DNA from: Phycisphaerales bacterium
Lineage (GTDB): Bacteria > Planctomycetota > Phycisphaerae > Phycisphaerales > UBA1924
Length of the DNA stretch: 64,000 bases
Assembly (NCBI GenBank): GCA_028289195.1
Contig: JANQQR010000008.1
Location: 95,499-159,498, forward strand
Reading direction: 5' to 3'
Shown: piece after piece, positions 1 to 64,000 of the stretch
Layout of the letters: the number at the start of each line of letters is the position of its first letter
How positions within the stretch are numbered: the first letter of the stretch is position 1
Program-made: the position numbers and the translations under genes
Notes under the pieces: model-generated
Told to the model about the DNA's origin: nothing
Database searches by the model: none
What the model saw: only the letters and a program-made list of their open reading frames with translations

Positions 1-2
1 AG

Positions 3-1214
3 CTCCGGGTGCTGGGGATGCGGACGCACCACCGCCTCGATGCCTACGGTGTGCCGGTCGTCGCGATCCGCGAACAGGCCGATGCCCAGCCGCCGAGGAG
101 CGAGGCGTTCATCCCGCCCGAGGGGCTGATTGTTCCTGCGACAGTGACGCTCCGGTTCGACTCGCCGTCGGATGTAGCGATCGAACTCTGGAACCCCGAC
201 CGGGTGCGCGCGATCGAGCGTCACGGCGCGCCGCTCCGACTCTCGACAGACACGACCGCGCCGATCGCTGAGTTGTTCTCCCGCGCGGAACTGGCCCGCA
301 CGGGTGCCCGGGGCATGACGGATGTCGGGGAGTACGTCAGCAGGATCGGCATCTACCTCCACGAGCCGTTCGATCCACAGAAAATCCCGGTCCTGCTCGT
401 CCACGGGCTGCGCTCCAGCCCTGTGACCTGGCGCGACATGCTCAACGACCTGCGCGCCGACCACGTACTCCGGGAGCGATTCCAGTTCTGGATGTTCTAC
501 TACCCGACCGGGCTGCCGGTGCCCCGTTCGGCGGCCTACCTGCGCCGCGAACTCGCTGAGATCCGCTCGCTGTTCGACCCGAACGGATTGAATCCGCGGA
601 TGTCCGAGATGGTCGTCGTCGGGCACAGCATGGGCGGGCTCCTCACCAAGGCGAACGTGCAGTCCAGCGGCGACGCTCTGTGGCACTCGTTGCACCCGGA
701 ACCGTTCGATGAGATCGACATGCCGCCGGGCGTGCGCGACCACATCCGTGAGGTGTTCTTCTACGACGCCGACGAGGGCATCGCACGCGTCGTTTTCATC
801 GCCACGCCCCACGCCGGCAGCACCATGGCGACCTCCTGGATCGGACGCCTCGGGGACTCCCTCGTCGATCTGCCTGACGAGTTCGACGATGTCGACGAGT
901 GGTTCGCCAGCGAACGCCAGCGCCTGGACCCGAGCGAGGAATACCAGCTCACAAGCGGCGTCCCATCCAGTATCGATGATCTGCGCCCCGGAGCGCCGCA
1001 CCTGCGGGCGTACTCGTCGATACCGATGCGCACAGGCCTGCCCTTCCACGTGATCGCGGGCGGGCAGGACTCGATCGTGCCCCTGGACAGTTCGATGCTC
1101 GAGGGCGCTGATTCGGCCATCATCGTCGACGCCGGGCACAACGCCCACACCCATGCACGCGCGATCAGAGAGGTGCGCCGAATCCTGCTCCTGCATCTCG
1201 ATGACCGGCGCTAG
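3..1214 (+). CDS. Alpha/beta-hydrolase, lipase-like (5' end outside window)
   Basis: The reading frame is open to the left edge, so the N-terminus is missing; a GTG at base 9 is the first in-window start but need not be the real one. The fold is an alpha/beta hydrolase: an HG oxyanion strand (LLVHGL, near base 395), the nucleophile elbow GHSMGG with Ser at bases 627-629, an acid in GGQDSIV (Asp at 1068-1070) and a His in AGHNAH (1137-1139). A TPHAGS stretch near base 810 is typical of lipase and PGAP1-like enzymes. The substrate is probably an ester or lipid but cannot be named from sequence. Confidence 0.85.
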   Translation, partial: LRVLGMRTHHRLDAYGVPVVAIREQADAQPPRSEAFIPPEGLIVPATVTLRFDSPSDVAIELWNPDRVRAIERHGAPLRLSTDTTAPIAELFSRAELARTGARGMTDVGEYVSRIGIYLHEPFDPQKIPVLLVHGLRSSPVTWRDMLNDLRADHVLRERFQFWMFYYPTGLPVPRSAAYLRRELAEIRSLFDPNGLNPRMSEMVVVGHSMGGLLTKANVQSSGDALWHSLHPEPFDEIDMPPGVRDHIREVFFYDADEGIARVVFIATPHAGSTMATSWIGRLGDSLVDLPDEFDDVDEWFASERQRLDPSEEYQLTSGVPSSIDDLRPGAPHLRAYSSIPMRTGLPFHVIAGGQDSIVPLDSSMLEGADSAIIVDAGHNAHTHARAIREVRRILLLHLDDRR

Positions 1215-1264
1215 TCGCGAGATTTCCGGAGCATCCCCGCGCGGACTCGGCGATATACCGCCCC

Positions 1265-2329
1265 ATGCGAGTCAGGCAGCGCAGCGGTGGGGCGGTGAAT
1301 GCGATGAAACAGTCTTGGATGCAAATCGTGCTCCCGATCATCCTGGGCCCCGCGATCGCAGCATCCACGCTCGGCCAGGGCCACGACCCGCTCGGGCCGC
1401 CCTACGACCACGACATGGCCGAGCAGATCGGTGAGTACGTGCGCCGGATCTTCCTGGATGCCGACGACCACCTCTGGTTCGGCACGAACGGCTACGGGGT
1501 CTGCAGATTCGATGGCGAGGAACTGGCCTGCTTCGGGCCCAGGGAAGGACTGGCGGGGCACCAGGTAACCGGGATCATCCAGGACCGGCAAGGCGACGTC
1601 TGGATCGCGACCAACGGCGGCGTCTCGCGATTCGACGGAGCCGGCTTCACCAATTACGCCGAGCAATCGGGCCTCAACGAGCCCTATGCGTGGACGATCG
1701 TGGAGCAGTCCGACGGCACGATCTGGGTCGGCACCCTCGGCGGCGCGTACCGCTTCGACGGCGAGCGTTTCTCCAGATTCGATCTCCCGGAAGCCCCGCA
1801 TCGCGACCAGACCCGGGGGGTCTCGAGCAGGAGCCGCATCCTCGATATCACCGAGACGCGCGACGGCACCCTGTGGTTCGCGACCGAGGGCGCCGGGGTG
1901 TTTTCATACGACGGCGAATCGCTCACAAACCTCTCGAGCGCCGACGGGCTCACCTCGGACTTCGTGAACTGCGTGCTCGAGGACCGGAACGGGACGATCT
2001 GGATCGCGACCCACCACGGCGGCGTCTGCCGCTACGACGGAGCGACCGTCACACCCGTGACGGCCGCAGACGGCGTTCGCGGCATCGAGGCGTGGAGCAT
2101 CTTCGAGGACCGCCACGGACACATCTGGTTCACGATCGAGGGGCATGGTGTCTACCGCTTCGACGGCGAGTCGTTCACGAACCTCCACTGGGAGGTGGGC
2201 CTGCCCCGAGCGATGCAGAGCTTCGGCGAAGACGCCCGGGGCCGCCTCCTGGTGGGCGGATACGGTGGCCTGTTCAGGCACAACGGCGTCGTGTTCGTGA
2301 ACGTGAAGCGATCCGGACCGTGGGAGTAG
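1265..2329 (+). CDS. Secreted seven-bladed Reg_prop-type propeller protein
   Basis: Seven repeats of the form D-x-x-G-x-x-W-(F/I/V)-x-T-x-G-(G)-x-x-R-(F/Y)-D-G fill residues from about 50 to 350, the number needed to close a seven-bladed propeller. This is the two-component-regulator propeller repeat, but no kinase or membrane domain follows, so the protein is a free-standing propeller. A hydrophobic segment (QIVLPIILGPAIAAS) behind a basic N-terminus looks like a signal peptide. The start is uncertain: ATG at 1265 sits 5 nt behind a TATACC box, while ATG at 1304 would give a shorter signal peptide. The ligand is unknown. Confidence 0.8.
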   Translation: MRVRQRSGGAVNAMKQSWMQIVLPIILGPAIAASTLGQGHDPLGPPYDHDMAEQIGEYVRRIFLDADDHLWFGTNGYGVCRFDGEELACFGPREGLAGHQVTGIIQDRQGDVWIATNGGVSRFDGAGFTNYAEQSGLNEPYAWTIVEQSDGTIWVGTLGGAYRFDGERFSRFDLPEAPHRDQTRGVSSRSRILDITETRDGTLWFATEGAGVFSYDGESLTNLSSADGLTSDFVNCVLEDRNGTIWIATHHGGVCRYDGATVTPVTAADGVRGIEAWSIFEDRHGHIWFTIEGHGVYRFDGESFTNLHWEVGLPRAMQSFGEDARGRLLVGGYGGLFRHNGVVFVNVKRSGPWE

Positions 2330-2348
2330 GGCGGCGGCGCCCGGATGC

Positions 2349-2377
2349 TTGGCCGACCGATTCGCCCGTGCTACAGT
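2349..2377 (+). promoter_or_regulatory. Promoter of tRNA-Gly
   Basis: TTGGCC at 2349-2354 and TACAGT at 2372-2377 are separated by exactly 17 nt. The tRNA 5' end lies 9 nt downstream of the -10 box, the expected distance for a start just ahead of the mature tRNA. Confidence 0.55.
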
Positions 2378-2386
2378 CCCCGTCTC

Positions 2387-2458
2387 GCGGGCGTAACTCA
2401 ATGGTAGAGTGTCAGCCTTCCAAGCTGAATGTTGCCGGTTCGAGTCCGGTCGCCCGCT
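2387..2458 (+). tRNA. tRNA-Gly (anticodon TCC)
   Basis: The 7-bp acceptor GCGGGCG pairs with CGCCCGC. The anticodon arm has the 7-nt loop CTTCCAA with anticodon TCC at 2419-2421, and the T-loop is GTTCGAGTC. The D-arm includes the usual AATGGTAGAGT. The total is 72 nt with a one-base discriminator and no encoded CCA. Confidence 0.96.
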
Positions 2459-2636
2459 TTCTCGCAGCGCGTCGCTCCGCTCATGCTCCGCACTGCGACT
2501 GAAGCCTGCGCTGTTCGGCGTTCCTTCCTCGCATTGATCGACCAACTCCGATCGGAACGAGTTCGCTCGGCTTGCGGAGGAGAACGCGAGCCGCCCGCTG
2601 CATCTCCCATCGACTGGGTTTCGCTCGCCTCTTCCC

Positions 2637-3650
2637 ATGAACACCCTGCTCCGAATCAATTGGAGCGCTCACGACACGAGAGCGACGATCAAGGTCGCAG
2701 TCGGACTCGTGATCATGCTCGCCCTGGAGGGAGTCACGGGAGAAACGTGGCTCGCCACTGCTCTCGCGGCGATGTGCGCATGGCTCACGAACGTGCCGGG
2801 CGCCACACGCTTCCGCGTGGCTGGTATGACTTGCTTCGGCGTCGGCGCGTTGGCAGCGACCGCCATCGCGGGCCAGGTGGGCCTCGCGCTCGGGCCCAAC
2901 ATCGCGTTGATCGCGATCGTCGGCTTCTTCGGCACCAGCCTGCTCGCTCGTGGAACGCGCCCGTTCATGGTCGGATTCTCACTGGTTACCTGGGCGATCT
3001 ACGCACCCCTGCTGATCGAGAATTCCAGCACCGCGAATTGTCTGCTCGCCGTTATGGCCGGAACAGGAATCGTCGTGGTGCTGAATGTGGCAAGCGACGC
3101 TTTCCGCGAGGGACGGGGTGAACGGGCGGACTCTTCGGAGCTGTCCGACGATGCGCAGGCGGCGTCGCGTCCTCCCGCGAGCTTCGTGCTGGCCTACGCA
3201 TCCTCCGTCGCGATCGTCCTCGCAGCAACGACATACGCCGGATGGACATGGCTTGAGACCGATCCAACGATCGTCACGGCCGGCGCGTTCTTCGTGATAG
3301 GGTTTGACGTTCAGAAGACACTCGCGGCCGGAGTGGGCCGGCTGATCGGCCTCGCCGCCGGAGTTGCTGCGGGCCTCGGGCTCGCCCACCTGATCGGTCC
3401 CGGCTTGGTGCTCGATGGCATAGCGATTCTGGCTTGCGGGCTGAGCTTCGGGGCGATGGCCATGCACCCCGGGGCCTGGATGTTCTTCTTCATGATCTTC
3501 GTGTCGATCGGCTGGCACAGTCTGCAATCCGACGTGTTCGCGATGACCGCTCTCGAACGATTCTCCGGAGAATCAGCGGGTGCTATCACAGCGATCGCCA
3601 GCATCGCCTTTCTTGAACGGATGCAGGCCCGCTCGGCGAAACAGCCCTGA
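2637..3650 (+). CDS. FUSC-family integral membrane protein
   Basis: The protein of 337 aa has two clusters of hydrophobic helices, residues about 15-150 and 190-325, separated by a polar acidic linker (around ERADSSELSDDAQ). This two-half layout is that of the fusaric-acid-resistance / aromatic-acid-exporter membrane domain. FUSC proteins are thought to export aromatic acids or similar compounds. No partner membrane-fusion protein lies nearby, so the substrate is open. It follows the tRNA by 178 nt of sequence in which nothing else is recognisable. Confidence 0.75.
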   Translation: MNTLLRINWSAHDTRATIKVAVGLVIMLALEGVTGETWLATALAAMCAWLTNVPGATRFRVAGMTCFGVGALAATAIAGQVGLALGPNIALIAIVGFFGTSLLARGTRPFMVGFSLVTWAIYAPLLIENSSTANCLLAVMAGTGIVVVLNVASDAFREGRGERADSSELSDDAQAASRPPASFVLAYASSVAIVLAATTYAGWTWLETDPTIVTAGAFFVIGFDVQKTLAAGVGRLIGLAAGVAAGLGLAHLIGPGLVLDGIAILACGLSFGAMAMHPGAWMFFFMIFVSIGWHSLQSDVFAMTALERFSGESAGAITAIASIAFLERMQARSAKQP

Positions 3651-3667
3651 CCGGACTCGAAGGCGCG

Positions 3668-3706
3668 GCGGCGGTTGGTCACGCTCGCCTCAACCCCAAC
3701 CGCCGC
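3668..3706. terminator. Inverted repeat between convergent genes
   Basis: Perfect 11-bp arms GCGGCGGTTGG (3668-3678) and CCAACCGCCGC (3696-3706) flank a 17-nt loop in the 59-nt gap between convergent stops. There is no U-tract, so intrinsic termination is only a guess; it could instead be a transcript-end stabiliser. Confidence 0.4.
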
Positions 3707-3709
3707 GGA

Positions 3710-4426
3710 TCACCCGAACAGACCGCCTCCCAGATCCTCCCGCACGATGAGCCCCGCGTCGTTGTTCTTCGGGCTGTTCACCCGTGTGCTCACATGATGC
3801 GCATCGAGCACGCCTTCGGCGGCCGGTTTGATGAAACCCGTCGCCTCCTCCGAATCGAACCCCGGGTCGCACCACACGCTCGCGTCCTCGGGCTCGAGAA
3901 TCACCGGCATGCGATCGTGGATCTCGCGCACCAGGTCGTTGGGAGTCGTTGTGATGATCGCGAAGGTGCCTCCCCCCTCCGACGGCGTCCAGATGCCGGC
4001 GGCGAGGATCGGCGCCCCGTCTGCCCGGTGGATGCGCCAAGGCTGCTTCGCTTTCTGGCCCTCGATCTTCTGCCATTCGTAGAACGAGCTCAGCGGCACG
4101 ACGCAGCGCCGCTCGCCGAACGACTCTCGGAACATCCCGTTCGTCGCGACTGTCTCGCCGCGGGCGTTGATCGGTCCGGTTCCGGGCGCAGCGCCGTCGC
4201 GCTTGGTCATCCACGAAGGCGAGAACCCCCAGATCTGCGATTCGGCGAGCCCGATGCGCCCGTCGTCCGAGCGCACGACCAGCGACATTTGGGTCGGGGC
4301 GACGTTCCAGCTCTGCCCGAGTGCGGGAACATCCGAGTCCGGCTTGTCGAGGCCCTCGGGGAATCGCAGATCGAGGAAGTCGTGAACGTCCTTCCACGTG
4401 TATTCGCGAGTGAAGCGCCCGCACAT
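3710..4426 (-). CDS. yedK: SRAP-family abasic-site protein (YedK/HMCES type)
   Basis: A 238-aa SOS-response-associated peptidase. The protein starts MCGRF, so Cys2 is exposed after Met removal; in this family it forms a covalent thiazolidine with abasic sites in single-stranded DNA. Other family motifs are visible: NVAPTQ, WGFSPSW, NARGETV, RRCVVPLSSFYEW (catalytic Glu region) and the HDRMPVIL His motif. Length is normal for the family. The start at 4426 is fixed by MCGRF and preceded by a TACGAT box 6 nt upstream with no ribosome binding site, suggesting a leaderless mRNA. Confidence 0.95.
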   Translation of the reverse strand: MCGRFTREYTWKDVHDFLDLRFPEGLDKPDSDVPALGQSWNVAPTQMSLVVRSDDGRIGLAESQIWGFSPSWMTKRDGAAPGTGPINARGETVATNGMFRESFGERRCVVPLSSFYEWQKIEGQKAKQPWRIHRADGAPILAAGIWTPSEGGGTFAIITTTPNDLVREIHDRMPVILEPEDASVWCDPGFDSEEATGFIKPAAEGVLDAHHVSTRVNSPKNNDAGLIVREDLGGGLFG

Positions 4427-4432
4427 GTCCGG

Positions 4433-4438
4433 ATCGTA
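4433..4438 (-). promoter_or_regulatory. Leaderless -10 box of the SRAP gene
   Basis: TACGAT ends 6 nt before the ATG. No Shine-Dalgarno sequence lies between box and start. Confidence 0.45.
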
Positions 4439-4454
4439 CCCCGCGGAGGGGCGG

Positions 4455-5543
4455 CTAGAACGGAGCCCGCACTCGCGTCCACGAACCTCTGCTCGCCGCC
4501 GGCCGGCCTGATTCGTCGCCCCACGCGAACCACCCCTCGGCGCGTGCCGGGTCGAAGACGGCCGAGTAGATCGTCCGCAGGTGCTCGGGTGTCCGCATCT
4601 CGACGTCCTCGCGCCCCAGCATGCCCATCAGCGTCGCGTCGTCGGCTGCGCCGTCTCTCATTGCACGGCGCAGGCCGCAGTACCGCGCGATCGTCGATCC
4701 GCACCGGGAGCGGCTCTCCCGGGCTTCGTCGATCTCGAGAGAGAGCTTGTGGTTCGTCGCGATCTGCCACGGGCCGTCTCGATCATGGCGTTCGTGCGTG
4801 GCGCGTCCGCACTCGAAGACCGCGCCGTGCCCCGTACCGCCTTCGCACGCCACCACGATCACGCCGCGATCTCGCCCGGTGGAGGCGATGAACCGCTCGA
4901 GTTCGTCGATCGACGCGCATGTCTCCAGTGCCTGGCGCGCCCAGAAGAGCCACGAGATGATCGTGCGATCCTGCGGCGGGTCGTCGAGCGCCGGCATCGT
5001 GTGGAGGTGGAGCCAGAGCCCCTCGGCGTTGATCCCGGTGTCGACATCGATGTCGCCCCGGATTCCCAGGGCCATGACCGGGATCCGATGGGGCACGCTG
5101 TGCACCGTCACGGCGGCCCCCCGGCGGAGCGTCGCGCTGAGCCAATCGCAGTTGCGCGCCACGAGCTGACGCCGCTGCCCGAGGGTGACAGTCGCGGCGC
5201 TGCACATCGGGCCCGCGATTTCCTGTTCCACCGATCTCGGCGCCCCCGCGGTTCGCGTCGGAGCGGCGATATCCGCGTACAGGAACTCGGCGACCTCGAT
5301 TGCATCGCAGGACGACCCGCAGGCCATCCCTTCGATCTCCAGACGAAACTCGTCCGGAAGGCGCCCGAGCCAGCGTTCGGCCTGCCGACGCAGATCCTCG
5401 CGGCCCGTACGCGTGATGGCGCCCAGGTCTAGCAGGTAGGCCTCCCGAAACGAATGATCCAGAATGTCACCCAGCACGCGTGCGTGCGCGCGACCCGCAT
5501 CCGCGGGTTGCCCCTCGAGATTGATGACGGGAAGGTCGGCCAT
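4455..5543 (-). CDS. C45-type autoproteolytic Ntn-hydrolase / acyltransferase
   Basis: A 362-aa protein of the acyl-CoA:6-aminopenicillanic-acid acyltransferase (C45) family. The motif PMCSAATV places the probable autoproteolytic nucleophile at Cys114, followed by ARNCDW, the family's RNxDW strand. The conserved GxxGDIDVDTGINAEGLWLHLHT stretch and an ATNH motif further on also fit the family. Members cleave themselves before the Cys and then hydrolyse or transfer acyl groups on amides; the substrate here is unknown. No signal peptide is apparent. It lies 28 nt upstream of SRAP's start on the same strand. Confidence 0.82.
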   Translation of the reverse strand: MADLPVINLEGQPADAGRAHARVLGDILDHSFREAYLLDLGAITRTGREDLRRQAERWLGRLPDEFRLEIEGMACGSSCDAIEVAEFLYADIAAPTRTAGAPRSVEQEIAGPMCSAATVTLGQRRQLVARNCDWLSATLRRGAAVTVHSVPHRIPVMALGIRGDIDVDTGINAEGLWLHLHTMPALDDPPQDRTIISWLFWARQALETCASIDELERFIASTGRDRGVIVVACEGGTGHGAVFECGRATHERHDRDGPWQIATNHKLSLEIDEARESRSRCGSTIARYCGLRRAMRDGAADDATLMGMLGREDVEMRTPEHLRTIYSAVFDPARAEGWFAWGDESGRPAASRGSWTRVRAPF

Positions 5544-5604
5544 GCGTCGAGAGCTAGGGTAGGCCGAGCGTGCAGGTGGAGCGGAGTGATGCGATGATGC
5601 GCGG

Positions 5605-6714
5605 GTGAACGACCGGGCTCAGACACACGGACCGCAGATCGTCAATCTTGCCGATTTCGAGCACGCGGCACGCCAGCGCATGGACCGCGGAGCGTTTGAC
5701 TATGTCGCCGGAGGTGCCGGTGATGAATTGTCTATCCAGCGGAACCACTCCGCGTGGCGGGAGATCGAGCTGTGGCCCCGCGCCGGCGTCGACGTCTCGA
5801 ATATCAAGACCACGACATCCCTGCTCGGACACGACCTCGACCACCCGATCATCCTGGCACCAACGGCCTACGCCAGCCTCGCGCACCCCGATGCCGAAGC
5901 TCCGGTCGCGCGGGCGGCCTCGAACACCGCCGCCGTCCACGTCGCCAGCTCCTTCGCGTCGCTCCCCATCGAGGAGATCCGGGGCGCGGCCGGAGCCGGG
6001 CAGACCTGGTTCCAGCTCTACATCCAGAAGGACCGCTCGTTCACGCGGCATCTCATCGAGCGCGTCGCGAGCGCGGGCTGCTCGGCGCTCGTGATCACGG
6101 TCGACACTCCGCTGCTCGGCCCCAGGGACCGAGAGAGCCGAACGTTCGGCGAGCGCCCCGACCTCCGCCGGCCGAATCTCGACGGCCTCGAGGGAATTGA
6201 AACAAGCGGCGCTCACCGGACCGGCGAGGGGGCTCTGTACAGCGATGTCCATGACGCCTCTGTCGATTGGGACGACCTCGCGGGCATCATCAATGACGCG
6301 CCCCTGCCGGTCCTGCTCAAGGGGATCATGCACCCGGATGACGCGGAGCACGCGATCCGATCGGGAGCGTCTGGCATCATCGTTTCGAACCACGGAGGCC
6401 GGAACCTCGACAGCGCTCCGGCGACCGCTCACGCGCTACCCGGGATCGTGCGCCGGGCGGCCGCCATCGATCGCTCCATTCCAGTGCTCATCGATGGTGG
6501 TCTCCGGCGCGGCGAAGACGTGTTGAAGGCCCTTGCACTCGGAGCGCGTGCTGTGCTGATCGGCCGGCCGTACGTCTACGCCCTCGCCGCCGACGGACAG
6601 AGCGGTGTCGAACGCTGCGTCCGGATGCTGCACCGAGAACTGACCATGGCGATGGCGTTGTGCGGAACGGTCTCGATCGAACAGATCAGGCCGCGCGTGC
6701 TCCGCGAGCTCTAG
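5605..6714 (+). CDS. FMN-dependent alpha-hydroxy-acid oxidizing protein
   Basis: A 369-aa member of the lactate/glycolate oxidase and lactate-monooxygenase family. Family signatures: DYVAGGAGDE near residue 35, APTAYASLAHPDAE at about 90, the WFQLYIQKDR strand, TVDTPLLGPRDRE, VLLKGIMHPDDA with the FMN-binding Lys, SNHGGRNLDS with the proton-abstracting His, and IDGGLRRGEDVLKALALGA with IGRP for phosphate binding. It uses FMN to oxidise a 2-hydroxy acid to a 2-oxo acid. It starts with GTG and its TAG stop overlaps the convergent flagellin stop in a shared CTAG. Confidence 0.92.
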   Translation: MNDRAQTHGPQIVNLADFEHAARQRMDRGAFDYVAGGAGDELSIQRNHSAWREIELWPRAGVDVSNIKTTTSLLGHDLDHPIILAPTAYASLAHPDAEAPVARAASNTAAVHVASSFASLPIEEIRGAAGAGQTWFQLYIQKDRSFTRHLIERVASAGCSALVITVDTPLLGPRDRESRTFGERPDLRRPNLDGLEGIETSGAHRTGEGALYSDVHDASVDWDDLAGIINDAPLPVLLKGIMHPDDAEHAIRSGASGIIVSNHGGRNLDSAPATAHALPGIVRRAAAIDRSIPVLIDGGLRRGEDVLKALALGARAVLIGRPYVYALAADGQSGVERCVRMLHRELTMAMALCGTVSIEQIRPRVLREL

Positions 6715-7577
6715 AAACGCGCTACGGGTGTCAGAAGGTTCAGCACCCTCTGCGGAGCGGTACCCGCCAGCCCGTTGACGAGGAAGGCCGATTCCGCCAG
6801 CACCTGCAGGCGAGAGAGGTTGGCCGTCTCGCGAGCGAAGTCGGTGTCCCGGATCAGGCTGTTGGCGGCCGCGGTGTTCGCGATCGCAACGGCCGTCCCG
6901 CGGAGGCGCGGTTCCAGAGAGAAACGAGCCGCCGCCCCGAGTTCGCCCCGGTGGATGTCCACCTGCGTGCGCGCTGCTCGTATGACTGCCTGCGCCGACC
7001 CGGGGTCGCCCGTGATGAGATTGAGATCACCACCCGAAGCGGCATCGGCGAGCGTGAAGGTCTGGCCGTCGATCTCCGTCTCGCCGAGCGCGCTGGTGCG
7101 GGCGTCGACGATCGTGATCGAGTCTCCGCCCCCGACGTCGAGATCGACATCACCGGTGAAGAGCTGCTGGCCGTTGAACGAGCTCGAGACCGCGACCCTA
7201 TCGACCGTGCGCAGGATCGAATCGAGCTGCGCCTGGTTGGCCTCCAGTTCACCTTCGCTGAGCCCCGCGCTGTTCGCGCTGGCGACAGCGAGCGCCTCGG
7301 CCTCGACGAGCAGGTCCGACACCTCGCCGAGCGAAGCATCGGCGACGCTGATCACGCTGTTGGTGCGCTGCAGGCTCCGAGACTCCGCCTCCAGCACGCG
7401 GAGCTGCGCCCGCAGCTGCTCGGAGGCGATGAGCGCCGCCGGTCCGTCAGAGCCGCGATTGACCGACAGCCCGGTCGCCAGACGCTGGAAGCTGGAGGCC
7501 TGCGCTCCGAGCGTGTTGCCGAGAATGTTCTGGGCGATCAGCGACGAGACGTTGGTGTTCACCGAGAACTGGCTCAC
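6711..7577 (-). CDS. fliC: Flagellin (short, 288 aa)
   Basis: The N-terminal D0/D1 helices (SVNTNVSSLIAQN, RLATGLSVNRGSDGPAAL, then SLQRTNSVISVADASLGEV) and the C-terminal helix (DTDFARETANLSRLQVLAES to LNLL) are both present with only about 120 residues between them, so the surface D2/D3 domains are small. The start is a GTG at 7577 because a perfect AAGGAGGTG ribosome binding site sits 4 nt upstream; the longer open frame to 7721 has no flagellin homology. No other flagellar gene is in the window. No sigma-28 or sigma-54 promoter was convincing. Confidence 0.95.
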   Translation of the reverse strand: MSQFSVNTNVSSLIAQNILGNTLGAQASSFQRLATGLSVNRGSDGPAALIASEQLRAQLRVLEAESRSLQRTNSVISVADASLGEVSDLLVEAEALAVASANSAGLSEGELEANQAQLDSILRTVDRVAVSSSFNGQQLFTGDVDLDVGGGDSITIVDARTSALGETEIDGQTFTLADAASGGDLNLITGDPGSAQAVIRAARTQVDIHRGELGAAARFSLEPRLRGTAVAIANTAAANSLIRDTDFARETANLSRLQVLAESAFLVNGLAGTAPQRVLNLLTPVARF

Positions 7578-7580
7578 AGC

Positions 7581-7590
7581 GCACCTCCTT
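7581..7590 (-). promoter_or_regulatory. Strong ribosome binding site deciding the flagellin start
   Basis: AAGGAGGTGC on the minus strand is complementary to the 16S 3' end and lies just ahead of the GTG at 7577. It is one of the strongest ribosome binding sites in the window, in keeping with a protein made in bulk. Confidence 0.7.
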
Positions 7591-7751
7591 GGACGAGCGT
7601 GTCCGCGGGGATCCGATCCCTCGAACACGACTCTTCCATATGCGCGCAGGATCGGCCCGACGCCATCTCTCGGCATTCGGATCGCCGGTGTTTCCGGGCG
7701 TGACAGCCCGCAGGGGTTCAACCCGGTCCCGGGGAGCGGGCCCGCAGCGTC

Positions 7752-9977
7752 CTAGAACCGGATGGTCAGCCCGACCTTGAGAGTGACCTCGGTCGCGAGC
7801 GATTCGAACTCGCTGCCCTCCGTGGTGAATCCCTGGTTCACGACGAAGAACACCTCTTGCCCCGGATCGATGATCCACTTCACCCGGCTGTTGATGCCCA
7901 GGAGCTCGGAGATGTTGTCCCACTGGATCGTTGAGTCCCACGAGACGAACGGCGTGAAGTTGATGTCTACGCCCGACCTCGCGATCCGGACGACGAAGTC
8001 GCCGTCCGGCAGGTCCACATGGTTCTCTTCGTACTCCGCATCGATCGCAAAGAAGCGATTCGGTCGCCACTCGAACTCCCCGACGAGGTCGAGCCGGTCG
8101 CCGTCGAAGAACTCGCCGAACTCCACCGAGCCGCCGACGCGCAGCGGGCGGGATGAGCTCGAGAAAGCAGCGAAGCGGCCGCGAGTGAACGTGTAGTCGT
8201 CGTCGGGGATAACGACGCCGGGCTGGATCTCGAAGTCCTCGTCGAGATCCTCGAAGTTGTTCGTCACCTCGAGCGACATCTCGTCGCCTGCCCGATTCTC
8301 CATTTCGAATCGAGCCTCGAGCTCGTAGGTCTCCAGATTCCCCGCGGTGTCTGTGATGAAATCGGTGCTGCCTCGGATATCCACGCGATCGATCCAACCG
8401 GTCGGGCGCCATCGCTTGCGGGCGTTGGCGATGTACTCGCGGATGCCCCGGCGATTCGAAAACCCGAGAGCCGGGTTGAACGTGTCGTCGATCTGCGTGA
8501 AGGCAGCGAACCACTCGACGTTGTCGCTTGCCATCCGGACACGCCCGCCGAACGCGTTCTGCGGCCCGCTCACACCCGACGTCTCGGTGTGCATGAAGAA
8601 CGCGTTGGCCGTCAGCACGTCGTCGCCGAAGTCGGTGCTGTTGCGGTAGTTGAAATCGGTCCCGATGAGGAAGTTGTCACCGTTGGTCTGCGGATCACCG
8701 ATGGTCGTGATGATCCCGATCTGTGATTCCTCGAGCACGTTGTACGAGAAGCGCCCGACCGTGACGTTCTTGGCGTCAAGGCCGTCGGGCCCCTCATCGA
8801 GCTGCACGTTGAGCAGGCCGACGTTCAGGTCACCAATTCGACCGGTGAGCTTGAGGCCCGCGATGATGTCGATCGGTTTGCCGTCAGGGCCGATGCCGAT
8901 CCGCCGCGAGAAGTAGGGGAGCGGGTTCCGCCGGATCCCGCCGAACTCGAACAGCCCCGCGTCTTGGAGGAAGAAGTCCCGCTTCTCGGGGAAGAAGAGG
9001 CTGAACCGCGTCAGATTCACCCGCCGCTCATCGACCTCCGTCTCGGCGAAATCGGTGTTCACCGTCACTGCGAACGTGAGGTCGGGGGTGATCTTGTAGA
9101 ACAGGTCGACGCCGCCTTCGACCTCGAAATCGGTATCGGGCCGGTCGCCGTCTCGATCCGCGTACTTGAACGTGATGAACGGCTTGATGTCGAGGCCGAT
9201 CCCCTTCTCGAGGTCCTCGAGACCCTCGATGATCCCTGCCGAACTCACCGACGCCAGGCCGCGCGTCCGCTGCGGGCCGGCCCATCGGATCGTCTCCTGC
9301 TTCCGCCGGATCCGCCGCTCGATGTTCAGGCCCCACCGGTCGGAATTCGGATTGAATCCGATCGTCTTATACGGGATGGAAAACTCGGCGCTCCACCCGC
9401 CCGCGTCCATCGACGTGCGCCCGCGCCAGATCCCGTCCCAGTCGAAGCGACGATTCCGGTTGTTCTCGAGCAGCGCATCACGCTTGGCGCCTGGCGGCGT
9501 CATCTCGAACAGGTACCCGTCGCGCGAATTGAAAAACGGATCGATGCTGATACTCAGCACGTCGTCGAATGCGAAGTCGCCGTCACGCTTCATCTGCGTC
9601 GCGCGGATGCCCGAGGCGTCGGAGTCCTCGGCGCGGATCGCAACGAAAAGCCGGTCCGAATCGAACGCCACGTACGCGATGGTCCGCTCGGACGGTTCCC
9701 CGCCCTCGATGGGGTCGACCTGCGTGAAGTCGGTGATGGTCGCCGCCCCCGCCCATTCGTCGGGGTTGATCACGCCATCGATGACCGGGGCCTGCTCGAG
9801 CCGGTTCACACTCACGACGGGCCGGCGACTCAGGGCGTCCGACGAGGGTTGATCGGTCTCAGTCTCCGGGGCGGCGGGCGCATCCGGACTCTGGGCCAGC
9901 GCGCCCTGACCAAGGAGCGCGAGCGAGAGAAACACCATGCGAGCGACGCTCGCCTGAGAACGACACATCCAGAGCAT
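7752..9977 (-). CDS. Outer-membrane protein, CBM9-like plus DUF5916-type barrel
   Basis: A 741-aa secreted protein. A signal peptide (hydrophobic core VFLSLALLGQGALAQ) is followed by a carbohydrate-binding family 9-like domain at about residues 55-260 (APVIDGVINPDEW, VAFDSDRLFVAI, DDVLSISIDPFF). The rest is rich in alternating beta-strands and ends in the aromatic residue Phe (LTIRF), as outer-membrane barrels do. DUF5916 proteins have this architecture. A substrate-uptake or surface role is likely but not shown. A TACAGT box at 10011-10016 would give a leader of about 30 nt. Confidence 0.82.
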   Translation of the reverse strand: MLWMCRSQASVARMVFLSLALLGQGALAQSPDAPAAPETETDQPSSDALSRRPVVSVNRLEQAPVIDGVINPDEWAGAATITDFTQVDPIEGGEPSERTIAYVAFDSDRLFVAIRAEDSDASGIRATQMKRDGDFAFDDVLSISIDPFFNSRDGYLFEMTPPGAKRDALLENNRNRRFDWDGIWRGRTSMDAGGWSAEFSIPYKTIGFNPNSDRWGLNIERRIRRKQETIRWAGPQRTRGLASVSSAGIIEGLEDLEKGIGLDIKPFITFKYADRDGDRPDTDFEVEGGVDLFYKITPDLTFAVTVNTDFAETEVDERRVNLTRFSLFFPEKRDFFLQDAGLFEFGGIRRNPLPYFSRRIGIGPDGKPIDIIAGLKLTGRIGDLNVGLLNVQLDEGPDGLDAKNVTVGRFSYNVLEESQIGIITTIGDPQTNGDNFLIGTDFNYRNSTDFGDDVLTANAFFMHTETSGVSGPQNAFGGRVRMASDNVEWFAAFTQIDDTFNPALGFSNRRGIREYIANARKRWRPTGWIDRVDIRGSTDFITDTAGNLETYELEARFEMENRAGDEMSLEVTNNFEDLDEDFEIQPGVVIPDDDYTFTRGRFAAFSSSSRPLRVGGSVEFGEFFDGDRLDLVGEFEWRPNRFFAIDAEYEENHVDLPDGDFVVRIARSGVDINFTPFVSWDSTIQWDNISELLGINSRVKWIIDPGQEVFFVVNQGFTTEGSEFESLATEVTLKVGLTIRF

Positions 9978-10010
9978 GCAATCGGACCATCAGCCGGGTC
10001 TGAGGATCGG

Positions 10011-10016
10011 ACTGTA
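10011..10016 (-). promoter_or_regulatory. Probable -10 box of the DUF5916 gene
   Basis: TACAGT on the minus strand lies 33 nt before the ATG in the divergent gap. No clear -35 box is visible. Confidence 0.35.
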
Positions 10017-10065
10017 TACCACCGCAACCTGCCGCGACGCCACGCCCCGGGATTCGGGCCAAACC

Positions 10066-10071
10066 TATACT
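10066..10071 (+). promoter_or_regulatory. Probable -10 box of ppk1
   Basis: TATACT lies 41 nt before the ppk1 ATG in the divergent intergenic region, an AT-rich spot in GC-rich surroundings. No good -35 box is seen. Confidence 0.35.
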
Positions 10072-10112
10072 TCGTCGGGTACTCGGTGAACGGCAGTTTC
10101 TCAGGGGAATCG

Positions 10113-12290
10113 ATGAGCACGCCCGCCTCGACCGAACCGGCAGCCTCCTCACAAGAGGGGGGGCCGAGCAGCGCGCCGACAGACCAGCTCGGGGAGTTCA
10201 TCGGGCGTGACCCGTCGCTCCTGGCGTTCAACCGGCGCGTCCTCGCCCAGGCCGGGGACGCCACGCACCCGCTCCTCGAGCGCGTGAAGTTCCTGACGAT
10301 CGTCGCTTCGAATCTCGACGAGTTCTTCATGAAGCGGATCGCGCGGCACAAGCGGCGCCAAGCCGCCGGGCTGCAGCACCGGACGCACGACGGCCGATCG
10401 CTCGCGCAGAACCTCGCCGAACTCCGCGATCTTGTGCGGGATCTGCAGGACTCCGCGGCAGACTGCCTGGCGAGCCAGCTCGTCCCGGCGCTCGCCGAGC
10501 AGGGGGTCCACCTCACCGACTACAACGACCTCAGTGCACAGGATCAGGCGCGGCTGCAGGAGTGGTTCCACTCGAACGTCTTCCCGATCCTGACACCGCT
10601 CGCCGTGGATCCCGGCCACCGCTTCCCCTTCATCTCCAACCTCTCCGAGAATCTTGGCGTGACGCTGCGAACTCCGGGATCCGGCGACCGCGTGTTCGCC
10701 CGCTTGAAGATCCCCGACGGAATCCCGCGACTCGCCGCGTTGTGCCCCGAGGGAGAGGTCGGCGTGATCTCGGACCCGCACAACGTCCGGTTCGTGCCGC
10801 TCGAACAGATCGTGATGCACAACCTCGACGACGTGTTCCCCGGGATGCAGGTCGAGGAGGTCATGCCGTTCCGTGTCACCCGCTCGACGGGAGTCGAGGC
10901 AGAGGAGGAGGAATTCGAGAACCTGCTCCAGCACGTCGAGGACGAGGTCCGCCAGCGCCGGTTCGCCGAGGCTGTCCGGCTCGAGACCCCCTCGGACGCG
11001 TCTCCGGCGATGCTCGAACTCCTCGTCGAAGAGCTGGAGCTCGACGCCGACAGCGTCTATAGCCGCTCCGGCCCACTCGAGTACGCGGATCTGGACGAGC
11101 TCTACAAGCTCGACCGCCCGGATCTGAAACAGGACACGTGGGTGTCCGTCATCCCCGCGCGTTTGCGCCCGGAAGACACCGACATCTTCTCGGTCATCCG
11201 CGAGCGCGACATCTTCGTGCACCATCCGTACGAGTCGTTCCAGAAGTCCGTCGAGTGGTTTATCGCGGCCGCCGCGTCGGATCCAAACGTGCTGGCGATC
11301 AAGCAGACGCTGTACCGCACCTCTCGCGACTCGCCGTTCATCAGCAGCCTCATCCGGGCCGCCGAGGATGGGAAAGCCATCGCGTGCATGGTCGAGCTCC
11401 GGGCCCGGTTCGACGAAGACAAGAACGTCCGCTTCGCCCGGCAACTCGAGAAACACGGTGTGCACGTCGCCTACGGGATGATCGGGCTCAAGACCCATTG
11501 CAAGTGTTCGCTCGTCGTCCGGCGCGAAGGCGACGGGCTCCGAAGCTACGTGCACATCGGCACCGGAAACTACCACCCGGGCACGGCGCAGCTCTACACG
11601 GACTGCGGCCTGCTGACGTGTGACCCGGCCATCACCACAGAAGTGGTCAACCTCTTTAACTATCTCACCGGCCGCTCGATGAACCGGCACTACGACTCGC
11701 TCATCGTGGCCCCCTCGGCCATGCGTCGGAAGATGTACGATCTGATCGACCGCGAGATCGAGTTCGCGCGTGCGGGGAAGCCGGCGCAGATCTTCGCGAA
11801 GATGAACCAGCTCGAGGACGTCGGCATCATCCGGAAGCTGTACGAGGCATCGAACGCGGGTGTGGAGATCACCCTCATCGTCCGCGGCTTCTGCTGCCTC
11901 CGTCCCGGAGTGCCGGGGATGAGCGAGAACATCCGCGTGCTGTCGATCGTGGGCCGATTCCTCGAGCACTCCCGGATTTTCTTCTTCGGCGCCGGTCGCG
12001 AGGACCCGCTCGACGGCGAGTGGTTCATCGGCTCGGCGGACTGGATGAGCCGCAACCTGAACGACCGGGTCGAGGTCGCCTGCCCGGTGACCGATCGCGA
12101 CGCCCGCGCTCGACTCCAGCGGATCCGCGAGGTAGGCCTTGCCGACCGGCTCCGGGCTTGGGAACTCCGACCGGACGGGTCGTACGTCCGACTGCAGCCG
12201 GACGCCGGGGCCGACCCCGATTCACCCAGCCTCCTCGGCACCTTCGAGACGATGTGCCGCGACGCTTTGGCGACCAGACCCCGCGCCTGA
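10113..12290 (+). CDS. ppk1: Polyphosphate kinase 1
   Basis: A 725-aa PPK1, which polymerises the gamma-phosphate of ATP into polyphosphate reversibly. The N domain has the family start (SLLAFNRRVL, LERVKFLTIVASNLDEFFMKR). The autophosphorylated His is H481 in HIGTGNYHPGTAQLYTD, equivalent to E. coli H435; the second catalytic His is in RFLEHSRIFFF, and the ADWMSRNLNDRVEV motif follows. The start ATG follows a TCAGGGG ribosome binding site; although the frame is open for more than 1 kb upstream, that part is antisense to the DUF5916 gene. It is followed after 14 nt by a CHAD gene and then ppx. Confidence 0.97.
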   Translation: MSTPASTEPAASSQEGGPSSAPTDQLGEFIGRDPSLLAFNRRVLAQAGDATHPLLERVKFLTIVASNLDEFFMKRIARHKRRQAAGLQHRTHDGRSLAQNLAELRDLVRDLQDSAADCLASQLVPALAEQGVHLTDYNDLSAQDQARLQEWFHSNVFPILTPLAVDPGHRFPFISNLSENLGVTLRTPGSGDRVFARLKIPDGIPRLAALCPEGEVGVISDPHNVRFVPLEQIVMHNLDDVFPGMQVEEVMPFRVTRSTGVEAEEEEFENLLQHVEDEVRQRRFAEAVRLETPSDASPAMLELLVEELELDADSVYSRSGPLEYADLDELYKLDRPDLKQDTWVSVIPARLRPEDTDIFSVIRERDIFVHHPYESFQKSVEWFIAAAASDPNVLAIKQTLYRTSRDSPFISSLIRAAEDGKAIACMVELRARFDEDKNVRFARQLEKHGVHVAYGMIGLKTHCKCSLVVRREGDGLRSYVHIGTGNYHPGTAQLYTDCGLLTCDPAITTEVVNLFNYLTGRSMNRHYDSLIVAPSAMRRKMYDLIDREIEFARAGKPAQIFAKMNQLEDVGIIRKLYEASNAGVEITLIVRGFCCLRPGVPGMSENIRVLSIVGRFLEHSRIFFFGAGREDPLDGEWFIGSADWMSRNLNDRVEVACPVTDRDARARLQRIREVGLADRLRAWELRPDGSYVRLQPDAGADPDSPSLLGTFETMCRDALATRPRA

Positions 12291-12291
12291 C

Positions 12292-12297
12292 TAGCAT
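12292..12297 (+). promoter_or_regulatory. Leaderless -10 box of the CHAD gene
   Basis: TAGCAT ends 7 nt before the GTG at 12305, squeezed between the ppk1 stop and this start. It could let CHAD and ppx be transcribed without ppk1. Confidence 0.4.
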
Positions 12298-12304
12298 CTG
12301 TTGA

Positions 12305-13348
12305 GTGGATACGTCATCCCGTGGACGTTCGGCCATGACCACAGCACCGCGCAGCCAAGAATTTGCTCCGCAGCCGGCCAGCGCCGCGGATGCCGCCAGG
12401 GACGCAGTCGCGTCTCGCTACGGCGCGGTCTCGAAGGCGCTCGGACGTCTGTACGACTCGAAGAAGGCTCCCAAGCGGGACGTTCACCGCCTGCGGGTCG
12501 CCACCAGGAGGGCGGGGGCGGCGCTCGCGGCGTTCGAGCCCCAGATCGGCTCGACGGTCGTCAAGCGGGCGCAGAAACAGCTCAAGCTCATCAGGCGTGC
12601 CGCCGGTGATGCCCGAGCCGCCGACGTTCACACCGATCTGCTCAGTTCGTTCAGCCCCTCGCTCTCGACGCTGGGGCGTGAGGCCTGCTCGGAGTTGATC
12701 GAGTCGAGCCGGGCCAGAGCCAAGCGGGCCCGTATCGGGCTCCGGCGCCTGCCCAAGAGCGTGACCCCACGGGACGTCCAGACCTGGGGCTCCGACGTGC
12801 AGCGGGCGATCGAACGGACCAGCAGGTCCAAGACCGGCCCATTCTCATTGAGCGGCGCGGTCCGGGTGACGCTGGTCAACCTCAAGCTCGATCTCGAATC
12901 GCATTCGGCGGTGCCGATCGACACACTCGAGCAGCTCCACGAGCTCCGGATCACCGTCAAGCGGATCCGTTACACGAGCGAGGTCTTCAAGCACTGCTTC
13001 TCGCTGGGAATTCTCGAGGGCATCCAGAACGCATGCGTTCGCCTGCAGGAACACCTCGGGCTCATCAACGACTTCGGGGAACTCGCCGAGCGGGCGTCGG
13101 ACCACCGGGATCACGCCCGGGGGCGGGCCGAGAACGGCAAGGCCAAGCACATCCGCACGCTTGAAGGGTTCGTCGAGCTGGAGCTCCGCCTCCAGGACGA
13201 ACGCGACAGGATGCGCCAGCGCTTCCTTGACGAGTGGACCGGCGGCACCGGCGCTGAACTCGGGCGCCTGCTCGACGCCGCGATCCGTGAGCAGCAATCG
13301 CGGGCCCCGAGCGACGAATCTCAAATCGCCGGCGCGGGCGCACCATGA
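12305..13348 (+). CDS. CHAD domain protein (polyphosphate-associated)
   Basis: A 347-aa helical protein with conserved, basic-faced CHAD motifs: RDVHRLRVATRRAGAAL near residue 60, then a second half with LHELRITVKRIRYTSEVF and LQEHLGLINDF. CHAD domains bind polyphosphate through the conserved His/Arg/Lys surface. Placement between ppk1 and ppx supports this. The GTG at 12305 is chosen for its upstream TAGCAT box; an ATG at 12335 is the alternative. Its TGA overlaps the ppx ATG (ATGA), implying translational coupling. Confidence 0.9.
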   Translation: MDTSSRGRSAMTTAPRSQEFAPQPASAADAARDAVASRYGAVSKALGRLYDSKKAPKRDVHRLRVATRRAGAALAAFEPQIGSTVVKRAQKQLKLIRRAAGDARAADVHTDLLSSFSPSLSTLGREACSELIESSRARAKRARIGLRRLPKSVTPRDVQTWGSDVQRAIERTSRSKTGPFSLSGAVRVTLVNLKLDLESHSAVPIDTLEQLHELRITVKRIRYTSEVFKHCFSLGILEGIQNACVRLQEHLGLINDFGELAERASDHRDHARGRAENGKAKHIRTLEGFVELELRLQDERDRMRQRFLDEWTGGTGAELGRLLDAAIREQQSRAPSDESQIAGAGAP

Positions 13349-15009
13349 CCGAGGGCAACGGCGCCGCCGAGAACGCTCAGGACTCCAAACGGCTCGGCGC
13401 GATCGATGTCGGCACCAACAGCCTGCGCCTCGTGATCGCATCGGCCACTCCCGACGGCAACTACCGCGTCCTCGACGACGAGAAGGAGATCACGCGCCTG
13501 GGCGCCGGGCTCGGCGCGACCGGATTGCTGGGTGAGGAGAGCATGCAGCGGAGCGCGACAGTCATCGGGCGCATGCGCGAGATCGCCGAGGGCTTCCATT
13601 GCCAGAGCATCCGCGCCATAGCCACCGCAGCGGTGCGCGAGGCAGACAACGGCCAGGAGTTCGTCGATCTCGTCCGCGAGGTCGCGGGCGTCGAACTCGA
13701 GGTGATCTCCGCTCGCGAGGAGGCCCGGCTCGCCTACCGGAGCGCCTCGCACGCGTTCGACATCAGCCAACGGTCGGTCGCGATCGTCGACATCGGCGGC
13801 GGGAGCACCGAGATCGTCGTGGCGTCGAACGGGGTCATCGAGCAGGTGTACACCCTGCCCATCGGCGCCGTGCGGCTCACCGAGCGATACCACGGGGTCG
13901 AGCACCCCGAGAACAGCCGCCGGTTCGAGGAACTCCGCGCCGGCCTCCGCCGGATCGTCCGAGAGCACCTCGGCAGACCGCCGGTGTCGCCCCAGGAGAT
14001 CATCGGCACCGGCGGGACGTTCACCACCCTCGCCGGCATCTCCGCCCACAAGACGGACCGTCCCGACAACCAGGGCGAGTTCCTGCCTTTCGCCCTGCGC
14101 GGCTACGAGATGCAGCGCTCCGAGATCCGCCACATCCTCGAGCACCTGCGCAAGCTCAGCGTCAAGGCGCGCACGCGCGTGCCCGGGCTGAGCGCCGACC
14201 GGGCGGAGATCATCGTCGCTGGCGTGGCGATCATCGACGCCGTGATGAAGCGCCTCGGCGTGAACACCGCCCGCATCCACGACCGGGGCATCCGCGACGG
14301 GCTCGTGCTGGAGATGATCGACGAGGCCTTCCCGGTGCTCAGCGCCCGCGCCAGCCAGCCGGTCGACCGCTGGCAATCGGTGCGAGCCTTCGCGGCCCGG
14401 TGCCGCTACGAGGAGCACCACTCGCACCACGTCGCCGAGTTGTCGACATCGATCTTCGACCAACTGGCGGCACAAGTTCCGGAGTTGTTCGAGGGGCGCG
14501 TCCTGCTCGAACAGCGCGACCTCCTCAAGGCCGCCGCGATCCTGCACGACGTCGGCTACTTCGTGAACTACTCCAAGCACCACAAGCACACGTACCACCT
14601 GATCGTGCACAGCGAGATCAACGGGTTCGATCATCGCGACCTCGAGCTCATCGCCAACATCGCGCGCTACCACCGGCGCGCCGAGCCAAAGCGAGGGCAC
14701 AAAAACTTCGCCAAGCTCACGCCGACGGAGCGCGAGATCGTCCGCAAGCTCGCCGGCATCCTGCGCATCGCCGTGGGCCTCGATCGCACGCACACGCAGA
14801 CCGTCACCGGGGCTCGGCTCGGGATCGCCGACGGCAGAGCCGTGTTCGAGCTCGATTCCCAGGCGCGCCCGGAGGTCGACATCTGGGGTGCACAGAGCAA
14901 GAGCCGCCTGTTCGAACGTGCCTTCGATCTGGCCCCGGAGTTCCGGTGGGACGGCCCGAACGGTCAGCCAGCGGCGTCCGCCTCCGGCTTCCGCCACTCC
15001 CAGTCCTGA
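13345..15009 (+). CDS. ppx: Ppx/GppA exopolyphosphatase with HD-like C-terminal domain
   Basis: A 554-aa ASKHA phosphatase. The N-terminal phosphate loop is AIDVGTNSLRLVI near residue 14 and the second one is VDIGGGSTEIVV near residue 150, with IGTGGTFTT later. The C-terminal part (from about residue 340) is HD-like: HHSHHVAEL, AAILHDVGYFVNYSKHHKHTYHLI and IARYHRR. Ppx removes terminal phosphates from polyphosphate; GppA activity on pppGpp is also possible. It is translationally coupled to CHAD. Its 3' end overlaps the convergent zinc-ribbon gene by 46 nt. Confidence 0.94.
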   Translation: MTEGNGAAENAQDSKRLGAIDVGTNSLRLVIASATPDGNYRVLDDEKEITRLGAGLGATGLLGEESMQRSATVIGRMREIAEGFHCQSIRAIATAAVREADNGQEFVDLVREVAGVELEVISAREEARLAYRSASHAFDISQRSVAIVDIGGGSTEIVVASNGVIEQVYTLPIGAVRLTERYHGVEHPENSRRFEELRAGLRRIVREHLGRPPVSPQEIIGTGGTFTTLAGISAHKTDRPDNQGEFLPFALRGYEMQRSEIRHILEHLRKLSVKARTRVPGLSADRAEIIVAGVAIIDAVMKRLGVNTARIHDRGIRDGLVLEMIDEAFPVLSARASQPVDRWQSVRAFAARCRYEEHHSHHVAELSTSIFDQLAAQVPELFEGRVLLEQRDLLKAAAILHDVGYFVNYSKHHKHTYHLIVHSEINGFDHRDLELIANIARYHRRAEPKRGHKNFAKLTPTEREIVRKLAGILRIAVGLDRTHTQTVTGARLGIADGRAVFELDSQARPEVDIWGAQSKSRLFERAFDLAPEFRWDGPNGQPAASASGFRHSQS

Positions 15010-15317
15010 TCCTTGTGCAGCCTGCCCGCGCTCTGCTTGATGCAGCGCTTGCAGATCATCGCTTCGGGACGCGCGGGGCTCTGCCAGCCCGGGTCCTCTT
15101 TCTCTTCGAGGCACATCGTGCAGCGGTAGGGGGGCTCGGCCGATGAGGCCCCCTGGAGGACGACCTCGGTGTACGCGACGGTCAGGCAGTCGCCGCTGAT
15201 CAGGCTGCCCTGGTGGCCCTCGACCATCGGGAACGCGCCGTCCCATTCCCTGCCCGAGAAGTCGCAGAGGAAATCGGAGATCTGCATGTTCGCCGGATCG
15301 GCGCCGGGCCTGTGCAT
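14964..15317 (-). CDS. Small zinc-ribbon-like hypothetical protein
   Basis: 117 aa, function unknown. Two CxxC pairs 24 residues apart (CTMC and CKRC) suggest a zinc knuckle; an additional Cys pair may come from FLCDF and GDC upstream. The C-terminus is basic and aromatic (KDQDWEWRKP). The frame looks genuine because its start has a TAGGAT box 8 nt upstream, matching other genes here, and because of the cysteine spacing. The ATG could also be the internal one in ANMQISDF. It overlaps the end of ppx tail to tail. Confidence 0.65.
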   Translation of the reverse strand: MHRPGADPANMQISDFLCDFSGREWDGAFPMVEGHQGSLISGDCLTVAYTEVVLQGASSAEPPYRCTMCLEEKEDPGWQSPARPEAMICKRCIKQSAGRLHKDQDWEWRKPEADAAG

Positions 15318-15325
15318 CGCGGAAC

Positions 15326-15331
15326 ATCCTA
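15326..15331 (-). promoter_or_regulatory. Leaderless -10 box of the zinc-ribbon gene
   Basis: TAGGAT on the minus strand ends 8 nt before the ATG at 15317. It mirrors the TAGGAT of the divergent nitrilase gene. Confidence 0.45.
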
Positions 15332-15345
15332 CCCGCCGGGCGGGT

Positions 15346-15351
15346 TAGGAT
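15346..15351 (+). promoter_or_regulatory. Leaderless -10 box of the nitrilase gene
   Basis: TAGGAT ends 6 nt before the ATG at 15358, with no ribosome binding site between. Confidence 0.5.
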
Positions 15352-15357
15352 CGCACG

Positions 15358-16290
15358 ATGAAGATCGCCATCGCCCAGACCGCCCCCGTGTTCTTCGACC
15401 GGCAGCGCACCACCGAGAAGGCCGCCGAACACGCGACGAGGGCCGGCGCCGAGGGCGCGAAGCTCGTGGCGTTCGGCGAGACGTTCATCCCCGCCTACCC
15501 GCTGTGGACGTGCCGCACGGACGGCGCCCGGTTCGACGCCGCCGATCAGAAGCAATTGCACGCGCGGTACCTCGAGAGCGGGGTCGACATTGAGCGGGGC
15601 GATCTGGAGCCCCTCCAGGACGCCGCCCGGGACGCGGGGATCACCGTAGTGGTCGGGGTGGCCGAGCGACCCGGCGAGCGGGCCGGGCACACGATCTACT
15701 GCTCGTGCGTCGTCATCGACGCCTCCGGGAAGATCGCCTCGGTGCACCGCAAGCTCATGCCCACGTTCGAAGAGCGCCTCAGCTGGGGAGCCGGCGACGG
15801 CGCGGGCCTTCGGACCCACTCGGTCGGGGAGTTCACCGTCGGCGCCCTGAACTGCTGGGAGAACTGGATGCCCCTGGCCCGGGCGTCGCTCTACGCTCAG
15901 GGCGAGAACCTCCACGTGGCGATCTGGCCGGGGTGCGAACGCCTGACCCGCGACATCACCCGGTTCATCGCCCTCGAGTCGCGTTCGTTCGTGATCAGCG
16001 CCTCGTCGATCATCCGGCGCGAGGACCTGCCCGCAGACATGCCCGGCAAGGAGATCCTCGATCGCGAGGACGTCTACTACGACGGCGGCTCGTGCGTCGC
16101 AGCGCCCGACGGCTCCTGGCTCGTCGAACCGGTGGTCGGGCGCGAGGAGCTCATCTTCTGCGACCTCGACCGCGCGCGGGTCAACGAGGAGCGACAGAAC
16201 TTCGACCCGTCCGGGCACTACGCCCGCCCGGACGTGCTGGAACTCGCGATCGACCGGCGCCGCCAGGCCAGCGCCTACTTCATCGACTGA
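15358..16290 (+). CDS. Nitrilase-family carbon-nitrogen hydrolase
   Basis: A 310-aa enzyme with the Glu-Lys-Cys triad of the nitrilase superfamily: E41 in FGETFIP, K132 in HRKLMPT and C166 in LNCWENW. The NCWENW context and the FIPAYPLW stretch are those of true nitrilases (branch 1: nitrile to acid plus ammonia, or cyanide hydratase/dihydratase) rather than amidases. It has no signal peptide, so it is cytoplasmic. The substrate nitrile is unknown. It is divergent from the zinc-ribbon gene with only 40 nt between the two start codons. Confidence 0.92.
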   Translation: MKIAIAQTAPVFFDRQRTTEKAAEHATRAGAEGAKLVAFGETFIPAYPLWTCRTDGARFDAADQKQLHARYLESGVDIERGDLEPLQDAARDAGITVVVGVAERPGERAGHTIYCSCVVIDASGKIASVHRKLMPTFEERLSWGAGDGAGLRTHSVGEFTVGALNCWENWMPLARASLYAQGENLHVAIWPGCERLTRDITRFIALESRSFVISASSIIRREDLPADMPGKEILDREDVYYDGGSCVAAPDGSWLVEPVVGREELIFCDLDRARVNEERQNFDPSGHYARPDVLELAIDRRRQASAYFID

Positions 16291-16299
16291 CCACGGGCG

Positions 16300-17100
16300 C
16301 TAGATCTGGCCCCGCACGATGTCGGCGATGTTGTTCAGAAGCGTCGCGAGCACGAGATTGAGCACCACGATCGCAACGAAGCTCGCGACGAACGCGTCGG
16401 TCGTGGCCCGACCCACTCCCTGGGCCCCCGGCTTGCACGTGAATCCCTTGAAGCATGCGATCAGGGCGATGACCGTCCCGAAGACCACCGACTTGGCCAG
16501 CCCGTTGGTGATGTCGAACCAGTCGATGAAGTACTGGCTGAATTCCCAGTACTGATCGTTGTTCACACCCATGAGCCCGACCGTCAGGATCCAGGCGCCC
16601 GCAACGCCGCAGAAGTTACTCACGACCGTGAGGATGGGGATCATCACGACGCACGCGATCACGCGGGGCACGACCAGCACCGCGATCGGATCCGCCGCCA
16701 TCACGCGCATGGCGTCGATCTGATCGGTGACGCGCATCGAGCCCAGTTCGGCCGTCAGCGAGCAGCCCACCCGTCCAGCCAGCATGACCGCCGCGAGCAC
16801 CGGGCCGATCTGCTTGAGCATCGAGATGTTGACCACGCCGCCGATACGGAATGCCTGCCCGAACAGGTCGAATTGGTCGAACAGCTCCACCGCGAGGATC
16901 GCGCCGATGAACAGCCCGGTCAGCGCAAGCACCGGCGTCGAACGCGTGCCGACGAGGTAGAACTGCGTTCCTAGGCGCGACCACCTGGCCCAGCTCCGAA
17001 CTCCGCCGAACAGCGCACGCGCCGTCAAAAGGGAAAACACGACGAACGCGCCGAACCGCGCGAACACCTGAAAGATCTGGTTGCCGAGGGCCCCGATCAT
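16300..17100 (-). CDS. mlaE: MlaE-type ABC transporter permease
   Basis: A 266-aa membrane protein of the MlaE/YrbE family, which forms the permease of retrograde phospholipid (Mce) transporters. Family features: QFYLVGTRSTPVLALTGLFIGAILAVE, the GRVGCSLTAELGSMRVTDQIDAMRVM region with its conserved acid-rich coupling helix, and five or six hydrophobic segments. The usual partner ATPase (MlaF) and MCE protein (MlaD) are not adjacent: downstream lies the convergent nitrilase and upstream the OmpA gene. The partners are probably encoded elsewhere. A TAGTCT box ends 9 nt before the ATG. Confidence 0.92.
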   Translation of the reverse strand: MIGALGNQIFQVFARFGAFVVFSLLTARALFGGVRSWARWSRLGTQFYLVGTRSTPVLALTGLFIGAILAVELFDQFDLFGQAFRIGGVVNISMLKQIGPVLAAVMLAGRVGCSLTAELGSMRVTDQIDAMRVMAADPIAVLVVPRVIACVVMIPILTVVSNFCGVAGAWILTVGLMGVNNDQYWEFSQYFIDWFDITNGLAKSVVFGTVIALIACFKGFTCKPGAQGVGRATTDAFVASFVAIVVLNLVLATLLNNIADIVRGQI

Positions 17101-17109
17101 GACGGAGAG

Positions 17110-17115
17110 AGACTA
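17110..17115 (-). promoter_or_regulatory. Possible leaderless -10 box of mlaE
   Basis: TAGTCT on the minus strand ends 9 nt before the ATG, slightly farther than in the other cases in this window. Confidence 0.3.
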
Positions 17116-17147
17116 CGCCAGCGCCGGCGGTCGCGTTTCAAAACGAA

Positions 17148-17175
17148 ACGCGGGACCCCCGAGAGGGTCCCGCGT
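17148..17175 (-). terminator. Intrinsic terminator of the OmpA lipoprotein gene
   Basis: A perfect 11-bp stem (ACGCGGGACCC with GGGTCCCGCGT) has a 6-nt loop. On the minus strand it is followed by a T-rich run (TTCGTTTTG). It lies 30 nt beyond the stop codon at 17206. Confidence 0.75.
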
Positions 17176-17205
17176 CTGTGAATCACTGGTCCGGGATCGG
17201 ACCGC

Positions 17206-18054
17206 TTACTTCATAGGCATGCGACCGGTGGTCGTGTCCTCGCTGGCGGGATCGACATCGGCCTGCATCGAGCCGCCCATCGTCGCGCTCGTCGGCACGA
17301 CGAAGATCTCGACACGACGGTTGGCGGACGTGCCGCCCCGGGCGTTGTTGGCCATGACCGGGCGGTACTCGCCCCAGCCAACCGTCTCGAGCCGGTCGCC
17401 CGGCATGCCGGACTGGCGGAGGATCCGCTCCACGGCAGCCGCGCGGAAGAACGAGAGGTGCCGGTTGGAGTGGAAGCGCTGGATCGTCGCCGGGTTGCTC
17501 ATCCGCTGGTTGTCGGTGTGCCCGACGATGCGGAGGTCGTAGCCGGTCGCCCGCGAGTTGGTCATGATCTGGGCGAGCTTCGTCAGACCCTCGCGGGCCT
17601 GGCTCTGCACCTCATCGGAACCCGACGAGAACGTCAGGTCGCTCGTGAACATGATCATGCCCTGCGCCGGGTCGTACCGGATCAGGTTGCTGTTGTCGGC
17701 GGCAAGCTGCTGAAGGGCCCGATCCGTCTCCGGATCCAGCGTCACCAGCCGGAGGTTGCCCAGCCGGTCCTGGATCGAGCTTTGCTGGGCCCGCACGTCG
17801 CCGATCTCGGCTTCCAGATCCGTGCGCACGCCGCGAAGGCCAGAGACCTCGGCCTCGAGCTCATTGATCCGGCCCTGCTTGCGGCTAACAGTTGTCTCGA
17901 GGGTGCTGACTTCCTGGTTCAGCTGCTCGATCCTGGCGGCACTCGTCTGATTGAGCTGCTCGAGCCTGTCGATCCGCTGGTTCTGGCATCCTCCGAACCC
18001 CGCTCCGATCACCGTCAAGGCGGCGACCGAGAGCACGCGTCTGCGGCTAGTCAT
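17206..18054 (-). CDS. OmpA-family peptidoglycan-binding lipoprotein
   Basis: A 282-aa protein with a lipobox (FGGC, acylated Cys at about residue 23) after a twin-Arg-rich signal region. Residues 25-105 form a heptad-rich coiled coil (RLEQLNQTSAARIEQL and following), then an OmpA C-terminal domain (IMFTSDLTFSSGSDEV, DLRIVGHTDNQRM, RAAAVERIL, VGWGEYRPV, NRRVEIFV). Such proteins tether the outer membrane to peptidoglycan through the NxRxxxAxxxL-type site. A strong terminator follows. It stands alone, divergent from the amidohydrolase. Confidence 0.92.
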   Translation of the reverse strand: MTSRRRVLSVAALTVIGAGFGGCQNQRIDRLEQLNQTSAARIEQLNQEVSTLETTVSRKQGRINELEAEVSGLRGVRTDLEAEIGDVRAQQSSIQDRLGNLRLVTLDPETDRALQQLAADNSNLIRYDPAQGMIMFTSDLTFSSGSDEVQSQAREGLTKLAQIMTNSRATGYDLRIVGHTDNQRMSNPATIQRFHSNRHLSFFRAAAVERILRQSGMPGDRLETVGWGEYRPVMANNARGGTSANRRVEIFVVPTSATMGGSMQADVDPASEDTTTGRMPMK

Positions 18055-18189
18055 GTCTGTCGATCCTTCAACATGGTCCGTTGCTCGCGGCGGCCTCCGT
18101 CGCTCGCCGATATCTCACGCTCAGAATACCGTGGTCAGGCAGGTTCGCCACGCCACATCTGGTGGTATCGGCGCAGAAGGACGCAAATC

Positions 18190-19500
18190 GTGAGCATCCG
18201 AAGGCAACTTTTGCGCGCCGACTCGCTGGCGGACCCCGTCCTCGGCGAAATCGGTCGCGCTGCGGTGCTCATCGAAACTGACGAGACCGTTGTGGACAAC
18301 CTGTCGTTCGAGCGAGTCCGAGTGCTGGCAGCGGGGGAGCGCACCGATGTCGATCAGCACCCACTCGCCGAGAACGCGGAGTACATCAACCTCCCGGGCC
18401 GCACGCTGCTGCCAGCGCTCGTAAACGCGCACACCCATCTGGACCTCACGTCCGTCGGCCCCCGCCCCTACGAGCCGGAAGAGGGCTTTGCGAGCTGGAT
18501 CTCGATGGTGCGCGAGAGCCGCCCCAGAGATCCGGGCGCGATCCAGGATGCTGTGCTCCGGGCGTGCGGGTTGTCGCGGGCGGGCGGCGTGGCGATGGTG
18601 GGCGACATCGCGGGGGACTGGACGGGCGAGCCAGGGGATGCCCTCCGCCGTTCCGGGATGTGGGGAGTCAGCTTTCTCGAAGTGTTCGGCCTCGGCGAGC
18701 GGGAGGCCGCCTCGATCGACCGGCTCACGGAGATGGTGGGGGGGTTCTGCAGGCGGCACGAGCGCGTGAAGCCCGGAATCCAGCCCCATGCTCCCTACTC
18801 GGCCGGGCCCGGCCTGTTCGCGGCAGCCGCTGATCTCGCGGCCGCGAAAGGCCTGCCCATCGCGACTCATCTGGCCGAGACCCGCGCAGAGTCGGAACTG
18901 CTCGCCTCGGGGAAGGGGCCTCTGGCCGAGATGCTCGCCTCGTTCGGGCTCTGGAACGACTCGTGCGCCGAGTCTCTCGTGTCGGGCCGGTCGCCCGTCG
19001 ATCATCTCAGTGCCGCGTTCGCCAAAGCCCCGTTCTGCTGCGCGCATGTCAATACCTGCGGATCGAACGATCGCCGGGCCCTCGCCGGAGCGGGGGCGAG
19101 CGTCGTCTATTGCCCCCGTGCGCATGAGTACTTCGGCCACGAGCATGATCTGGGCCCGCATCCGTACCGCGAACTCATGCGCGACGGTGTCAACGTGGCG
19201 CTCGGGACCGATTCGATCATCAACGTGCCGCCCGACCAAGCGGACCGACTGTCCACTTTCGACGAGATGCGCCTCCTGTTCCGTCGTGATCGGCAGGACC
19301 CAACCGACCTGCTGCGCATGGCGACCGTCAACGGCGCATGCGCCCTCCGATTCGATGAATCGTGCGTGACGCTCGCCGGCGATCCTCACGAAGTCGCCGG
19401 AGTGGCGGTGCTCGACGCGCCATCACTCCGAGAGGGCCTCGAACGAGATCTCGTCCCCCGCCTGCTCGCAGGCGCGCGCCCGTCTGAGCGCAAACAATGA
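18190..19500 (+). CDS. Metal-dependent amidohydrolase (TRZ/ATZ-like)
   Basis: A 436-aa amidohydrolase. Metal-site motifs: NAHTHLDLT near residue 80, THLAET near residue 223, CAHVNTC near 283 and the acid in ALGTDSIIN near 338. These match the deaminase/chlorohydrolase branch that includes cytosine, guanine and S-adenosylhomocysteine/thiomethyladenosine deaminases. The substrate cannot be told. GTG at 18190 is preferred because a GAAGGAC ribosome binding site precedes it; the longer frame upstream is antisense to the OmpA gene. The stop overlaps the next ATG (ATGA). Confidence 0.87.
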   Translation: MSIRRQLLRADSLADPVLGEIGRAAVLIETDETVVDNLSFERVRVLAAGERTDVDQHPLAENAEYINLPGRTLLPALVNAHTHLDLTSVGPRPYEPEEGFASWISMVRESRPRDPGAIQDAVLRACGLSRAGGVAMVGDIAGDWTGEPGDALRRSGMWGVSFLEVFGLGEREAASIDRLTEMVGGFCRRHERVKPGIQPHAPYSAGPGLFAAAADLAAAKGLPIATHLAETRAESELLASGKGPLAEMLASFGLWNDSCAESLVSGRSPVDHLSAAFAKAPFCCAHVNTCGSNDRRALAGAGASVVYCPRAHEYFGHEHDLGPHPYRELMRDGVNVALGTDSIINVPPDQADRLSTFDEMRLLFRRDRQDPTDLLRMATVNGACALRFDESCVTLAGDPHEVAGVAVLDAPSLREGLERDLVPRLLAGARPSERKQ

Positions 19501-20093
19501 GGTGTTTGCAGCGCGCCGACTATGAACTCCCGGCCCAAGAACTCGCGCGATCGCTCCTGGGGTGCACGCTCGTTCGCGTGTTCCGGGGGAAGCGTCGGGC
19601 TGGAGTGATCGTCGAAACCGAGGCGTACCTCGGCGAGCGGGATCTGTCGTCGCACGCCGCCGGGGGTCGGCGCACGGCGCGCACCGAGCCCATGTACGCC
19701 GCGCCGGGCACGTCGTATGTGTATTTCACCTACGGCATGCACCACTGCATGAACGTCAGCGCGCACTCGCGGGATGTGCCCGAAGCGGTTCTGATCCGTG
19801 CGCTCGAGCCCGCGGAGGGTCTCGAGGCAATGCAGCGCGACCGCCCACACGCGAGGGTCGAACGCGAACTGTGCTCCGGACCGGCCAAGCTATGCCAGGC
19901 CCTGCGCATCGACCGGGCCCTCAGCGGGATCGATATGACCGAGCCGGGTGCCACCATTTTCATCGAGCTCGGCCCCCCGGGTGGTGGGGGACCGATCGAG
20001 GTCGGCTCGCGGATCGGATTGAGCGGAAGCCACGAATGGGTGAAACGCCCCCTGCGATTCTGGCTGAGGGGAAACGCCCACGTCAGCCGATGA
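19497..20093 (+). CDS. mpg: 3-methyladenine DNA glycosylase (AAG/MPG family)
   Basis: A 198-aa base-excision-repair glycosylase that removes alkylated purines. Clear family motifs: SLLGCTLVR, the catalytic VETEAYLG (E42 and Tyr44, equivalent to human E125/Y127), DLSSHAAGG, MYAAPGTSYVYFTYGMHHCMNV, AVLIRALEP and GPAKLCQAL. Length is usual for bacterial members. It is translationally coupled to the amidohydrolase by a 4-nt overlap; a functional link between the two is not obvious. Confidence 0.95.
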   Translation: MRCLQRADYELPAQELARSLLGCTLVRVFRGKRRAGVIVETEAYLGERDLSSHAAGGRRTARTEPMYAAPGTSYVYFTYGMHHCMNVSAHSRDVPEAVLIRALEPAEGLEAMQRDRPHARVERELCSGPAKLCQALRIDRALSGIDMTEPGATIFIELGPPGGGGPIEVGSRIGLSGSHEWVKRPLRFWLRGNAHVSR

Positions 20094-20207
20094 GATGTTT
20101 GCACCAGATTCGAGCCGAATTTCGGCAAGCCGCTTGCCTCGACTTCCCCGCACGCGCAGCATCTAATGCGGCCTGTCCCTCGAAGCCGATCGTGAGAGCC
20201 ATACTCG

Positions 20208-20624
20208 ATGAGCGCCTCCGCCGACACATTCTGGGAACTGATCAAGGACCACGCCGGGCCGTACCCGCCGCAGGCGTTCGTCTTCGTTCAGGAGGGGCTC
20301 CGGCACACCGTCTCAACGATCTTCGGCGAGTCTTCGGACGACGAGCCGGATCTCGGCTCGCTCGAGGGTGAGCGCCACGTCTCCGGGCAGCAGCTCTGCA
20401 TGGGGCTGCGGGACTACGCCCAGCAGGAGTACGGCCTCCTGGCCCGCACGGTCCTCGAGTCTCTTGCGGTGCGGCGCACCGAGGACTTCGGCCGGATCGT
20501 CTTCGCGATGGTCGAAGCCGGCCTCATGCGGAAGACCGACGAGGACAGCCTTGTGGATTTCGAAGACGTCTTCGACTTCGATGAGGTGTTCGGACGCGAA
20601 CTCGAGTCGACAGCCGCCTCCTGA
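20208..20624 (+). CDS. Minf_1886-family conserved protein
   Basis: A 138-aa protein of unknown function. It matches my recollection of the Minf_1886 family: a start with FWELIKDHAGPYPPQAFVFVQEGL, a central HVSGQQLCMGLRDYAQQEYGLLA and a stretch FGRIVFAMVEAGLMRKTDEDS, ending in an acidic tail (DFEDVFDFDEVFGRE). The family is common in Planctomycetes and Verrucomicrobia. The preceding 114 nt hold no gene. Confidence 0.8.
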   Translation: MSASADTFWELIKDHAGPYPPQAFVFVQEGLRHTVSTIFGESSDDEPDLGSLEGERHVSGQQLCMGLRDYAQQEYGLLARTVLESLAVRRTEDFGRIVFAMVEAGLMRKTDEDSLVDFEDVFDFDEVFGRELESTAAS

Positions 20625-20657
20625 ACAACCCTGCGTGCATCCGTGAGCCGTTCGGGG

Positions 20658-20663
20658 TACCGT
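20658..20663 (+). promoter_or_regulatory. Leaderless -10 box of the AI-2E-family gene
   Basis: TACCGT ends 7 nt before the ATG at 20671. No ribosome binding site is present. Confidence 0.4.
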
Positions 20664-20670
20664 TCTGCCC

Positions 20671-22161
20671 ATGGCCGAGGGCGGTGGACGTGATCCAGGT
20701 TGGCTCAACAAGCACCTCTGGCAGATCCAGCCGGTCCGCGACATCCTGGTGTTCGCGGGGATCTTCGGCATCCTCTACCTCGGCTACGTGCTCCGCTTCG
20801 TCACCGTCCCGATCCTGCTGGCGCTGACGTTTGCCTACCTCTTCGAGCCGGTCGTCCGCCTCATCACCCGAAGGCTGAATACGAGCAGGCGCGTCGCCGC
20901 CGGCGCCATCATCGCCGCGGTCACGCTGACAGTCGTCATCCCGGTCTCGATCGGCGCGGCATTCGCAGTCGTTGAAGGCGTCGGATTCGTCGAGCGCCTG
21001 TCGGAAAACGTCGGGCGTTCGGTCCGGGTGATCCGCGACTACCCGGGAGATGAGGCGCTCCAGCCCGAGTCGGAGGAAGCTGCGGGTTCGGGTTCGACGG
21101 AGGCCGTCGCAGAGGAACTGGTCGCGCCCGTCGATGCCGCCGAACCGGCGCCCGATTCTGAACTCGGCGAGGAACAGATCGACGACGGCGGCGGGGGTCT
21201 CATGGGCCTCGCATTCCTCGACGGCTGGCAGGCCAGCGTGGAGCGCTTCCACACCTGGATCGACACCGACGCCGAGCCCGAGACCCTCCGCGCGTGGCGG
21301 GAGCTCTCGGGAGGAAACTGGCGGGACCTCACGGCGTTCATCGCCGCGCTCCTGCCGGGCACCCAGGTCGAGTGGGTGCTCGGGCTCGTCCGCCAGAACG
21401 CCGAGTCGCTCCTCCGCGTCGGCGTCGGGACGGGAAGCGAGGCGATCCAGACCGTCGGCGCAGTCGTCGAACGCCTGTTCGGATTCGGGATGCTGATCTT
21501 CGGGGCCTTCCTCACCGCGTTCTTTTTCTTCTTCTTCAGCAGCGGCTACCAGGGCGTACTCGACTTCCTCGCGAACCTCATCCCCGAGCGGAACAAGGAA
21601 CACACGCTCGACCTCATCCAGAAAATGGACCGGGTCGTCGCCGGGTTCATCCGCGGGCGCCTGACCATCGCGGCGATCCAGTCGGTGATCTTCGCGATCG
21701 CCTACTTCGCGATCGGCGTGCCGGCCGCGCTGCTGCTCGGCGTGATCGTCGGGTTCCTCTCGATCGTCCCGTACCTCGCGAGCCTCGGTTTGGTGGCCTC
21801 GATCATCATGCTCGGCCTCGAGCCACCCGAAGGGCTGAGGGGAGAGTGGTGGTGGATCGTCGGCGCCCCGCTGGTCGTCTATTTCGTGGGCCAGGCCCTC
21901 GACGACTACATCTGGACCCCGCTCATCCAGGGCGAGGCGACCGGCATGGACACGCCCACCGTCCTGTTCGCCGCGATCGCGGGCGGCATCCTCGCCGGGT
22001 TCTACGGCCTGCTCCTGGCCATCCCCGTCGCCGCATGCATCAAGATCCTGCTCCAGGAACTCTTCTGGCCCCGCTTCAAGGACTGGGCCGAGGGCAACGC
22101 CGACGACCCGCTCCCGTTCGGCAACAAGAAGCGAGCGGAAGAAGCTGCGCCCAAGGAATGA
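20671..22161 (+). CDS. AI-2E family (TqsA/PerM-like) transporter
   Basis: A 496-aa membrane protein. Two N-terminal helices (ILVFAGIFGILYLGYVL; VTVPILLALTFAYLFEPVV), a third at about residues 80-105, then a large soluble insert with a very acidic stretch (EEAAGSGSTEAVAEELV, residues about 130-175), and the C-terminal conserved helices with GVIVGFLSIVPYLASLG and PLIQGEATGMDTPTVLFAAI. The family exports autoinducer-2, sodium/protons or other solutes. The acidic insert makes it longer than the usual 350-400 aa. Confidence 0.9.
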   Translation: MAEGGGRDPGWLNKHLWQIQPVRDILVFAGIFGILYLGYVLRFVTVPILLALTFAYLFEPVVRLITRRLNTSRRVAAGAIIAAVTLTVVIPVSIGAAFAVVEGVGFVERLSENVGRSVRVIRDYPGDEALQPESEEAAGSGSTEAVAEELVAPVDAAEPAPDSELGEEQIDDGGGGLMGLAFLDGWQASVERFHTWIDTDAEPETLRAWRELSGGNWRDLTAFIAALLPGTQVEWVLGLVRQNAESLLRVGVGTGSEAIQTVGAVVERLFGFGMLIFGAFLTAFFFFFFSSGYQGVLDFLANLIPERNKEHTLDLIQKMDRVVAGFIRGRLTIAAIQSVIFAIAYFAIGVPAALLLGVIVGFLSIVPYLASLGLVASIIMLGLEPPEGLRGEWWWIVGAPLVVYFVGQALDDYIWTPLIQGEATGMDTPTVLFAAIAGGILAGFYGLLLAIPVAACIKILLQELFWPRFKDWAEGNADDPLPFGNKKRAEEAAPKE

Positions 22162-22194
22162 TCCCGGTGGGGGGGTCGCGCCCTGAAGCGGCGC

Positions 22195-23694
22195 TTAGCG
22201 CTTCCGCTTCTTCTGCTTGAAGCGAGACTTCGGGCTCGAACTCCGCGTGCTCTTGCGCCCGCCAATCTGCGGCAGCCCGCTCATTCCCGGGACGCCACCG
22301 GCGGCCTGGAGGTCCCGCATCGCGCTGAGCTTGCCCCGCATGCCCATGCCGGCCATCTGCTTGGTCAGCTTGCTGATGGTCTGGAACTGCTTGACCATCT
22401 GCCCGACCTCGTTGACCTGGGTGCCCGAGCCCTTCGCGACGCGCTTGCGCCGAGAGGGGTTGAGTTTCGCCGGATCGGTGCGCTCTTCCTGGGTCATGGA
22501 GTTGACCATGCCCTCGATCCGATCGAGTTGTTTCTCGTCGACCTGCGCGTCTTTCAGCATGGAGCCGACGCCCGGCAGCATCCCCATGACCTGCTTCATC
22601 GGGCCCATCTTCCGCAGCGAGCGCAACTGGCTGAGGAAATCGTCCATGGTGAGCTGGCCCTTGGCCATCTTCTCAGCCATGGCTTCGGCTTCTTCCTCGC
22701 TCACCTGCTCCTGCGCCTTCTCGACGAGCGACACGACATCGCCCATGCCAAGGATCCGACCGGCGATGCGCTCGGCGTGGAACTCCTCGAGAGCGTCCAT
22801 CTTCTCGCCAACGCCGATGAACTTGATGGGGGCCCCGGTCACCCTTCGCACCGTCAGCGCCGCACCGCCTCGGGTGTCGGAATCGAACTTCGTCAGGATG
22901 ACACCGTCGACCTCGAGCTGTTCGTGGAAGCTCTTGGCCGAGTTCACCGCGTCCTGGCCGGTCATGGCGTCGGTGACCAGGAAGATCTGGTGGGGGGTCA
23001 GCGCCTTGTTGACGGCCCGCAGTTCCTGCATGAGCTCGTCGTTGATGTGCAGGCGACCGGCGGTGTCCAGGATGAGCGTGTCGATGCCCGCCTTCTGAGC
23101 GGCCTTGAACGCGTTCTGGCAGACGCTCACCGCAACTCCGACCGCCTTGCCGTACTCCGCCACCCGTTCCGGCTCGCCATAGAACTCGACGGTCGCCCCT
23201 CCGGGAGCGTCCGCCGCCACCTGCTCGGCGACCGTTCGCAGCTGTTCGACAGCCGCGGGGCGCTGCAGGTCCGCCGCGGCGAGCATCACGCTGCGTCCGC
23301 GCTTCTTCAGGTAGGCGGCGAGCTTGCCGCAGGTGGTCGTCTTTCCGGAGCCCTGGAGCCCGCACATCATCACGACCGTCGGCGCGGGGCTGACGCGCAT
23401 CACCCCGGGGATCGGCTGCTCGTCCTCCGATCCCCCGATCAGCTCGACCAGCGACTTGTGGACGATCCCGATCATCTCCTGACCGGGCTTAAGGCTCTCG
23501 GTCACCTGCTGCCCGACCGCCCTCTCGACGACCTCGTCGCAGAATTCGCCGACGATCTCGTAGTGCACGTCGGCCTCGAGGAGCGCCGTGCGCACGTCGC
23601 CCATGGCTTCTCGCACGTTGGCCTCGGAGATCTTGCCGCGCCCGCTGAAGCGCTTCATCGCGCTGTTGAATCCGTCTGAGAGTCGCTCGAACAT
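22195..23694 (-). CDS. ffh: Signal recognition particle protein Ffh
   Basis: A 499-aa SRP GTPase that targets nascent membrane proteins to FtsY/SecYEG. N domain residues 1-90, G domain with GLQGSGKTTTCGKL, DTAGRLHIN, TKFDSDTRGGAAL and GVGEKMDALEEF, then the methionine-rich M domain (MKQVMGMLPGVGSMLKD; MRGKLSAMRDL) that binds 4.5S RNA and signal peptides. The tail is strongly basic (RFKQKKRKR). A TACCCT box ends 6 nt before the ATG with no ribosome binding site. Confidence 0.97.
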   Translation of the reverse strand: MFERLSDGFNSAMKRFSGRGKISEANVREAMGDVRTALLEADVHYEIVGEFCDEVVERAVGQQVTESLKPGQEMIGIVHKSLVELIGGSEDEQPIPGVMRVSPAPTVVMMCGLQGSGKTTTCGKLAAYLKKRGRSVMLAAADLQRPAAVEQLRTVAEQVAADAPGGATVEFYGEPERVAEYGKAVGVAVSVCQNAFKAAQKAGIDTLILDTAGRLHINDELMQELRAVNKALTPHQIFLVTDAMTGQDAVNSAKSFHEQLEVDGVILTKFDSDTRGGAALTVRRVTGAPIKFIGVGEKMDALEEFHAERIAGRILGMGDVVSLVEKAQEQVSEEEAEAMAEKMAKGQLTMDDFLSQLRSLRKMGPMKQVMGMLPGVGSMLKDAQVDEKQLDRIEGMVNSMTQEERTDPAKLNPSRRKRVAKGSGTQVNEVGQMVKQFQTISKLTKQMAGMGMRGKLSAMRDLQAAGGVPGMSGLPQIGGRKSTRSSSPKSRFKQKKRKR

Positions 23695-23700
23695 GGCCTG

Positions 23701-23706
23701 AGGGTA
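23701..23706 (-). promoter_or_regulatory. Leaderless -10 box of ffh
   Basis: TACCCT on the minus strand ends 6 nt before the ATG. A TTCGCC hexamer lies 18 nt farther upstream as a weak -35 candidate. Confidence 0.45.
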
Positions 23707-23819
23707 GCCGAGCCGGGGGGGCTGGGCGAAGCCGGCCCAGGAGCTCTCCGAGAGCCTCGGTTCCCACTAAGCTCTCCCAGTCGCGATCGCGAATACGGCT
23801 CCAACCCAGGACGCGCACC

Positions 23820-24584
23820 ATGATTGACGGATACGTCTCACGCATCGGCGGCATCATCAGCGCCGACATGGCCGTTCCCGACCACGAGGGCGAGGTCCGG
23901 TTCTACTCACGGGTGCTCACCACGGGCGACAACCCCCTGTGGGGCGAAGACCTGATGAACAACCTGGGAATGCCCATCATCGGCCTGGGCCCGATGAGCC
24001 CGGAGTACGAGCACCTCCCGCGCCAGTGGATGGTGCACATCCAGGTCGCCGACGTCGCGACCAGCGTCGAGCGGGCCGTCGCCCTCGGCGGGCGGGAACT
24101 CCTGCACGGCAAGGACGACGACGGGAACAGCCAATGGGCCGGCCTGGCCGATCCCAACGGGGCCGCGTTCGGGATCATGCCCGTCGTCCCCGCCGAGGCG
24201 ATGCCCAAGTTCGAGGGCGACTTGGCCAAGGCCGGGCGCATCGCCTGGGTCGACCTCACCGTCCCCGACGCCGCGTCCACGCGCGATTTCTATCAGCAGG
24301 TCGTCGGCTGGACGCCCCAGGACGTCGCGATGACCGACGGCGCCGACGACTACGCCGACTACAACATGCTCGGCGCCGATGGGAAACCCGCGGCAGGCGT
24401 CTGCCACGCCCGCGGCGTGAACTCGAGCCTGCCGCCCGTCTGGCTGATCTACTTGCCCGTCGGCGACCTTTCCGAGAGCCTCAGTCGAGTTCGCGACGGA
24501 GGCGGGAAGGTGGTCAGCGAATCTGGGGGCATCGCGGTGATCCAGGATCCCGCGGGCGTGTTCTTGGCGCTCGCACAGGGCTGA
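23820..24584 (+). CDS. VOC (glyoxalase-fold) protein with two domains
   Basis: A 254-aa protein made of two vicinal-oxygen-chelate modules: residues about 10-125 (EVRFYSRVLTTGDNPLWG, ATSVERAVALGGREL, DPNGAAFGIMP) and about 135-254 (AWVDLTVPDAASTRDFYQQVVGWTPQDV, VCHARGVNSSLPPVWLIYLPV, VIQDPAGVFLALAQ). This tandem layout is common in antibiotic-resistance-like and hydroxylase-like VOC proteins, often of unknown substrate. A TAAGCT box lies about 47 nt before the ATG. Confidence 0.85.
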   Translation: MIDGYVSRIGGIISADMAVPDHEGEVRFYSRVLTTGDNPLWGEDLMNNLGMPIIGLGPMSPEYEHLPRQWMVHIQVADVATSVERAVALGGRELLHGKDDDGNSQWAGLADPNGAAFGIMPVVPAEAMPKFEGDLAKAGRIAWVDLTVPDAASTRDFYQQVVGWTPQDVAMTDGADDYADYNMLGADGKPAAGVCHARGVNSSLPPVWLIYLPVGDLSESLSRVRDGGGKVVSESGGIAVIQDPAGVFLALAQG

Positions 24585-24817
24585 TCCGCCTCGCCGGCCC
24601 CGGATCCGCGTTCTGAGCCCCCTGGCCCGGATCCTGGATCCAAGGTCTGATAATGACTGTTATGTAAAACAGGGCAGGTGGCGACCGCCGAGGAATCGCC
24701 AGCACCGGGAATCCGTAAGACCCTGAGGGTACCGGGCCTCGCGCACGCGCGGCTCGATCGAGGCACAATCTCACGGCTCTCGACTGAGTGTCCGGGAGAC
24801 GAAGGAGACTCCAGACC

Positions 24818-26848
24818 ATGCGGAATCCGCTGATCGTGATCGCACTCGCGCTGTTGCTCGCCGCTGTCCCTGCATTTGCCGAAGGACCCGAGCCGCTCAC
24901 GCTCTCCAAGGGCCAGACGATCGAGGCCTCGATCGGAGGGGCTGAAGAGACTGACGCGTACACCGTGGATCTGCCCGCCGAGTCGTTCATCGTCGGCGAG
25001 GCAAACCAGCTCTCGGTTGACGTGGTCGTGACGATCAGGAATCCGTCGGGCGACCCCGTCGGGAACTTCGACGGCCCCGCCACAGGTCCCGAGGTGTTCC
25101 GCTTCGAAACCGAAGACGCCGGGGCCTACACCATCGAGGTGACAGGTTTCTCCGGAGCCACGGGCGACTACTCGATCACGCTCACGACATCCGAGCCCAT
25201 CGCCACCGAGCCGGCCGAGCGGATCGACCAGCTCCTGACGGGGTACACGGGCTTGGACACGCCGGGCGGGGCCATCTGCGTGATGCGCGACGGCGCCGTC
25301 GTGTTCCAGAAGGCGTTCGGCAGTGCCAACCTGTCATACGACATCCCTTTCTCGGCGCAGACGCGCACCAACATCGGCTCGACCACCAAGCAGTTCACGT
25401 GCATGGCCATCATGCTGCTCGTTGAGCAGGGGAAACTGTCGGTCGATGACGACGTCCGCACGCACATCCCCGAACTTCCCGAGTTTTCGCAGCCGGTCAC
25501 GATCCGGAACCTGATGACCCACACCAGCGGGTACCGCGAGTTCCTCAACGCGTACGCCCTCTCCGGCACGCGCCTCGACCAGGGCGACTTCATCGACGGC
25601 GAGTGGATCCTCGAACTCGTCCAACGCCAGCCCGAGCTCCAGAACCTGCCCGGCGCCGAGTGGAACTACAACAACACCGCCTACAGCCTGCTCACGACCA
25701 TCGTCGAGCGCGTCACCGGCGAGGACTACGCCGAGTGGGTCGATGCCAACATCTTCACGCCCCTCGAGATGCACGATTCGTTCGTGATGACCGACCGGAA
25801 CACCGTGATCAAGAACAAGGCCCAGGGATACGTCCGAAGCGACACGGGCGCCTACCTGTCCGCGGCAGATCTCGGCGCTTCAATGGGCGCCGGCGGCATC
25901 TACACCTCCATCGACGACCTGACCAAGTGGGCCCGCAACTACCGCGCGCACGCGTTGGGCACGGACGAAACCTGGGAGCAGATGACCACCCCCTTCCAAC
26001 TCACCGAGGACGCCGACGGCGACCCGGACACCGGCTACGGGTTTGGCCTTTTCATCGACGAGTACCGCGGCCTGCAGCGGATCCACCACGGCGGCGCTGA
26101 CGTGGCCCACCGCTCCATGATCGCGTGGTACCCGGAGATCGACGGCGTCGTCATCACCCAGAGCAACAACGCCAACTTCCCCGGCGCGATGTCGAACGAG
26201 GTCGCCGATCTGTTCTTCGAGGACTACTTCCGGGACGACGAACCCGAAGCCGAGGAGGACTCTGTCGACGACAGCTCCTTCGACGCCGAGTCCTTCGACC
26301 CCGAGTCATTCGACGCGATGGCCGGACGCTACGAGATGGAAGAGGTCGAGGGATTCATCATCACGTTCACCCGCGAAGACGATCAGCTGTTTCTTCAGGC
26401 CACGGGCCAGCCGAAGTTCGAGATCTTCCCGATCGGGCACGAGAAGTTCGAGCTGCGGGTGGTCGAAGCCGCGGTCACGTTCCATCGCGGAGACGACGGC
26501 GCCTACGACACTCTCACGCTCCACCAGGGCGGCGACCACCCCGCCAACCGCCTCGCCGACGAGCCCTGGGCCCCCACCGAGGAGGAACTCGGCGCCTTCG
26601 CCGGCAGGTACTTCAGCGAGGAACTCGAGACGTTCTACACCCTGAGCATCAACGACGAAGGCGAACTCGTGCTCTCGCACCGGCGCTTCGACGACGTCAC
26701 GCTGACGCCCAGCAAGGAGAACACCTTCACGGGTGGCTTCCCCGTCGCGTCCGCGGTGTTCGAAATCGGCGACGACGGCGCACCCTCTGCCCTCCTCGTT
26801 GGCAACGGGCGCACGCGCGACGTCCGCTTCGAGCGCTCAGAGAGGTAG
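24818..26848 (+). CDS. Secreted serine hydrolase, beta-lactamase / DD-peptidase fold
   Basis: A 676-aa exported protein. Signal peptide NPLIVIALALLLAAVPAFA; an N-terminal pre-peptidase-like beta domain at residues about 25-125; the class C beta-lactamase/esterase domain at about 135-470 with Ser188-x-x-Lys191 (GSTTKQF), a YNNTAYS tyrosine motif and HGGAD in place of the KTG box; then two small beta-barrel modules at about 495-590 and 595-676. ATG at 24818 is preceded by GAAGGAG. The upstream 233-nt gap holds an AT-rich spot at 24646-24672. It may cleave D-amino peptides or esters; the substrate is unknown. Confidence 0.87.
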   Translation: MRNPLIVIALALLLAAVPAFAEGPEPLTLSKGQTIEASIGGAEETDAYTVDLPAESFIVGEANQLSVDVVVTIRNPSGDPVGNFDGPATGPEVFRFETEDAGAYTIEVTGFSGATGDYSITLTTSEPIATEPAERIDQLLTGYTGLDTPGGAICVMRDGAVVFQKAFGSANLSYDIPFSAQTRTNIGSTTKQFTCMAIMLLVEQGKLSVDDDVRTHIPELPEFSQPVTIRNLMTHTSGYREFLNAYALSGTRLDQGDFIDGEWILELVQRQPELQNLPGAEWNYNNTAYSLLTTIVERVTGEDYAEWVDANIFTPLEMHDSFVMTDRNTVIKNKAQGYVRSDTGAYLSAADLGASMGAGGIYTSIDDLTKWARNYRAHALGTDETWEQMTTPFQLTEDADGDPDTGYGFGLFIDEYRGLQRIHHGGADVAHRSMIAWYPEIDGVVITQSNNANFPGAMSNEVADLFFEDYFRDDEPEAEEDSVDDSSFDAESFDPESFDAMAGRYEMEEVEGFIITFTREDDQLFLQATGQPKFEIFPIGHEKFELRVVEAAVTFHRGDDGAYDTLTLHQGGDHPANRLADEPWAPTEEELGAFAGRYFSEELETFYTLSINDEGELVLSHRRFDDVTLTPSKENTFTGGFPVASAVFEIGDDGAPSALLVGNGRTRDVRFERSER

Positions 26849-26940
26849 CACCAGCGCCGCTTGGCGCTGAACCGATCGCAACCCCCCCACCGAACCACCC
26901 GTATCGGCTCGGGACCCCGTCCCCCGAAGGGGAAGCGATC

Positions 26941-27858
26941 ATGGCGCAACGCTCACGCGACATCTGGCCGAGACAACAACCACCGGCGCGCGAGAACATC
27001 CTCTTCGAATCCGACTCGATGACGATCGGGCACTTCCGATGCCCGACGAACGACCCGAGCTTCGAGGACACCGGCCCGATCGCGGGTCATGTCATCGTGT
27101 TCCCGCGCACGGCCGTGACCATCACGCATGAAGGCCAGGAGCCGGTCGTCGCCGATCCCAGCACGGCCATGCTCTACAACCGGGGCCAGCTCTACCGGCG
27201 TGGGCGCCTCCACGAGCGGGGCGACATCTCGGACTGGATCGGATTCGGCGATGACGCGCTCGTGGAAGCGATGAGCGAGGTCGACCCGCACGTGAAGGAC
27301 CGCCCCGAGTCTCCGTTCCGCTTCACGCACGGCCCGGCGGCCAACCGGCTCTACCTCCGCCAGCGCATGCTCGTGGAGTTCCTCAGGCGCACGCCGAACC
27401 CCGATGCGCTCGCCGTCGAGGAAGAGGCGTTCGACATCCTGCGACAGTCGGTCCGCCTGGCGTACGCCGCGTGGAGCGATCGGCGCCCGGCCCGTTCAAC
27501 CCGGACCGATACCGCGGCAGCCCACCGCGACCTCGCCCAGCACGCAAAGTCCGTCCTGGTGCGCACGCTCGCGTCCCCCGTCGGCCTGGACGAGATCGCC
27601 CGCGAGGTTCATGCCTCCCCCCACCACCTCTGCAGGGTGTTCCGGGCCCAGACCGGCATGACCATGAACGCCTATCGCAACGAGATGCGAGTCCGGTTCG
27701 CGCTCGAGCATCTCCCGCGCGCCGCCGGCGACATGACGAACCTCGCCCTCGACCTCGGGTTCTCAAGCCACAGCCACTTCACCCGAACGTTCAAGCAGGC
27801 GTTCGGGGTGACCCCCGCGTCGATCGACCTCGCGGGCCGCCACGGAAACACCCCCTAG
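26941..27858 (+). CDS. AraC-family transcriptional regulator
   Basis: A 305-aa regulator. The N-terminal part (residues about 20-180) looks like a cupin-type sensing domain (HVIVFPRTAVTITHEG; ADPSTAMLYNRGQLYRR). The C-terminal AraC DNA-binding domain spans about 195-300 with two helix-turn-helix units: LDEIAREVHASPHHLCRVFRAQTG and the signature MTNLALDLGFSSHSHFTRTFKQAFGVTP. It lies 92 nt downstream of the serine hydrolase on the same strand and may control it, which is an inference from position only. Confidence 0.93.
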   Translation: MAQRSRDIWPRQQPPARENILFESDSMTIGHFRCPTNDPSFEDTGPIAGHVIVFPRTAVTITHEGQEPVVADPSTAMLYNRGQLYRRGRLHERGDISDWIGFGDDALVEAMSEVDPHVKDRPESPFRFTHGPAANRLYLRQRMLVEFLRRTPNPDALAVEEEAFDILRQSVRLAYAAWSDRRPARSTRTDTAAAHRDLAQHAKSVLVRTLASPVGLDEIAREVHASPHHLCRVFRAQTGMTMNAYRNEMRVRFALEHLPRAAGDMTNLALDLGFSSHSHFTRTFKQAFGVTPASIDLAGRHGNTP

Positions 27859-27872
27859 CGGCGCAGAGAACA

Positions 27873-27901
27873 ACGGCGCGGGCTCCGAAGCCCCGCGCCG
27901 T
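27873..27901. terminator. Hairpin terminator between AraC gene and beta-helix gene
   Basis: A GC-rich stem (GGCGCGGG pairing with CCCGCGCC, one bulge) is capped on the minus strand by a TTCG tetraloop and followed by TTGTTCT. It lies in the 81-nt gap between convergent genes and can serve both. Confidence 0.6.
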
Positions 27902-27939
27902 CGTTCCTGCTGAAACCTCCCCCGACGGAAGGTCCGCGA

Positions 27940-29622
27940 TCAGTTCGGGCAGACCGCCAGCCAGTTGTTCAGAACGTTGGTGATGTCCCCGAAGTCGACC
28001 GAGCCCGACCCGTCCGCGTCGCCCTCGCAGAAGTTGGCCGGCGCTTCGGGCTGGAACTCGAACGCGCCCATGTCGATGCACAGCGCAAAGGCGCTGACGC
28101 CGGTGTTCGCGATGGTCGGGTCGTCGACGCAGCGGTCGTTCTCATCGAAATCGGTCAGGACGCCGAGATCGAGGGCGACGATGGAATCGCCGGCGTCGAT
28201 ACCCGGAGACCCAGCCAGGATCCGCAGGTCCCCGTAGTCGTCGTCGGGAGTGCCCCAGGTCATGTCCATCCCCGGCGACGGGATCCGCTCGAACAGCGGC
28301 ATCTCGTTGATGTTGCCGGTGCCCCCGACCACAGCCATCGGATCCGAGCGCTCGATGTTGCAATACCGGATGTCCCAGCCATTGCCGAAGGAGCCGTCGG
28401 TCGGGATGTTCAGGTAGCCGATGCAGTTCAGCATGTCGGAGCCGGGCGAGCCGGTGCTGCCCCCGACGATCGGTTGCGAGCCCTGATTGGCGACGAAGGT
28501 GCAGTTGAGGGCCCGCGAATTCGGGGTGACCGTGTACATCGCGCCGCCGAACGCGCTACAGGAGTTGCCGACGAAGAGGCTGTTGGTCACGAACGTCAGC
28601 CGATCCGATCGGAATCCCCCGCCCCGGACCGAGGAGTTCCCGTAGAACTCGCTCTCATCGATCGTCAAGGTGCCGCCGTTGTTCTGCATCCGGATGGCCC
28701 CGCCGGCGATGGCCGTCGCGACGTTGCGCGTGAACACCGTCCGCAGGACGTTCAGGCTGGCGCCGACACCCTCGATGGCGCCGCCCTCATCCGCCGCCGA
28801 GTTCTCGGTGAACATGCAATCGACGACGTTTGCGGTGCCGGAAGTAGACGCTCGCAAGCCGCCGCCATCGTTCGCCGTCGCCATGTTCCCGATGAACGAG
28901 CAGGCACTGATCGTCCCGGTGGTGCGGACGGTCTGCATGCCGCCCGCGAACGAGCTCATGTTGCCCATGAACATGCACCCGGAAACGACGTAGTCCGAGT
29001 CCAGGTCGGCCAGGTACAGACCGGCCCCGACGCCGGTGGTGGTGTTCTCGATGAACTCGCAATCCTCCACCACCGCGGTGTTATCGAGGATGATCAGCCC
29101 GCCTCCCGAGACGCAAGAATTCATCTCGAACCGGCAGTTGCGGACGACGACGTTGCTGTCGTTGAAGTACGCCCCGCCGCCGCTCTCGGCCGCCTCGTTG
29201 TCGATGAACCAGACGTCCTCGACAAGGACGTTCGACGACGTGAAGCTCATCCCCCCCCCGTCGTGCGGGTAGTTCGTTCCCGAGGACCCCGGGGAATCGC
29301 CCTTGGTGATCGTCAGGTCTCTGACGACCAGCCCGCCCATGTCCGACCCGATGCCCGAACCGCGCATTACGGTGTCGTTCAGGAACTCCCCTGTGAGCGT
29401 TGTCGAGCCCGCCCCCGCGCCCTGGAACGTGAGCTGCTTGGATCCCACGTCGAACACCTGGTTGTAGATCCCGGCGGCGAGGTTGATCGTGTCACCTGAA
29501 CTCGCCGCGTTCACCGTCGCCTGGATGCTGTTGGCCGGGGTGATGTTGAAGACGTTCGCCCCGCCGTGGGCCGCGCTCGCAAGGAGCGCCGCCGCCGTGA
29601 TGAATGCTCTCTTGTGTGCCAT
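27940..29622 (-). CDS. Secreted right-handed beta-helix protein with dockerin-like tail
   Basis: A 560-aa exported protein. After a signal peptide (MAHKRAFITAAALLASAAHGG), residues about 30-430 form parallel beta-helix coils (repeated N-C-x-F-x-x-N pattern such as VVRNCRFEMN, ALNCTFVANQ). A domain with DINDRCVDD-like and IDMGAFEFQ motifs follows, and the last 30 residues are a calcium-loop tail (CEGDADGSGSVDFGDITNVLNNW, closing Cys). The start is set by GAGAGG before ATG 29622. Such proteins may be surface polysaccharide-binding or adhesive; no catalytic residues could be assigned. Confidence 0.85.
   Translation of the reverse strand: MAHKRAFITAAALLASAAHGGANVFNITPANSIQATVNAASSGDTINLAAGIYNQVFDVGSKQLTFQGAGAGSTTLTGEFLNDTVMRGSGIGSDMGGLVVRDLTITKGDSPGSSGTNYPHDGGGMSFTSSNVLVEDVWFIDNEAAESGGGAYFNDSNVVVRNCRFEMNSCVSGGGLIILDNTAVVEDCEFIENTTTGVGAGLYLADLDSDYVVSGCMFMGNMSSFAGGMQTVRTTGTISACSFIGNMATANDGGGLRASTSGTANVVDCMFTENSAADEGGAIEGVGASLNVLRTVFTRNVATAIAGGAIRMQNNGGTLTIDESEFYGNSSVRGGGFRSDRLTFVTNSLFVGNSCSAFGGAMYTVTPNSRALNCTFVANQGSQPIVGGSTGSPGSDMLNCIGYLNIPTDGSFGNGWDIRYCNIERSDPMAVVGGTGNINEMPLFERIPSPGMDMTWGTPDDDYGDLRILAGSPGIDAGDSIVALDLGVLTDFDENDRCVDDPTIANTGVSAFALCIDMGAFEFQPEAPANFCEGDADGSGSVDFGDITNVLNNWLAVCPN
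27944..28035 (-). repeat. Coding repeat for the dockerin-like tail, copy 1
   Basis: The 3' end of this gene is nearly identical in DNA to the 3' end of the next gene at 29661-29750. A 29-nt block (27960-27988 and 29680-29708) has only one mismatch in view. Both encode D-F-G-D-I-T-N-V-L-N-N-W. Confidence 0.7.
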
Positions 29623-29660
29623 CGGAATCCTCTCTTTCGTGCCCATCGCTGCCGCGCCCG

Positions 29661-31151
29661 TCAGTTCGGGCACACGCTCAGCCAGTTGTTCAGAACGTTG
29701 GTGATGTCACCGAAGTCGACGAGGCCGGAGTTGTCCGCGTCGCCCGGGCAGGCCTGCACCAGGTCGCCTGCAGTCTCGAACGCACCGATGTCGATCACCG
29801 GCCCGTCGATCGCAAATCCCGTGTCAGCCGTCGCCGGGTCGTCGACAGCGCGATCGTTGCCGTCGAGGTCGACGAATGGCCCCGCGTACAGGTCCGAGTT
29901 CCCCGCGTCGATGCACGGGCTCATGTCCATCGGACGGAGGTCGCCGTAGTCGTCGTCGTCGGTCCCCCATTCCGCGTCCATGCCGCTGGAGGGCATCGAT
30001 GTGAGCAGCGGATCGACGTCGATGTTGCCGGTGCTGGCGTTCGGCGGCGCGTAGCCGCCCTGGACGACGCAACTCCGCAGCACCGGCGCGTTGCTCGGGA
30101 GGCCGGGAACCAGATCGGTCGCATCGTTGCCCCAGAGGATGCAGTTGTCGAGCTTGACGACGGATCGGTTGGCCGGCGAGCCACCGATCACGTAGGTGCC
30201 CGAGGCCTGATTCGCCACGAACACGCAGTTCTCCGCCTCCAGCGGGGCGCTCGTGAAGATCGCCGCGTCGTTGCCGAGCGAGCGGTTTCCCACGAACGTC
30301 GTATTCCGGATCGTGGTAAGCCCTGCGTCGTCCCTCGCATACAGCCCGGCGCCCCAGGTCGAAGCGATGTTGCCATTGAATCGGCACGCGTCGATCACCG
30401 AGACCGTCGCATTGGAGACGTGGATCGCGCCCCCGGCGCCGCCCTGGTTCCGCTCGAATACGCACCGGAGCGCCTGCAGCGTGCCGTTCGTCGCGAGAAC
30501 GGTCGCGGCCGCCCCAGTCGTCTGGGTCACACCCATGTCCCACCGGTTGCCGCTGACCAGCGTGTCAACGAGGGTCAGGTTGCACCCAGAGCCGAACACC
30601 GCCGGCGAATCTGCCGATGCGCTCGAAAGCGTGTTGTTGGCGATAAGGCAGTCGACGAGCGTCAGATCGCAGACGAAGGCTGAGATCGCGGCGCCATCGC
30701 CATCGGACGACTCGTTCCGGTTCCCAACCATCGCGACGTTCATCAGCGTGACATTCGCCCCGTCAACCCTCAGCCCCGCCGCGTCGCTATTCGAGGGCTC
30801 GCTGCTGGCGACGAACCCGTTGGTGATAGTCAGGTCCTGGAAGACCGTGCCGTCGGAACCCGAACCGAGGACCGTGAACACGACCGAGAGGCCCGCACCG
30901 TCGATCACGACGTCGTCCCGGTTGCCGGTCGAGCCCCGGATGAGCAGTTGCTTGTTTGTGAATGTGATCCCCGGGAACAGCTGGTACGGCGATCCGGAGT
31001 CGGAGATCACGATCTCGTCCCCGCTGACGGCCTGGGCGATCACCACGCTCAGAGGCCCGTCGGCAGGCACGTTCTTGACGTCCGCCTCGCAGACACCCGT
31101 AGCCCCGAGGGCGAATCCAGCCGCCCACACGATTCGATTTCTCTTCGGCAT
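29661..31151 (-). CDS. Secreted beta-helix protein with dockerin-like tail (paralog)
   Basis: A 496-aa paralog of the neighbour. Signal peptide from MPKRNRIVWAAGFALGATGVCEA; beta-helix coils with repeated DNCILWGN, ENCVFVANQ, IRNTTFVGN; then a GNDRAVDDPATADTG and IDIGAFE segment and the C-terminal calcium-loop tail (CPGDADNSGLVDFGDITNVLNNW). The start is placed at ATG 31151 behind AAGGGAG. It ends 38 nt before the start of the downstream copy, so the two are probably co-transcribed. Confidence 0.85.
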   Translation of the reverse strand: MPKRNRIVWAAGFALGATGVCEADVKNVPADGPLSVVIAQAVSGDEIVISDSGSPYQLFPGITFTNKQLLIRGSTGNRDDVVIDGAGLSVVFTVLGSGSDGTVFQDLTITNGFVASSEPSNSDAAGLRVDGANVTLMNVAMVGNRNESSDGDGAAISAFVCDLTLVDCLIANNTLSSASADSPAVFGSGCNLTLVDTLVSGNRWDMGVTQTTGAAATVLATNGTLQALRCVFERNQGGAGGAIHVSNATVSVIDACRFNGNIASTWGAGLYARDDAGLTTIRNTTFVGNRSLGNDAAIFTSAPLEAENCVFVANQASGTYVIGGSPANRSVVKLDNCILWGNDATDLVPGLPSNAPVLRSCVVQGGYAPPNASTGNIDVDPLLTSMPSSGMDAEWGTDDDDYGDLRPMDMSPCIDAGNSDLYAGPFVDLDGNDRAVDDPATADTGFAIDGPVIDIGAFETAGDLVQACPGDADNSGLVDFGDITNVLNNWLSVCPN

Positions 31152-31304
31152 TGCTCGTCTCCCTTGGTCACCCCGGGCCGATTGGCAGAGGGGTGCTGTC
31201 GATCGGGAGCGGCTCTCGGCCGCTTCCCACCAACACACGCGACGTCAGGGACTTGCGCGCCCGATCGCATATCCGAATTTCCTCGCCCGGCACGGATCCC
31301 GGCT

Positions 31305-31310
31305 TAGAAT
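31305..31310 (+). promoter_or_regulatory. Probable -10 box of the ECF sigma gene
   Basis: TAGAAT, a five-of-six match to the consensus, lies 49 nt before the GTG. No good -35 box is seen. Confidence 0.35.
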
Positions 31311-31359
31311 GACGCCAGGCGGCTTCTCCACAGCCGCGTGAGAGGGAGCAACCCCGTCC

Positions 31360-31941
31360 GTGGGCGAAGATCTGCAACAAACCGTGACCCGGCTCCTCGG
31401 CCGGATCGCTGAGGGCGGCCAGGACGGCGCCGAGGCGGAGCTGCTGCCGCTGGTCTACGACGAGCTCCGCCAGCTCGCCTCGGCCCAGTTTCGCTCGGAG
31501 CGCGCCGACCACACGCTGCAACCCACCGCCCTCGTGCACGAGGCCTACATGAAGCTCGTCGGTCAGCAGGGAGCCGAGATCGGGGGGCGGAAGCACTTTT
31601 TCGCCCTGGCGTCGAAAGCGATGCGCCAGATCCTGGTCGACCACGCCCGGGCCAAGGCTCGGCTCAAGCGAGGCGGCGACGGTGTCCGCATGCCGCTCGC
31701 CGACGACCAGCCCACCCCGACCCAGCTCTCCATCCCCGACCTTGTCGCCCTCGACGACGCCCTCGGGCGACTCGAGACCCTCGATGCACGCAAGGCGACG
31801 CTCGTCGAGCTCCGGTTCTTCGGGGGGTTGAGTTCCGAGGAGACCGCCGATGTGCTCGGCATCGCCCGGTCGACGGTCGCCGAAGATTGGCGCTTCGCCA
31901 AGGCGTGGCTCAGGCGCGAGCTCTCCGGAGAGCCCAAGTGA
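31360..31941 (+). CDS. ECF-type RNA polymerase sigma factor (TIGR02999-like)
   Basis: A 193-aa sigma-70-family factor. Region 2 spans about residues 25-95 (LPLVYDELRQLASAQFRSE, ALVHEAYMKLVG, KHFFALASKAMRQILVDHARAKARLKRGG) and region 4 about 130-190 (LETLDARKATLVELRFFGGLSSEETADVLGIARSTVAEDW RFAKAWL region). This is the ECF subtype paired with serine/threonine kinases in Planctomycetes and Acidobacteria. It starts with GTG. Its stop overlaps the kinase start in GTGA, so the two are coupled. Confidence 0.94.
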   Translation: MGEDLQQTVTRLLGRIAEGGQDGAEAELLPLVYDELRQLASAQFRSERADHTLQPTALVHEAYMKLVGQQGAEIGGRKHFFALASKAMRQILVDHARAKARLKRGGDGVRMPLADDQPTPTQLSIPDLVALDDALGRLETLDARKATLVELRFFGGLSSEETADVLGIARSTVAEDWRFAKAWLRRELSGEPK

Positions 31942-34382
31942 GCGGCGCCGACCGCTTCCGGCGTGTCGAGGAGTTGTTCAGGCAGGCCTCGGCTCTCCAG
32001 GGAGCCGATCGCGCTGCGTTCCTGGATGCCAACTGCGACGATGCAGCGCTGCGTTCCGAGGTGGAAGACCTCCTCGGCTCAGCAGAAACGAATGACGGGT
32101 TCATGGAGTCCGGCCCGAGCGCGATGATTGCCGAGGTCATCGAGGCGCGCGCGCCGGTCGGCGACGGATTCCCCGACCGGATGGGGCGCTACACGATCCG
32201 GCGCGTCATCGGCAAGGGCGGGATGGGCGTCGTCTACGAAGCCGAGCAGGACTCGCCCCGGCGCACCGTCGCCCTGAAGATCATCGGACAGTCCATGCTC
32301 TCGAGCGACCTGCTCCGGCGATTCGAACAGGAGGCCGAGGTCCTTGGGCGCCTCACTCACCCCGGCATCGCGCAGGTCTACGAGGCGGGCACGTTCGAGC
32401 ACGCCGGGTCGGCCCAGCCGTTCTTCGCGATGGAACTCGTCGACGGGGTGCCCCTCGGCGCGTACGTCGAGGCCAATCGCCTCTCGGCGCGCAAGATCAT
32501 GGCCCTCGTCGCCCAGATCGCCGAGGCCATCCACCACGCCCACGAGCGCGGCATCGTCCATCGCGATCTCAAGCCCGCCAACGTGCTCGTCACCCGCGAC
32601 GGCCAGCCAAAGATCCTCGACTTCGGGGTCGCCCGGGTCACCGACGCCGACGTGCGCACGACCACGATGCACACCAGCGCCGGCCAGCTCATCGGCACCG
32701 TCGCCTATATGAGCCCGGAACAAGCCGCCGGAGATCCCGGGCTGATCGAAGCCAGATCCGACGTCTACTCCCTGGGCGCTATCGCCTACGAGTTGCTCGC
32801 CGGACGCCTGCCCCTCGACGTCGACGGCAAGATGATCCACGAGGCAGTGCGCGCCATCCAGCAGGACGAGCCCACCCCGCTGACCACGAGCGTCCGGGGC
32901 CTGCCCTCCGACGTGCAGACGATCATCGGCATGGCGCTCGAGAAAGAACCCGTGCGTCGCTACCCGAGCGCCCAGGCGCTCGCCGACGACATCCACCGGT
33001 TCCTGGCAGACGAGCCCATCGCCGCCCGGCGCCCGAGCACGTGGTACCAGTTCAGCAAATTCGCCAAGCGCAACAAGGGACTGGTCGCCGGCCTGGCCGT
33101 CGCCGCCCTCATGCTCGTCGCCGGCACGGTCGCGTCGACGGCGCTGGCGATCCAGGCGACACGCGCGCGGAACGACGCGGTCCGCCAGGCGGCGATCGCC
33201 GAGACGGTCAGCAACTTCCTGAACGACGATCTGCTCGCGCAGGCAGACCCCTACGCGACCGGCGGAGAAGACCTGACGGTGCGGGAAGCGATCGACCAGG
33301 CCGCCGACACGATCGAGGAAAAATTCGCGGGCCTCCCCGCGATCGAGGCGGAGATCCGGAGCACGCTCGGCCACACCTATCGCAGCCTCGGCGCCTACGA
33401 GCCCGCCAAATCGAATCTCGGGCGCGCAGCGGAACTCGGCACGCAGGTCTACGGCCCCGATCACCCCCTCGTTCTCAGCGCGCGAACAGCGCTCGCGGGC
33501 ACGCTCGACGACGAAGGAAACACGGATCAGGCCGTTGAGATCTTCGAAGACGTCGTGCCGCGCTGGAATACGGCCGTCGGACCCGATGCGCGCGAGACGA
33601 TCGACGCGGAAGGGCAATACGCCCTCGCGCTCACGTACATGGCCCGGTACGACGACGCCCGGGCGCTCCTCGAACGCGACATCCCTCGCGCCCGCGCACT
33701 CTTCGGGGACTCCGATTCGCTGACGCTCGCCCTCCTCGGGCATCTCGCCGGCCTGCACTATCGCACCGGCAACTACGAAGAGTCCGCGGCCATCTTCGAG
33801 CAGCTGGTCGAGGTCCTCACGATCTCGCAGGGTGAGCTTGACCCCGAGACCGTGACTAACAAGGGCAACCTCGCACTCCTCTATCAGCGCCTGAACCGGT
33901 TTGAAGACGCCGCCGATCTCTACCCCGAGGTCATCGACGCCTCGGTGCGCACGCTCGGTCCGGAGCATCCGGGCACGCTCGTATCTCGGAACAATCTGGC
34001 GCTGCTGCTGAGCCGGATGGAGCGCTACGAGGAGGCGGAACAGATCTACCGCGACGTGCTCGCCATCCGCGAGCGGGTCCTCGCACCGACCGACCCCGAC
34101 ATCGCGGTCTCTCGAGGCACTCTCGGGCGGATGCTGATCGAAACCGGTGAATTCGCAGAGTCCGAGTCTCTGGTCCTCAGCGCCCGCGCCGCTTTCATCG
34201 AATCCCTGGGTCCGGAGCACCCGTACGTGGACGCGACAACCGAGAATCTCGTGCTGCTCTACGAGCGTTCCGACCAGCCCGGACTGCACGAGGCCTGGCT
34301 CGCCGTCCGCGACGAGGGCGCCCCACCGCCGACGACACGAGCATGGGGGGTCAACCCTGGTCCGCGAGGCTCCAGCGACTAG
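31938..34382 (+). CDS. Transmembrane Ser/Thr protein kinase with TPR sensor
   Basis: An 814-aa Hanks-type kinase. Kinase domain at residues about 80-360: GKGGMGVVYEA glycine loop, catalytic Lys114 in VALKI, HRDLKPAN with catalytic Asp210, DFGVA and the SPEQAAG segment. A transmembrane helix lies at about 381-403 (GLVAGLAVAALMLVAG). The C-terminal 400 residues are tetratricopeptide repeats of the kinesin-light-chain type (GPEHPGTLVSRNNLALLL, ERYEEAEQIYRDVL). GTG at 31938 overlaps the sigma-factor stop. It probably signals to the coupled sigma factor. The TAG stop shares CTAG with the convergent EboF gene. Confidence 0.94.
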   Translation: MSGADRFRRVEELFRQASALQGADRAAFLDANCDDAALRSEVEDLLGSAETNDGFMESGPSAMIAEVIEARAPVGDGFPDRMGRYTIRRVIGKGGMGVVYEAEQDSPRRTVALKIIGQSMLSSDLLRRFEQEAEVLGRLTHPGIAQVYEAGTFEHAGSAQPFFAMELVDGVPLGAYVEANRLSARKIMALVAQIAEAIHHAHERGIVHRDLKPANVLVTRDGQPKILDFGVARVTDADVRTTTMHTSAGQLIGTVAYMSPEQAAGDPGLIEARSDVYSLGAIAYELLAGRLPLDVDGKMIHEAVRAIQQDEPTPLTTSVRGLPSDVQTIIGMALEKEPVRRYPSAQALADDIHRFLADEPIAARRPSTWYQFSKFAKRNKGLVAGLAVAALMLVAGTVASTALAIQATRARNDAVRQAAIAETVSNFLNDDLLAQADPYATGGEDLTVREAIDQAADTIEEKFAGLPAIEAEIRSTLGHTYRSLGAYEPAKSNLGRAAELGTQVYGPDHPLVLSARTALAGTLDDEGNTDQAVEIFEDVVPRWNTAVGPDARETIDAEGQYALALTYMARYDDARALLERDIPRARALFGDSDSLTLALLGHLAGLHYRTGNYEESAAIFEQLVEVLTISQGELDPETVTNKGNLALLYQRLNRFEDAADLYPEVIDASVRTLGPEHPGTLVSRNNLALLLSRMERYEEAEQIYRDVLAIRERVLAPTDPDIAVSRGTLGRMLIETGEFAESESLVLSARAAFIESLGPEHPYVDATTENLVLLYERSDQPGLHEAWLAVRDEGAPPPTTRAWGVNPGPRGSSD

Positions 34383-35761
34383 CCTCCCGCGCTGAACAGG
34401 TGGTCCAGGATGACATCCCGAACCCCGGCGCACGGAAGCTCCGACCCAGGAGAGAACGCGGCGTCCGAGATCAGCACCGGCGCCCGATCCGCAGACGCGG
34501 ACACTCGCCCGTGACTCCCCCGCACAAGTGATGCGTCCAGCGGGATCAGGTCCATCAGCGTGCGGAACCCCAGCTTCTTCCGGATCAGCTTCCGGGCCAG
34601 CGCGAGCTTCGGCGCGGCGATCTCCGGATCGATGAACAGCTCGCACGGGTCGTACCCCGGCTTGCGATGGATGTCGACGGTGCGCGCAAAGTCGGGCGCA
34701 CGAGAGTCGTCGAGCCAGTAGTAGTACGTGAACCACGAACCCGGCGCTGCGACAAGAACGATCTCGCCGGCCCTCTCGTGAGAGATACCGGCCTCCCGCT
34801 GCCCCGCTCCATCGAGCACCGAACCGACCCCTTCGAGCGACTCGCACATCGATCGGACGCGCGAGACGTCTTCCGGAGCACGTACGTAGACGTGCGCCAC
34901 CTGATGGTCCGCGACAGCGAACGCGGCGCTCGCCCCGGCGTCGAGGTGCTCCCGCCCGTCCTCCACTCGGACCTCGAGCAGACCCGCCTCGCGCAGGGCC
35001 CGATTGATGTGCACCGGTGAATTGACTGGCTCGATGGCGTACTCGCTCAGCACCATCACTCTGGCGCCCCGGGCCCGGTACCCGTCGATCAGCGGGCCCA
35101 CGACGCCGTCGATCTCCCTTGCCGCCTCGACGCTCTCGGGAGCATCGGGTCCGTACTTCTGGTGCGCATAATCCAGATGGGGCAGGTACACGAGCGAGAG
35201 CGTCGGCTCATGGCGATCGTCAACGATCGCCGAGGCCCGCGCGATCCACTCGCTCGAAGCGATCCCCGACGCCGGCCCCCAGAAGCGGAACAGCGGGAAC
35301 CGCCCGAGATCCGCCTGCAGATCGTCACGGAGACCGGCGGGGCTGGAGTAGCAATCCGGGACCTTTCTCCCATCCGCCCTGTACTGCGGCCGAGGCGTCA
35401 CCGACCAGTGCGCCGACGAGTACATATTGAACCACCAGAACATCGTGGCGCACGTGACCGAAGGATCGCGCTCCTGCGCGGTCTCCCACACCTTCTCGGC
35501 GTGCACAAGCCGGTTCGACTGCTTCCAGAACCGGATCTCGGCCGAGTCCCGGTCGAACCATCCATTGCCGACAACCCCGTGCTGCGCCGGGCTCAGCCCG
35601 GTGAGCATCGAGCTCTGCACGCTGCAGGTCACCGCCGGGAGGCACGGCTCGAGCCGTGTGACGGCGCCTGCGCGGGCGAACCCGCTGAGGTTCGGGGTGT
35701 GCGCGCCGAGCACGCGCTCCGTCAGACCCACCACCAAAATGAGCGCCGTTCGATGGGCCAT
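34379..35761 (-). CDS. eboF: EboF-like alkaline-phosphatase-fold protein
   Basis: A 460-aa nucleotide pyrophosphatase/phosphodiesterase-like protein, last gene of the Ebo cluster. Motifs of the fold: HTPNLSGFARAGA, PAVTCSVQSSMLTGLSPAQHGVVGNGW (the Thr nucleophile region), LVYLPHLDYAHQKYGPD, VMLSEYAI. The first metal-site segment reads LVVGLTERVL, with no Asp at the usual place, so hydrolysis by the standard mechanism is uncertain. Cluster function comes from cyanobacterial and Pseudomonas work linking ebo genes to export of a small metabolite. It is 3 nt downstream of eboC. Confidence 0.82.
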   Translation of the reverse strand: MAHRTALILVVGLTERVLGAHTPNLSGFARAGAVTRLEPCLPAVTCSVQSSMLTGLSPAQHGVVGNGWFDRDSAEIRFWKQSNRLVHAEKVWETAQERDPSVTCATMFWWFNMYSSAHWSVTPRPQYRADGRKVPDCYSSPAGLRDDLQADLGRFPLFRFWGPASGIASSEWIARASAIVDDRHEPTLSLVYLPHLDYAHQKYGPDAPESVEAAREIDGVVGPLIDGYRARGARVMVLSEYAIEPVNSPVHINRALREAGLLEVRVEDGREHLDAGASAAFAVADHQVAHVYVRAPEDVSRVRSMCESLEGVGSVLDGAGQREAGISHERAGEIVLVAAPGSWFTYYYWLDDSRAPDFARTVDIHRKPGYDPCELFIDPEIAAPKLALARKLIRKKLGFRTLMDLIPLDASLVRGSHGRVSASADRAPVLISDAAFSPGSELPCAGVRDVILDHLFSAGG

Positions 35762-35764
35762 GGC

Positions 35765-36646
35765 CTAGGTGCCGAGGATCACGCGATGCCCGAGGGTCGT
35801 CAATACGAAGCACGCGATCGCGGCCCCGGCGAGCGCCGCCTCACCGATCGACGCGAGCACGACGGCGTCGATGAGGCAGAATCCCGCCAGCCAGCCGAGC
35901 ACGCCTGCTTTGATGAGCGGCCCGCCCCGGGAAGCACACGAGGCGCATCGGGCCGTCCACAACGCCGCACTCACCAGCGCGACGAGCACCAACGCAACGC
36001 CCGCGGGGGCCAACGCCTCTGGGACGGGAATCGCGAACAGAGCCGCCGCGCCCAGGGGCGCGAGCATTGTCAGCCAGCCGAGCAATCGGGGGAACGATCG
36101 CGTCCCCCCGTCCTCGCCTCTCGCCGCCAGCGTGAGCAGCACCGTGTACGCGCCGAGCAGCGCTCCGTACCACCAGGCCCGGGGATCCCCCGGCCACCCC
36201 CCCACCATCACGCACGGGAGCCCGACCGCCAGCAGGCGGCAGCACCCCATGAACACGACAGAGAACACGAACCGCTTGTGCAGCGCGTTGTACAGCACGA
36301 TCGACAGCAGCAGCCCGAGCCCGAGGGCCGATGATTCGAACCCCGGAACAACCGCCAGCGCCGCTCCCCCGAACAGACACACAGCCGACACCGTGAGCCC
36401 CGTATTGAGGGAGAGATCCCCGCGCGCGATCGGGCGCTCTCGTTTGTGCTCCCGATCCCACGCCGCGTCCACGACATCGTTGAGCGCCATGCCACCGCAG
36501 TAGAACAGCGTCACGGCCCCCAACGCGAGAGCCCAGTCGCCCCAACCGGCGCCGCCACCGCCGAGCGCAACGCCCACCAGGGCGTTGGTCACGACCGTGG
36601 GCAGGTTGCTGATACGCGTCAGATTTCCGAGCGCCCTCGTCTTCAA
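35765..36646 (-). CDS. eboC: EboC, UbiA-like membrane prenyltransferase
   Basis: A 293-aa polytopic protein of the UbiA superfamily. The first Asp-rich motif is NDVVDAAWDREHKRERPIARG near residue 55 and the second region is YNALHKRFVFSV near 125; nine or so hydrophobic helices follow the UbiA layout. TTG at 36646 is the start: it overlaps the eboE stop (TTGA) and is preceded by GGAGGAGG 7 nt upstream. UbiA enzymes join an isoprenoid to an aromatic or other acceptor; the Ebo substrate is unknown. Confidence 0.88.
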   Translation of the reverse strand: MKTRALGNLTRISNLPTVVTNALVGVALGGGGAGWGDWALALGAVTLFYCGGMALNDVVDAAWDREHKRERPIARGDLSLNTGLTVSAVCLFGGAALAVVPGFESSALGLGLLLSIVLYNALHKRFVFSVVFMGCCRLLAVGLPCVMVGGWPGDPRAWWYGALLGAYTVLLTLAARGEDGGTRSFPRLLGWLTMLAPLGAAALFAIPVPEALAPAGVALVLVALVSAALWTARCASCASRGGPLIKAGVLGWLAGFCLIDAVVLASIGEAALAGAAIACFVLTTLGHRVILGT

Positions 36647-37791
36647 GAGGTGACCTCCTCCAGTACAGCGTCGAGAAACGCGATCTCCGACGCGATGCCC
36701 TCCGCCAGACTCGCCGGGCGTAGCGTCGGATCCAGGACACCCCACGTATAGGTCTCGACCTCGAACACCGCCAACGGGAAGAGGTCGCGCGCCGCCCGGA
36801 TCGCCTGAGGGATCTCCTCGGAGGTTGTCACCAAGCCGTTGTCGCGATCGATCACAGCGCGATCGATCGGGACGTGAAAGTGGACCCGCGCCTCCTCGAA
36901 CGCGGGCGCGTGCTGGATCGCTTCCATCGCCGGCGCCAGATCCTCGTAGAACGCGACTTCACCGCCCGCTGCCACGGTTGTCTGGTGCAGGTACCGCTCC
37001 TCCGCAAACGACCGGAGCGCTCCATGGCCGCCCGGGGCCACGCGCAGCGCACTCGAGACCTGGACCTTGTTCACGGAAATGCCGGCTGCCTCGTATCGCT
37101 CGAGTGACTCACGCTGCCCCTCCCGCATGACAGCCGCATGGCAGACATCGTGGCACACACCGATGTGCGCACGGATCGCTGCTTCGTCGCCCGCCGGGAT
37201 GAGGTCGTCCTCCATGAACGCAACGACGTGTTCGCTCAGATCGAGCTCGCATCCCGGCTCCGGTTCGAGATCGACGGTGATATGCCTCCCGGTCTCGCGG
37301 AGGATCGCCGCGAGGTGATCCGCGAGCGCCGCCAGATGCTCTGCGCACGCCCGGCGATCAACGCCGTCTCCCCGCCAGCCAAGAGGCAGCGTCGAGATGC
37401 TCCCTTGGGCACCCTCCTCGAGGATCTCCGACAGCACGTGGGCCAGATCGAGCGAGTACACGAGCCGGGCCGGATCGGCCCAGCTTGGCCGGTACACGTC
37501 GTGTTTGACAACCGGCGCATGGAAGTCCTTCTGCGGGAAACCGTTCATGGTGATGACACGGAGGCGACGCGACTCGATCTCGCGCGCGAACCGTTCAACG
37601 CCCCCCCGTTCATGGAGCAGCTCTCGGGCGCAGGCATCGCTCAGCCACAGACCGATACCAAGCTCCGCTCCCGGGCGCACGGAGTCACGAACGGCGACCG
37701 CGTGCTCGTCCAGCCTCGCCAGTATGTCGTCGATCGTCCGCCCGCTATGGACGTTCGTGCAGTAGCACACTTGATGTTCGATCGGCGTCAT
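36643..37791 (-). CDS. eboE: EboE, metabolite traffic protein (TIM-barrel-like)
   Basis: A 382-aa protein resembling xylose-isomerase-like TIM barrels. It opens HQVCYCTNVHSGRTIDDI, a stretch I associate with EboE. Barrel strands with metal-binding-type residues include VTMNGFPQ-like ITMNGFPQKDFHAPVVK, TVDLEPEPGCELDL, IGVCHDVCHAAV, VNKVQVSSAL and HFHVPID. ATG at 37791 follows the eboB stop by one base; a TTG at 37803 is the alternative. The function is known only through the cluster. Confidence 0.87.
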   Translation of the reverse strand: MTPIEHQVCYCTNVHSGRTIDDILARLDEHAVAVRDSVRPGAELGIGLWLSDACARELLHERGGVERFAREIESRRLRVITMNGFPQKDFHAPVVKHDVYRPSWADPARLVYSLDLAHVLSEILEEGAQGSISTLPLGWRGDGVDRRACAEHLAALADHLAAILRETGRHITVDLEPEPGCELDLSEHVVAFMEDDLIPAGDEAAIRAHIGVCHDVCHAAVMREGQRESLERYEAAGISVNKVQVSSALRVAPGGHGALRSFAEERYLHQTTVAAGGEVAFYEDLAPAMEAIQHAPAFEEARVHFHVPIDRAVIDRDNGLVTTSEEIPQAIRAARDLFPLAVFEVETYTWGVLDPTLRPASLAEGIASEIAFLDAVLEEVTS

Positions 37792-37792
37792 C

Positions 37793-38593
37793 TCAGATCG
37801 CAAATTTGCCCGACTGGCTGAGAAACTCGAGCGGGTTCCCGAAGCTGATCCGCTCGATCGTCTCGTGATCGTGCCCGCGCCGAGCCATCTCGAGCCTGCA
37901 CTTGGGCACAGCGAGCGGATCCGACGGCCCCCAGTCGCCAGCCGAATTGATCCAGAGGCGTTCGGCGCCGTACATCTCGATGATGTCGGTCGCCCGCTGG
38001 GGGGTGCACTTGGTGTCCGGGTAGAGCGTCATGCCCGCCCAGAATCCCCGGTCCAGAACGTGCTCGACGGTGTGCTCTTCCACGTGATCGATCAGCACGC
38101 GCCCAGGGTCGATATCCCCGTTGCGCCGGATCGCGTCCATGATCAGCTTGGTGCCCTTGAGCTTGTCCTCAAGGTGCGGCGTGTGCACGAGGATCAGCTG
38201 GCCGTGCTGCGCCGCGACGCCGATCTGCTCTTCGAGGATTGTCAGTTCGTTTCTTGAGTTCTTGTTGAGGCCGATCTCTCCTACCCCCAGCACGCTCTCA
38301 CGCTGAAGGAACTCGGGGATCATCTGCACCACCTCCCTCGCGAAGCCGACGTCCTCGGCTTCTTTCGGGTTGATGCAGATCCACGAGTGGTGCTTGATGC
38401 CGTATTGAGCGGCTCGCGCGGGCTCCTGCTCGGTCAGGTGCCGGAAGTAGTCGTAGAAGCCCTGCGGCGACGATCGATCGAACCCCGCCCAGAACGCCGG
38501 CTCGGTGATCGCGACGCAGCCGGCTTGCGCCATCCGTTCGTAGTCGTCGGTGGTGCGCGAGACCATGTGGATATGGGGGTCGATGTACTTCAC
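37793..38593 (-). CDS. eboB: EboB, TatD-like metal-dependent hydrolase
   Basis: A 266-aa TIM-barrel hydrolase. Metal ligands are visible in DPHIHMVSR at the N-terminus, the Glu of [21 protein letters not shown] and DHVEEHT, and an Asp in [13 protein letters not shown] at 38593 overlaps the stop of the small upstream gene (GTGA). TatD-like enzymes are often nucleases, but the Ebo members are believed to act on a small metabolite. Confidence 0.88.
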
Positions 38594-38907
38594 GTTGCAC
38601 CACCACCCTCGCTCGGATCGGGCTCCGGCGCGCCGTGCGCGCCCTGCATCGGCGCTCGATCGATCGGCTCGGAGGAGTGGTCGCTCAGGGCTTCGAGCAC
38701 CCGCCGGGCCCTGTCCGGCCCGCCGTCGCTGAGTATCGTGAGCGCTGCGCGAAGAGCCTCGTGCCGGAAGTCGGTCGAACCCCCGGCCCGATCAACGCGA
38801 TCGAGATACGCAGCGATATCGATCAGCTTGGCGCGGTGCTCCATGAAATAGAGATCCACAAGCCGGGCCGCTTCGACCGGAGGAGATCCGTGCTCACGCC
38901 CGCTCAT
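38590..38907 (-). CDS. Small EboA-like protein of the Ebo cluster
   Basis: A 105-aa protein sitting where EboA is expected, between eboD and eboB, with 4-nt overlaps on both sides (ATGA and GTGA). It is helical at residues 10-75 ([49 protein letters not shown]) with a polar, Gly/Pro-rich tail ([17 protein letters not shown]). It is much shorter than the EboA proteins I know, so it may be a minimal form or an unrelated lineage-specific protein. Confidence 0.75.
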
Positions 38908-40076
38908 GGGCTGGCCTCCAAACGAGCGATGGCACGATCGGCGATCTCCTTGTCGAATCGATCCGCCCGACGCTCAACACCTATTGCGCCAAGAAACGAG
39001 AGCGCCAAGCGCCCGCCGAGATGCTCCCTGAATTCATCGACTCCGCGCAGCAAACCCGCCCGCTCAGCGATTTCACGCGCCCGCAGTTCGAATCCGAGGC
39101 GCTCCAGCAGCACAAGGATGCGTTCGCACTCGGCAGCCTCCAGCCAGCCGGCCTCCGCGCTGTAGAGCGCATCGATCGCGATCCCGATCGCCACCGCCTC
39201 GCCGTGCCGGAGCCTGTATCCCGACATCGTTTCGAGCCGGTGCGCCGACCAGTGACCGAAGTCGAGCGGCCTCGCACTCTCCGTCTCGAACGGGTCGCCG
39301 CCTTCGGTGATGTGTCGCAGGTGGATTTCCGCAGACCGGTCCAGGATCGGGATCGCCGATGGGATGTCCCGCACCGCGATCGCGGCCGCAGCCCCCTCGA
39401 TCTGCTCGAAAAACGCGGCATCCTTGATCAGAGCAACCTTGACCGCCTCGCTGAACCCGCTCCGCCAATCGCGGTCCTCGAGCGTCGCGAGGAACTCAGT
39501 CCCGTTCACGACTCCCGCGGGCGGCGCGAAGCAGCCGGCGAGATTCTTCTTGCCGGCCATATTCACGCCGCACTTCACGCCGACGCCGGAGTCGCACTGG
39601 CTGAGGGTTGTCGTCGGCACACGGACGACGCGCACGCCCCGGTGTGCCAGAGCGCAGGCAAGCCCGACCGCGTCGAGCACCGCCCCACCCCCCACGATGA
39701 TCACAGTCGACTTACGACAGATACGCAGCGCATCGATCTCTCTGATCACGCGCTCGACCTCGCCCAGCCCGTCCTTGATGCGCTCTCCTCCCGGGACGAC
39801 AACGGCCGGCCCGGCGAGTTCGAACCCCCACGCGCCGGCGTACGACTCCACGCTGCCCGCGACCCCTGGGTGCGCGTCCGCCACACCGGAATCGATGAAC
39901 GCGCACACGCGCCCGGTGGCCCCGGGCTCATCACGGATGATCTCGGCGAGGACCGGATTCCCGTCGTCGAACACGCCGCTCGTCCGGCGCAGCCGATGCA
40001 CGAATCCAACCTGGAAGCGTGAATCAATGGGCGCAGACGGGGCCTCGGGCGATGCTCGCGTGTTCGCGATGTCCAT
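38904..40076 (-). CDS. eboD: EboD, 3-dehydroquinate-synthase-like enzyme
   Basis: A 390-aa member of the dehydroquinate synthase fold. NAD-binding IVGGGAVLDAVGLACAL at about residue 130, VPTTTLSQCDSGVGVKCGVN, NLAGCFAPPAGVV, GFSEAVKVALIKD, metal-binding His in DFGHWSAHRLE and HGEAVAIG. It is the first gene of the cluster, and a TAGGCT box ends 5 nt before the ATG. In other Ebo clusters a DHQS-like enzyme is thought to make the cyclic precursor; true shikimate-pathway DHQS is not excluded. Confidence 0.88.
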   Translation of the reverse strand: MDIANTRASPEAPSAPIDSRFQVGFVHRLRRTSGVFDDGNPVLAEIIRDEPGATGRVCAFIDSGVADAHPGVAGSVESYAGAWGFELAGPAVVVPGGERIKDGLGEVERVIREIDALRICRKSTVIIVGGGAVLDAVGLACALAHRGVRVVRVPTTTLSQCDSGVGVKCGVNMAGKKNLAGCFAPPAGVVNGTEFLATLEDRDWRSGFSEAVKVALIKDAAFFEQIEGAAAAIAVRDIPSAIPILDRSAEIHLRHITEGGDPFETESARPLDFGHWSAHRLETMSGYRLRHGEAVAIGIAIDALYSAEAGWLEAAECERILVLLERLGFELRAREIAERAGLLRGVDEFREHLGGRLALSFLGAIGVERRADRFDKEIADRAIARLEASP

Positions 40077-40081
40077 GAACG

Positions 40082-40087
40082 AGCCTA
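40082..40087 (-). promoter_or_regulatory. Leaderless -10 box of the Ebo cluster
   Basis: TAGGCT on the minus strand ends 5 nt before the eboD ATG, the first gene of a run of six coupled genes. Confidence 0.45.
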
Positions 40088-40144
40088 GCTCTCCGTCGCC
40101 CTCGGGTTGCTGCAGTGATCAAAATCCGACGCGCGTGACTGTCG

Positions 40145-41758
40145 CTAGAAGCCCACGGCCTGTCCGTCGGCCCGCAGGTCGCTGGCCGCGAGGTAGCCGC
40201 CCTCGAGCTTGTAGATGATCTGGCCGCGCCCGAACGAGACGGTGCGGTTCTCCGTGCGCTCGACCTGGTGGCCCATGTCGCTAAGCGCCTCGTAGACGCT
40301 TGCGTCGAACCCTGGCTCGATCGAGACCTCCAGTCCCGATTCCACGCGCCATCGCGGGGCATCGAGCACCGCCTGAGGGTTCTGGTTGTAGTCGGCCATG
40401 CGGATGAGTACCTGCGCGTGGCCCTGGGGCTGCATGTACCCGCCCATCACCCCGAACGCCATCACCGACTCCTCGGTGCCGCCCTCTCCCTCGCGGGTCA
40501 CGAACCCGGGGATGATCGTGTGATAGGGGAGCTTGCCGGGCCCGGCCTGATTGGGATGGCCCTCCTCGAGCGTGAAGCAGCAGCCGCGATTCTGCATGCT
40601 GATGCCGGTCCCCGGGATGACCACGCCCGAACCGAATCCCGTGTAGCACGACTGGATGTAGCTCACCATGTTGCCCTGGCTGTCGGCCGCCGAGAGCAAC
40701 ACGGTCCCGCCCGGCTTGGGGACACCGTGATCGAAGTCCTGGGCGCGCTTGCGATCGACGAGTTGCGCGCGCGAACGGAGATAGCCGTCGTCGAGCAGGT
40801 CCTCCGGATTGACGTCCATGAACGCCGGGTCCGCGATGTACCGGTGCCCGTCGGCGAACGCGAGTTTCATCGCCTCGATCTGGAGGTGGAGGCTCTCGGG
40901 TGAATCGACCGCTTCTGCATCGACGTCCAGGTGTCGGAGGATGCCCAGCATGATGAGCGCCGCGATGCCCTGTCCGTTCGGCGGGATCTCGTGCAGGCGC
41001 CAGCCCTTGTAGTCGAGGCTGAGCGGCCGGACCATCTGCGCCGAGTGGCTCGTCAGATCGACCTTCCGGAGCGCCCCGCCGCCGGCCCGCGCAGCCGCGT
41101 CCATCTTGTCCGCCAGATCACCCTGGTAGAAGCTCTCGGCGCCGGTCGACGCGATCGACTCCAGCGTCGTCGCGTGATCTGGAAGGCGAGTGAACTCGCC
41201 AGCCTTCGGCGCAGCGCCCGACGGAGCAAAGGTCTCGTGCCAAGCCCGGCACGCGTCTCCCGTGTACCGGCTGACGCCGCGATCCCAGTACACCGCGGTC
41301 AGCGGCGACACGAGGAACCCCTCCCGCGCGTAGCGGATCGCTGGCTCGAAAAGAACGTCGAACGGCAGCGCCCCGAACTGATCGTGCGCCGCCTTCCACC
41401 CCGACGGTGCGCCGGGAGTCGTCACCCCGTCCCAACCGACGAGGTCGAGCGAGTCCTTCCCCTCATGGTCCGCGAGGTTGAACCCCGCCGGAGAACGCCC
41501 CGAGGCGTTCATGCCGTGCAGGCCTCCGCCGGTCCAGATGAGGGCGAACCCGTCGGCGCCGATCCCGTTGCTCGTGGGCTCGACGACGGTCAGTGCGATC
41601 GCCGTCGCCACGGCCGCGTCGATCGCGTTGCCCCCCCGCTTCAGCATCTCGAGCCCGGCCTGCGCCGCCAGCGGCTGGCTGGTCGCAACGCAATTTCCCG
41701 CCAGGACGGGCATGCGCTGGCTGGTGTACGGGAACTCGTACGGAAACGGCTGGCTCAT
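40145..41758 (-). CDS. ggt: Gamma-glutamyltransferase family protein (YwrD-like)
   Basis: A 537-aa Ntn-hydrolase. N-terminal family motif QPLAAQAGLEMLKRGGNAIDAAVA, then GIGADGFALIW. Self-cleavage is expected before Thr352 in GGTVLLSAADSQGN, the YwrD-type site rather than the TTH of classical GGT. The small subunit continues with GSGVVIPGTGISMQNRG and GVMGGYMQPQGHAQV. There is no clear signal peptide, again as in YwrD-like enzymes. It hydrolyses or transfers gamma-glutamyl groups from glutathione or related compounds. It follows the nitroreductase on the same strand. Confidence 0.92.
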   Translation of the reverse strand: MSQPFPYEFPYTSQRMPVLAGNCVATSQPLAAQAGLEMLKRGGNAIDAAVATAIALTVVEPTSNGIGADGFALIWTGGGLHGMNASGRSPAGFNLADHEGKDSLDLVGWDGVTTPGAPSGWKAAHDQFGALPFDVLFEPAIRYAREGFLVSPLTAVYWDRGVSRYTGDACRAWHETFAPSGAAPKAGEFTRLPDHATTLESIASTGAESFYQGDLADKMDAAARAGGGALRKVDLTSHSAQMVRPLSLDYKGWRLHEIPPNGQGIAALIMLGILRHLDVDAEAVDSPESLHLQIEAMKLAFADGHRYIADPAFMDVNPEDLLDDGYLRSRAQLVDRKRAQDFDHGVPKPGGTVLLSAADSQGNMVSYIQSCYTGFGSGVVIPGTGISMQNRGCCFTLEEGHPNQAGPGKLPYHTIIPGFVTREGEGGTEESVMAFGVMGGYMQPQGHAQVLIRMADYNQNPQAVLDAPRWRVESGLEVSIEPGFDASVYEALSDMGHQVERTENRTVSFGRGQIIYKLEGGYLAASDLRADGQAVGF

Positions 41759-41797
41759 GGGCGGCTCCGAGAGGCCATCGGTCGGTCGTGACGGCCC

Positions 41798-42529
41798 TCA
41801 GGAAAGGTCCGCCCCCTTCCCCCGATAGTACGGCCCCAGGTCGCCGCGCTGGGGGCTCGCGAATTTCGAACCCATGATTCCCGACCAGGTCCCCGGCGAG
41901 GCCCCCCGGGCCACCCGGTACGCCGAGTAGCCCTCGTCGTATCGATCGATCTCCTCCAGCATGGCCTGGTCGTCGGGGTACCTGTCGTCGAACAGAACGC
42001 TCGACGCAGGCAGCCGGGGCCTGTGCGACGGCTCCTCGGCGGGCACACCCACACACAGGCCGTAGAGCGGGTACACACCTTCGGGGATCTCCAGCACTTC
42101 GTCGACCCGCGCCAGATCGTTCCGGAGGCCCCCGATGTAGCAGATGCCGTAGCCCATCGACTCGAACGCGACGCAGAGATTCTGGGCAAAGAGGCTGGCA
42201 TCGATCACCGCCAGCAAGAACGCCTCGAGGTTGCCCGAGTACTCGAGCCCGGCCCGCCGGGTCATGAGCCGGTGCCGGCGCGTATCGCCGCAGATCACGA
42301 AGAACTCGGGCGCCACCGCCACCTTCTCCTGCGGGCCCGCCAACTCGGCGAGCGAGCGCCGCTCTCCCTCGTCGCGCACCCGGATTACGCAGTAGGCCTG
42401 CACGGCCGAGCTCGTCGACGCCGCCTGCCCTGCCTCAACGGCGCGGAGGATGTGCTCCTCGGGGATGGGATCGGGTGTGTAGGTACGGACGGACCGATGA
42501 CTGTTGAGCAGTTCAAGCGTGGCGTTCAT
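41798..42529 (-). CDS. NfsA-like FMN nitroreductase
   Basis: A 243-aa flavoprotein: NSHRSVRTYTPDPIPEE at the N-terminus (FMN-binding Arg pair), QAASTSSAVQAYCVI, a Tyr-rich YSGNLEAFLLAVIDASLFAQN, MGYGICYIGGLRND and the PLYGLCVGVPAEEP strand. It reduces nitro groups or quinones with NAD(P)H. A TAGGCT box ends 6 nt before ATG 42529, which is why this start is preferred over the GTG at 42535. It lies 33 nt downstream of the last selenoprotein gene and could be read through from it. Confidence 0.92.
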   Translation of the reverse strand: MNATLELLNSHRSVRTYTPDPIPEEHILRAVEAGQAASTSSAVQAYCVIRVRDEGERRSLAELAGPQEKVAVAPEFFVICGDTRRHRLMTRRAGLEYSGNLEAFLLAVIDASLFAQNLCVAFESMGYGICYIGGLRNDLARVDEVLEIPEGVYPLYGLCVGVPAEEPSHRPRLPASSVLFDDRYPDDQAMLEEIDRYDEGYSAYRVARGASPGTWSGIMGSKFASPQRGDLGPYYRGKGADLS

Positions 42530-42535
42530 AGCCAC

Positions 42536-42541
42536 AGCCTA
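42536..42541 (-). promoter_or_regulatory. Leaderless -10 box of the nitroreductase gene
   Basis: TAGGCT on the minus strand is identical to the box before eboD. It ends 6 nt before the ATG at 42529. Confidence 0.45.
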
Positions 42542-42562
42542 GGGCTCTCCCTTCGCGCATAC

Positions 42563-43531
42563 CTACTCGAGGCCCAGGCGCTCCGCCTCCCGGAGCACCG
42601 CGTCCCACTGGACGCGCTTTGTGACCATCTGCGGGAACACCTGGCGCACGACCCCTTCCTTGTCGATCAGGTAGGTCGTCGCGCGGTCGTACCCTGTCGT
42701 GACCCCGCGATCGACATCCGCGACGATCTCGAAGGGCGGCGGCTCTTTGAATCGCCCGAGGAACCTCCCGTGCGATTCGAGGTCCTTGTCCTCTTGGGCG
42801 ATGGCGATCGCGACAAAGTCCCGCTCGGCAAACCCGCCCCACATGTCCTGCAGCTGAACCAGCTGCGTCGCGCAGTACGGTCACCAGAACGCGCGGTAGG
42901 TCGTCACGATGACGTTGTTCTTGCCGAGGTGCTCGCTGAGATCGACCTCCGAGCCGTCTGCCCGCGGCAGGACGAACGCCTGAGCTTCATCGCCCACAGC
43001 GAGCGTGCCGTTCTCGCCCCAGTCGGAGGCTGACGCCTGCGAATCGGCGCTCTCCGAGGCCCCGGCGCTGATCGGCAGCTCCACACGCCGCCGGACGAAC
43101 CAGTTCTCGCCATCGGCATCCGCGAGGTAGACGACCGCGCTGATCCCGAGCGTTGCTCCGGACGCGACATCACCGCCGATCGAAAACGGAACAACGGTCT
43201 CCCCGGCCTCGACCTCGCGCTCCCAGGGAAGCTCGAGGAAGTTCGCCCGCGCCAGCTGCCCGAACTCGGTCACCCGGTCACCGAGCAGCTCGACTCCGTC
43301 GGGAGTATCGATCTGGATGAGCACGCCGGGGCTGCCCTCGATCGATGCGCTCCAGCCGTCGGCGACGCGGAGACCGACGATCAACTCGAGCTCCTGACCG
43401 GATTGGATCGCATCGGGCATCCGCGCCTCGAGCACGACCCCGTCACCCGGCGGGCCTCCGAGCGCCGATCCGGCGATCAGCAGCACCGACAACGCTGCGC
43501 TCGCCCGCCCCATGATTGGCTTGTTTCCCAT
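42563..43531 (-). CDS. Selenoprotein: secreted peroxiredoxin/thioredoxin-like, UxxC
   Basis: A 322-aa protein read through an in-frame UGA at 42883-42881 (Sec217). A signal peptide (RASAALSVLLIAGSALG) precedes a DsbD-alpha-like beta domain at about residues 30-170 and an AhpC/TSA-type redoxin domain at about 180-322. The redox site is FW-U-PYC, with Sec in the position of the first Cys of a CxxC motif. The sequence after the UGA (VQLQDMWGGFAERDFVAIAIA; ATTYLIDKEGVV) continues the thioredoxin fold without a break. ATG 43531 is chosen for the signal peptide. A SECIS-like hairpin lies 15-31 nt past the UGA. Confidence 0.93.
42850..42866 (-). promoter_or_regulatory. SECIS-like hairpin in the peroxiredoxin-like selenoprotein gene
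   Basis: A perfect 7-bp stem (GCAGCTG with CAGCTGC) with a GTT loop; the loop begins 22 nt after the UGA. This is the distance and guanine-containing apical loop expected of a bacterial SECIS recognised by SelB. Confidence 0.8.
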
Positions 43532-43542
43532 CGAACCGCGCC

Positions 43543-44931
43543 TCACTTTCCGAGCACGTTGAAGTCTTGCCGCAGATAGAGGCAGACGCCGTCCGCCCCT
43601 TCGCACACATAGTACAGGGCGTATCCCCGCACCCTGAGATCATCCATTCGCCCGCCCTCGGGCGCGTGCACCTCGAATTCGATGGTCCGCGTTTCATCGC
43701 TCACCGGCGCCTCGAGATTCGCGACTTCGAACAGCTCAGCGTCCGTGCGCCAGCCGTCACCGGTGTCCACCCACACGACGAGGCCGCCGCCCTCGTTGTT
43801 CCAGTGCGCACGCAGGTCGTCGTTCGGCATGAGCGATAGGTGCACCCGAGCCGCTGGTGCATCCCCCGACGTGTGCGGCACCACGACGGAACTCAGGCTG
43901 ATGAGCCCCTGCGAATCCGCGAGAATCGCGCCTCCTGCATCCGGCTGCTCTGCAGATCGCTGCGACGCGGAGAACGCCCGCTCGGGCGACGTCAATTCCG
44001 CCCCACGCGGCTCCACGCTCAGAGCGACCGGCGTCTCGCCGCGGGCCCGGATTTCGGCTCGGGCTTCGTCCACCCAGGAGTAGAACGGGTACGGCTTGTC
44101 CAGCCGGGGCCCGAACTGCTGGATACGCCGGCGCCAGATGTACTGGTTGGGATCGGTCTCGAGCGCAGCGGACCACGCTTCGACCGCTTCGCCGAAGTCC
44201 GTCGTGTGGCGTTCTTGAGAGTCGTAGCGCATCCGGTAGGCGACACCACGCTGAAACGCCAGCGCGCCGTCCGAATGCTCGCCAGTGAGCACGGAGATCG
44301 CTCCCTCGTAGTCGGGGTCCTCGCCGGAGACCAGGCGCAGGGCCTCGTATCCCGGCCCCTCCGTCGCGTAGCCTGGGGCCTCCGCCTCCCCGTTGGCGGG
44401 CCCCGCATCGAGGAACGCCTGCAGGTCCTCGTCACCGGGCCACAGCTTCACGACCACACCGCTCTCGTCGATCAGGTAGGTCAGCGGAACGAGCGGTGCT
44501 CCGATCAGGTTGAACGAATCAACGAGGATCGGGAAGTCCATCTGCTTCCACTGCATGAACAGCCGGCAGCGATCCGGGTGCTGCTCGAGGATCACCCCGA
44601 TGACGTTGATCTCACCGGCCCGCTGCGATTCCAGAGTCTTGGTGTACCAACCTGGCACGTGCACCCTGCAGCCCGCTCACCACGAGGCGAAGACGTGCAG
44701 CACCGTCCGGCGCCCGTCGATCAGCGATTCGAGCGAGGTCATCTCGCCCGTGCGCAGATCAGGGAGGCGCAACGCGGGGAACGCCGTCCCTTCGGCGATG
44801 AACTCACGCCCGAGATCCCGAGGCGACCGCGTCTGGGCGGGAGCGGCCCGAACGACGCAAAGCGCCGCGACGACGATCATCAGGATGAGCAGGGCGCGAT
44901 CGATAGCCGGCTCCTCGGTCCGCCGGACCAA
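43543..44931 (-). CDS. Selenoprotein: secreted thioredoxin-like, UxxC, with DsbD-alpha-like tail
   Basis: A 462-aa protein with in-frame UGA at 44679-44677 (Sec85). Signal peptide-like ALLILMIVVAALCVVRAAPAQ, then a thioredoxin domain at about residues 45-170 with site FASW-U-AGC (Sec85, Cys88) and the cis-Pro strand VPLTYLIDESGVVV. A helical middle (about 180-290) follows. The C-terminal DsbD-alpha-like domain at about 340-462 carries a Cys443-x6-Cys450 pair (YYVCEGADGVC). The start is uncertain: TTG at 44931 has GGAGG only one base away, and ATG 44880 would cut into the signal peptide. Confidence 0.9.
44644..44658 (-). promoter_or_regulatory. SECIS-like hairpin in the thioredoxin-like selenoprotein gene
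   Basis: A 6-bp stem (GTGCCA with TGGTAC, one G-U pair) with a GGT loop starting 25 nt after the UGA. An outer GGT/ACC helix at indexes 12-14 and 34-36 extends it across a 4-nt bulge. Confidence 0.75.
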
Positions 44932-44948
44932 GCCTCCGAGCCCGCGTC

Positions 44949-46433
44949 CTATTCCGAGCGGGTCCCGCTAATCGGGAAATCGCCGAACGTGCTGCGATGG
45001 AACCCCCGCAGCGAGTCGCCCTCGAATTCCACCTCGACGAGTTCCGGGTTGGGGCCGTAGGGCTGGAGGTAGCGGAGCATCGAGCCGTCGAACGAGACCA
45101 CGGAGATGTCCGGGTTCAGCCCCTCCATCCCCGACCAGCCGGTCAGCACGCCGTCCTCGACGTACAGGCTCAGTGTGTACGGCTCCTGTGCCATCGCCAT
45201 GTTCATGGTCCAGTTGCCGCACAGAGCCGCGATCTGCTCGTCGCTCGCCGTCACCTCCGGCTCGGGGATCTCGCCGTGCTGCCAATCGAGCCCGTCGAGC
45301 ATCCGCTGCTCATACTGCTGACGGAAGGTGAACCCCGCGCCGCGCGCCGGGCGCCTCGCGAGGGTGTACTCCTGGCGCACGGGCCTGCACCAGCCCTCGG
45401 CATCGTTGCACGCGAAGTAGAACACGCTCACCGTCAACTCTGCATCTTCGGCCCAGCCCTCGACATCAACGAGGAACTCCCGCGGATCGGCGTCTGAGGC
45501 GGCATCGACCTCCGGGGCGTCCATGGAAGCCGGTGAGACCGCAACGCCCTCGGGCGCGGACACCTCGACGTGGATCGGCGCCACGTCGTTGTTCCAGTGC
45601 ACGTGGTACAGCGGGTCGAGTAGGAAGCCCAGGTAGAGCTTGCCCGCACCCGAACCGAGCACGTCGCGCGTCACCTCAGCGCGGAGCTTGACGTAGAACG
45701 GCTGGTTGTCCTCGCCGACGAGCGGCGTTGTGCCGATCGCCTGCATGAACTCGGGGCGCTCGATCGGATCGAGCACGCCCTCCGGAGCCGCAGCGAGCGG
45801 TTCGGGCTCGGGCATATTGAGGTCTTCAAGGCGCGTCGGGTTCTCGACCGGGCCGATGAGCTCCTCGAGCTCGCGCCGGAGGCGGTACGGGTTGCTCCAA
45901 CCGTGCGCCCGGACGATTACCCCGTCCGGATCAATAATGAACTCGCTGTTCGGGGCGCTCCCGAGCGCCTGCGCGAGCTCGTTGTCCATCGTGTCGCACA
46001 GCCACTCGGCCTTGGTCCCGAGCGTGCGCTTCGCCTCGGCGATGTGCATCAGACGCTCTTCGATCGAGAACGGTGCGATGTAGTTGTTCCAGTCGGGGTG
46101 CGCCAGCGTCTTGTAGACGTAGATGAAACGTACGCCCTTCTCCTGATAGTCCCTGACTGTCGGCTCCAAACTGGAGACGTTGCGGAGGAACGGCGGTCAT
46201 GTGAGGCAGCCGAAGATCAGGACGGTGTACTTGCCCTCCAGAAGACTCGTCCGGAAGGCATCCCCCGACTCGTCGAACACCTCGACATCGGGCATCTGCT
46301 GCCCGGCTTCGGGGAAGTTGGGGCCCCACCACTCATCGGTCACCTCGGGCTTGGCTTCGGGCTGCGCGGGCGCCGTCGAAACGCCGCCGCAGACCACCAT
46401 CGCCCCGAGCACCGCTGCCGCTGAGAATCTCAT
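44949..46433 (-). CDS. Selenoprotein: iodothyronine-deiodinase-like, secreted
   Basis: A 494-aa protein with in-frame UGA at 46199-46197 (Sec79). After a signal peptide (MRFSAAAVLGAMVVCGGVSTA) the active site reads FGCLT-U-PPFLR, matching the SCTUPPF signature of animal deiodinases with Cys76 three residues before Sec. Downstream deiodinase-type motifs follow: VYVYKTLAHPDWNN-like FIYVYKTLAHPDW, WLCDTMDNELAQALGSAP and IIDPDGVIVRAHGW. The C-terminal half (about 240-410) is a DsbD-alpha-like domain with Cys342-x6-Cys349 and HWNN. ATG 46433 is 7 nt after GGAGG. The enzymatic substrate is unknown; bacterial dehalogenase or thiol redox are both possible. Confidence 0.93.
46161..46179 (-). promoter_or_regulatory. 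SECIS-like hairpin in the deiodinase-like gene
   Basis: A stem CTCCA/TGGAG with a GTT loop starting 26 nt after the UGA. Two more G-C pairs lie beyond a single T/C mismatch. Confidence 0.75.
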
Positions 46434-46517
46434 CATCCGGCCTCCGCTGCCGAGCCCGGCGCCTTCCGCACCGGACACGCTTCCTCGCACCATGCCGGAT
46501 TCGCGCCGGCTTCAAAA

Positions 46518-46614
46518 CGGGAGTGGATGGGAATCGAACCCACCGAGGCGCTGCTATGCGGCGCCTCCAACGGGTTTGAAGCCCGCGGCCGCCACCAGGC
46601 GTGCTGACACTCCC
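46518..46614 (-). tRNA. selC: tRNA-Sec (anticodon TCA)
   Basis: A 97-nt tRNA. The acceptor GGGAGTG pairs with CACTCCC; counting an eighth mismatched pair the acceptor/T helix is the bacterial 8+5 form. The anticodon loop CTTCAAA carries TCA, and the long variable arm has a 7-bp core (GAGGCGC with GCGCCTC). The T-arm is GTGGG-TTCGATT-CCCAT. CCA is not encoded. It sits between selA and the deiodinase-like gene on the same strand. Confidence 0.95.
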
Positions 46615-46625
46615 AGTCGAGCAAC

Positions 46626-46631
46626 ACAATA
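46626..46631 (-). promoter_or_regulatory. Possible -10 box of tRNA-Sec
   Basis: TATTGT on the minus strand ends 11 nt before the tRNA 5' end, in the 74-nt gap after selA. It would let tRNA-Sec and the three downstream genes be transcribed on their own. No -35 box is seen. Confidence 0.4.
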
Positions 46632-46688
46632 CCCCACAGGGCTGTGCCCCGCCCGCGCCGTCCGGTAACGCCAGCTGGCCATCCTTCT

Positions 46689-48080
46689 TTACGCACTCTC
46701 CAGCGATGCCTCGAGCGCCCGGATAATCCCCTCGTCCTGATCCGGCAGCACGGCGCGGAGATCCAGAACAACCGAGTTGTCGACCACGCGCCCCACCACT
46801 CTCGGTTGCCCGAGGCGAAGCCTGCGCCCGATCTCACTCTCGCTGATCGATGTCGAGCGGATGCGCAACCCGGCGCTCTCGATCGCATCGGCGGGCGCCG
46901 AACCGCCACCGACGAAGCCATCGATGCCAACGAGGACCTCTGCGCGTGCGTGATCAGGGACAATCAGCCGCTCCGCGATCGACCGCGCGCGCCGCTCGAG
47001 CTCGTGCACCGGCGTCCGCAACATCGCGCGAACCGGTATCCGGCGATCGATCTCTCCCGGGTGATCTCGGTACAGCCGGAGCGTCGCTTCGAGCGCCGCG
47101 AGCACGAGCTTGTCCACCCGCAGCGCCCGCGCCAAGGGGTTCGCTTCGATCCGCTCGATCAACTCCCGTCTCCCCGCGATAACTCCGGCCTGCGGGCCGC
47201 CCAGCAGCTTGTCACCGCTGAAGATCACGAGGTCGGCCCCCGCAGCGATCGAGGCAGCGGCATCGGGCTCGTCGTCGCTGATGGCCGGATGCCCCGACTC
47301 AGACAGCAGACCGGAGCCGGTGTCGTGGATTACCGGCACACCGTGGGCAGACCCAAGGCTCGCGAGCTCATCGATCGACGCGCTCTGCGTGAAACCCTCG
47401 ATCCTGTAATTCGAGGTGTGCATCTTCAGGATCGCGCCGCTGCCGTCGCCGATCGCGCGTTCGTAGTCGGCCAGCCTGGTCTTGTTCGTGGTCCCAACAC
47501 CCCGAAGCACCGCTCCGCCCGATTCAATCACGTCCGGCAGGCGGAAGCTCCCGCCGATCTCGATGAGCTCCCCGCGAGAGACGACGACGTCCCGGCCCTT
47601 GGCAAGCGTGGAGAGCGTGAGCACGAGCGCGCCGGCGTTGTTGTTCACAACCGTCGCCGACTCCGCGCCGGTCAGGCTCCGCAGCAGGCCACGCACGGAG
47701 TCGCTGCGCTTGTTGCGTTTGCCGCTCTCGATGTCGATCTCGACGGGGGCGTAGCCGGAGGCGACGCCCGCCAGCGCCCAAACGGCTTCCGGGGCCATCG
47801 GCGCGCGTCCCAGCCCGGTGTGCAGCACGATCCCCGTGGCATTGATGACCGGCGCCATCGCCTGGCGATGCTCTGCACCGATCAATTCTCGCGCTCGCGC
47901 GACGACGTCCGTCCCGGAACGCCCCGCGAGGATCTCGATGCGGGCCTCCTCGATCGCTCGGCGCACGCATGACGTCACAACCGATGCTTCGCCGACGTCT
48001 CCGAGCGAGTCCGACAGCGTCTGCACGCTGGGGAGCGATCGGAGTCTCTCGCGCACCTGATCCGACACTCCCTCAGCCAT
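46689..48080 (-). CDS. selA: SelA, L-seryl-tRNA(Sec) selenium transferase
   Basis: A 463-aa PLP enzyme that converts Ser-tRNA(Sec) to Sec-tRNA(Sec) with selenophosphate. Family motifs: INATGIVLHTGLGRAPM, YAPVEIDIESGKRNKR, ATVVNNNAGALVLTL, SRGELIEIGGSFRLPDV, GTTNKTRLADYE, VPVIHDTGSGLL and the PLP-binding Lys291 in FSGDKLLGGPQAG. The length is normal. It overlaps the selB stop by 8 nt, so the two are translationally coupled. Confidence 0.97.
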   Translation of the reverse strand: MAEGVSDQVRERLRSLPSVQTLSDSLGDVGEASVVTSCVRRAIEEARIEILAGRSGTDVVARARELIGAEHRQAMAPVINATGIVLHTGLGRAPMAPEAVWALAGVASGYAPVEIDIESGKRNKRSDSVRGLLRSLTGAESATVVNNNAGALVLTLSTLAKGRDVVVSRGELIEIGGSFRLPDVIESGGAVLRGVGTTNKTRLADYERAIGDGSGAILKMHTSNYRIEGFTQSASIDELASLGSAHGVPVIHDTGSGLLSESGHPAISDDEPDAAASIAAGADLVIFSGDKLLGGPQAGVIAGRRELIERIEANPLARALRVDKLVLAALEATLRLYRDHPGEIDRRIPVRAMLRTPVHELERRARSIAERLIVPDHARAEVLVGIDGFVGGGSAPADAIESAGLRIRSTSISESEIGRRLRLGQPRVVGRVVDNSVVLDLRAVLPDQDEGIIRALEASLESA

Positions 48081-50001
48081 CCGCTCCTCCCGTCACCACC
48101 GCCGGCGCCTTGGCCAGCACCCGCGCATCGCCGCGACGCTTCGTGAGACCGATCCGGTCGAGATACTCCCCGAACGGAACCGCGTACTTGCGGCTGGTCC
48201 CGAAAAGGTCCCGCAGATCCGCCATCGTCATCGATCCCGATCGCTCGAGATGCCCCGTCACCCGCTCGCGCATGTCCGCCTCGACGCCGGGCGTGACGTG
48301 CACACCCGAGCCCACGTGCACCGCGCGACCCAGACCGACCGCGAGCTTCAGGATGGCATCGATATCCCTCTGATGCCACCCGCACGACTGCGCGAGCGCC
48401 GGAGGCATCGGGGGCTGGAACCCCGCTGCGCCCAGTTCCTGCTCGATCTGTGCCAGCAGCGATTCCTGGCTCTTGGTCAACTGCGGCCCGGCGCTGGCGA
48501 GCCCGATCCCGCCTGACCGGTCGATGAGCGTGCCCTTCTCCACCATGTGGACGAGCACGGCCTCAAACAGCCCGCTCTCAACCCTCGGGAACACGCGCTC
48601 GAGGCGCTCGCGCGGCGCTGAGGTTTCCAACGGGTTGTTCTCGTGGAATGCCGCAAGCCACGACTCGATCCTGGCGCTCAGATCCGCGAGTCGTTCGCTG
48701 TGAACTGCAACGTCGCCACCGAGGCGAACGACTTCACCGCGATCGATCAGGCCGGCCAGCGCTGCCTCGGCGCTCCCGGGGGCGAGCCCGGCGTTCCGAA
48801 CCAGTTCCCGCGCATCGACCGTTCGATTGACCGAGACCCAGGCGCCCGCACCGGCGCACTCATCGGAATCAACTCGCCCCAGACGCTCCAGCACCGTCCC
48901 CGAGGGACGCTTGAGAGGCGGCGCGTCAGGGTCGACCACGACCCCGCTCGCGATCGTCACAAGGGGGGATTCCGAGCGCAGCACGATCGGCTGTCGCCCC
49001 CGTGCCACGACCGGCTGAGCGCACAAGAGCTGCGCGACGCCCGACTCGCCCGGTTCGAGCGACTCACGATCGAGCAGCTTGACGCCAGCCATGACCTCTG
49101 CCGTCCCGATGTGCAGGCGGACACGTGATCGGTTCCTGATCGCCCATGGGCAGTCCTTCAGGGCGCGCACGCCGACGGTGAGGCGTCGCGACGGACGGAA
49201 CACACCGGTCGTCGCGAGCTCCTGGCCGCGCTCGATCTCCGAATGGTGGAGGTCCGGGAGATTCAGAGCGACGCGCTGCCCAGCGCTGACGGATTCCAGC
49301 TTCTCGCCGTGGCTGTGGATGCCGCGCACCCGGACCGGGCGTCCGGCAGGGAGCCACTCGAGCTCCATGCCCTCGTCGATCCGACCCGACCACAGCGTTC
49401 CCGTCACGACGGTGCCGATCCCCTGCACAACAAACGACCGATCGACGGGCAGACGCACGACATCGCTCGAAGCACGCGACTCGTGCTCCCGCGCGAGAAC
49501 ACGGATTCCCTCTCGGAGCGCGTCGATGCCCTCTCCGGACGATGCGCTCGTGCGCACGATCGGGGAGCCCTCGAGGAACGTATCGCGCACGAGCGCTCGC
49601 ACATCCTGCTCGACCATGTCCAGCCAGTCCGGCTCCGCCACGTCGCATTTCGTAATCGCGATGAGCCCCGCGGGCACGCGCAGCGCCTCGAGGATCGCCA
49701 GGTGCTCCCGGGTCTGGGGCATCACCGAATCATCGGCGGCCACGACCAGCAGCCCCGCCCCAATGCCAGAGGCTCCAGCCAGCATGTTGCGGATGAACCG
49801 TTCGTGCCCCGGCACGTCGACGATCCCGACCCGCACCCCGTCCATGTCCAGGTGGGCAAAGCCCAGGTCGATCGTGATGCCCCGGTCTTTCTCCTGCGGG
49901 AGTCTGTCCGTATCGATCCCGGTCAGCGCGCGCACGAGCGACGTCTTCCCGTGGTCGATGTGACCCGCCGTCCCGATGGTGAGCGCGCTGCGTCCGGACA
50001 C
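48073..50001 (-). CDS. selB: SelB, selenocysteine-specific elongation factor
   Basis: A 642-aa GTPase that brings Sec-tRNA(Sec) to UGA by binding the SECIS hairpin. G domain: GTAGHIDHGKTSLVRALTG, DLGFAHLD, IVDVPGHERFIRN and AITKCD; then EF-Tu-like domains 2 and 3 (about 175-350) and four winged-helix modules at about 380-642 that contact the SECIS. The start is GTG 50001, with a TACCAT box ending 6 nt upstream. The gene sits 29 nt after selD. Confidence 0.97.
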   Translation of the reverse strand: MSGRSALTIGTAGHIDHGKTSLVRALTGIDTDRLPQEKDRGITIDLGFAHLDMDGVRVGIVDVPGHERFIRNMLAGASGIGAGLLVVAADDSVMPQTREHLAILEALRVPAGLIAITKCDVAEPDWLDMVEQDVRALVRDTFLEGSPIVRTSASSGEGIDALREGIRVLAREHESRASSDVVRLPVDRSFVVQGIGTVVTGTLWSGRIDEGMELEWLPAGRPVRVRGIHSHGEKLESVSAGQRVALNLPDLHHSEIERGQELATTGVFRPSRRLTVGVRALKDCPWAIRNRSRVRLHIGTAEVMAGVKLLDRESLEPGESGVAQLLCAQPVVARGRQPIVLRSESPLVTIASGVVVDPDAPPLKRPSGTVLERLGRVDSDECAGAGAWVSVNRTVDARELVRNAGLAPGSAEAALAGLIDRGEVVRLGGDVAVHSERLADLSARIESWLAAFHENNPLETSAPRERLERVFPRVESGLFEAVLVHMVEKGTLIDRSGGIGLASAGPQLTKSQESLLAQIEQELGAAGFQPPMPPALAQSCGWHQRDIDAILKLAVGLGRAVHVGSGVHVTPGVEADMRERVTGHLERSGSMTMADLRDLFGTSRKYAVPFGEYLDRIGLTKRRGDARVLAKAPAVVTGGADG

Positions 50002-50007
50002 GGGCAG

Positions 50008-50013
50008 ATGGTA
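50008..50013 (-). promoter_or_regulatory. Leaderless -10 box of selB
   Basis: TACCAT on the minus strand ends 6 nt before the GTG in the 29-nt selD-selB gap. Confidence 0.4.
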
Positions 50014-50030
50014 GGAACGCCTGCTCCGCT

Positions 50031-51101
50031 TCAGCGGATCACAAGCGACGCGCTCCCCGGCGCCATCACCTCACCGATAACCGCGGCCTGACCAAGCCCG
50101 GCATCAGCGCACCGGGCGATCAGGGCATCGGCGCGCGATCCCTCGATCGCGACCAGCAACCCGCCGGACGTCTGCGGGTCGAAGAGGAACTCGAGCAGGG
50201 GCGTCTCCGGCTCGCTGGAATGCTGGATCAGCGCCGACGCGTGCTCGCGGTTCGTCTTGCTCGCGCGGGAGTGGTGCTCGGACGTCGCCAACCCCAGAGC
50301 CCCATCCAGAAGCGGCAAGCGCGCCAACTCGATCGCCAGCGTCGCTCCGCTGGCTGCAGCCATCTCCCCTGCATGGACTGCCAGTCCGAAGCCGGTGATG
50401 TCGGTCGCCCCCGACGCTCCCAGTTCGCGGGCGCCGTCGCCGGCACTCAGGTTGAGCGCCCGCATCGAGTCGACGGCGCCCTGCAAGACAGGATCCGGGC
50501 AGTTGCCCTTCTTCCGAGCGGTCGTCACGAGACCGGTCCCGAGCGGCTTCGTCAGCACGAGCACATCGCCCGGGCGCGCCCCAGCATTGGTCAGCATACG
50601 CGCGGGGTCGACGGTGCCCGTAACCGCGAGCCCATATTTGATCTCCTGGTCGCGAACGGAATGCCCCCCCACTACGGTCGCGCCCGCGAACCCGACCCGC
50701 TCGGCGCCGCCCGCGAGAATCTCGGCCAGCACGTCCATGGGCAGGACGTTGTCCGGATACCCGACGATGTTGAGGCACGTCCGCGCGTCGGCCCCCATCG
50801 CGAAGCAGTCGCTCAAGGCGTTGGCCGCCGCGATCTGCCCGAACGTGAACGGATCGTCGACGATCGGCGAGAAGAAGTCGACCGTCTGCACGATCGCCAG
50901 ATCGTCGCGCAGGCGATAGACCGCGGCATCGGAGAAGTGCTCCGCGCCGACGAGCACCGACGGATCGGTCACTGCCGGGAGAGATCGCACAACCTGTGCG
51001 ACGGCGTCAGCCGAGAGCTTGCCCGCTCACCCGGCGCAGTTGCTGTAGGCCGTCAGCCGGATCTCTTTCCCGGTCGTCGCCCTTGGTTCCGTCTCGGACA
51101 T
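50031..51101 (-). CDS. selD: SelD, selenophosphate synthase containing selenocysteine
   Basis: A 356-aa enzyme (ATP + selenide to selenophosphate) read through UGA at 51029-51027 (Sec25). The active site is NCAG-U-AGKLSAD, with Sec where many SelD have Cys and the catalytic Lys three residues later. Further motifs: TVDFFSPIVDDPFTFGQIAAANALSD, VVGGHSVRDQEIKYGLAVTG, LVLTKPLGTG, TDITGFGLAVHAGEMA and FDPQTSGGLLVAI. ATG 51101 restores the N-terminus; without recoding the gene appears to begin at an internal position. A TATGCT box ends 6 nt upstream of the ATG. Confidence 0.96.
50985..51001 (-). promoter_or_regulatory. SECIS-like hairpin in selD
   Basis: A perfect 7-bp stem (TCGCACA with TGTGCGA) with a GGT loop. 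The loop starts 33 nt after the UGA, the longest spacing of the five in this window. Confidence 0.8.
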
Positions 51102-51107
51102 GGACCA

Positions 51108-51113
51108 AGCATA
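51108..51113 (-). promoter_or_regulatory. Leaderless -10 box of selD
   Basis: TATGCT on the minus strand ends 6 nt before the selD ATG, just after the stop of the AhpD-like gene. Confidence 0.45.
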
Positions 51114-51119
51114 CGCCGG

Positions 51120-51746
51120 TCAGCTTCCCGCCCGCTCGGCGTCCCAGTCCCGGAGGACGCCGCTGTAGTCACGAAGGCGCCGCTGCTCCCACTCGTCGTG
51201 CCCAGGTGCCATCCAGTCCTCGGGCGCGACACCCAGCGCGTCGGCGATCCGGTTGATGTAGTTGAAGTACGCAATCACCTGGGTGGCCAGTGAGATCTGC
51301 TCATCGGACCACCCCCGCTGGCGCAACGCGTCCACATCACCCTGGCCCATCGAGCCCGGGTCGAGAGTAATCTTCACCGCGAACCTGCACAGGGCGTCGT
51401 CCTCAGCCGGCAGGCCGGCCGACGTGAAGTCGAACACCAAGCGCTCGGCAGTCTCGTCATCCCCGGACTCCGAACCGAAGTCCCGCGCGTGGCTCAGCGT
51501 TCAGTAGTAGCAGCCGTTCACGCCGCTGACGACGGTCGCGAGCATCTCCCGCTTGTCGGGCGCGAGCGCGTTCGGGCTTTTCATCAGGCTCACGTAGAAC
51601 TGCATCGACGCCTGCATGGACCGGGCGTCGAGGCTCATCATCTTGATGATGTTCGCCACGCCGCCGGCCCGCTGGCGCCCGGCGTCATAGGCCGCCTTGA
51701 CGCGGCCCTCGGCTTCGTGCTCTTCAACGATGCGGATGTAGGGCAT
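51120..51746 (-). CDS. Selenoprotein: AhpD-like alkylhydroperoxidase, CxxU
   Basis: A 208-aa carboxymuconolactone-decarboxylase/AhpD-fold protein read through UGA at 51503-51501 (Sec82). The motif is GC79-YY-U82 followed by H86 in TLSHARDF, which is the CxxC...H active site of peroxidase-related AhpD proteins with Sec as the second residue. After the UGA the fold continues (RLVFDFTSAGLPAED, DEQISLATQVIAYFNYINRIADALGV). An AAGGGAG ribosome binding site lies 11 nt before ATG 51746. It opens the selenium island, upstream of selD. Confidence 0.93.
51465..51483 (-). promoter_or_regulatory. SECIS-like hairpin in the AhpD-like gene
   Basis: An 8-bp stem (GGACTTCG with CGGAGTCC, one U-G pair) with a GTT loop starting 26 nt after the UGA. 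It is the longest of the five hairpins. Confidence 0.8.
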
Positions 51747-51882
51747 CGCTCTTCACGCTCCCTTGACAGACTTCTTTACCGCTCCAGCCTACACACCCAT
51801 CCGGGCCGCGGCCTCGCGCCGGCGGTACCCTGTGGCCGGCCAGGCTTGTGCACGAGGCGACGAACCCTCCAGGAGAGCAGAG

Positions 51883-53595
51883 ATGAGCGAGCAGACCCTG
51901 CTGAACCGCGCCAATCGCCGGGATTTCTTCGTCCACAGCGCCGGGATGATGATCGCCGCCTCTCTCCTGCCGGCCGCGAAGGCCATCGCCCGCCAGGAGG
52001 GAGACGCCGCCACCCCGTCGCGCCCCGAGATCTCGCCGGACACCATCGCCGAGGCCGAGAAGCTCATCGGCGTCGAGTTCACCCCCGAAGAGCGCGCGAT
52101 GATCGCAGAGACCGTCGCCGAGAACATCGGGACCTATGTCGAGCGCCGCAAGGTGGACCTCCCAAACGAGCTCGGCCCGCTGAGCTCGTTCAAACTCGAT
52201 CCCCGGGACGCCCTGCGCACGCCCATGTCCGAGGTGTTCCAGGGCGCCCGCGAGGCGGCCCCGCAGGTCCCGGCGCAGGACGAGGACATCGCCTACGCCC
52301 CGCTCGGTCAGCTCGCCCGCTGGATCAACAGCCGCCAGCTCACGAGCGAAACGCTGACCGAGGTCTACCTCGATCGCATCAAGGCCCTCGGCCCCACGCT
52401 CGAATGCGTCGTTACGGTCACGGAAGAACTCGCGATGGAGCAGGCCCAGGCCGCCGACCGCGAGCGCTCCAACGGCCAGTATCGCGGCCCGCTGCACGGC
52501 ATCCCCTACGGGCTGAAAGACCTGTTCGACACCTCGACGATCAAGACCACCTGGGGCGCCGAGCCTTGGAAGGACCGCCTTCCAACATCGGATTCCGCAG
52601 TCACGCGCAAGCTCCGCGACGCCGGGGCCGTGCTCGTCGCCAAGACGACGCTCGGCGCGCTCGCCTACGGCGACATCTGGTTCGGCGGGCGGACCAACAA
52701 CCCCTGGAACCTCGAGCAGGGCTCCAGCGGGTCGAGCGCGGGTTCGGCGTCCGGTACCGCCGCGGGCCTCTACGGCTTCTCAATCGGAACCGAGACGCTG
52801 GGCTCGATTGTCTCGCCGTCGATGCGCTGCGGCACAACCGGCCTCCGGCCCACCTTCGGACGCGTGTCCCGCGAGGGCGCGATGGCCCTGTGCTGGAGTC
52901 TGGACAAGGTCGGGCCGATCTGCCGCCGGGTCGAGGACTGCATCGCGGTGCTCAACGCGATGAACGGCTCGACGAGCGGCGATCCCGGTTCGGTCGACGC
53001 TCCCATCGCCTTCGTGGCCGACGCCCCGGTCGATGCGTACCGGGTGGGCTACAACCCGGCGTGGTTCGAGGGTCCCGGGACGACCGACGTCGACCGCAAC
53101 GCCCTGGAAGCGCTCAAGCACACCGGCGTGGAACTGGTCGAGGTGGAACTGCCCGACTGGCCCTACGGCGCCCTCTACTCGATCCTGATCACCGAGGCCG
53201 CCGCCGCGTTCGAGCGCATGACGCTCGACGATGTCGACGACCAACTCACCTGGCAGGAGGCCCGCGCCTGGCCCAACACGTTCCGCTCGGCGTGGTTCAT
53301 CCCCGCGATCGAGTTCATGCAGGCCGAGCGCTTCCGGCGCAAGGTGGCCAACATGCTCGAGGACGTGATCTCGGACGTCGACGTGCTCTTCGGCCCCAGC
53401 TTCGCCGCAAGCCTGCTGCTGATGACCAACTTCACCGGCCACCCCCAGCTCTGCCTCCGCGCGGGCTTCAACGACGACGGCACCCCCCGCGGCGTGTCGT
53501 TCTGGGGCCACCACTTCGACGAGGGCACGCTCTGCCGCATCGGCATGGCGCTCGAGAATGAGCTCGGCGTCTGGGACAGACGCCCGGAGATCTAG
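51883..53595 (+). CDS. Exported amidase (amidase signature family)
   Basis: A 570-aa amidase-signature hydrolase. The N-terminus has a twin-arginine motif (NRRDFF) followed by AGMMIAASLLPAAKAIA, suggesting Tat export. The Lys-Ser-Ser triad is K212 in YGLKDLF, a Ser at about 282 in GSSGSSAGSAS and S308 in TETLGSIVSPS. ATG 51883 follows AGGAGAG; the longer frame upstream has no support. The family includes GatA, but an isolated exported member hydrolyses some amide rather than acting on tRNA. It ends one base before the convergent glpD stop. Confidence 0.9.
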   Translation: MSEQTLLNRANRRDFFVHSAGMMIAASLLPAAKAIARQEGDAATPSRPEISPDTIAEAEKLIGVEFTPEERAMIAETVAENIGTYVERRKVDLPNELGPLSSFKLDPRDALRTPMSEVFQGAREAAPQVPAQDEDIAYAPLGQLARWINSRQLTSETLTEVYLDRIKALGPTLECVVTVTEELAMEQAQAADRERSNGQYRGPLHGIPYGLKDLFDTSTIKTTWGAEPWKDRLPTSDSAVTRKLRDAGAVLVAKTTLGALAYGDIWFGGRTNNPWNLEQGSSGSSAGSASGTAAGLYGFSIGTETLGSIVSPSMRCGTTGLRPTFGRVSREGAMALCWSLDKVGPICRRVEDCIAVLNAMNGSTSGDPGSVDAPIAFVADAPVDAYRVGYNPAWFEGPGTTDVDRNALEALKHTGVELVEVELPDWPYGALYSILITEAAAAFERMTLDDVDDQLTWQEARAWPNTFRSAWFIPAIEFMQAERFRRKVANMLEDVISDVDVLFGPSFAASLLLMTNFTGHPQLCLRAGFNDDGTPRGVSFWGHHFDEGTLCRIGMALENELGVWDRRPEI

Positions 53596-53596
53596 A

Positions 53597-55161
53597 TCAG
53601 AATTCTAGCACGTAACGATCGGCGATGGACCCGAACGCTTGGTTCTGCGCATTGACCCAGCTGGAGTCCTGAGCGGATTCCTCCGCCAAGATCTCCGCAA
53701 CCGTGCGCGCCGCTTCCTTCGCCGCCCGAGCATCGAACAACAGCGCGCGCGTCCGGCGCGCGAGCACATCATCGACGGTGCGAGCCATCTCGCGGCGTGC
53801 GCTGAATCGGACCTGGCCCCGCGTGATCGGGAGGCGTGCGTGCACGGGCTCGCTGCCGTCCGGCGAATCCTCTTCACACGCACGCACAGCATGCGCGTCG
53901 GAGCCGTAGAACCCCAGACGCCCGCTCTGGACCTCGGATTCCATTGACCCGTGGATTGCCAGGGCGCCCGTGGCGCACTGCACCGGATCCAGCCCCGCGA
54001 GCGGGGCAGCGTGATCGACCACGTCCTCCGCCATCTTCCGATACGTCGTCCACTTGCCGCCCGCGACCGTCAGCAGCCCTGACACGGGGTCGATCGTGAT
54101 CGTGTGGTCCCGCGAGAGGCTTGCTGTCTTCTTGCCGTCACCGGTGCGCACGAGCGGGCGGATGCCGGCGAACACGCTGAGCACATCCGCGCGAGTCGCG
54201 TCTGTCCCAAGGTACCGAGCCGCGGTCTCGAGGATGAAATCGATCTCCTCGTCCATCGGGCGGGGCTCCAGCGACGCGTTCTCGATCGGCACGTCGGTCG
54301 TGCCCACGACGCAGACGTCGTGCCACGGGATGGCGAACATCACCCGCCCGTCGCTCGTGTGCGGCACCATGATCGCGTGCTCGTGCGGCACGAAGCGCTC
54401 GGGGAGCACCACGTGGGCGCCCTGGCTGGGCGCGATCATCGCCGGAGCCTCGGGATCGTCCATCCGGCGCACGCCATCGGCGAACGGTCCCGTGGCGTTG
54501 ATGACGACCCTCGCTCGAACCTCGAACCCCTCGCCCGTCTCCTCGTCGATCAGCTCGACGCCCTCGATCTGCCCGGCGTCGTCCTTCACCAGGCCCGCGC
54601 ACCGGACGTAGTTGCAGCAGCACGCGCCCTGCTCGACCGCCGTCTGCGCGAGGTTGATCGCCAGGCGGGCGTCGTCGAACTGCCCGTCGTAATACAGCGT
54701 CCCCCCCCGCAGCCCCTCCGTCTCGATCGTGGGAATCCGCTCGATGATCTCATCGCGATCGAAGTGGCGCGAGCGCCCGAAGCCGTACTTGCCCGCCAGC
54801 GCGTCGTAGACCTTGAGCCCGATCCCGTAGAACGGCGACTCCCACCACTGGTAGCTGGGCACGATGAACGCCAGATCGTTCACGAGGTGCGGTGCATTCC
54901 GCCGGAGGAGCCCGCGCTCCTTGAGCGCCTCGATCACCAGCGAGATGTTCCCCTGCTGCAGGTAGCGCACGCCCCCGTGCACCAGCTTCGTCGATCGGCT
55001 GCTCGTGCCCTTGGCGAAGTCGCTCTGCTCGACGAGCGCCACCCGGTAGCCCCGAGAAGCAGCATCGACCGCGACACCGAGCCCAGTCGCGCCGCCCCCG
55101 ATCACGAGCATGTCCCACGGATCTCCGCCGGCCCGAAGACGATCGATCTGGTCCGCACGAT

Positions 55162-55165
<4 letters not shown>
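53597..55165 (-). CDS. glpD: Glycerol-3-phosphate dehydrogenase (FAD)
   Basis: A 522-aa membrane-associated flavoenzyme, sn-glycerol-3-phosphate to dihydroxyacetone phosphate with electrons to quinone. FAD fold [16 protein letters not shown] near residue 20, [59 protein letters not shown] and the [14 protein letters not shown] motif. ATG 55165 overlaps the glpK stop (ATGA), so this is a coupled glpK-glpD unit for glycerol use. Confidence 0.96.
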
Positions 55166-56643
<1,478 letters not shown>

Positions 56644-56748
56644 TTGCCAAAGCCTCCCCGAGGTTTGCCCGACGTTATCGGCTGGAGTGTTCCCACGCCA
56701 GATCCGAGGACCGACCCATCATTCCGCGGTGTATTTGGAGCCTCCAGC

Positions 56749-56777
56749 TTCGCCCCGCTCGCGAGCGCCTGTACTAT
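56749..56777 (+). promoter_or_regulatory. Possible promoter of the large BNR protein
   Basis: TTCGCC (56749-56754) and TACTAT (56772-56777) are 17 nt apart in the divergent gap after glpK. The leader to the GTG would be about 55 nt. Confidence 0.3.
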
Positions 56778-56837
56778 CCAACCGGTGCGCCTCCCCGGGC
56801 ACACCCCTGTGAAGCCGATTTGTTCGAGGAGAGAGCT

Positions 56838-59800
56838 GTGATCAAGCCGACCGTGCCGATGAGCGCGCGCGCCCTGGGGCTCGCGCTGGTGTCTTCCCTG
56901 CTCCTGTCCGGCGCCGCCCCGCAGGCGAGTGCCCGGGACGACGACAAGCACCAATTCCACACCCTCGAGTGGCGGAACATCGGTCCCTCGCGAGGCGGGC
57001 GCGTGCAATCAGTCTCCGGCGTCGTGGGCGACCCGTTCACCTACTACATGGGCGCCACCGGCGGCGGCGTCTGGAAGACCCAGGACGCCGGCGGCTCGTG
57101 GCGCAACATCACCGACGGGTTCCTTGGCACCGGCTCGGTCGGCGACGTCGCAGTCAGCGAGTCCGACCCGAACGTCATCTACGTGGGCATGGGCGAGGCC
57201 GACATCCGGGGCAACTTCTCCCACGGGGACGGCGTCTACAAGTCCGAAGACGCGGGCGCCACCTGGGAGCACATCGGCCTCGAAGACTCGCGCCAGATCG
57301 GGCGCATCGCGATCCACCCGACCAACCCGGACATCGCGTTCGTCGCGGCTCTGGGCCACGTCTTCGGGCCCAACGCCCAGCGCGGCGTCTTCCGGACGAC
57401 CGACGGCGGCGACAGCTGGGAGCGCGTGTGCTACGTCGACGATCGCACGGGCGCGATCGACGTGCGCATCGACCCGTGGAACCCGCGCGTGATCTACGCC
57501 GGGTTCTGGCAGGTGCGGCGCACGCCCTGGAGCCTCGAGTCCGGCGGGCCGGGCAGCGGGCTCTTCAAGAGCACCGACGGCGGCGACACCTGGACGGAAC
57601 TCGGCGGCGGCCTGCCCGAGGGCGTGAAGGGCAAGATCAGCGTCAGCCCCAGCCGCGCCCAGCGCGGCGTCGTCTACGCGATCATCGAAGCCGAGGACGG
57701 CGGCGTGTTCCGCTCCAGCAACGGCGGCGAGACATGGCGCAAGACCTCGGCCGACCAGAATCTGCGCCAGAGAGCCTGGTACTACACGCACATCTACGCC
57801 GACCCCCAGGACGTCAACACGGTCTACGTGATGAACGTGTTCTTCCTGAAGTCCACCGACGGCGGGCGGAACTTCCGCCCGGTGCGCGTGCCCCATGTCG
57901 ACAACCACGACCTGTGGATCGATCCCCACAACAACCAGCGCATCATCAACGGCAACGACGGCGGCGCCAACGTCAGCTTCAACGCCGGACGCACCTGGTC
58001 ACGCCAGGACAACCAGCCGACCGCGCAGTTCTACCACGTCATCACCGACAACAACTTCCCCTACCGCGTGCTCGGTGCCCAGCAGGACAACTCAACAGCG
58101 TCGATCTCCAGCCAGAACAGGCTGGGGCGTGACCGCTTCCACCCGGTCGGCGGAGGCGAGAGCGGCTACATCGCCCCGCGCCACGACAACCCCGACATCG
58201 TCTACGCGGGCTCCTACTCAGGCTTCCTGACCCGGTACGACCACGACCTGGGCGTCACCCGCAACATCACGGTGTGGCCGGAGAACCCGATGGGCGGCGG
58301 CGCCGACGTGCTCCGCTACCGCTTCCAGTGGACATTCCCGATCGTCGTTTCCGTTCATGACCCGGACGTGCTCTACACCGCCGGCAACGTCGTGTTCAAG
58401 TCGACAGACGAGGGCGGGTCGTTCGATGCGATCAGCCCGGACCTCACGACGAACGACAAGTCCAAGCAGCGCTCCAGCGGCGGCGTGATCACCAAGGACA
58501 ACACGGGCGTCGAGTACTACTGCACCGTGTTCGCGCTGGCCGAGTCCCCGCTCGAGCAGGGCCTGCTCTGGGCCGGCAGCGACGACGGCCTCGTGCACGT
58601 CACCTCCGACGAGGGCGGCGAGTGGACGAACATCACTCCCGAGGGCATGGGCGACTGGCCGATGATCAGCCAGATCGACGCCTCGCATCACGACGCCGAC
58701 AAGGCCTACCTCGCGGTCAACCGCTACAAGATGAACGACTTCGCGCCGTACATCTACAAGACCACCGATCGCGGCCAGACCTGGACAAAGATCACCACCG
58801 GCATCGCCCAGGACGCGTTCGTCCGCGTGGTCCGCGAGGATCCGGAGCGCGAGGGCCTGCTCTTCGCCGGCACCGAGACCGGCGTCTACTACTCGATGAA
58901 CGACGGCGAGAGCTGGCAGGCGCTGCAGCTGAACCTGCCGGTCGTCCCGATCACCGACCTCGTGATCAAGGAAGACGACGTCGTCGTCTCCACCCAGGGG
59001 CGCTCCTTCTGGATCCTCGACGACATCTCGGCCATGCGCCAGTGGGACGAGGGCATCCCCGACGCCCACTGGCACCTGTTCACGCCCGCCGACGCCTATC
59101 GCGAAGGGTGGGACAGCGTCCGCGTGCAGTACCACCTGGACGACGACTTCGAGGGCCCGCTCGAGATCACCTTCCGCAACACCGACGGCGAGGTCGTCCG
59201 CACCTTCCGCTCCGACAAACCCGAGATGGCCACTCCCAACCCCTTTGCAGCGATGTTCGGCTTCGACCCCGGCGGACCGGCCCAGGTGACGACCAACGAG
59301 GGCCTCAACACCTTCGAGTGGAACATGCGCCACTCCGATCCCGCCAAGGTGCCCGGGGCCGTGTACTGGGGCCCCGACCCGCGTGGCCCGCGCGTGCGCC
59401 CCGGCGACTACCTCGTGCAGATCTGCAACGGCGAGGAGCACCTCGAAGCTCCGTTCACGATCCACGCCGACCCGCGGATCGAGACGAGCGAGGACGAGTA
59501 CGCCGAGCAGGAGCGCTTCATGCGGGCGGTCAACGCTGAGATCGATCGCACCCACACCGCGATCAACACGATCCGCAACGTGCGCAAGCAGGTCGACGCC
59601 GCGCTCGCCCACGCCCGGAAGGCCGGCATGGAAGAAGACCTCACCGGCCCGGCCAAGGAACTCAAGGACGCGCTGACCGCGATCGAAGAGGAGCTCATCC
59701 AGACCCGCTCCAAGTCGCCCCAGGACCCGCTGAACTTCCCGATCAAGGTCAACGACAAGCTCAGCAGCATCCAGAACATCGCCGAGAACGACTACGCCCC

Positions 59801-60005
59801 GACGGCGCAGGTCTACGACGTGTTCGAGATGCTCAAGGCGATCGTGGACGAACAGCTCGCCAAGCTCGACGACATCCTCGAGTCCGATGTGCCGGCGTTC
59901 AACGACCTCGTCGCCCGCCAGACGGTGCCCGCGATCATCCTCGAGAGCGCCGAGGAGGACGACGACGCGAGCGAGGGTTCGGAGGCCGAATCCGAGGCCC
60001 GGTGA
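56838..60005 (+). CDS. Large exported BNR / sortilin-like repeat protein
   Basis: A 1055-aa secreted protein. Signal peptide LALVSSLLLSGAAPQASA, then about 700 residues of BNR/Asp-box repeats (S-x-D-G-G-x-T-W, e.g. KSTDGGDTWTE, RTTDGGDSWER, KTTDRGQTWTK) forming one or two large beta-propellers of the VPS10/sortilin type. A beta-sandwich at about 755-880 and a helical, coiled-coil-like tail with an acidic end (EEDDDASEGSEAESEAR) follow. The start is GTG 56838 behind GAGGAGAG. Often annotated as a glycosyl hydrolase, but catalytic residues cannot be assigned, so the function is unproven. A second member begins at 62620. Confidence 0.87.
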   Translation: MIKPTVPMSARALGLALVSSLLLSGAAPQASARDDDKHQFHTLEWRNIGPSRGGRVQSVSGVVGDPFTYYMGATGGGVWKTQDAGGSWRNITDGFLGTGSVGDVAVSESDPNVIYVGMGEADIRGNFSHGDGVYKSEDAGATWEHIGLEDSRQIGRIAIHPTNPDIAFVAALGHVFGPNAQRGVFRTTDGGDSWERVCYVDDRTGAIDVRIDPWNPRVIYAGFWQVRRTPWSLESGGPGSGLFKSTDGGDTWTELGGGLPEGVKGKISVSPSRAQRGVVYAIIEAEDGGVFRSSNGGETWRKTSADQNLRQRAWYYTHIYADPQDVNTVYVMNVFFLKSTDGGRNFRPVRVPHVDNHDLWIDPHNNQRIINGNDGGANVSFNAGRTWSRQDNQPTAQFYHVITDNNFPYRVLGAQQDNSTASISSQNRLGRDRFHPVGGGESGYIAPRHDNPDIVYAGSYSGFLTRYDHDLGVTRNITVWPENPMGGGADVLRYRFQWTFPIVVSVHDPDVLYTAGNVVFKSTDEGGSFDAISPDLTTNDKSKQRSSGGVITKDNTGVEYYCTVFALAESPLEQGLLWAGSDDGLVHVTSDEGGEWTNITPEGMGDWPMISQIDASHHDADKAYLAVNRYKMNDFAPYIYKTTDRGQTWTKITTGIAQDAFVRVVREDPEREGLLFAGTETGVYYSMNDGESWQALQLNLPVVPITDLVIKEDDVVVSTQGRSFWILDDISAMRQWDEGIPDAHWHLFTPADAYREGWDSVRVQYHLDDDFEGPLEITFRNTDGEVVRTFRSDKPEMATPNPFAAMFGFDPGGPAQVTTNEGLNTFEWNMRHSDPAKVPGAVYWGPDPRGPRVRPGDYLVQICNGEEHLEAPFTIHADPRIETSEDEYAEQERFMRAVNAEIDRTHTAINTIRNVRKQVDAALAHARKAGMEEDLTGPAKELKDALTAIEEELIQTRSKSPQDPLNFPIKVNDKLSSIQNIAENDYAPTAQVYDVFEMLKAIVDEQLAKLDDILESDVPAFNDLVARQTVPAIILESAEEDDDASEGSEAESEAR

Positions 60006-60010
60006 CGCGG

Positions 60011-60016
60011 TATAGT
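60011..60016 (+). promoter_or_regulatory. Leaderless -10 box of the PepSY gene
   Basis: TATAGT ends 8 nt before the ATG at 60025, directly after the BNR gene's stop. Confidence 0.4.
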
Positions 60017-60024
60017 TCCGCCCC

Positions 60025-60594
60025 ATGAGCCGTCACCCGGTCGGCAAGCAGGTCAACAAGTGGTCCCGCAAGCTGCACCGGTGGGGCTCGATCCTCATTG
60101 CGCTCCCGGTGGCGATCGTGATCGCCTCGGGCATCGTTCTCCAGCTCAAGAAGGACGTCGCCTGGGTGCAGCCCCCGACCCAGCGGTCCTCCGATCCGGC
60201 GCTCGCGATGAGCTTCGAGGAGATCCTCGAGGTCACGCGCACCGTGCCCGAGGCCGAGGTCGAGTCGTGGGACGACGTCGATCGCCTCGACGTCCGGCCC
60301 GGCAGGGGCGTGGCGAAGGTCCGCTGCAACAATCGCTGGGAGGTGCAGATCGACACCAACTCCGGCGAGGTGCTGTCATCGACCTACCGGCGCTCCGATC
60401 TGATCGAGCAGATCCACGACGGCTCGTGGTTCCACGACGCCGCCAAGCTCTGGATCTTCCTCCCCAGCGGCATCGTGCTCTTCGCCCTCTGGCTGACCGG
60501 GATGTGGCTCTGGCTCCTCCCGTTCAGAGCCAAGCGCAACGCCGCGAAACGGCGCGCAGAGTTCGCGGCCAATCGCAGCGGTCCGGGTGTATGA
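60025..60594 (+). CDS. PepSY-domain membrane protein
   Basis: A 189-aa protein with an N-terminal membrane helix (RWGSILIALPVAIVIASGIVLQLK), a soluble PepSY-like domain at about 55-125 (FEEILEVTRTVPEAEVESW, NRWEVQIDTNSGEVLSS) and a C-terminal helix (WIFLPSGIVLFALWLTGMWLWLLPF) with a basic tail. PepSY-TM proteins are often linked to iron-siderophore reduction or peptidase inhibition. It overlaps the porin start (ATGA), so it is probably functionally paired with that porin. Confidence 0.85.
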   Translation: MSRHPVGKQVNKWSRKLHRWGSILIALPVAIVIASGIVLQLKKDVAWVQPPTQRSSDPALAMSFEEILEVTRTVPEAEVESWDDVDRLDVRPGRGVAKVRCNNRWEVQIDTNSGEVLSSTYRRSDLIEQIHDGSWFHDAAKLWIFLPSGIVLFALWLTGMWLWLLPFRAKRNAAKRRAEFAANRSGPGV

Positions 60595-61832
60595 ACAGGG
60601 CGATCGCCGGCTCCATCGCGACGGCGTCGCTCCTCACGGGCGTTCCCGCATCCGGCGAGGCCGACGAAGACCGCATCCGTGCGCTCGTCGCCGAGACGCT
60701 CGCAGACGCGAGCGCTCGCTCCAGCCTGTTGCAAGATTCGCCGGCCTCCGGGCACGACGGGCGCTTCTTCCTCGCATCGCCCGACGGCGACTTCCGCCTC
60801 GAGTTCACCGGCTACGTGCAGTTCCGCTACGACGCCGTGTTCCGCGACACCGATGAGCCCGGGGAGTCCGATTTCGAGTCCGGATTCCAGACGAGGCGTT
60901 CGCGACTGACGTTCCAGGGCCACGTGTTCGACCCGTCGCTCGAATACAAGGTGACCAGCGCATTCAGCCGAAACGGCGGCGACGCGCGGCTCTCCGACGG
61001 CTACATCGTCAAGTCCTGGGAGGGCGGCTGGGCTGTCAAGGCCGGGCAGTTCAAACTGCCCTTCCTGCGGGAAGAACTCACCAGCGCCAAGCGCCTGATG
61101 GCCGTCGATCGTTCAATCACGAACGCGGCGTTCACGCTGAGCCGCTCGATGGGCGTCGAGGGCTCGTACGAGGCCGGACGGCTCCGCACGGCCATCGCGA
61201 TCTCCAACGGCGGGGACGGCGCCAACCAGAGCTTCCCGGACGGCCCCGCCCGCTTCAGCGCCACGGGCCGGCTCGAGTTCCTGCTCGGCTCGGATGTGAG
61301 CTTCCGCCCCTATCGCTCGGGCACCGCTCAGGAGCGCGACTCGATCACCGCCATGCTCGGCGCCGCGGCCCACTTCGAGGAGTTCGACGACGACGATCCC
61401 GGAGACGACCCCATGGGGCGCCGGTTCGGCTGGTCGCTCGATGCGAGCGTCAAGGGCAATCGCTGGCAGGCGATGGCGGCGCTGATCGGCAACCAGGATT
61501 CGGAAGGGAATGACGGCAAGAGCGCCCACGACTACGGCGTGATCGCCCAAGCGTCGTACCTCGTGACCGATCGCGTGGAGCCGTTCGCCCGCTACGACGT
61601 CGTGATCCCCGATCGCGATCGCGAGGGCAACGACAACTTCAATACCGTGACCGTCGGCGCCAACTGGTACCTGCACGGCCACGCCGCCAAGCTCACAACA
61701 GATCTGCAGTGGGCGCTCGACGACACGGCCGACAACGACCTCGTCGGGCGCCAGACGGCGCGGGCGCTGCTCGACAGCGCCGGGTCGCAGACGCAACTGG
61801 CGCTGCGGATTCAGGTGCAATTGGTGTTCTAA
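60591..61832 (+). CDS. OprO/OprP-type outer-membrane porin
   Basis: A 413-aa porin. After a short signal peptide and a helical stretch, the barrel starts near residue 65 (FRLEFTGYVQFRYDAVF, QTRRSRLTFQGHVFDPSLEYKV), continues with FKLPFLREELTSAKRLMAVDRS, a motif typical of the phosphate-selective porin O/P family, and ends in Phe (IQVQLVF), the outer-membrane sorting signal. The family takes up phosphate, polyphosphate or other anions. It is coupled to the PepSY gene. Confidence 0.9.
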   Translation: MNRAIAGSIATASLLTGVPASGEADEDRIRALVAETLADASARSSLLQDSPASGHDGRFFLASPDGDFRLEFTGYVQFRYDAVFRDTDEPGESDFESGFQTRRSRLTFQGHVFDPSLEYKVTSAFSRNGGDARLSDGYIVKSWEGGWAVKAGQFKLPFLREELTSAKRLMAVDRSITNAAFTLSRSMGVEGSYEAGRLRTAIAISNGGDGANQSFPDGPARFSATGRLEFLLGSDVSFRPYRSGTAQERDSITAMLGAAAHFEEFDDDDPGDDPMGRRFGWSLDASVKGNRWQAMAALIGNQDSEGNDGKSAHDYGVIAQASYLVTDRVEPFARYDVVIPDRDREGNDNFNTVTVGANWYLHGHAAKLTTDLQWALDDTADNDLVGRQTARALLDSAGSQTQLALRIQVQLVF

Positions 61833-61892
61833 AGTATGATCTGTCGCAGATAAATATGGGCCTCGGCCGCTGTGTACTCACTGGGAGTTTCC

Positions 61893-62402
61893 ATGACGCG
61901 CACACATGCGTTGACGCTCGCACTAGCTCTGCTCCTCGGAACAGCACTTGGAGCATCTGGACTGAGACCCGCGCACGGCCAGACCAACGGAGACCAGCAA
62001 CTCGCTGCACTCCGGGCGAAACTCGAGCACATCGTGGCGACGCCTGACGACAACGAGATGGAGGCGCGCCTGTATGAGTTTGGCCTGCGATTTGGCGTCC
62101 AATCCACCTTGCGCTTCGGAGATCGATCGGTGATTAGCCGGGGCGTCTTCTTGATAGAGCCGCGAGGTGATCGGGATTGGACCCTGCGGCCTCAACTCAG
62201 TGACGACTCCGTCCAGATCGATGCGTGGCCGTCTGCGTTCTGGATCATGTCGAAGACAGATGATGCTCCGCCACAGATCGGCGAGATCAACGATGTCCCC
62301 CATCACGCCGACACGCTGGTCGTTCGCACAAACGATCGGATCTTCGTAATCGACGCGGAAGATGGGCTGGTGCAGATCTTCGAACACCCGGACAACGATT
62401 GA
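61893..62402 (+). CDS. Small exported hypothetical protein
   Basis: 169 aa, not recognised. A clear signal peptide (THALTLALALLLGTALGASGL) is followed by a mixed alpha/beta region with RGVFLIEPRGDRDWTLRPQL and an acidic end. ATG 61893 follows TGGGAG, and a TATGAT box lies about 50 nt upstream, just after the porin stop. The local base composition is somewhat less GC-rich than its neighbours, which could hint at a different origin, but this was judged only by eye. Confidence 0.7.
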   Translation: MTRTHALTLALALLLGTALGASGLRPAHGQTNGDQQLAALRAKLEHIVATPDDNEMEARLYEFGLRFGVQSTLRFGDRSVISRGVFLIEPRGDRDWTLRPQLSDDSVQIDAWPSAFWIMSKTDDAPPQIGEINDVPHHADTLVVRTNDRIFVIDAEDGLVQIFEHPDND

Positions 62403-62619
62403 CAATCCTCCCGTGGATCCCGAATCCCCACGGCCGGCCGCGCTCAGCGGGCGCCAGTCACCGATCACCAACCAAGGCATGGGAGAATCACCCTCCCACC
62501 GCTGACTCCCCGCGAAGAACCCCCGTTCTCTGGCCCGATCCGCCGGATCCGGTACCCTTGAGGGCCCGCGCGGCTCCGCGCCGCGCAGCGATATCCCGCC
62601 CGATCTCGGAGGTACTGAG

Positions 62620-64000
62620 ATGAAGCTTCGTGATGTGCTCGCCGCCGCCGTCGTCCCCGCCCTGCTCTCCGTTGCCGCGGCCCCCGCCTGGGCCCAGGAC
62701 GCCGAGGAAGCCGCCGGCGAGGAAGACGACTCCAAGCTCAAGGCCTCCACGCTCGGCGCGATCAAGGCCCGCTCCATCGGCCCGGCGCTGATGTCGGGAC
62801 GCATCGGCGACATCGCCGTCAACCCGCACGACTTCTCGGAGTGGTACGTCGCGGTCTGCTCCGGCAACGTGTGGAAGACCACGAACAACGGCATCACCTT
62901 CGAGCCGATCTTCGACAACGAGAAGTCGTACTCGATCGGCTGCGTGACGATCGACCCGAAGAACCCGAGCGTTGTCTGGGTCGGCACCGGCGAGAACAAC
63001 TCGCAGCGCTCGGTCTCGTTTGGCGACGGCGTCTACAAGTCGACCGACGGCGGCAAGAGCTGGACCAACGTCGGCCTCGAGGACTCCGAGAAGATCGGCA
63101 TGATCGCGATCGACCCGCGTGACTCCGACACCGTCTTCGTTGCCGCCCAGGGACCGCTCTGGCGCAACGGCGGCGAGCGCGGCCTCTACAGGACCACCGA
63201 TGGCGGCGAGACCTGGGACCTAGTCCTGGAGATCAGCGAGAAGACCGGCGTCAACGAGGTGCACATCGACCCTTCGGATCCCGACGTGATGTACGCCAGC
63301 GCCTACCAGCGCCAGCGCAAGGTCTGGACGCTGATCAACGGCGGCCCCGAGTCGGGCATCTACAAGTCGACCGACGGCGGCGAGACGTGGAGAGAGGTCA
63401 CCAGCGGCATCCCCAGCGTCGACAAGGGCCGTATCGGCATGGACATCTCCCCGGCCGACCCCAACCGGGTGTACGCGATCGTCGAGGCCGCGGACGACGA
63501 GGGCGGCGTGTTCCGCTCCGACGACAAGGGCGAGACCTGGAAGAAGATCAACGGCTACATGTCTTCGAGCCCGCAGTACTACAACGAGCTGTTCTGCGAC
63601 CCGATCGACCCAAACCGGGTCTACTTCCTCGACACGTTCATGCACGCGACCGAGGACGGCGGCGAGAACATCAACCGCGTCCCGCGCATGTACCGCCACG
63701 TCGACGACCACGCCCTGTGGATCAACCCCACCAACACCAACCACATCATCGTCGGCTCCGACGGCGGCATCTACGACACCTACGACCGCGGCGAGAACTG
63801 GCGCTTCATGCAGAACCTGCCGATCACGCAGTTCTACAAGGTGGCCGTCGACAACGCCGAGCCGTTCTACAACGTCTACGGCGGCACCCAGGACAACAAC
63901 ACCCAGGGCGGCCCCTCGCGCACCAACGACATGGCTGGCATCACGAACGCCGACTGGTTCATCACCGTCGGCGGCGACGGCTTCGAGCCCGCGATCGACC
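62620..64000 (+). CDS. BNR / sortilin-like repeat protein, second copy (3' end outside window)
   Basis: The gene runs off the right edge with at least 460 codons read. Signal peptide [20 protein letters not shown], an acidic spacer ([13 protein letters not shown]), then BNR/Asp-box repeats: [69 protein letters not shown]. Order and spacing follow the large protein at 56838 (for example [11 protein letters not shown] against HVDNHDLWIDP), so the two are paralogs. ATG 62620 follows GGAGG. The preceding 217 nt hold no gene, only a 7-bp GC hairpin at 62568-62586. Confidence 0.9.

Follow-up and report, generated by a model that had tools for sequence, protein, structure and literature searches.

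A selenocysteine gene block with five in-frame UGA codons in a Phycisphaerales bacterium

A block of about 9 kb on the minus strand (51746-42563) of a 64,000-nucleotide stretch of Phycisphaerales DNA (the whole of which is called the window here) contains a full set of selenocysteine (Sec) genes and five in-frame UGA codons at redox motifs. Judging from comparisons with related sequences, five genes, selD among them, very probably use their in-frame UGA as a selenocysteine codon. Taken as a whole, these observations are, with high confidence, best explained by a complete Sec gene set and five genes in which UGA encodes Sec, working as proposed below. The block shows Sec machinery and several of its substrates within one gene neighbourhood in planctomycetes.

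Gene content and proposed working of the block

The genes follow one another on a single strand, with intergenic gaps of -8 to 81 bases, in the order AhpD-like, selD, selB, selA, tRNA-Sec, deiodinase-like, redoxin-TPR and redoxin:

51120-51746, minus: AhpD-like gene, predicted selenoprotein of 208 residues; Sec82 at 51503-51501, CYYU; terminator an ordinary UGA
50031-51101, minus: selD, selenophosphate synthetase, 356 residues; predicted Sec25 at 51029-51027, NCAGUAGK
48073-50001, minus: selB, Sec-specific elongation factor, 642 residues; GTG start; SelB winged-helix domains
46689-48080, minus: selA, L-seryl-tRNA(Sec) selenium transferase, 463 residues; 8-base overlap with selB
46518-46614, minus: tRNA-Sec, anticodon UCA (ARAGORN; Rfam RF01852, 69.6 bits)
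44949-46493, minus: deiodinase-like gene, predicted selenoprotein; start at 46493 or 46436; Sec at 46199-46197, CLTUPPF
43543-44931, minus: redoxin-TPR gene, predicted selenoprotein; TTG start assumed; Sec85 at 44679-44677, SWUAGC
42563-43531, minus: redoxin gene, predicted selenoprotein of 322 residues; Sec217 at 42883-42881, FWUPYC

SelA matches TIGR00474 at 485.8 bits (NCBIfam equivalog cut-off 267.9), SelB matches TIGR00475 at 355.9 bits (cut-off 242.25) and SelD matches TIGR00476 at 348.1 bits (cut-off 125); the gathering score exceeded by the tRNA-Sec, which was also called by ARAGORN, is 47. SelA, SelB, SelD and tRNA-Sec, the genes by which the Sec-decoding trait is recognized, are all present in the block, and the genome has one copy each of selA and tRNA-Sec; one further Rfam tRNA-Sec match passes the cut-off, at 48.2 bits, but ARAGORN identifies it as tRNA-Ser. 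The AhpD-like protein scores 145.7 bits against TIGR01926 (cut-off 81.8) and has a CxxU motif, the two features expected of an AhpD-like selenoprotein. The redoxin protein has an AhpC-TSA match of 64.7 bits and an N-terminal domain without an assigned family. When re-called, the eight genes lay on the minus strand at the positions given by a sequence-only reading of this DNA, and its claim that a single array contains all of the Sec machinery and five selenoprotein genes is supported by the gene calls, NCBIfam, ARAGORN and Rfam. The trait is not confined to this block: three further UGA-interrupted redoxin-fold genes are found on other contigs of the same genome.

The common strand and the short gaps suggest a single minus-strand transcript, which would be processed to free the tRNA. 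SelD would form selenophosphate, SelA would convert Ser-tRNA(Sec) to Sec-tRNA(Sec), and SelB would bring the latter to UGA codons preceding a SECIS-like hairpin. Since SelD is itself predicted to be a Sec protein, feedback of the block on its own supply of Sec is to be expected. Three products are probably export-bound, given their hydrophobic N-termini, whereas the AhpD-like protein is predicted to act in the cytoplasm. In the deiodinase-like and redoxin-TPR proteins, a DsbD-alpha-like domain, in which a C-x6-C pair is invariant, would hand electrons to the selenol of the thioredoxin-fold Sec domain, for peroxide or disulfide reduction outside the cytoplasm.

Reading of the five UGA codons

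All five proteins align to a relative both upstream and downstream of their own UGA, and mismatches to the relative 3' of the UGA are commonest at the third codon position in all five genes (108/82/178 at positions 1/2/3 in the deiodinase-like gene and 139/128/198 in the redoxin-TPR gene). These alignments and the third-position excess, which go beyond chance, agree with the earlier description of each UGA as being in frame, with homology continuing on both sides and a redox motif at the site. Across 201 genomes of the order, UGA at these sites is restricted to genomes carrying SelB, and homologues aligned at the site in genomes without SelB have Cys. UGA is found at the same place in the AhpD-like genes of G472 and G394, in 10 of the 11 relatives' copies of selD read, and in the redoxin genes of G278 and of Phycisphaerales bacterium OFTM8 (locus L173). 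The AhpD-like count excludes L157 for misalignment and L160 for lack of coverage of the site, and the deiodinase-like count excludes L070 (no row) and G556 (no locus); L045 (a 100-base placeholder) was left out, and G524, with SelB in two pieces, was not among the loci read. By their sequences, the relatives strongly support selenocysteine at the five UGAs.

The UGAs might instead be genuine stop codons in genes that have decayed or lost their frame, with the halves before and after the UGA not translated together. Public protein sets are indeed one-sided: the best 120 database matches of the redoxin-TPR protein cover 81% of it at most, all without the Sec-bearing part, and P0249-P0253 match just the first two thirds of the redoxin protein. 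However, protein-level conservation flanks all five UGAs, the redoxin-TPR UGA occupies the same codon position in 80 of 80 loci, and the occurrence of UGA depends on SelB, so decay seems very improbable. Still less credible is the notion that UGA is generally a sense codon in this organism, which would make five in-frame UGAs within one block nothing special; tRNA-Sec and SelB are present, and general sense decoding is contradicted by the AhpD-like, selD, selB and redoxin-TPR genes, all of which terminate at ordinary UGAs.

Each of the five in-frame UGAs is followed by a SECIS-like hairpin:

51453-51503, minus: AhpD-like UGA; GGACTTCG[GTT]CGGAGTCC; loop 25 bases past UGA
50979-51029, minus: selD UGA; GTCGCACA[GGT]TGTGCGAT; loop 32 bases past UGA
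46149-46199, minus: deiodinase-like UGA; CTCCA[GTT]TGGAG; loop 25 bases past UGA
44629-44679, minus: redoxin-TPR UGA; GTGCCA[GGT]TGGTAC; loop 24 bases past UGA
42833-42883, minus: redoxin UGA; GCAGCTG[GTT]CAGCTGC; loop 21 bases past UGA

The published bacterial model, as outlined in PMC13188914 (a GG/GU loop and at least five pairs), fits all five island sites, against a background of 17.8%; its loose, five-pair form discriminates little, since 45% of all TGAs in the window fit it. Folding energies after the UGAs were not below those of shuffles (z 0.16, -1.23, 0.03, 0.80 and -1.58). A narrower hairpin definition, framed after the window's sites had been viewed, fits 12 of 26 relatives' sites versus 1.5% of window TGAs, and none of five relatives' redoxin-TPR sites; as this definition was made after the fact, the published model is relied on instead.

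Neighbourhood in relatives and origin of the block

Loci were read from 15 SelB-positive relatives within the order, and in 12 of them selB, selA and tRNA-Sec adjoin one another. Of the window's four substrates outside the machinery, five of these 15 relatives have between one and three in the locus and none has all four, a weak deiodinase-like match without a stop in G536 not being counted. The arrangement had been called unusual, which the loci read support in part. The AhpD-like gene of G394 and the redoxin-TPR gene of G472 lie on the opposite strand, and in G422 roughly 1.9 Mb separate the redoxin-TPR gene from the sel genes. Across planctomycetes, 242 of the 392 genomes sampled have SelA.

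Such differences in substrate set, order and strand among relatives, together with the position of the tRNA-Sec in mid-block, with 74 bases on one side and 24 or 81 on the other, would also suit Sec genes split between two or more transcripts and adjacent because this is cheap to regulate or to keep together, rather than as one operon. In the window, though, there is a single strand with short gaps throughout, and in L173 six genes and the tRNA follow one another in the window's order; a split into several transcripts is a serious possibility, to which we nevertheless give less than even weight. The single transcript is kept as the proposed arrangement.

The idea that the block might travel as one piece and bring the Sec trait in a single step finds no support in its even GC content, in its ordinary neighbours or in poorly resolved trees that do not reject descent shared with the one other SelB-positive member of the family. 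A mobile or recently acquired unit would fit the patchiness of SelB, which is present in 17 of the 201 genomes of the order and, among members of the family listed with a match, only in the window and G278. The SelA/SelB set of G428 falls among those of a different family, albeit under a long-branch warning, so transfer probably occurs within the order. Against recent arrival, the GC content of the island bins (0.670-0.684) is inside the window's range (0.639-0.692), the eight neighbouring genes scanned are all ordinary enzymes, with no mobility genes among them, and the joined SelA/B/D tree, which is poorly resolved, does not reject the window and G278 as one clade (AU p 0.427). Substrates have been reshuffled among relatives rather than retained as a single unit. 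Moreover, SelD itself appears to need Sec, and a newly arrived block would therefore require a Sec-independent start-up. One-step acquisition seems unlikely.

Predicted exported proteins and comparison with known systems

The deiodinase-like protein consists of a thioredoxin fold followed by a DsbD-alpha-like domain with C343-x6-C350 (numbering from 46436). It matches T4_deiodinase (PF00837) at 29.0 bits, above the cut-off of 27, and the cores of deiodinases 2 and 3 top the structure ranking of its model; its score against NF038285 (deiodinase_rel) is 43.9, under the cut-off of 250. PF00837 membership does not imply deiodinase activity, and none is claimed. The redoxin-TPR protein has a redoxin domain, TPR-like helices and a DsbD-alpha-like domain with C443-x6-C450. 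Profile searches of solved structures gave no matches for the deiodinase-like alignment and, for the redoxin-TPR alignment, 56 matches with E of 1 or less, almost all of them to TPR proteins. DsbD_N (PF11412) scores 16.2 bits (cut-off 25) on the C-terminal domain of the window's deiodinase-like protein, has no match to that of its redoxin-TPR protein, and matches 19 of the 48 homologues chosen, with E no higher than 0.01; the C-terminal domains resemble DsbD-alpha but fall outside the PF11412 filing. Structure comparisons of both full models were dominated by the thioredoxin domain, with no DsbD-alpha among the structures listed. The DsbD-alpha-like domain common to the two proteins suggests that they form an exported selenol relay.

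The 80 loci in which the redoxin-TPR Sec codon is UGA come from at least seven bacterial phyla, and UGA is also found in all 44 of the planctomycete genomes in which the match extends over the site (G155, in which it is not covered, was left out). No Cys form was seen among these 80 loci and 44 genomes, and the protein looks like an obligate Sec family. Sec is seemingly irreplaceable in this protein, which would allow a direct test of why Sec persists although Cys is generally enough; the missing Sec-bearing part of its best database matches constitutes an annotation gap. Its best NCBIfam match is NF041054 (ResA-like WAxxUGC motif-containing protein), at 53 bits in the window and 34 to 77 bits in four others, so that none of the five proteins tested reaches the cut-off of 300; the redoxin-TPR protein differs in its motif, SWUAGC, and in its TPR and DsbD-alpha-like parts.

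We tentatively propose, at a little under even confidence, both that this redoxin-TPR-DsbD-alpha-like protein represents an undescribed obligate Sec family, present in at least seven phyla, without a Cys form and hidden by gene callers cutting at UGA, and that the island is a self-reinforcing Sec operon, kept close and reshuffled through the Phycisphaerales. Such an operon would unite the decoding machinery with a SelD that itself depends on Sec and with a ready-made relay of exported selenol proteins, the deiodinase-like and redoxin-TPR ones, which have an electron-delivery domain in common. Literature searches found no paper joining selenoprotein, tetratricopeptide, redoxin and UGA, or on Phycisphaerae with selenoprotein and selenocysteine. 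A table in PMC13188914 has the broad entries “Redoxin family protein, PF08534, UxxC” and “Thiol-disulfide isomerase-like protein”, which could include the redoxin-TPR family, and absence from print is not claimed.

Several known systems share features with the block. Bacterial deiodinase-like selenoproteins (PMC1088965) belong to the same T4_deiodinase family, with Sec and Cys forms and bacterial SECIS elements; the accessible text makes no mention of a DsbD-alpha-like C-terminal domain or a Sec-island location, both features of the window's protein. The SAO and Tso operons (PMC13188914) also have several selenoprotein genes each, but of other families, and the accessible account does not describe machinery or tRNA-Sec within them. 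Sec machinery likewise adjoins a substrate gene in the operon of sel genes and fdhA which, as far as the accessible text of PMC5029168 goes, has one substrate, formate dehydrogenase, whereas the window has four redox substrates besides SelD. The planctomycete P2 Sec operon (PMC4807772) is an operon-like set of planctomycete Sec-insertion genes, with another layout and an extra transglutaminase-like gene, and selenoprotein substrates are not described in the accessible part of that account. The closest likeness is with L173 (JAJDDM010000035.1), which has no AhpD-like match in the locus and a distant deiodinase-like gene (28% identity, SYTUPPF), but carries selD, selB, selA, tRNA-Sec, deiodinase-like, redoxin-TPR and redoxin genes in the same order on one strand, with UGA at its four Sec sites.

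Gene order and spacing in the island

When TGA is read as selenocysteine (Sec), the minus strand from 51746 to 42563 encodes an AhpD-like protein, selD, selB, selA, tRNA-Sec and three thioredoxin-fold proteins with hydrophobic N-termini: a deiodinase-like protein, redoxin-TPR (a redoxin with TPR-like helices and a DsbD-alpha-like C-terminal domain, Sec motif SWUAGC) and a redoxin.

Spacing of adjacent island genes (minus strand)
AhpD-like / selD: 18 bases
selD / selB: 29 bases
selB / selA: -8 bases (overlap)
selA / tRNA-Sec: 74 bases
tRNA-Sec / deiodinase-like: 24 or 81 bases (two possible starts)
deiodinase-like / redoxin-TPR: 17 bases
redoxin-TPR / redoxin: 11 bases

A nitroreductase gene starts 27 bases beyond the redoxin gene. 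The island SelA, SelB and SelD surpass their NCBIfam cut-offs, the tRNA-Sec was detected with two programs, and selA and tRNA-Sec are each single-copy in the genome. An amidase gene (window 51763-53595, plus strand) diverges from the island; its likely ATG is at 51880, leaving about 130 bases as a possible shared promoter region, and its N-terminus contains an RRDFF stretch that resembles a Tat signal.

Probable reading of UGA as selenocysteine

SelB is present in 17 of the 201 genomes of the order, the window's genome included. Deiodinase-like homologues occur in 13 of these genomes and 11 align at the Sec site, with UGA in the window's genome and in G278 (the other SelB-positive member of its family), and Cys in the other nine, every one SelB-negative. 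Among 30 AhpD-like loci retrieved, three have UGA, all in SelB-positive genomes, and 25 have Cys (22 in SelB-negative and three in SelB-positive genomes), the remaining two being one without site coverage and one misaligned. The redoxin site is UGA in the window and G278, and Cys in four distant SelB-negative homologues; within the order, redoxin-TPR turned up in six genomes, each of them SelB-positive and each with UGA. SelD has UGA in 10 of 11 copies from relatives' loci and Cys in G428. The sequence-only reading held that homologous sequence continues past each UGA, and this was borne out by comparison with one relative per gene (49 to 61% identity of aligned residues downstream); in each of the five genes, mismatches past the UGA fall most often on the third codon position. 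The window's genome also encodes a Cys-containing AhpD-like paralogue (L166, C2:276600-277145, plus strand), 38% identical to the Sec form.

The bacterial SECIS model in section 5 of a recent review has a small apical loop with G at the first two places, 16-37 bases past the UGA (PMC13188914). A hairpin with a GG or GU loop on at least five stem pairs follows all five island UGAs, versus 17.8% of the window's 1503 TGA triplets (binomial 1.8e-4); requiring six pairs gives 4/5 and 8.1%. Folding energies alone gave no signal at the island UGAs. A narrower hairpin definition devised here was found at 12 of 26 relatives' sites.

An AhpC-TSA search of the whole genome returned 21 places. A single TGA occurs in five, of which two belong to the island. 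The three UGA-containing redoxin-fold genes outside it are as follows.

Redoxin-fold genes with UGA outside the island
C11:330461-330901, plus strand: L119, VWUPYC (in FYRGVWUPYC)
C15:22716-23075, minus strand: L124, NWUAPC (in FYANWUAPC)
C11:287359-287721, minus strand: L127, VFUAPC (in FWAVFUAPC)

The strict SECIS-like hairpin follows two of these three UGAs, L124 lacking it, and six-pair hairpins follow 6/8 sites when these are added to the island's (versus 8.1%). The genome therefore holds at least eight candidate selenoproteins, those outside the island coming from the AhpC-TSA search.

Public protein sets seem to store these selenoproteins only as pieces that stop short of or start past the UGA (P0008-P0127, P0129, P0130, P0132 and P0249-P0253): entries for redoxin-TPR, and some for the deiodinase-like protein, begin past it, and redoxin entries match the first two thirds only. 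In an alignment of hand-picked deiodinase-like homologues (A1), 17 of 48 proteins also match EF-hand models, and the family therefore includes calcium-binding fusions.

The redoxin-TPR family

Judging from the sequences compared, this family seems always to use Sec, the Cys form being absent among the members examined. Scanning genome contigs with patterns drawn from the alignment's C-terminal half yielded 185 relatives, and the best 80 carry UGA at the Sec position without exception (Acidobacteriota 27, Planctomycetota 22, Verrucomicrobiota 17, Gemmatimonadota 9, Poribacteria, Fidelibacterota and Chloroflexota one each, two unplaced). Matches occur in 45 of 392 planctomycete genomes; 44 cover the Sec site, each with exactly one TGA, and in 28 further loci the single TGA is the Sec site. 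The query carried Cys here, which would have given any Cys form a better score. The best 120 protein-database matches span at most 81% of the protein, and the four inspected (P0008, P0009, P0011, P0027) start immediately past the UGA.

Carriers possess Sec machinery. Across the 392 planctomycete genomes, SelA is present in 41/45 carriers versus 201/347 non-carriers (p 5.6e-6), the carriers without it being G082, G150, G264 and G280. SelB exceeds its cut-off in 41 of the 49 genomes holding 50 of the 80 loci, and some of the other eight show SelB pieces only. No NCBIfam model reached its cut-off in five members; the family might be covered by broad entries of the review's selenoprotein table (PMC13188914).

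Sel loci of relatives, descent and known systems

Sel loci were compared in 15 SelB-positive genomes of the order, leaving out the window's own and the fragmented G524. Twelve of them have contiguous selB, selA and tRNA-Sec, with selD less than 1 kb from selB in eight of those 12. The sel genes are scattered in G368, and no SelA match was found in the stretch of G392 examined. The order differs in G428 (L100, 7660-14111), where the genes run selA-selB-selD, SelD carries Cys and the tRNA-Sec gene faces the other way. A search for homologues of the window's proteins placed substrates of these kinds inside the sel locus in five of the 15 relatives.

Window-type substrates in relatives' sel loci
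G278: deiodinase-like, redoxin
G303 and G396: redoxin-TPR
G472: redoxin-TPR, AhpD-like
G394: distant deiodinase-like, redoxin-TPR, AhpD-like

SelA of G394 matched as two overlapping stretches (L097, 11134-12503), which may reflect a frameshift or an assembly sequencing error. Phycisphaerales bacterium OFTM8 (L173) shares the window's order selD-selB-selA-tRNA-deiodinase-like-redoxin-TPR-redoxin, but its deiodinase-like gene is distant. Locus L206 has selA-tRNA-deiodinase-like-redoxin-TPR, and L236 groups selB, selD, redoxin-TPR and AhpD-like. The window's gene set is the fullest among the loci compared.

GC content is even across the island and the window, and no mobile genes were found among the eight neighbouring genes scanned. 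Trees of SelA, SelB, SelD and the three joined gave no resolution at depth, and forcing the window together with G278 cost 2.46 log units (p-AU 0.427); the window's Sec set may reflect old inheritance with many losses, or it may stem from an old transfer. The sel set of G428 clusters with that of another family (SelA, SelB), with a long-branch warning. It is possibly a transferred set, and this grouping suggests that transfer probably occurs within the order.

The review's selenoprotein table lists AhpD-like (TIGR01926) and deiodinase-like (PF00837) proteins, SelD, and UxxC-bearing families of the Prx-like or redoxin type (PMC13188914). Operons combining sel genes with one substrate (PMC5029168), operons with multiple selenoproteins (PMC13188914) and a planctomycete Sec operon with a layout unlike the window's (PMC4807772) are also described. 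The island is therefore a variation on known arrangements: machinery with substrate, multi-selenoprotein and planctomycete Sec operons.
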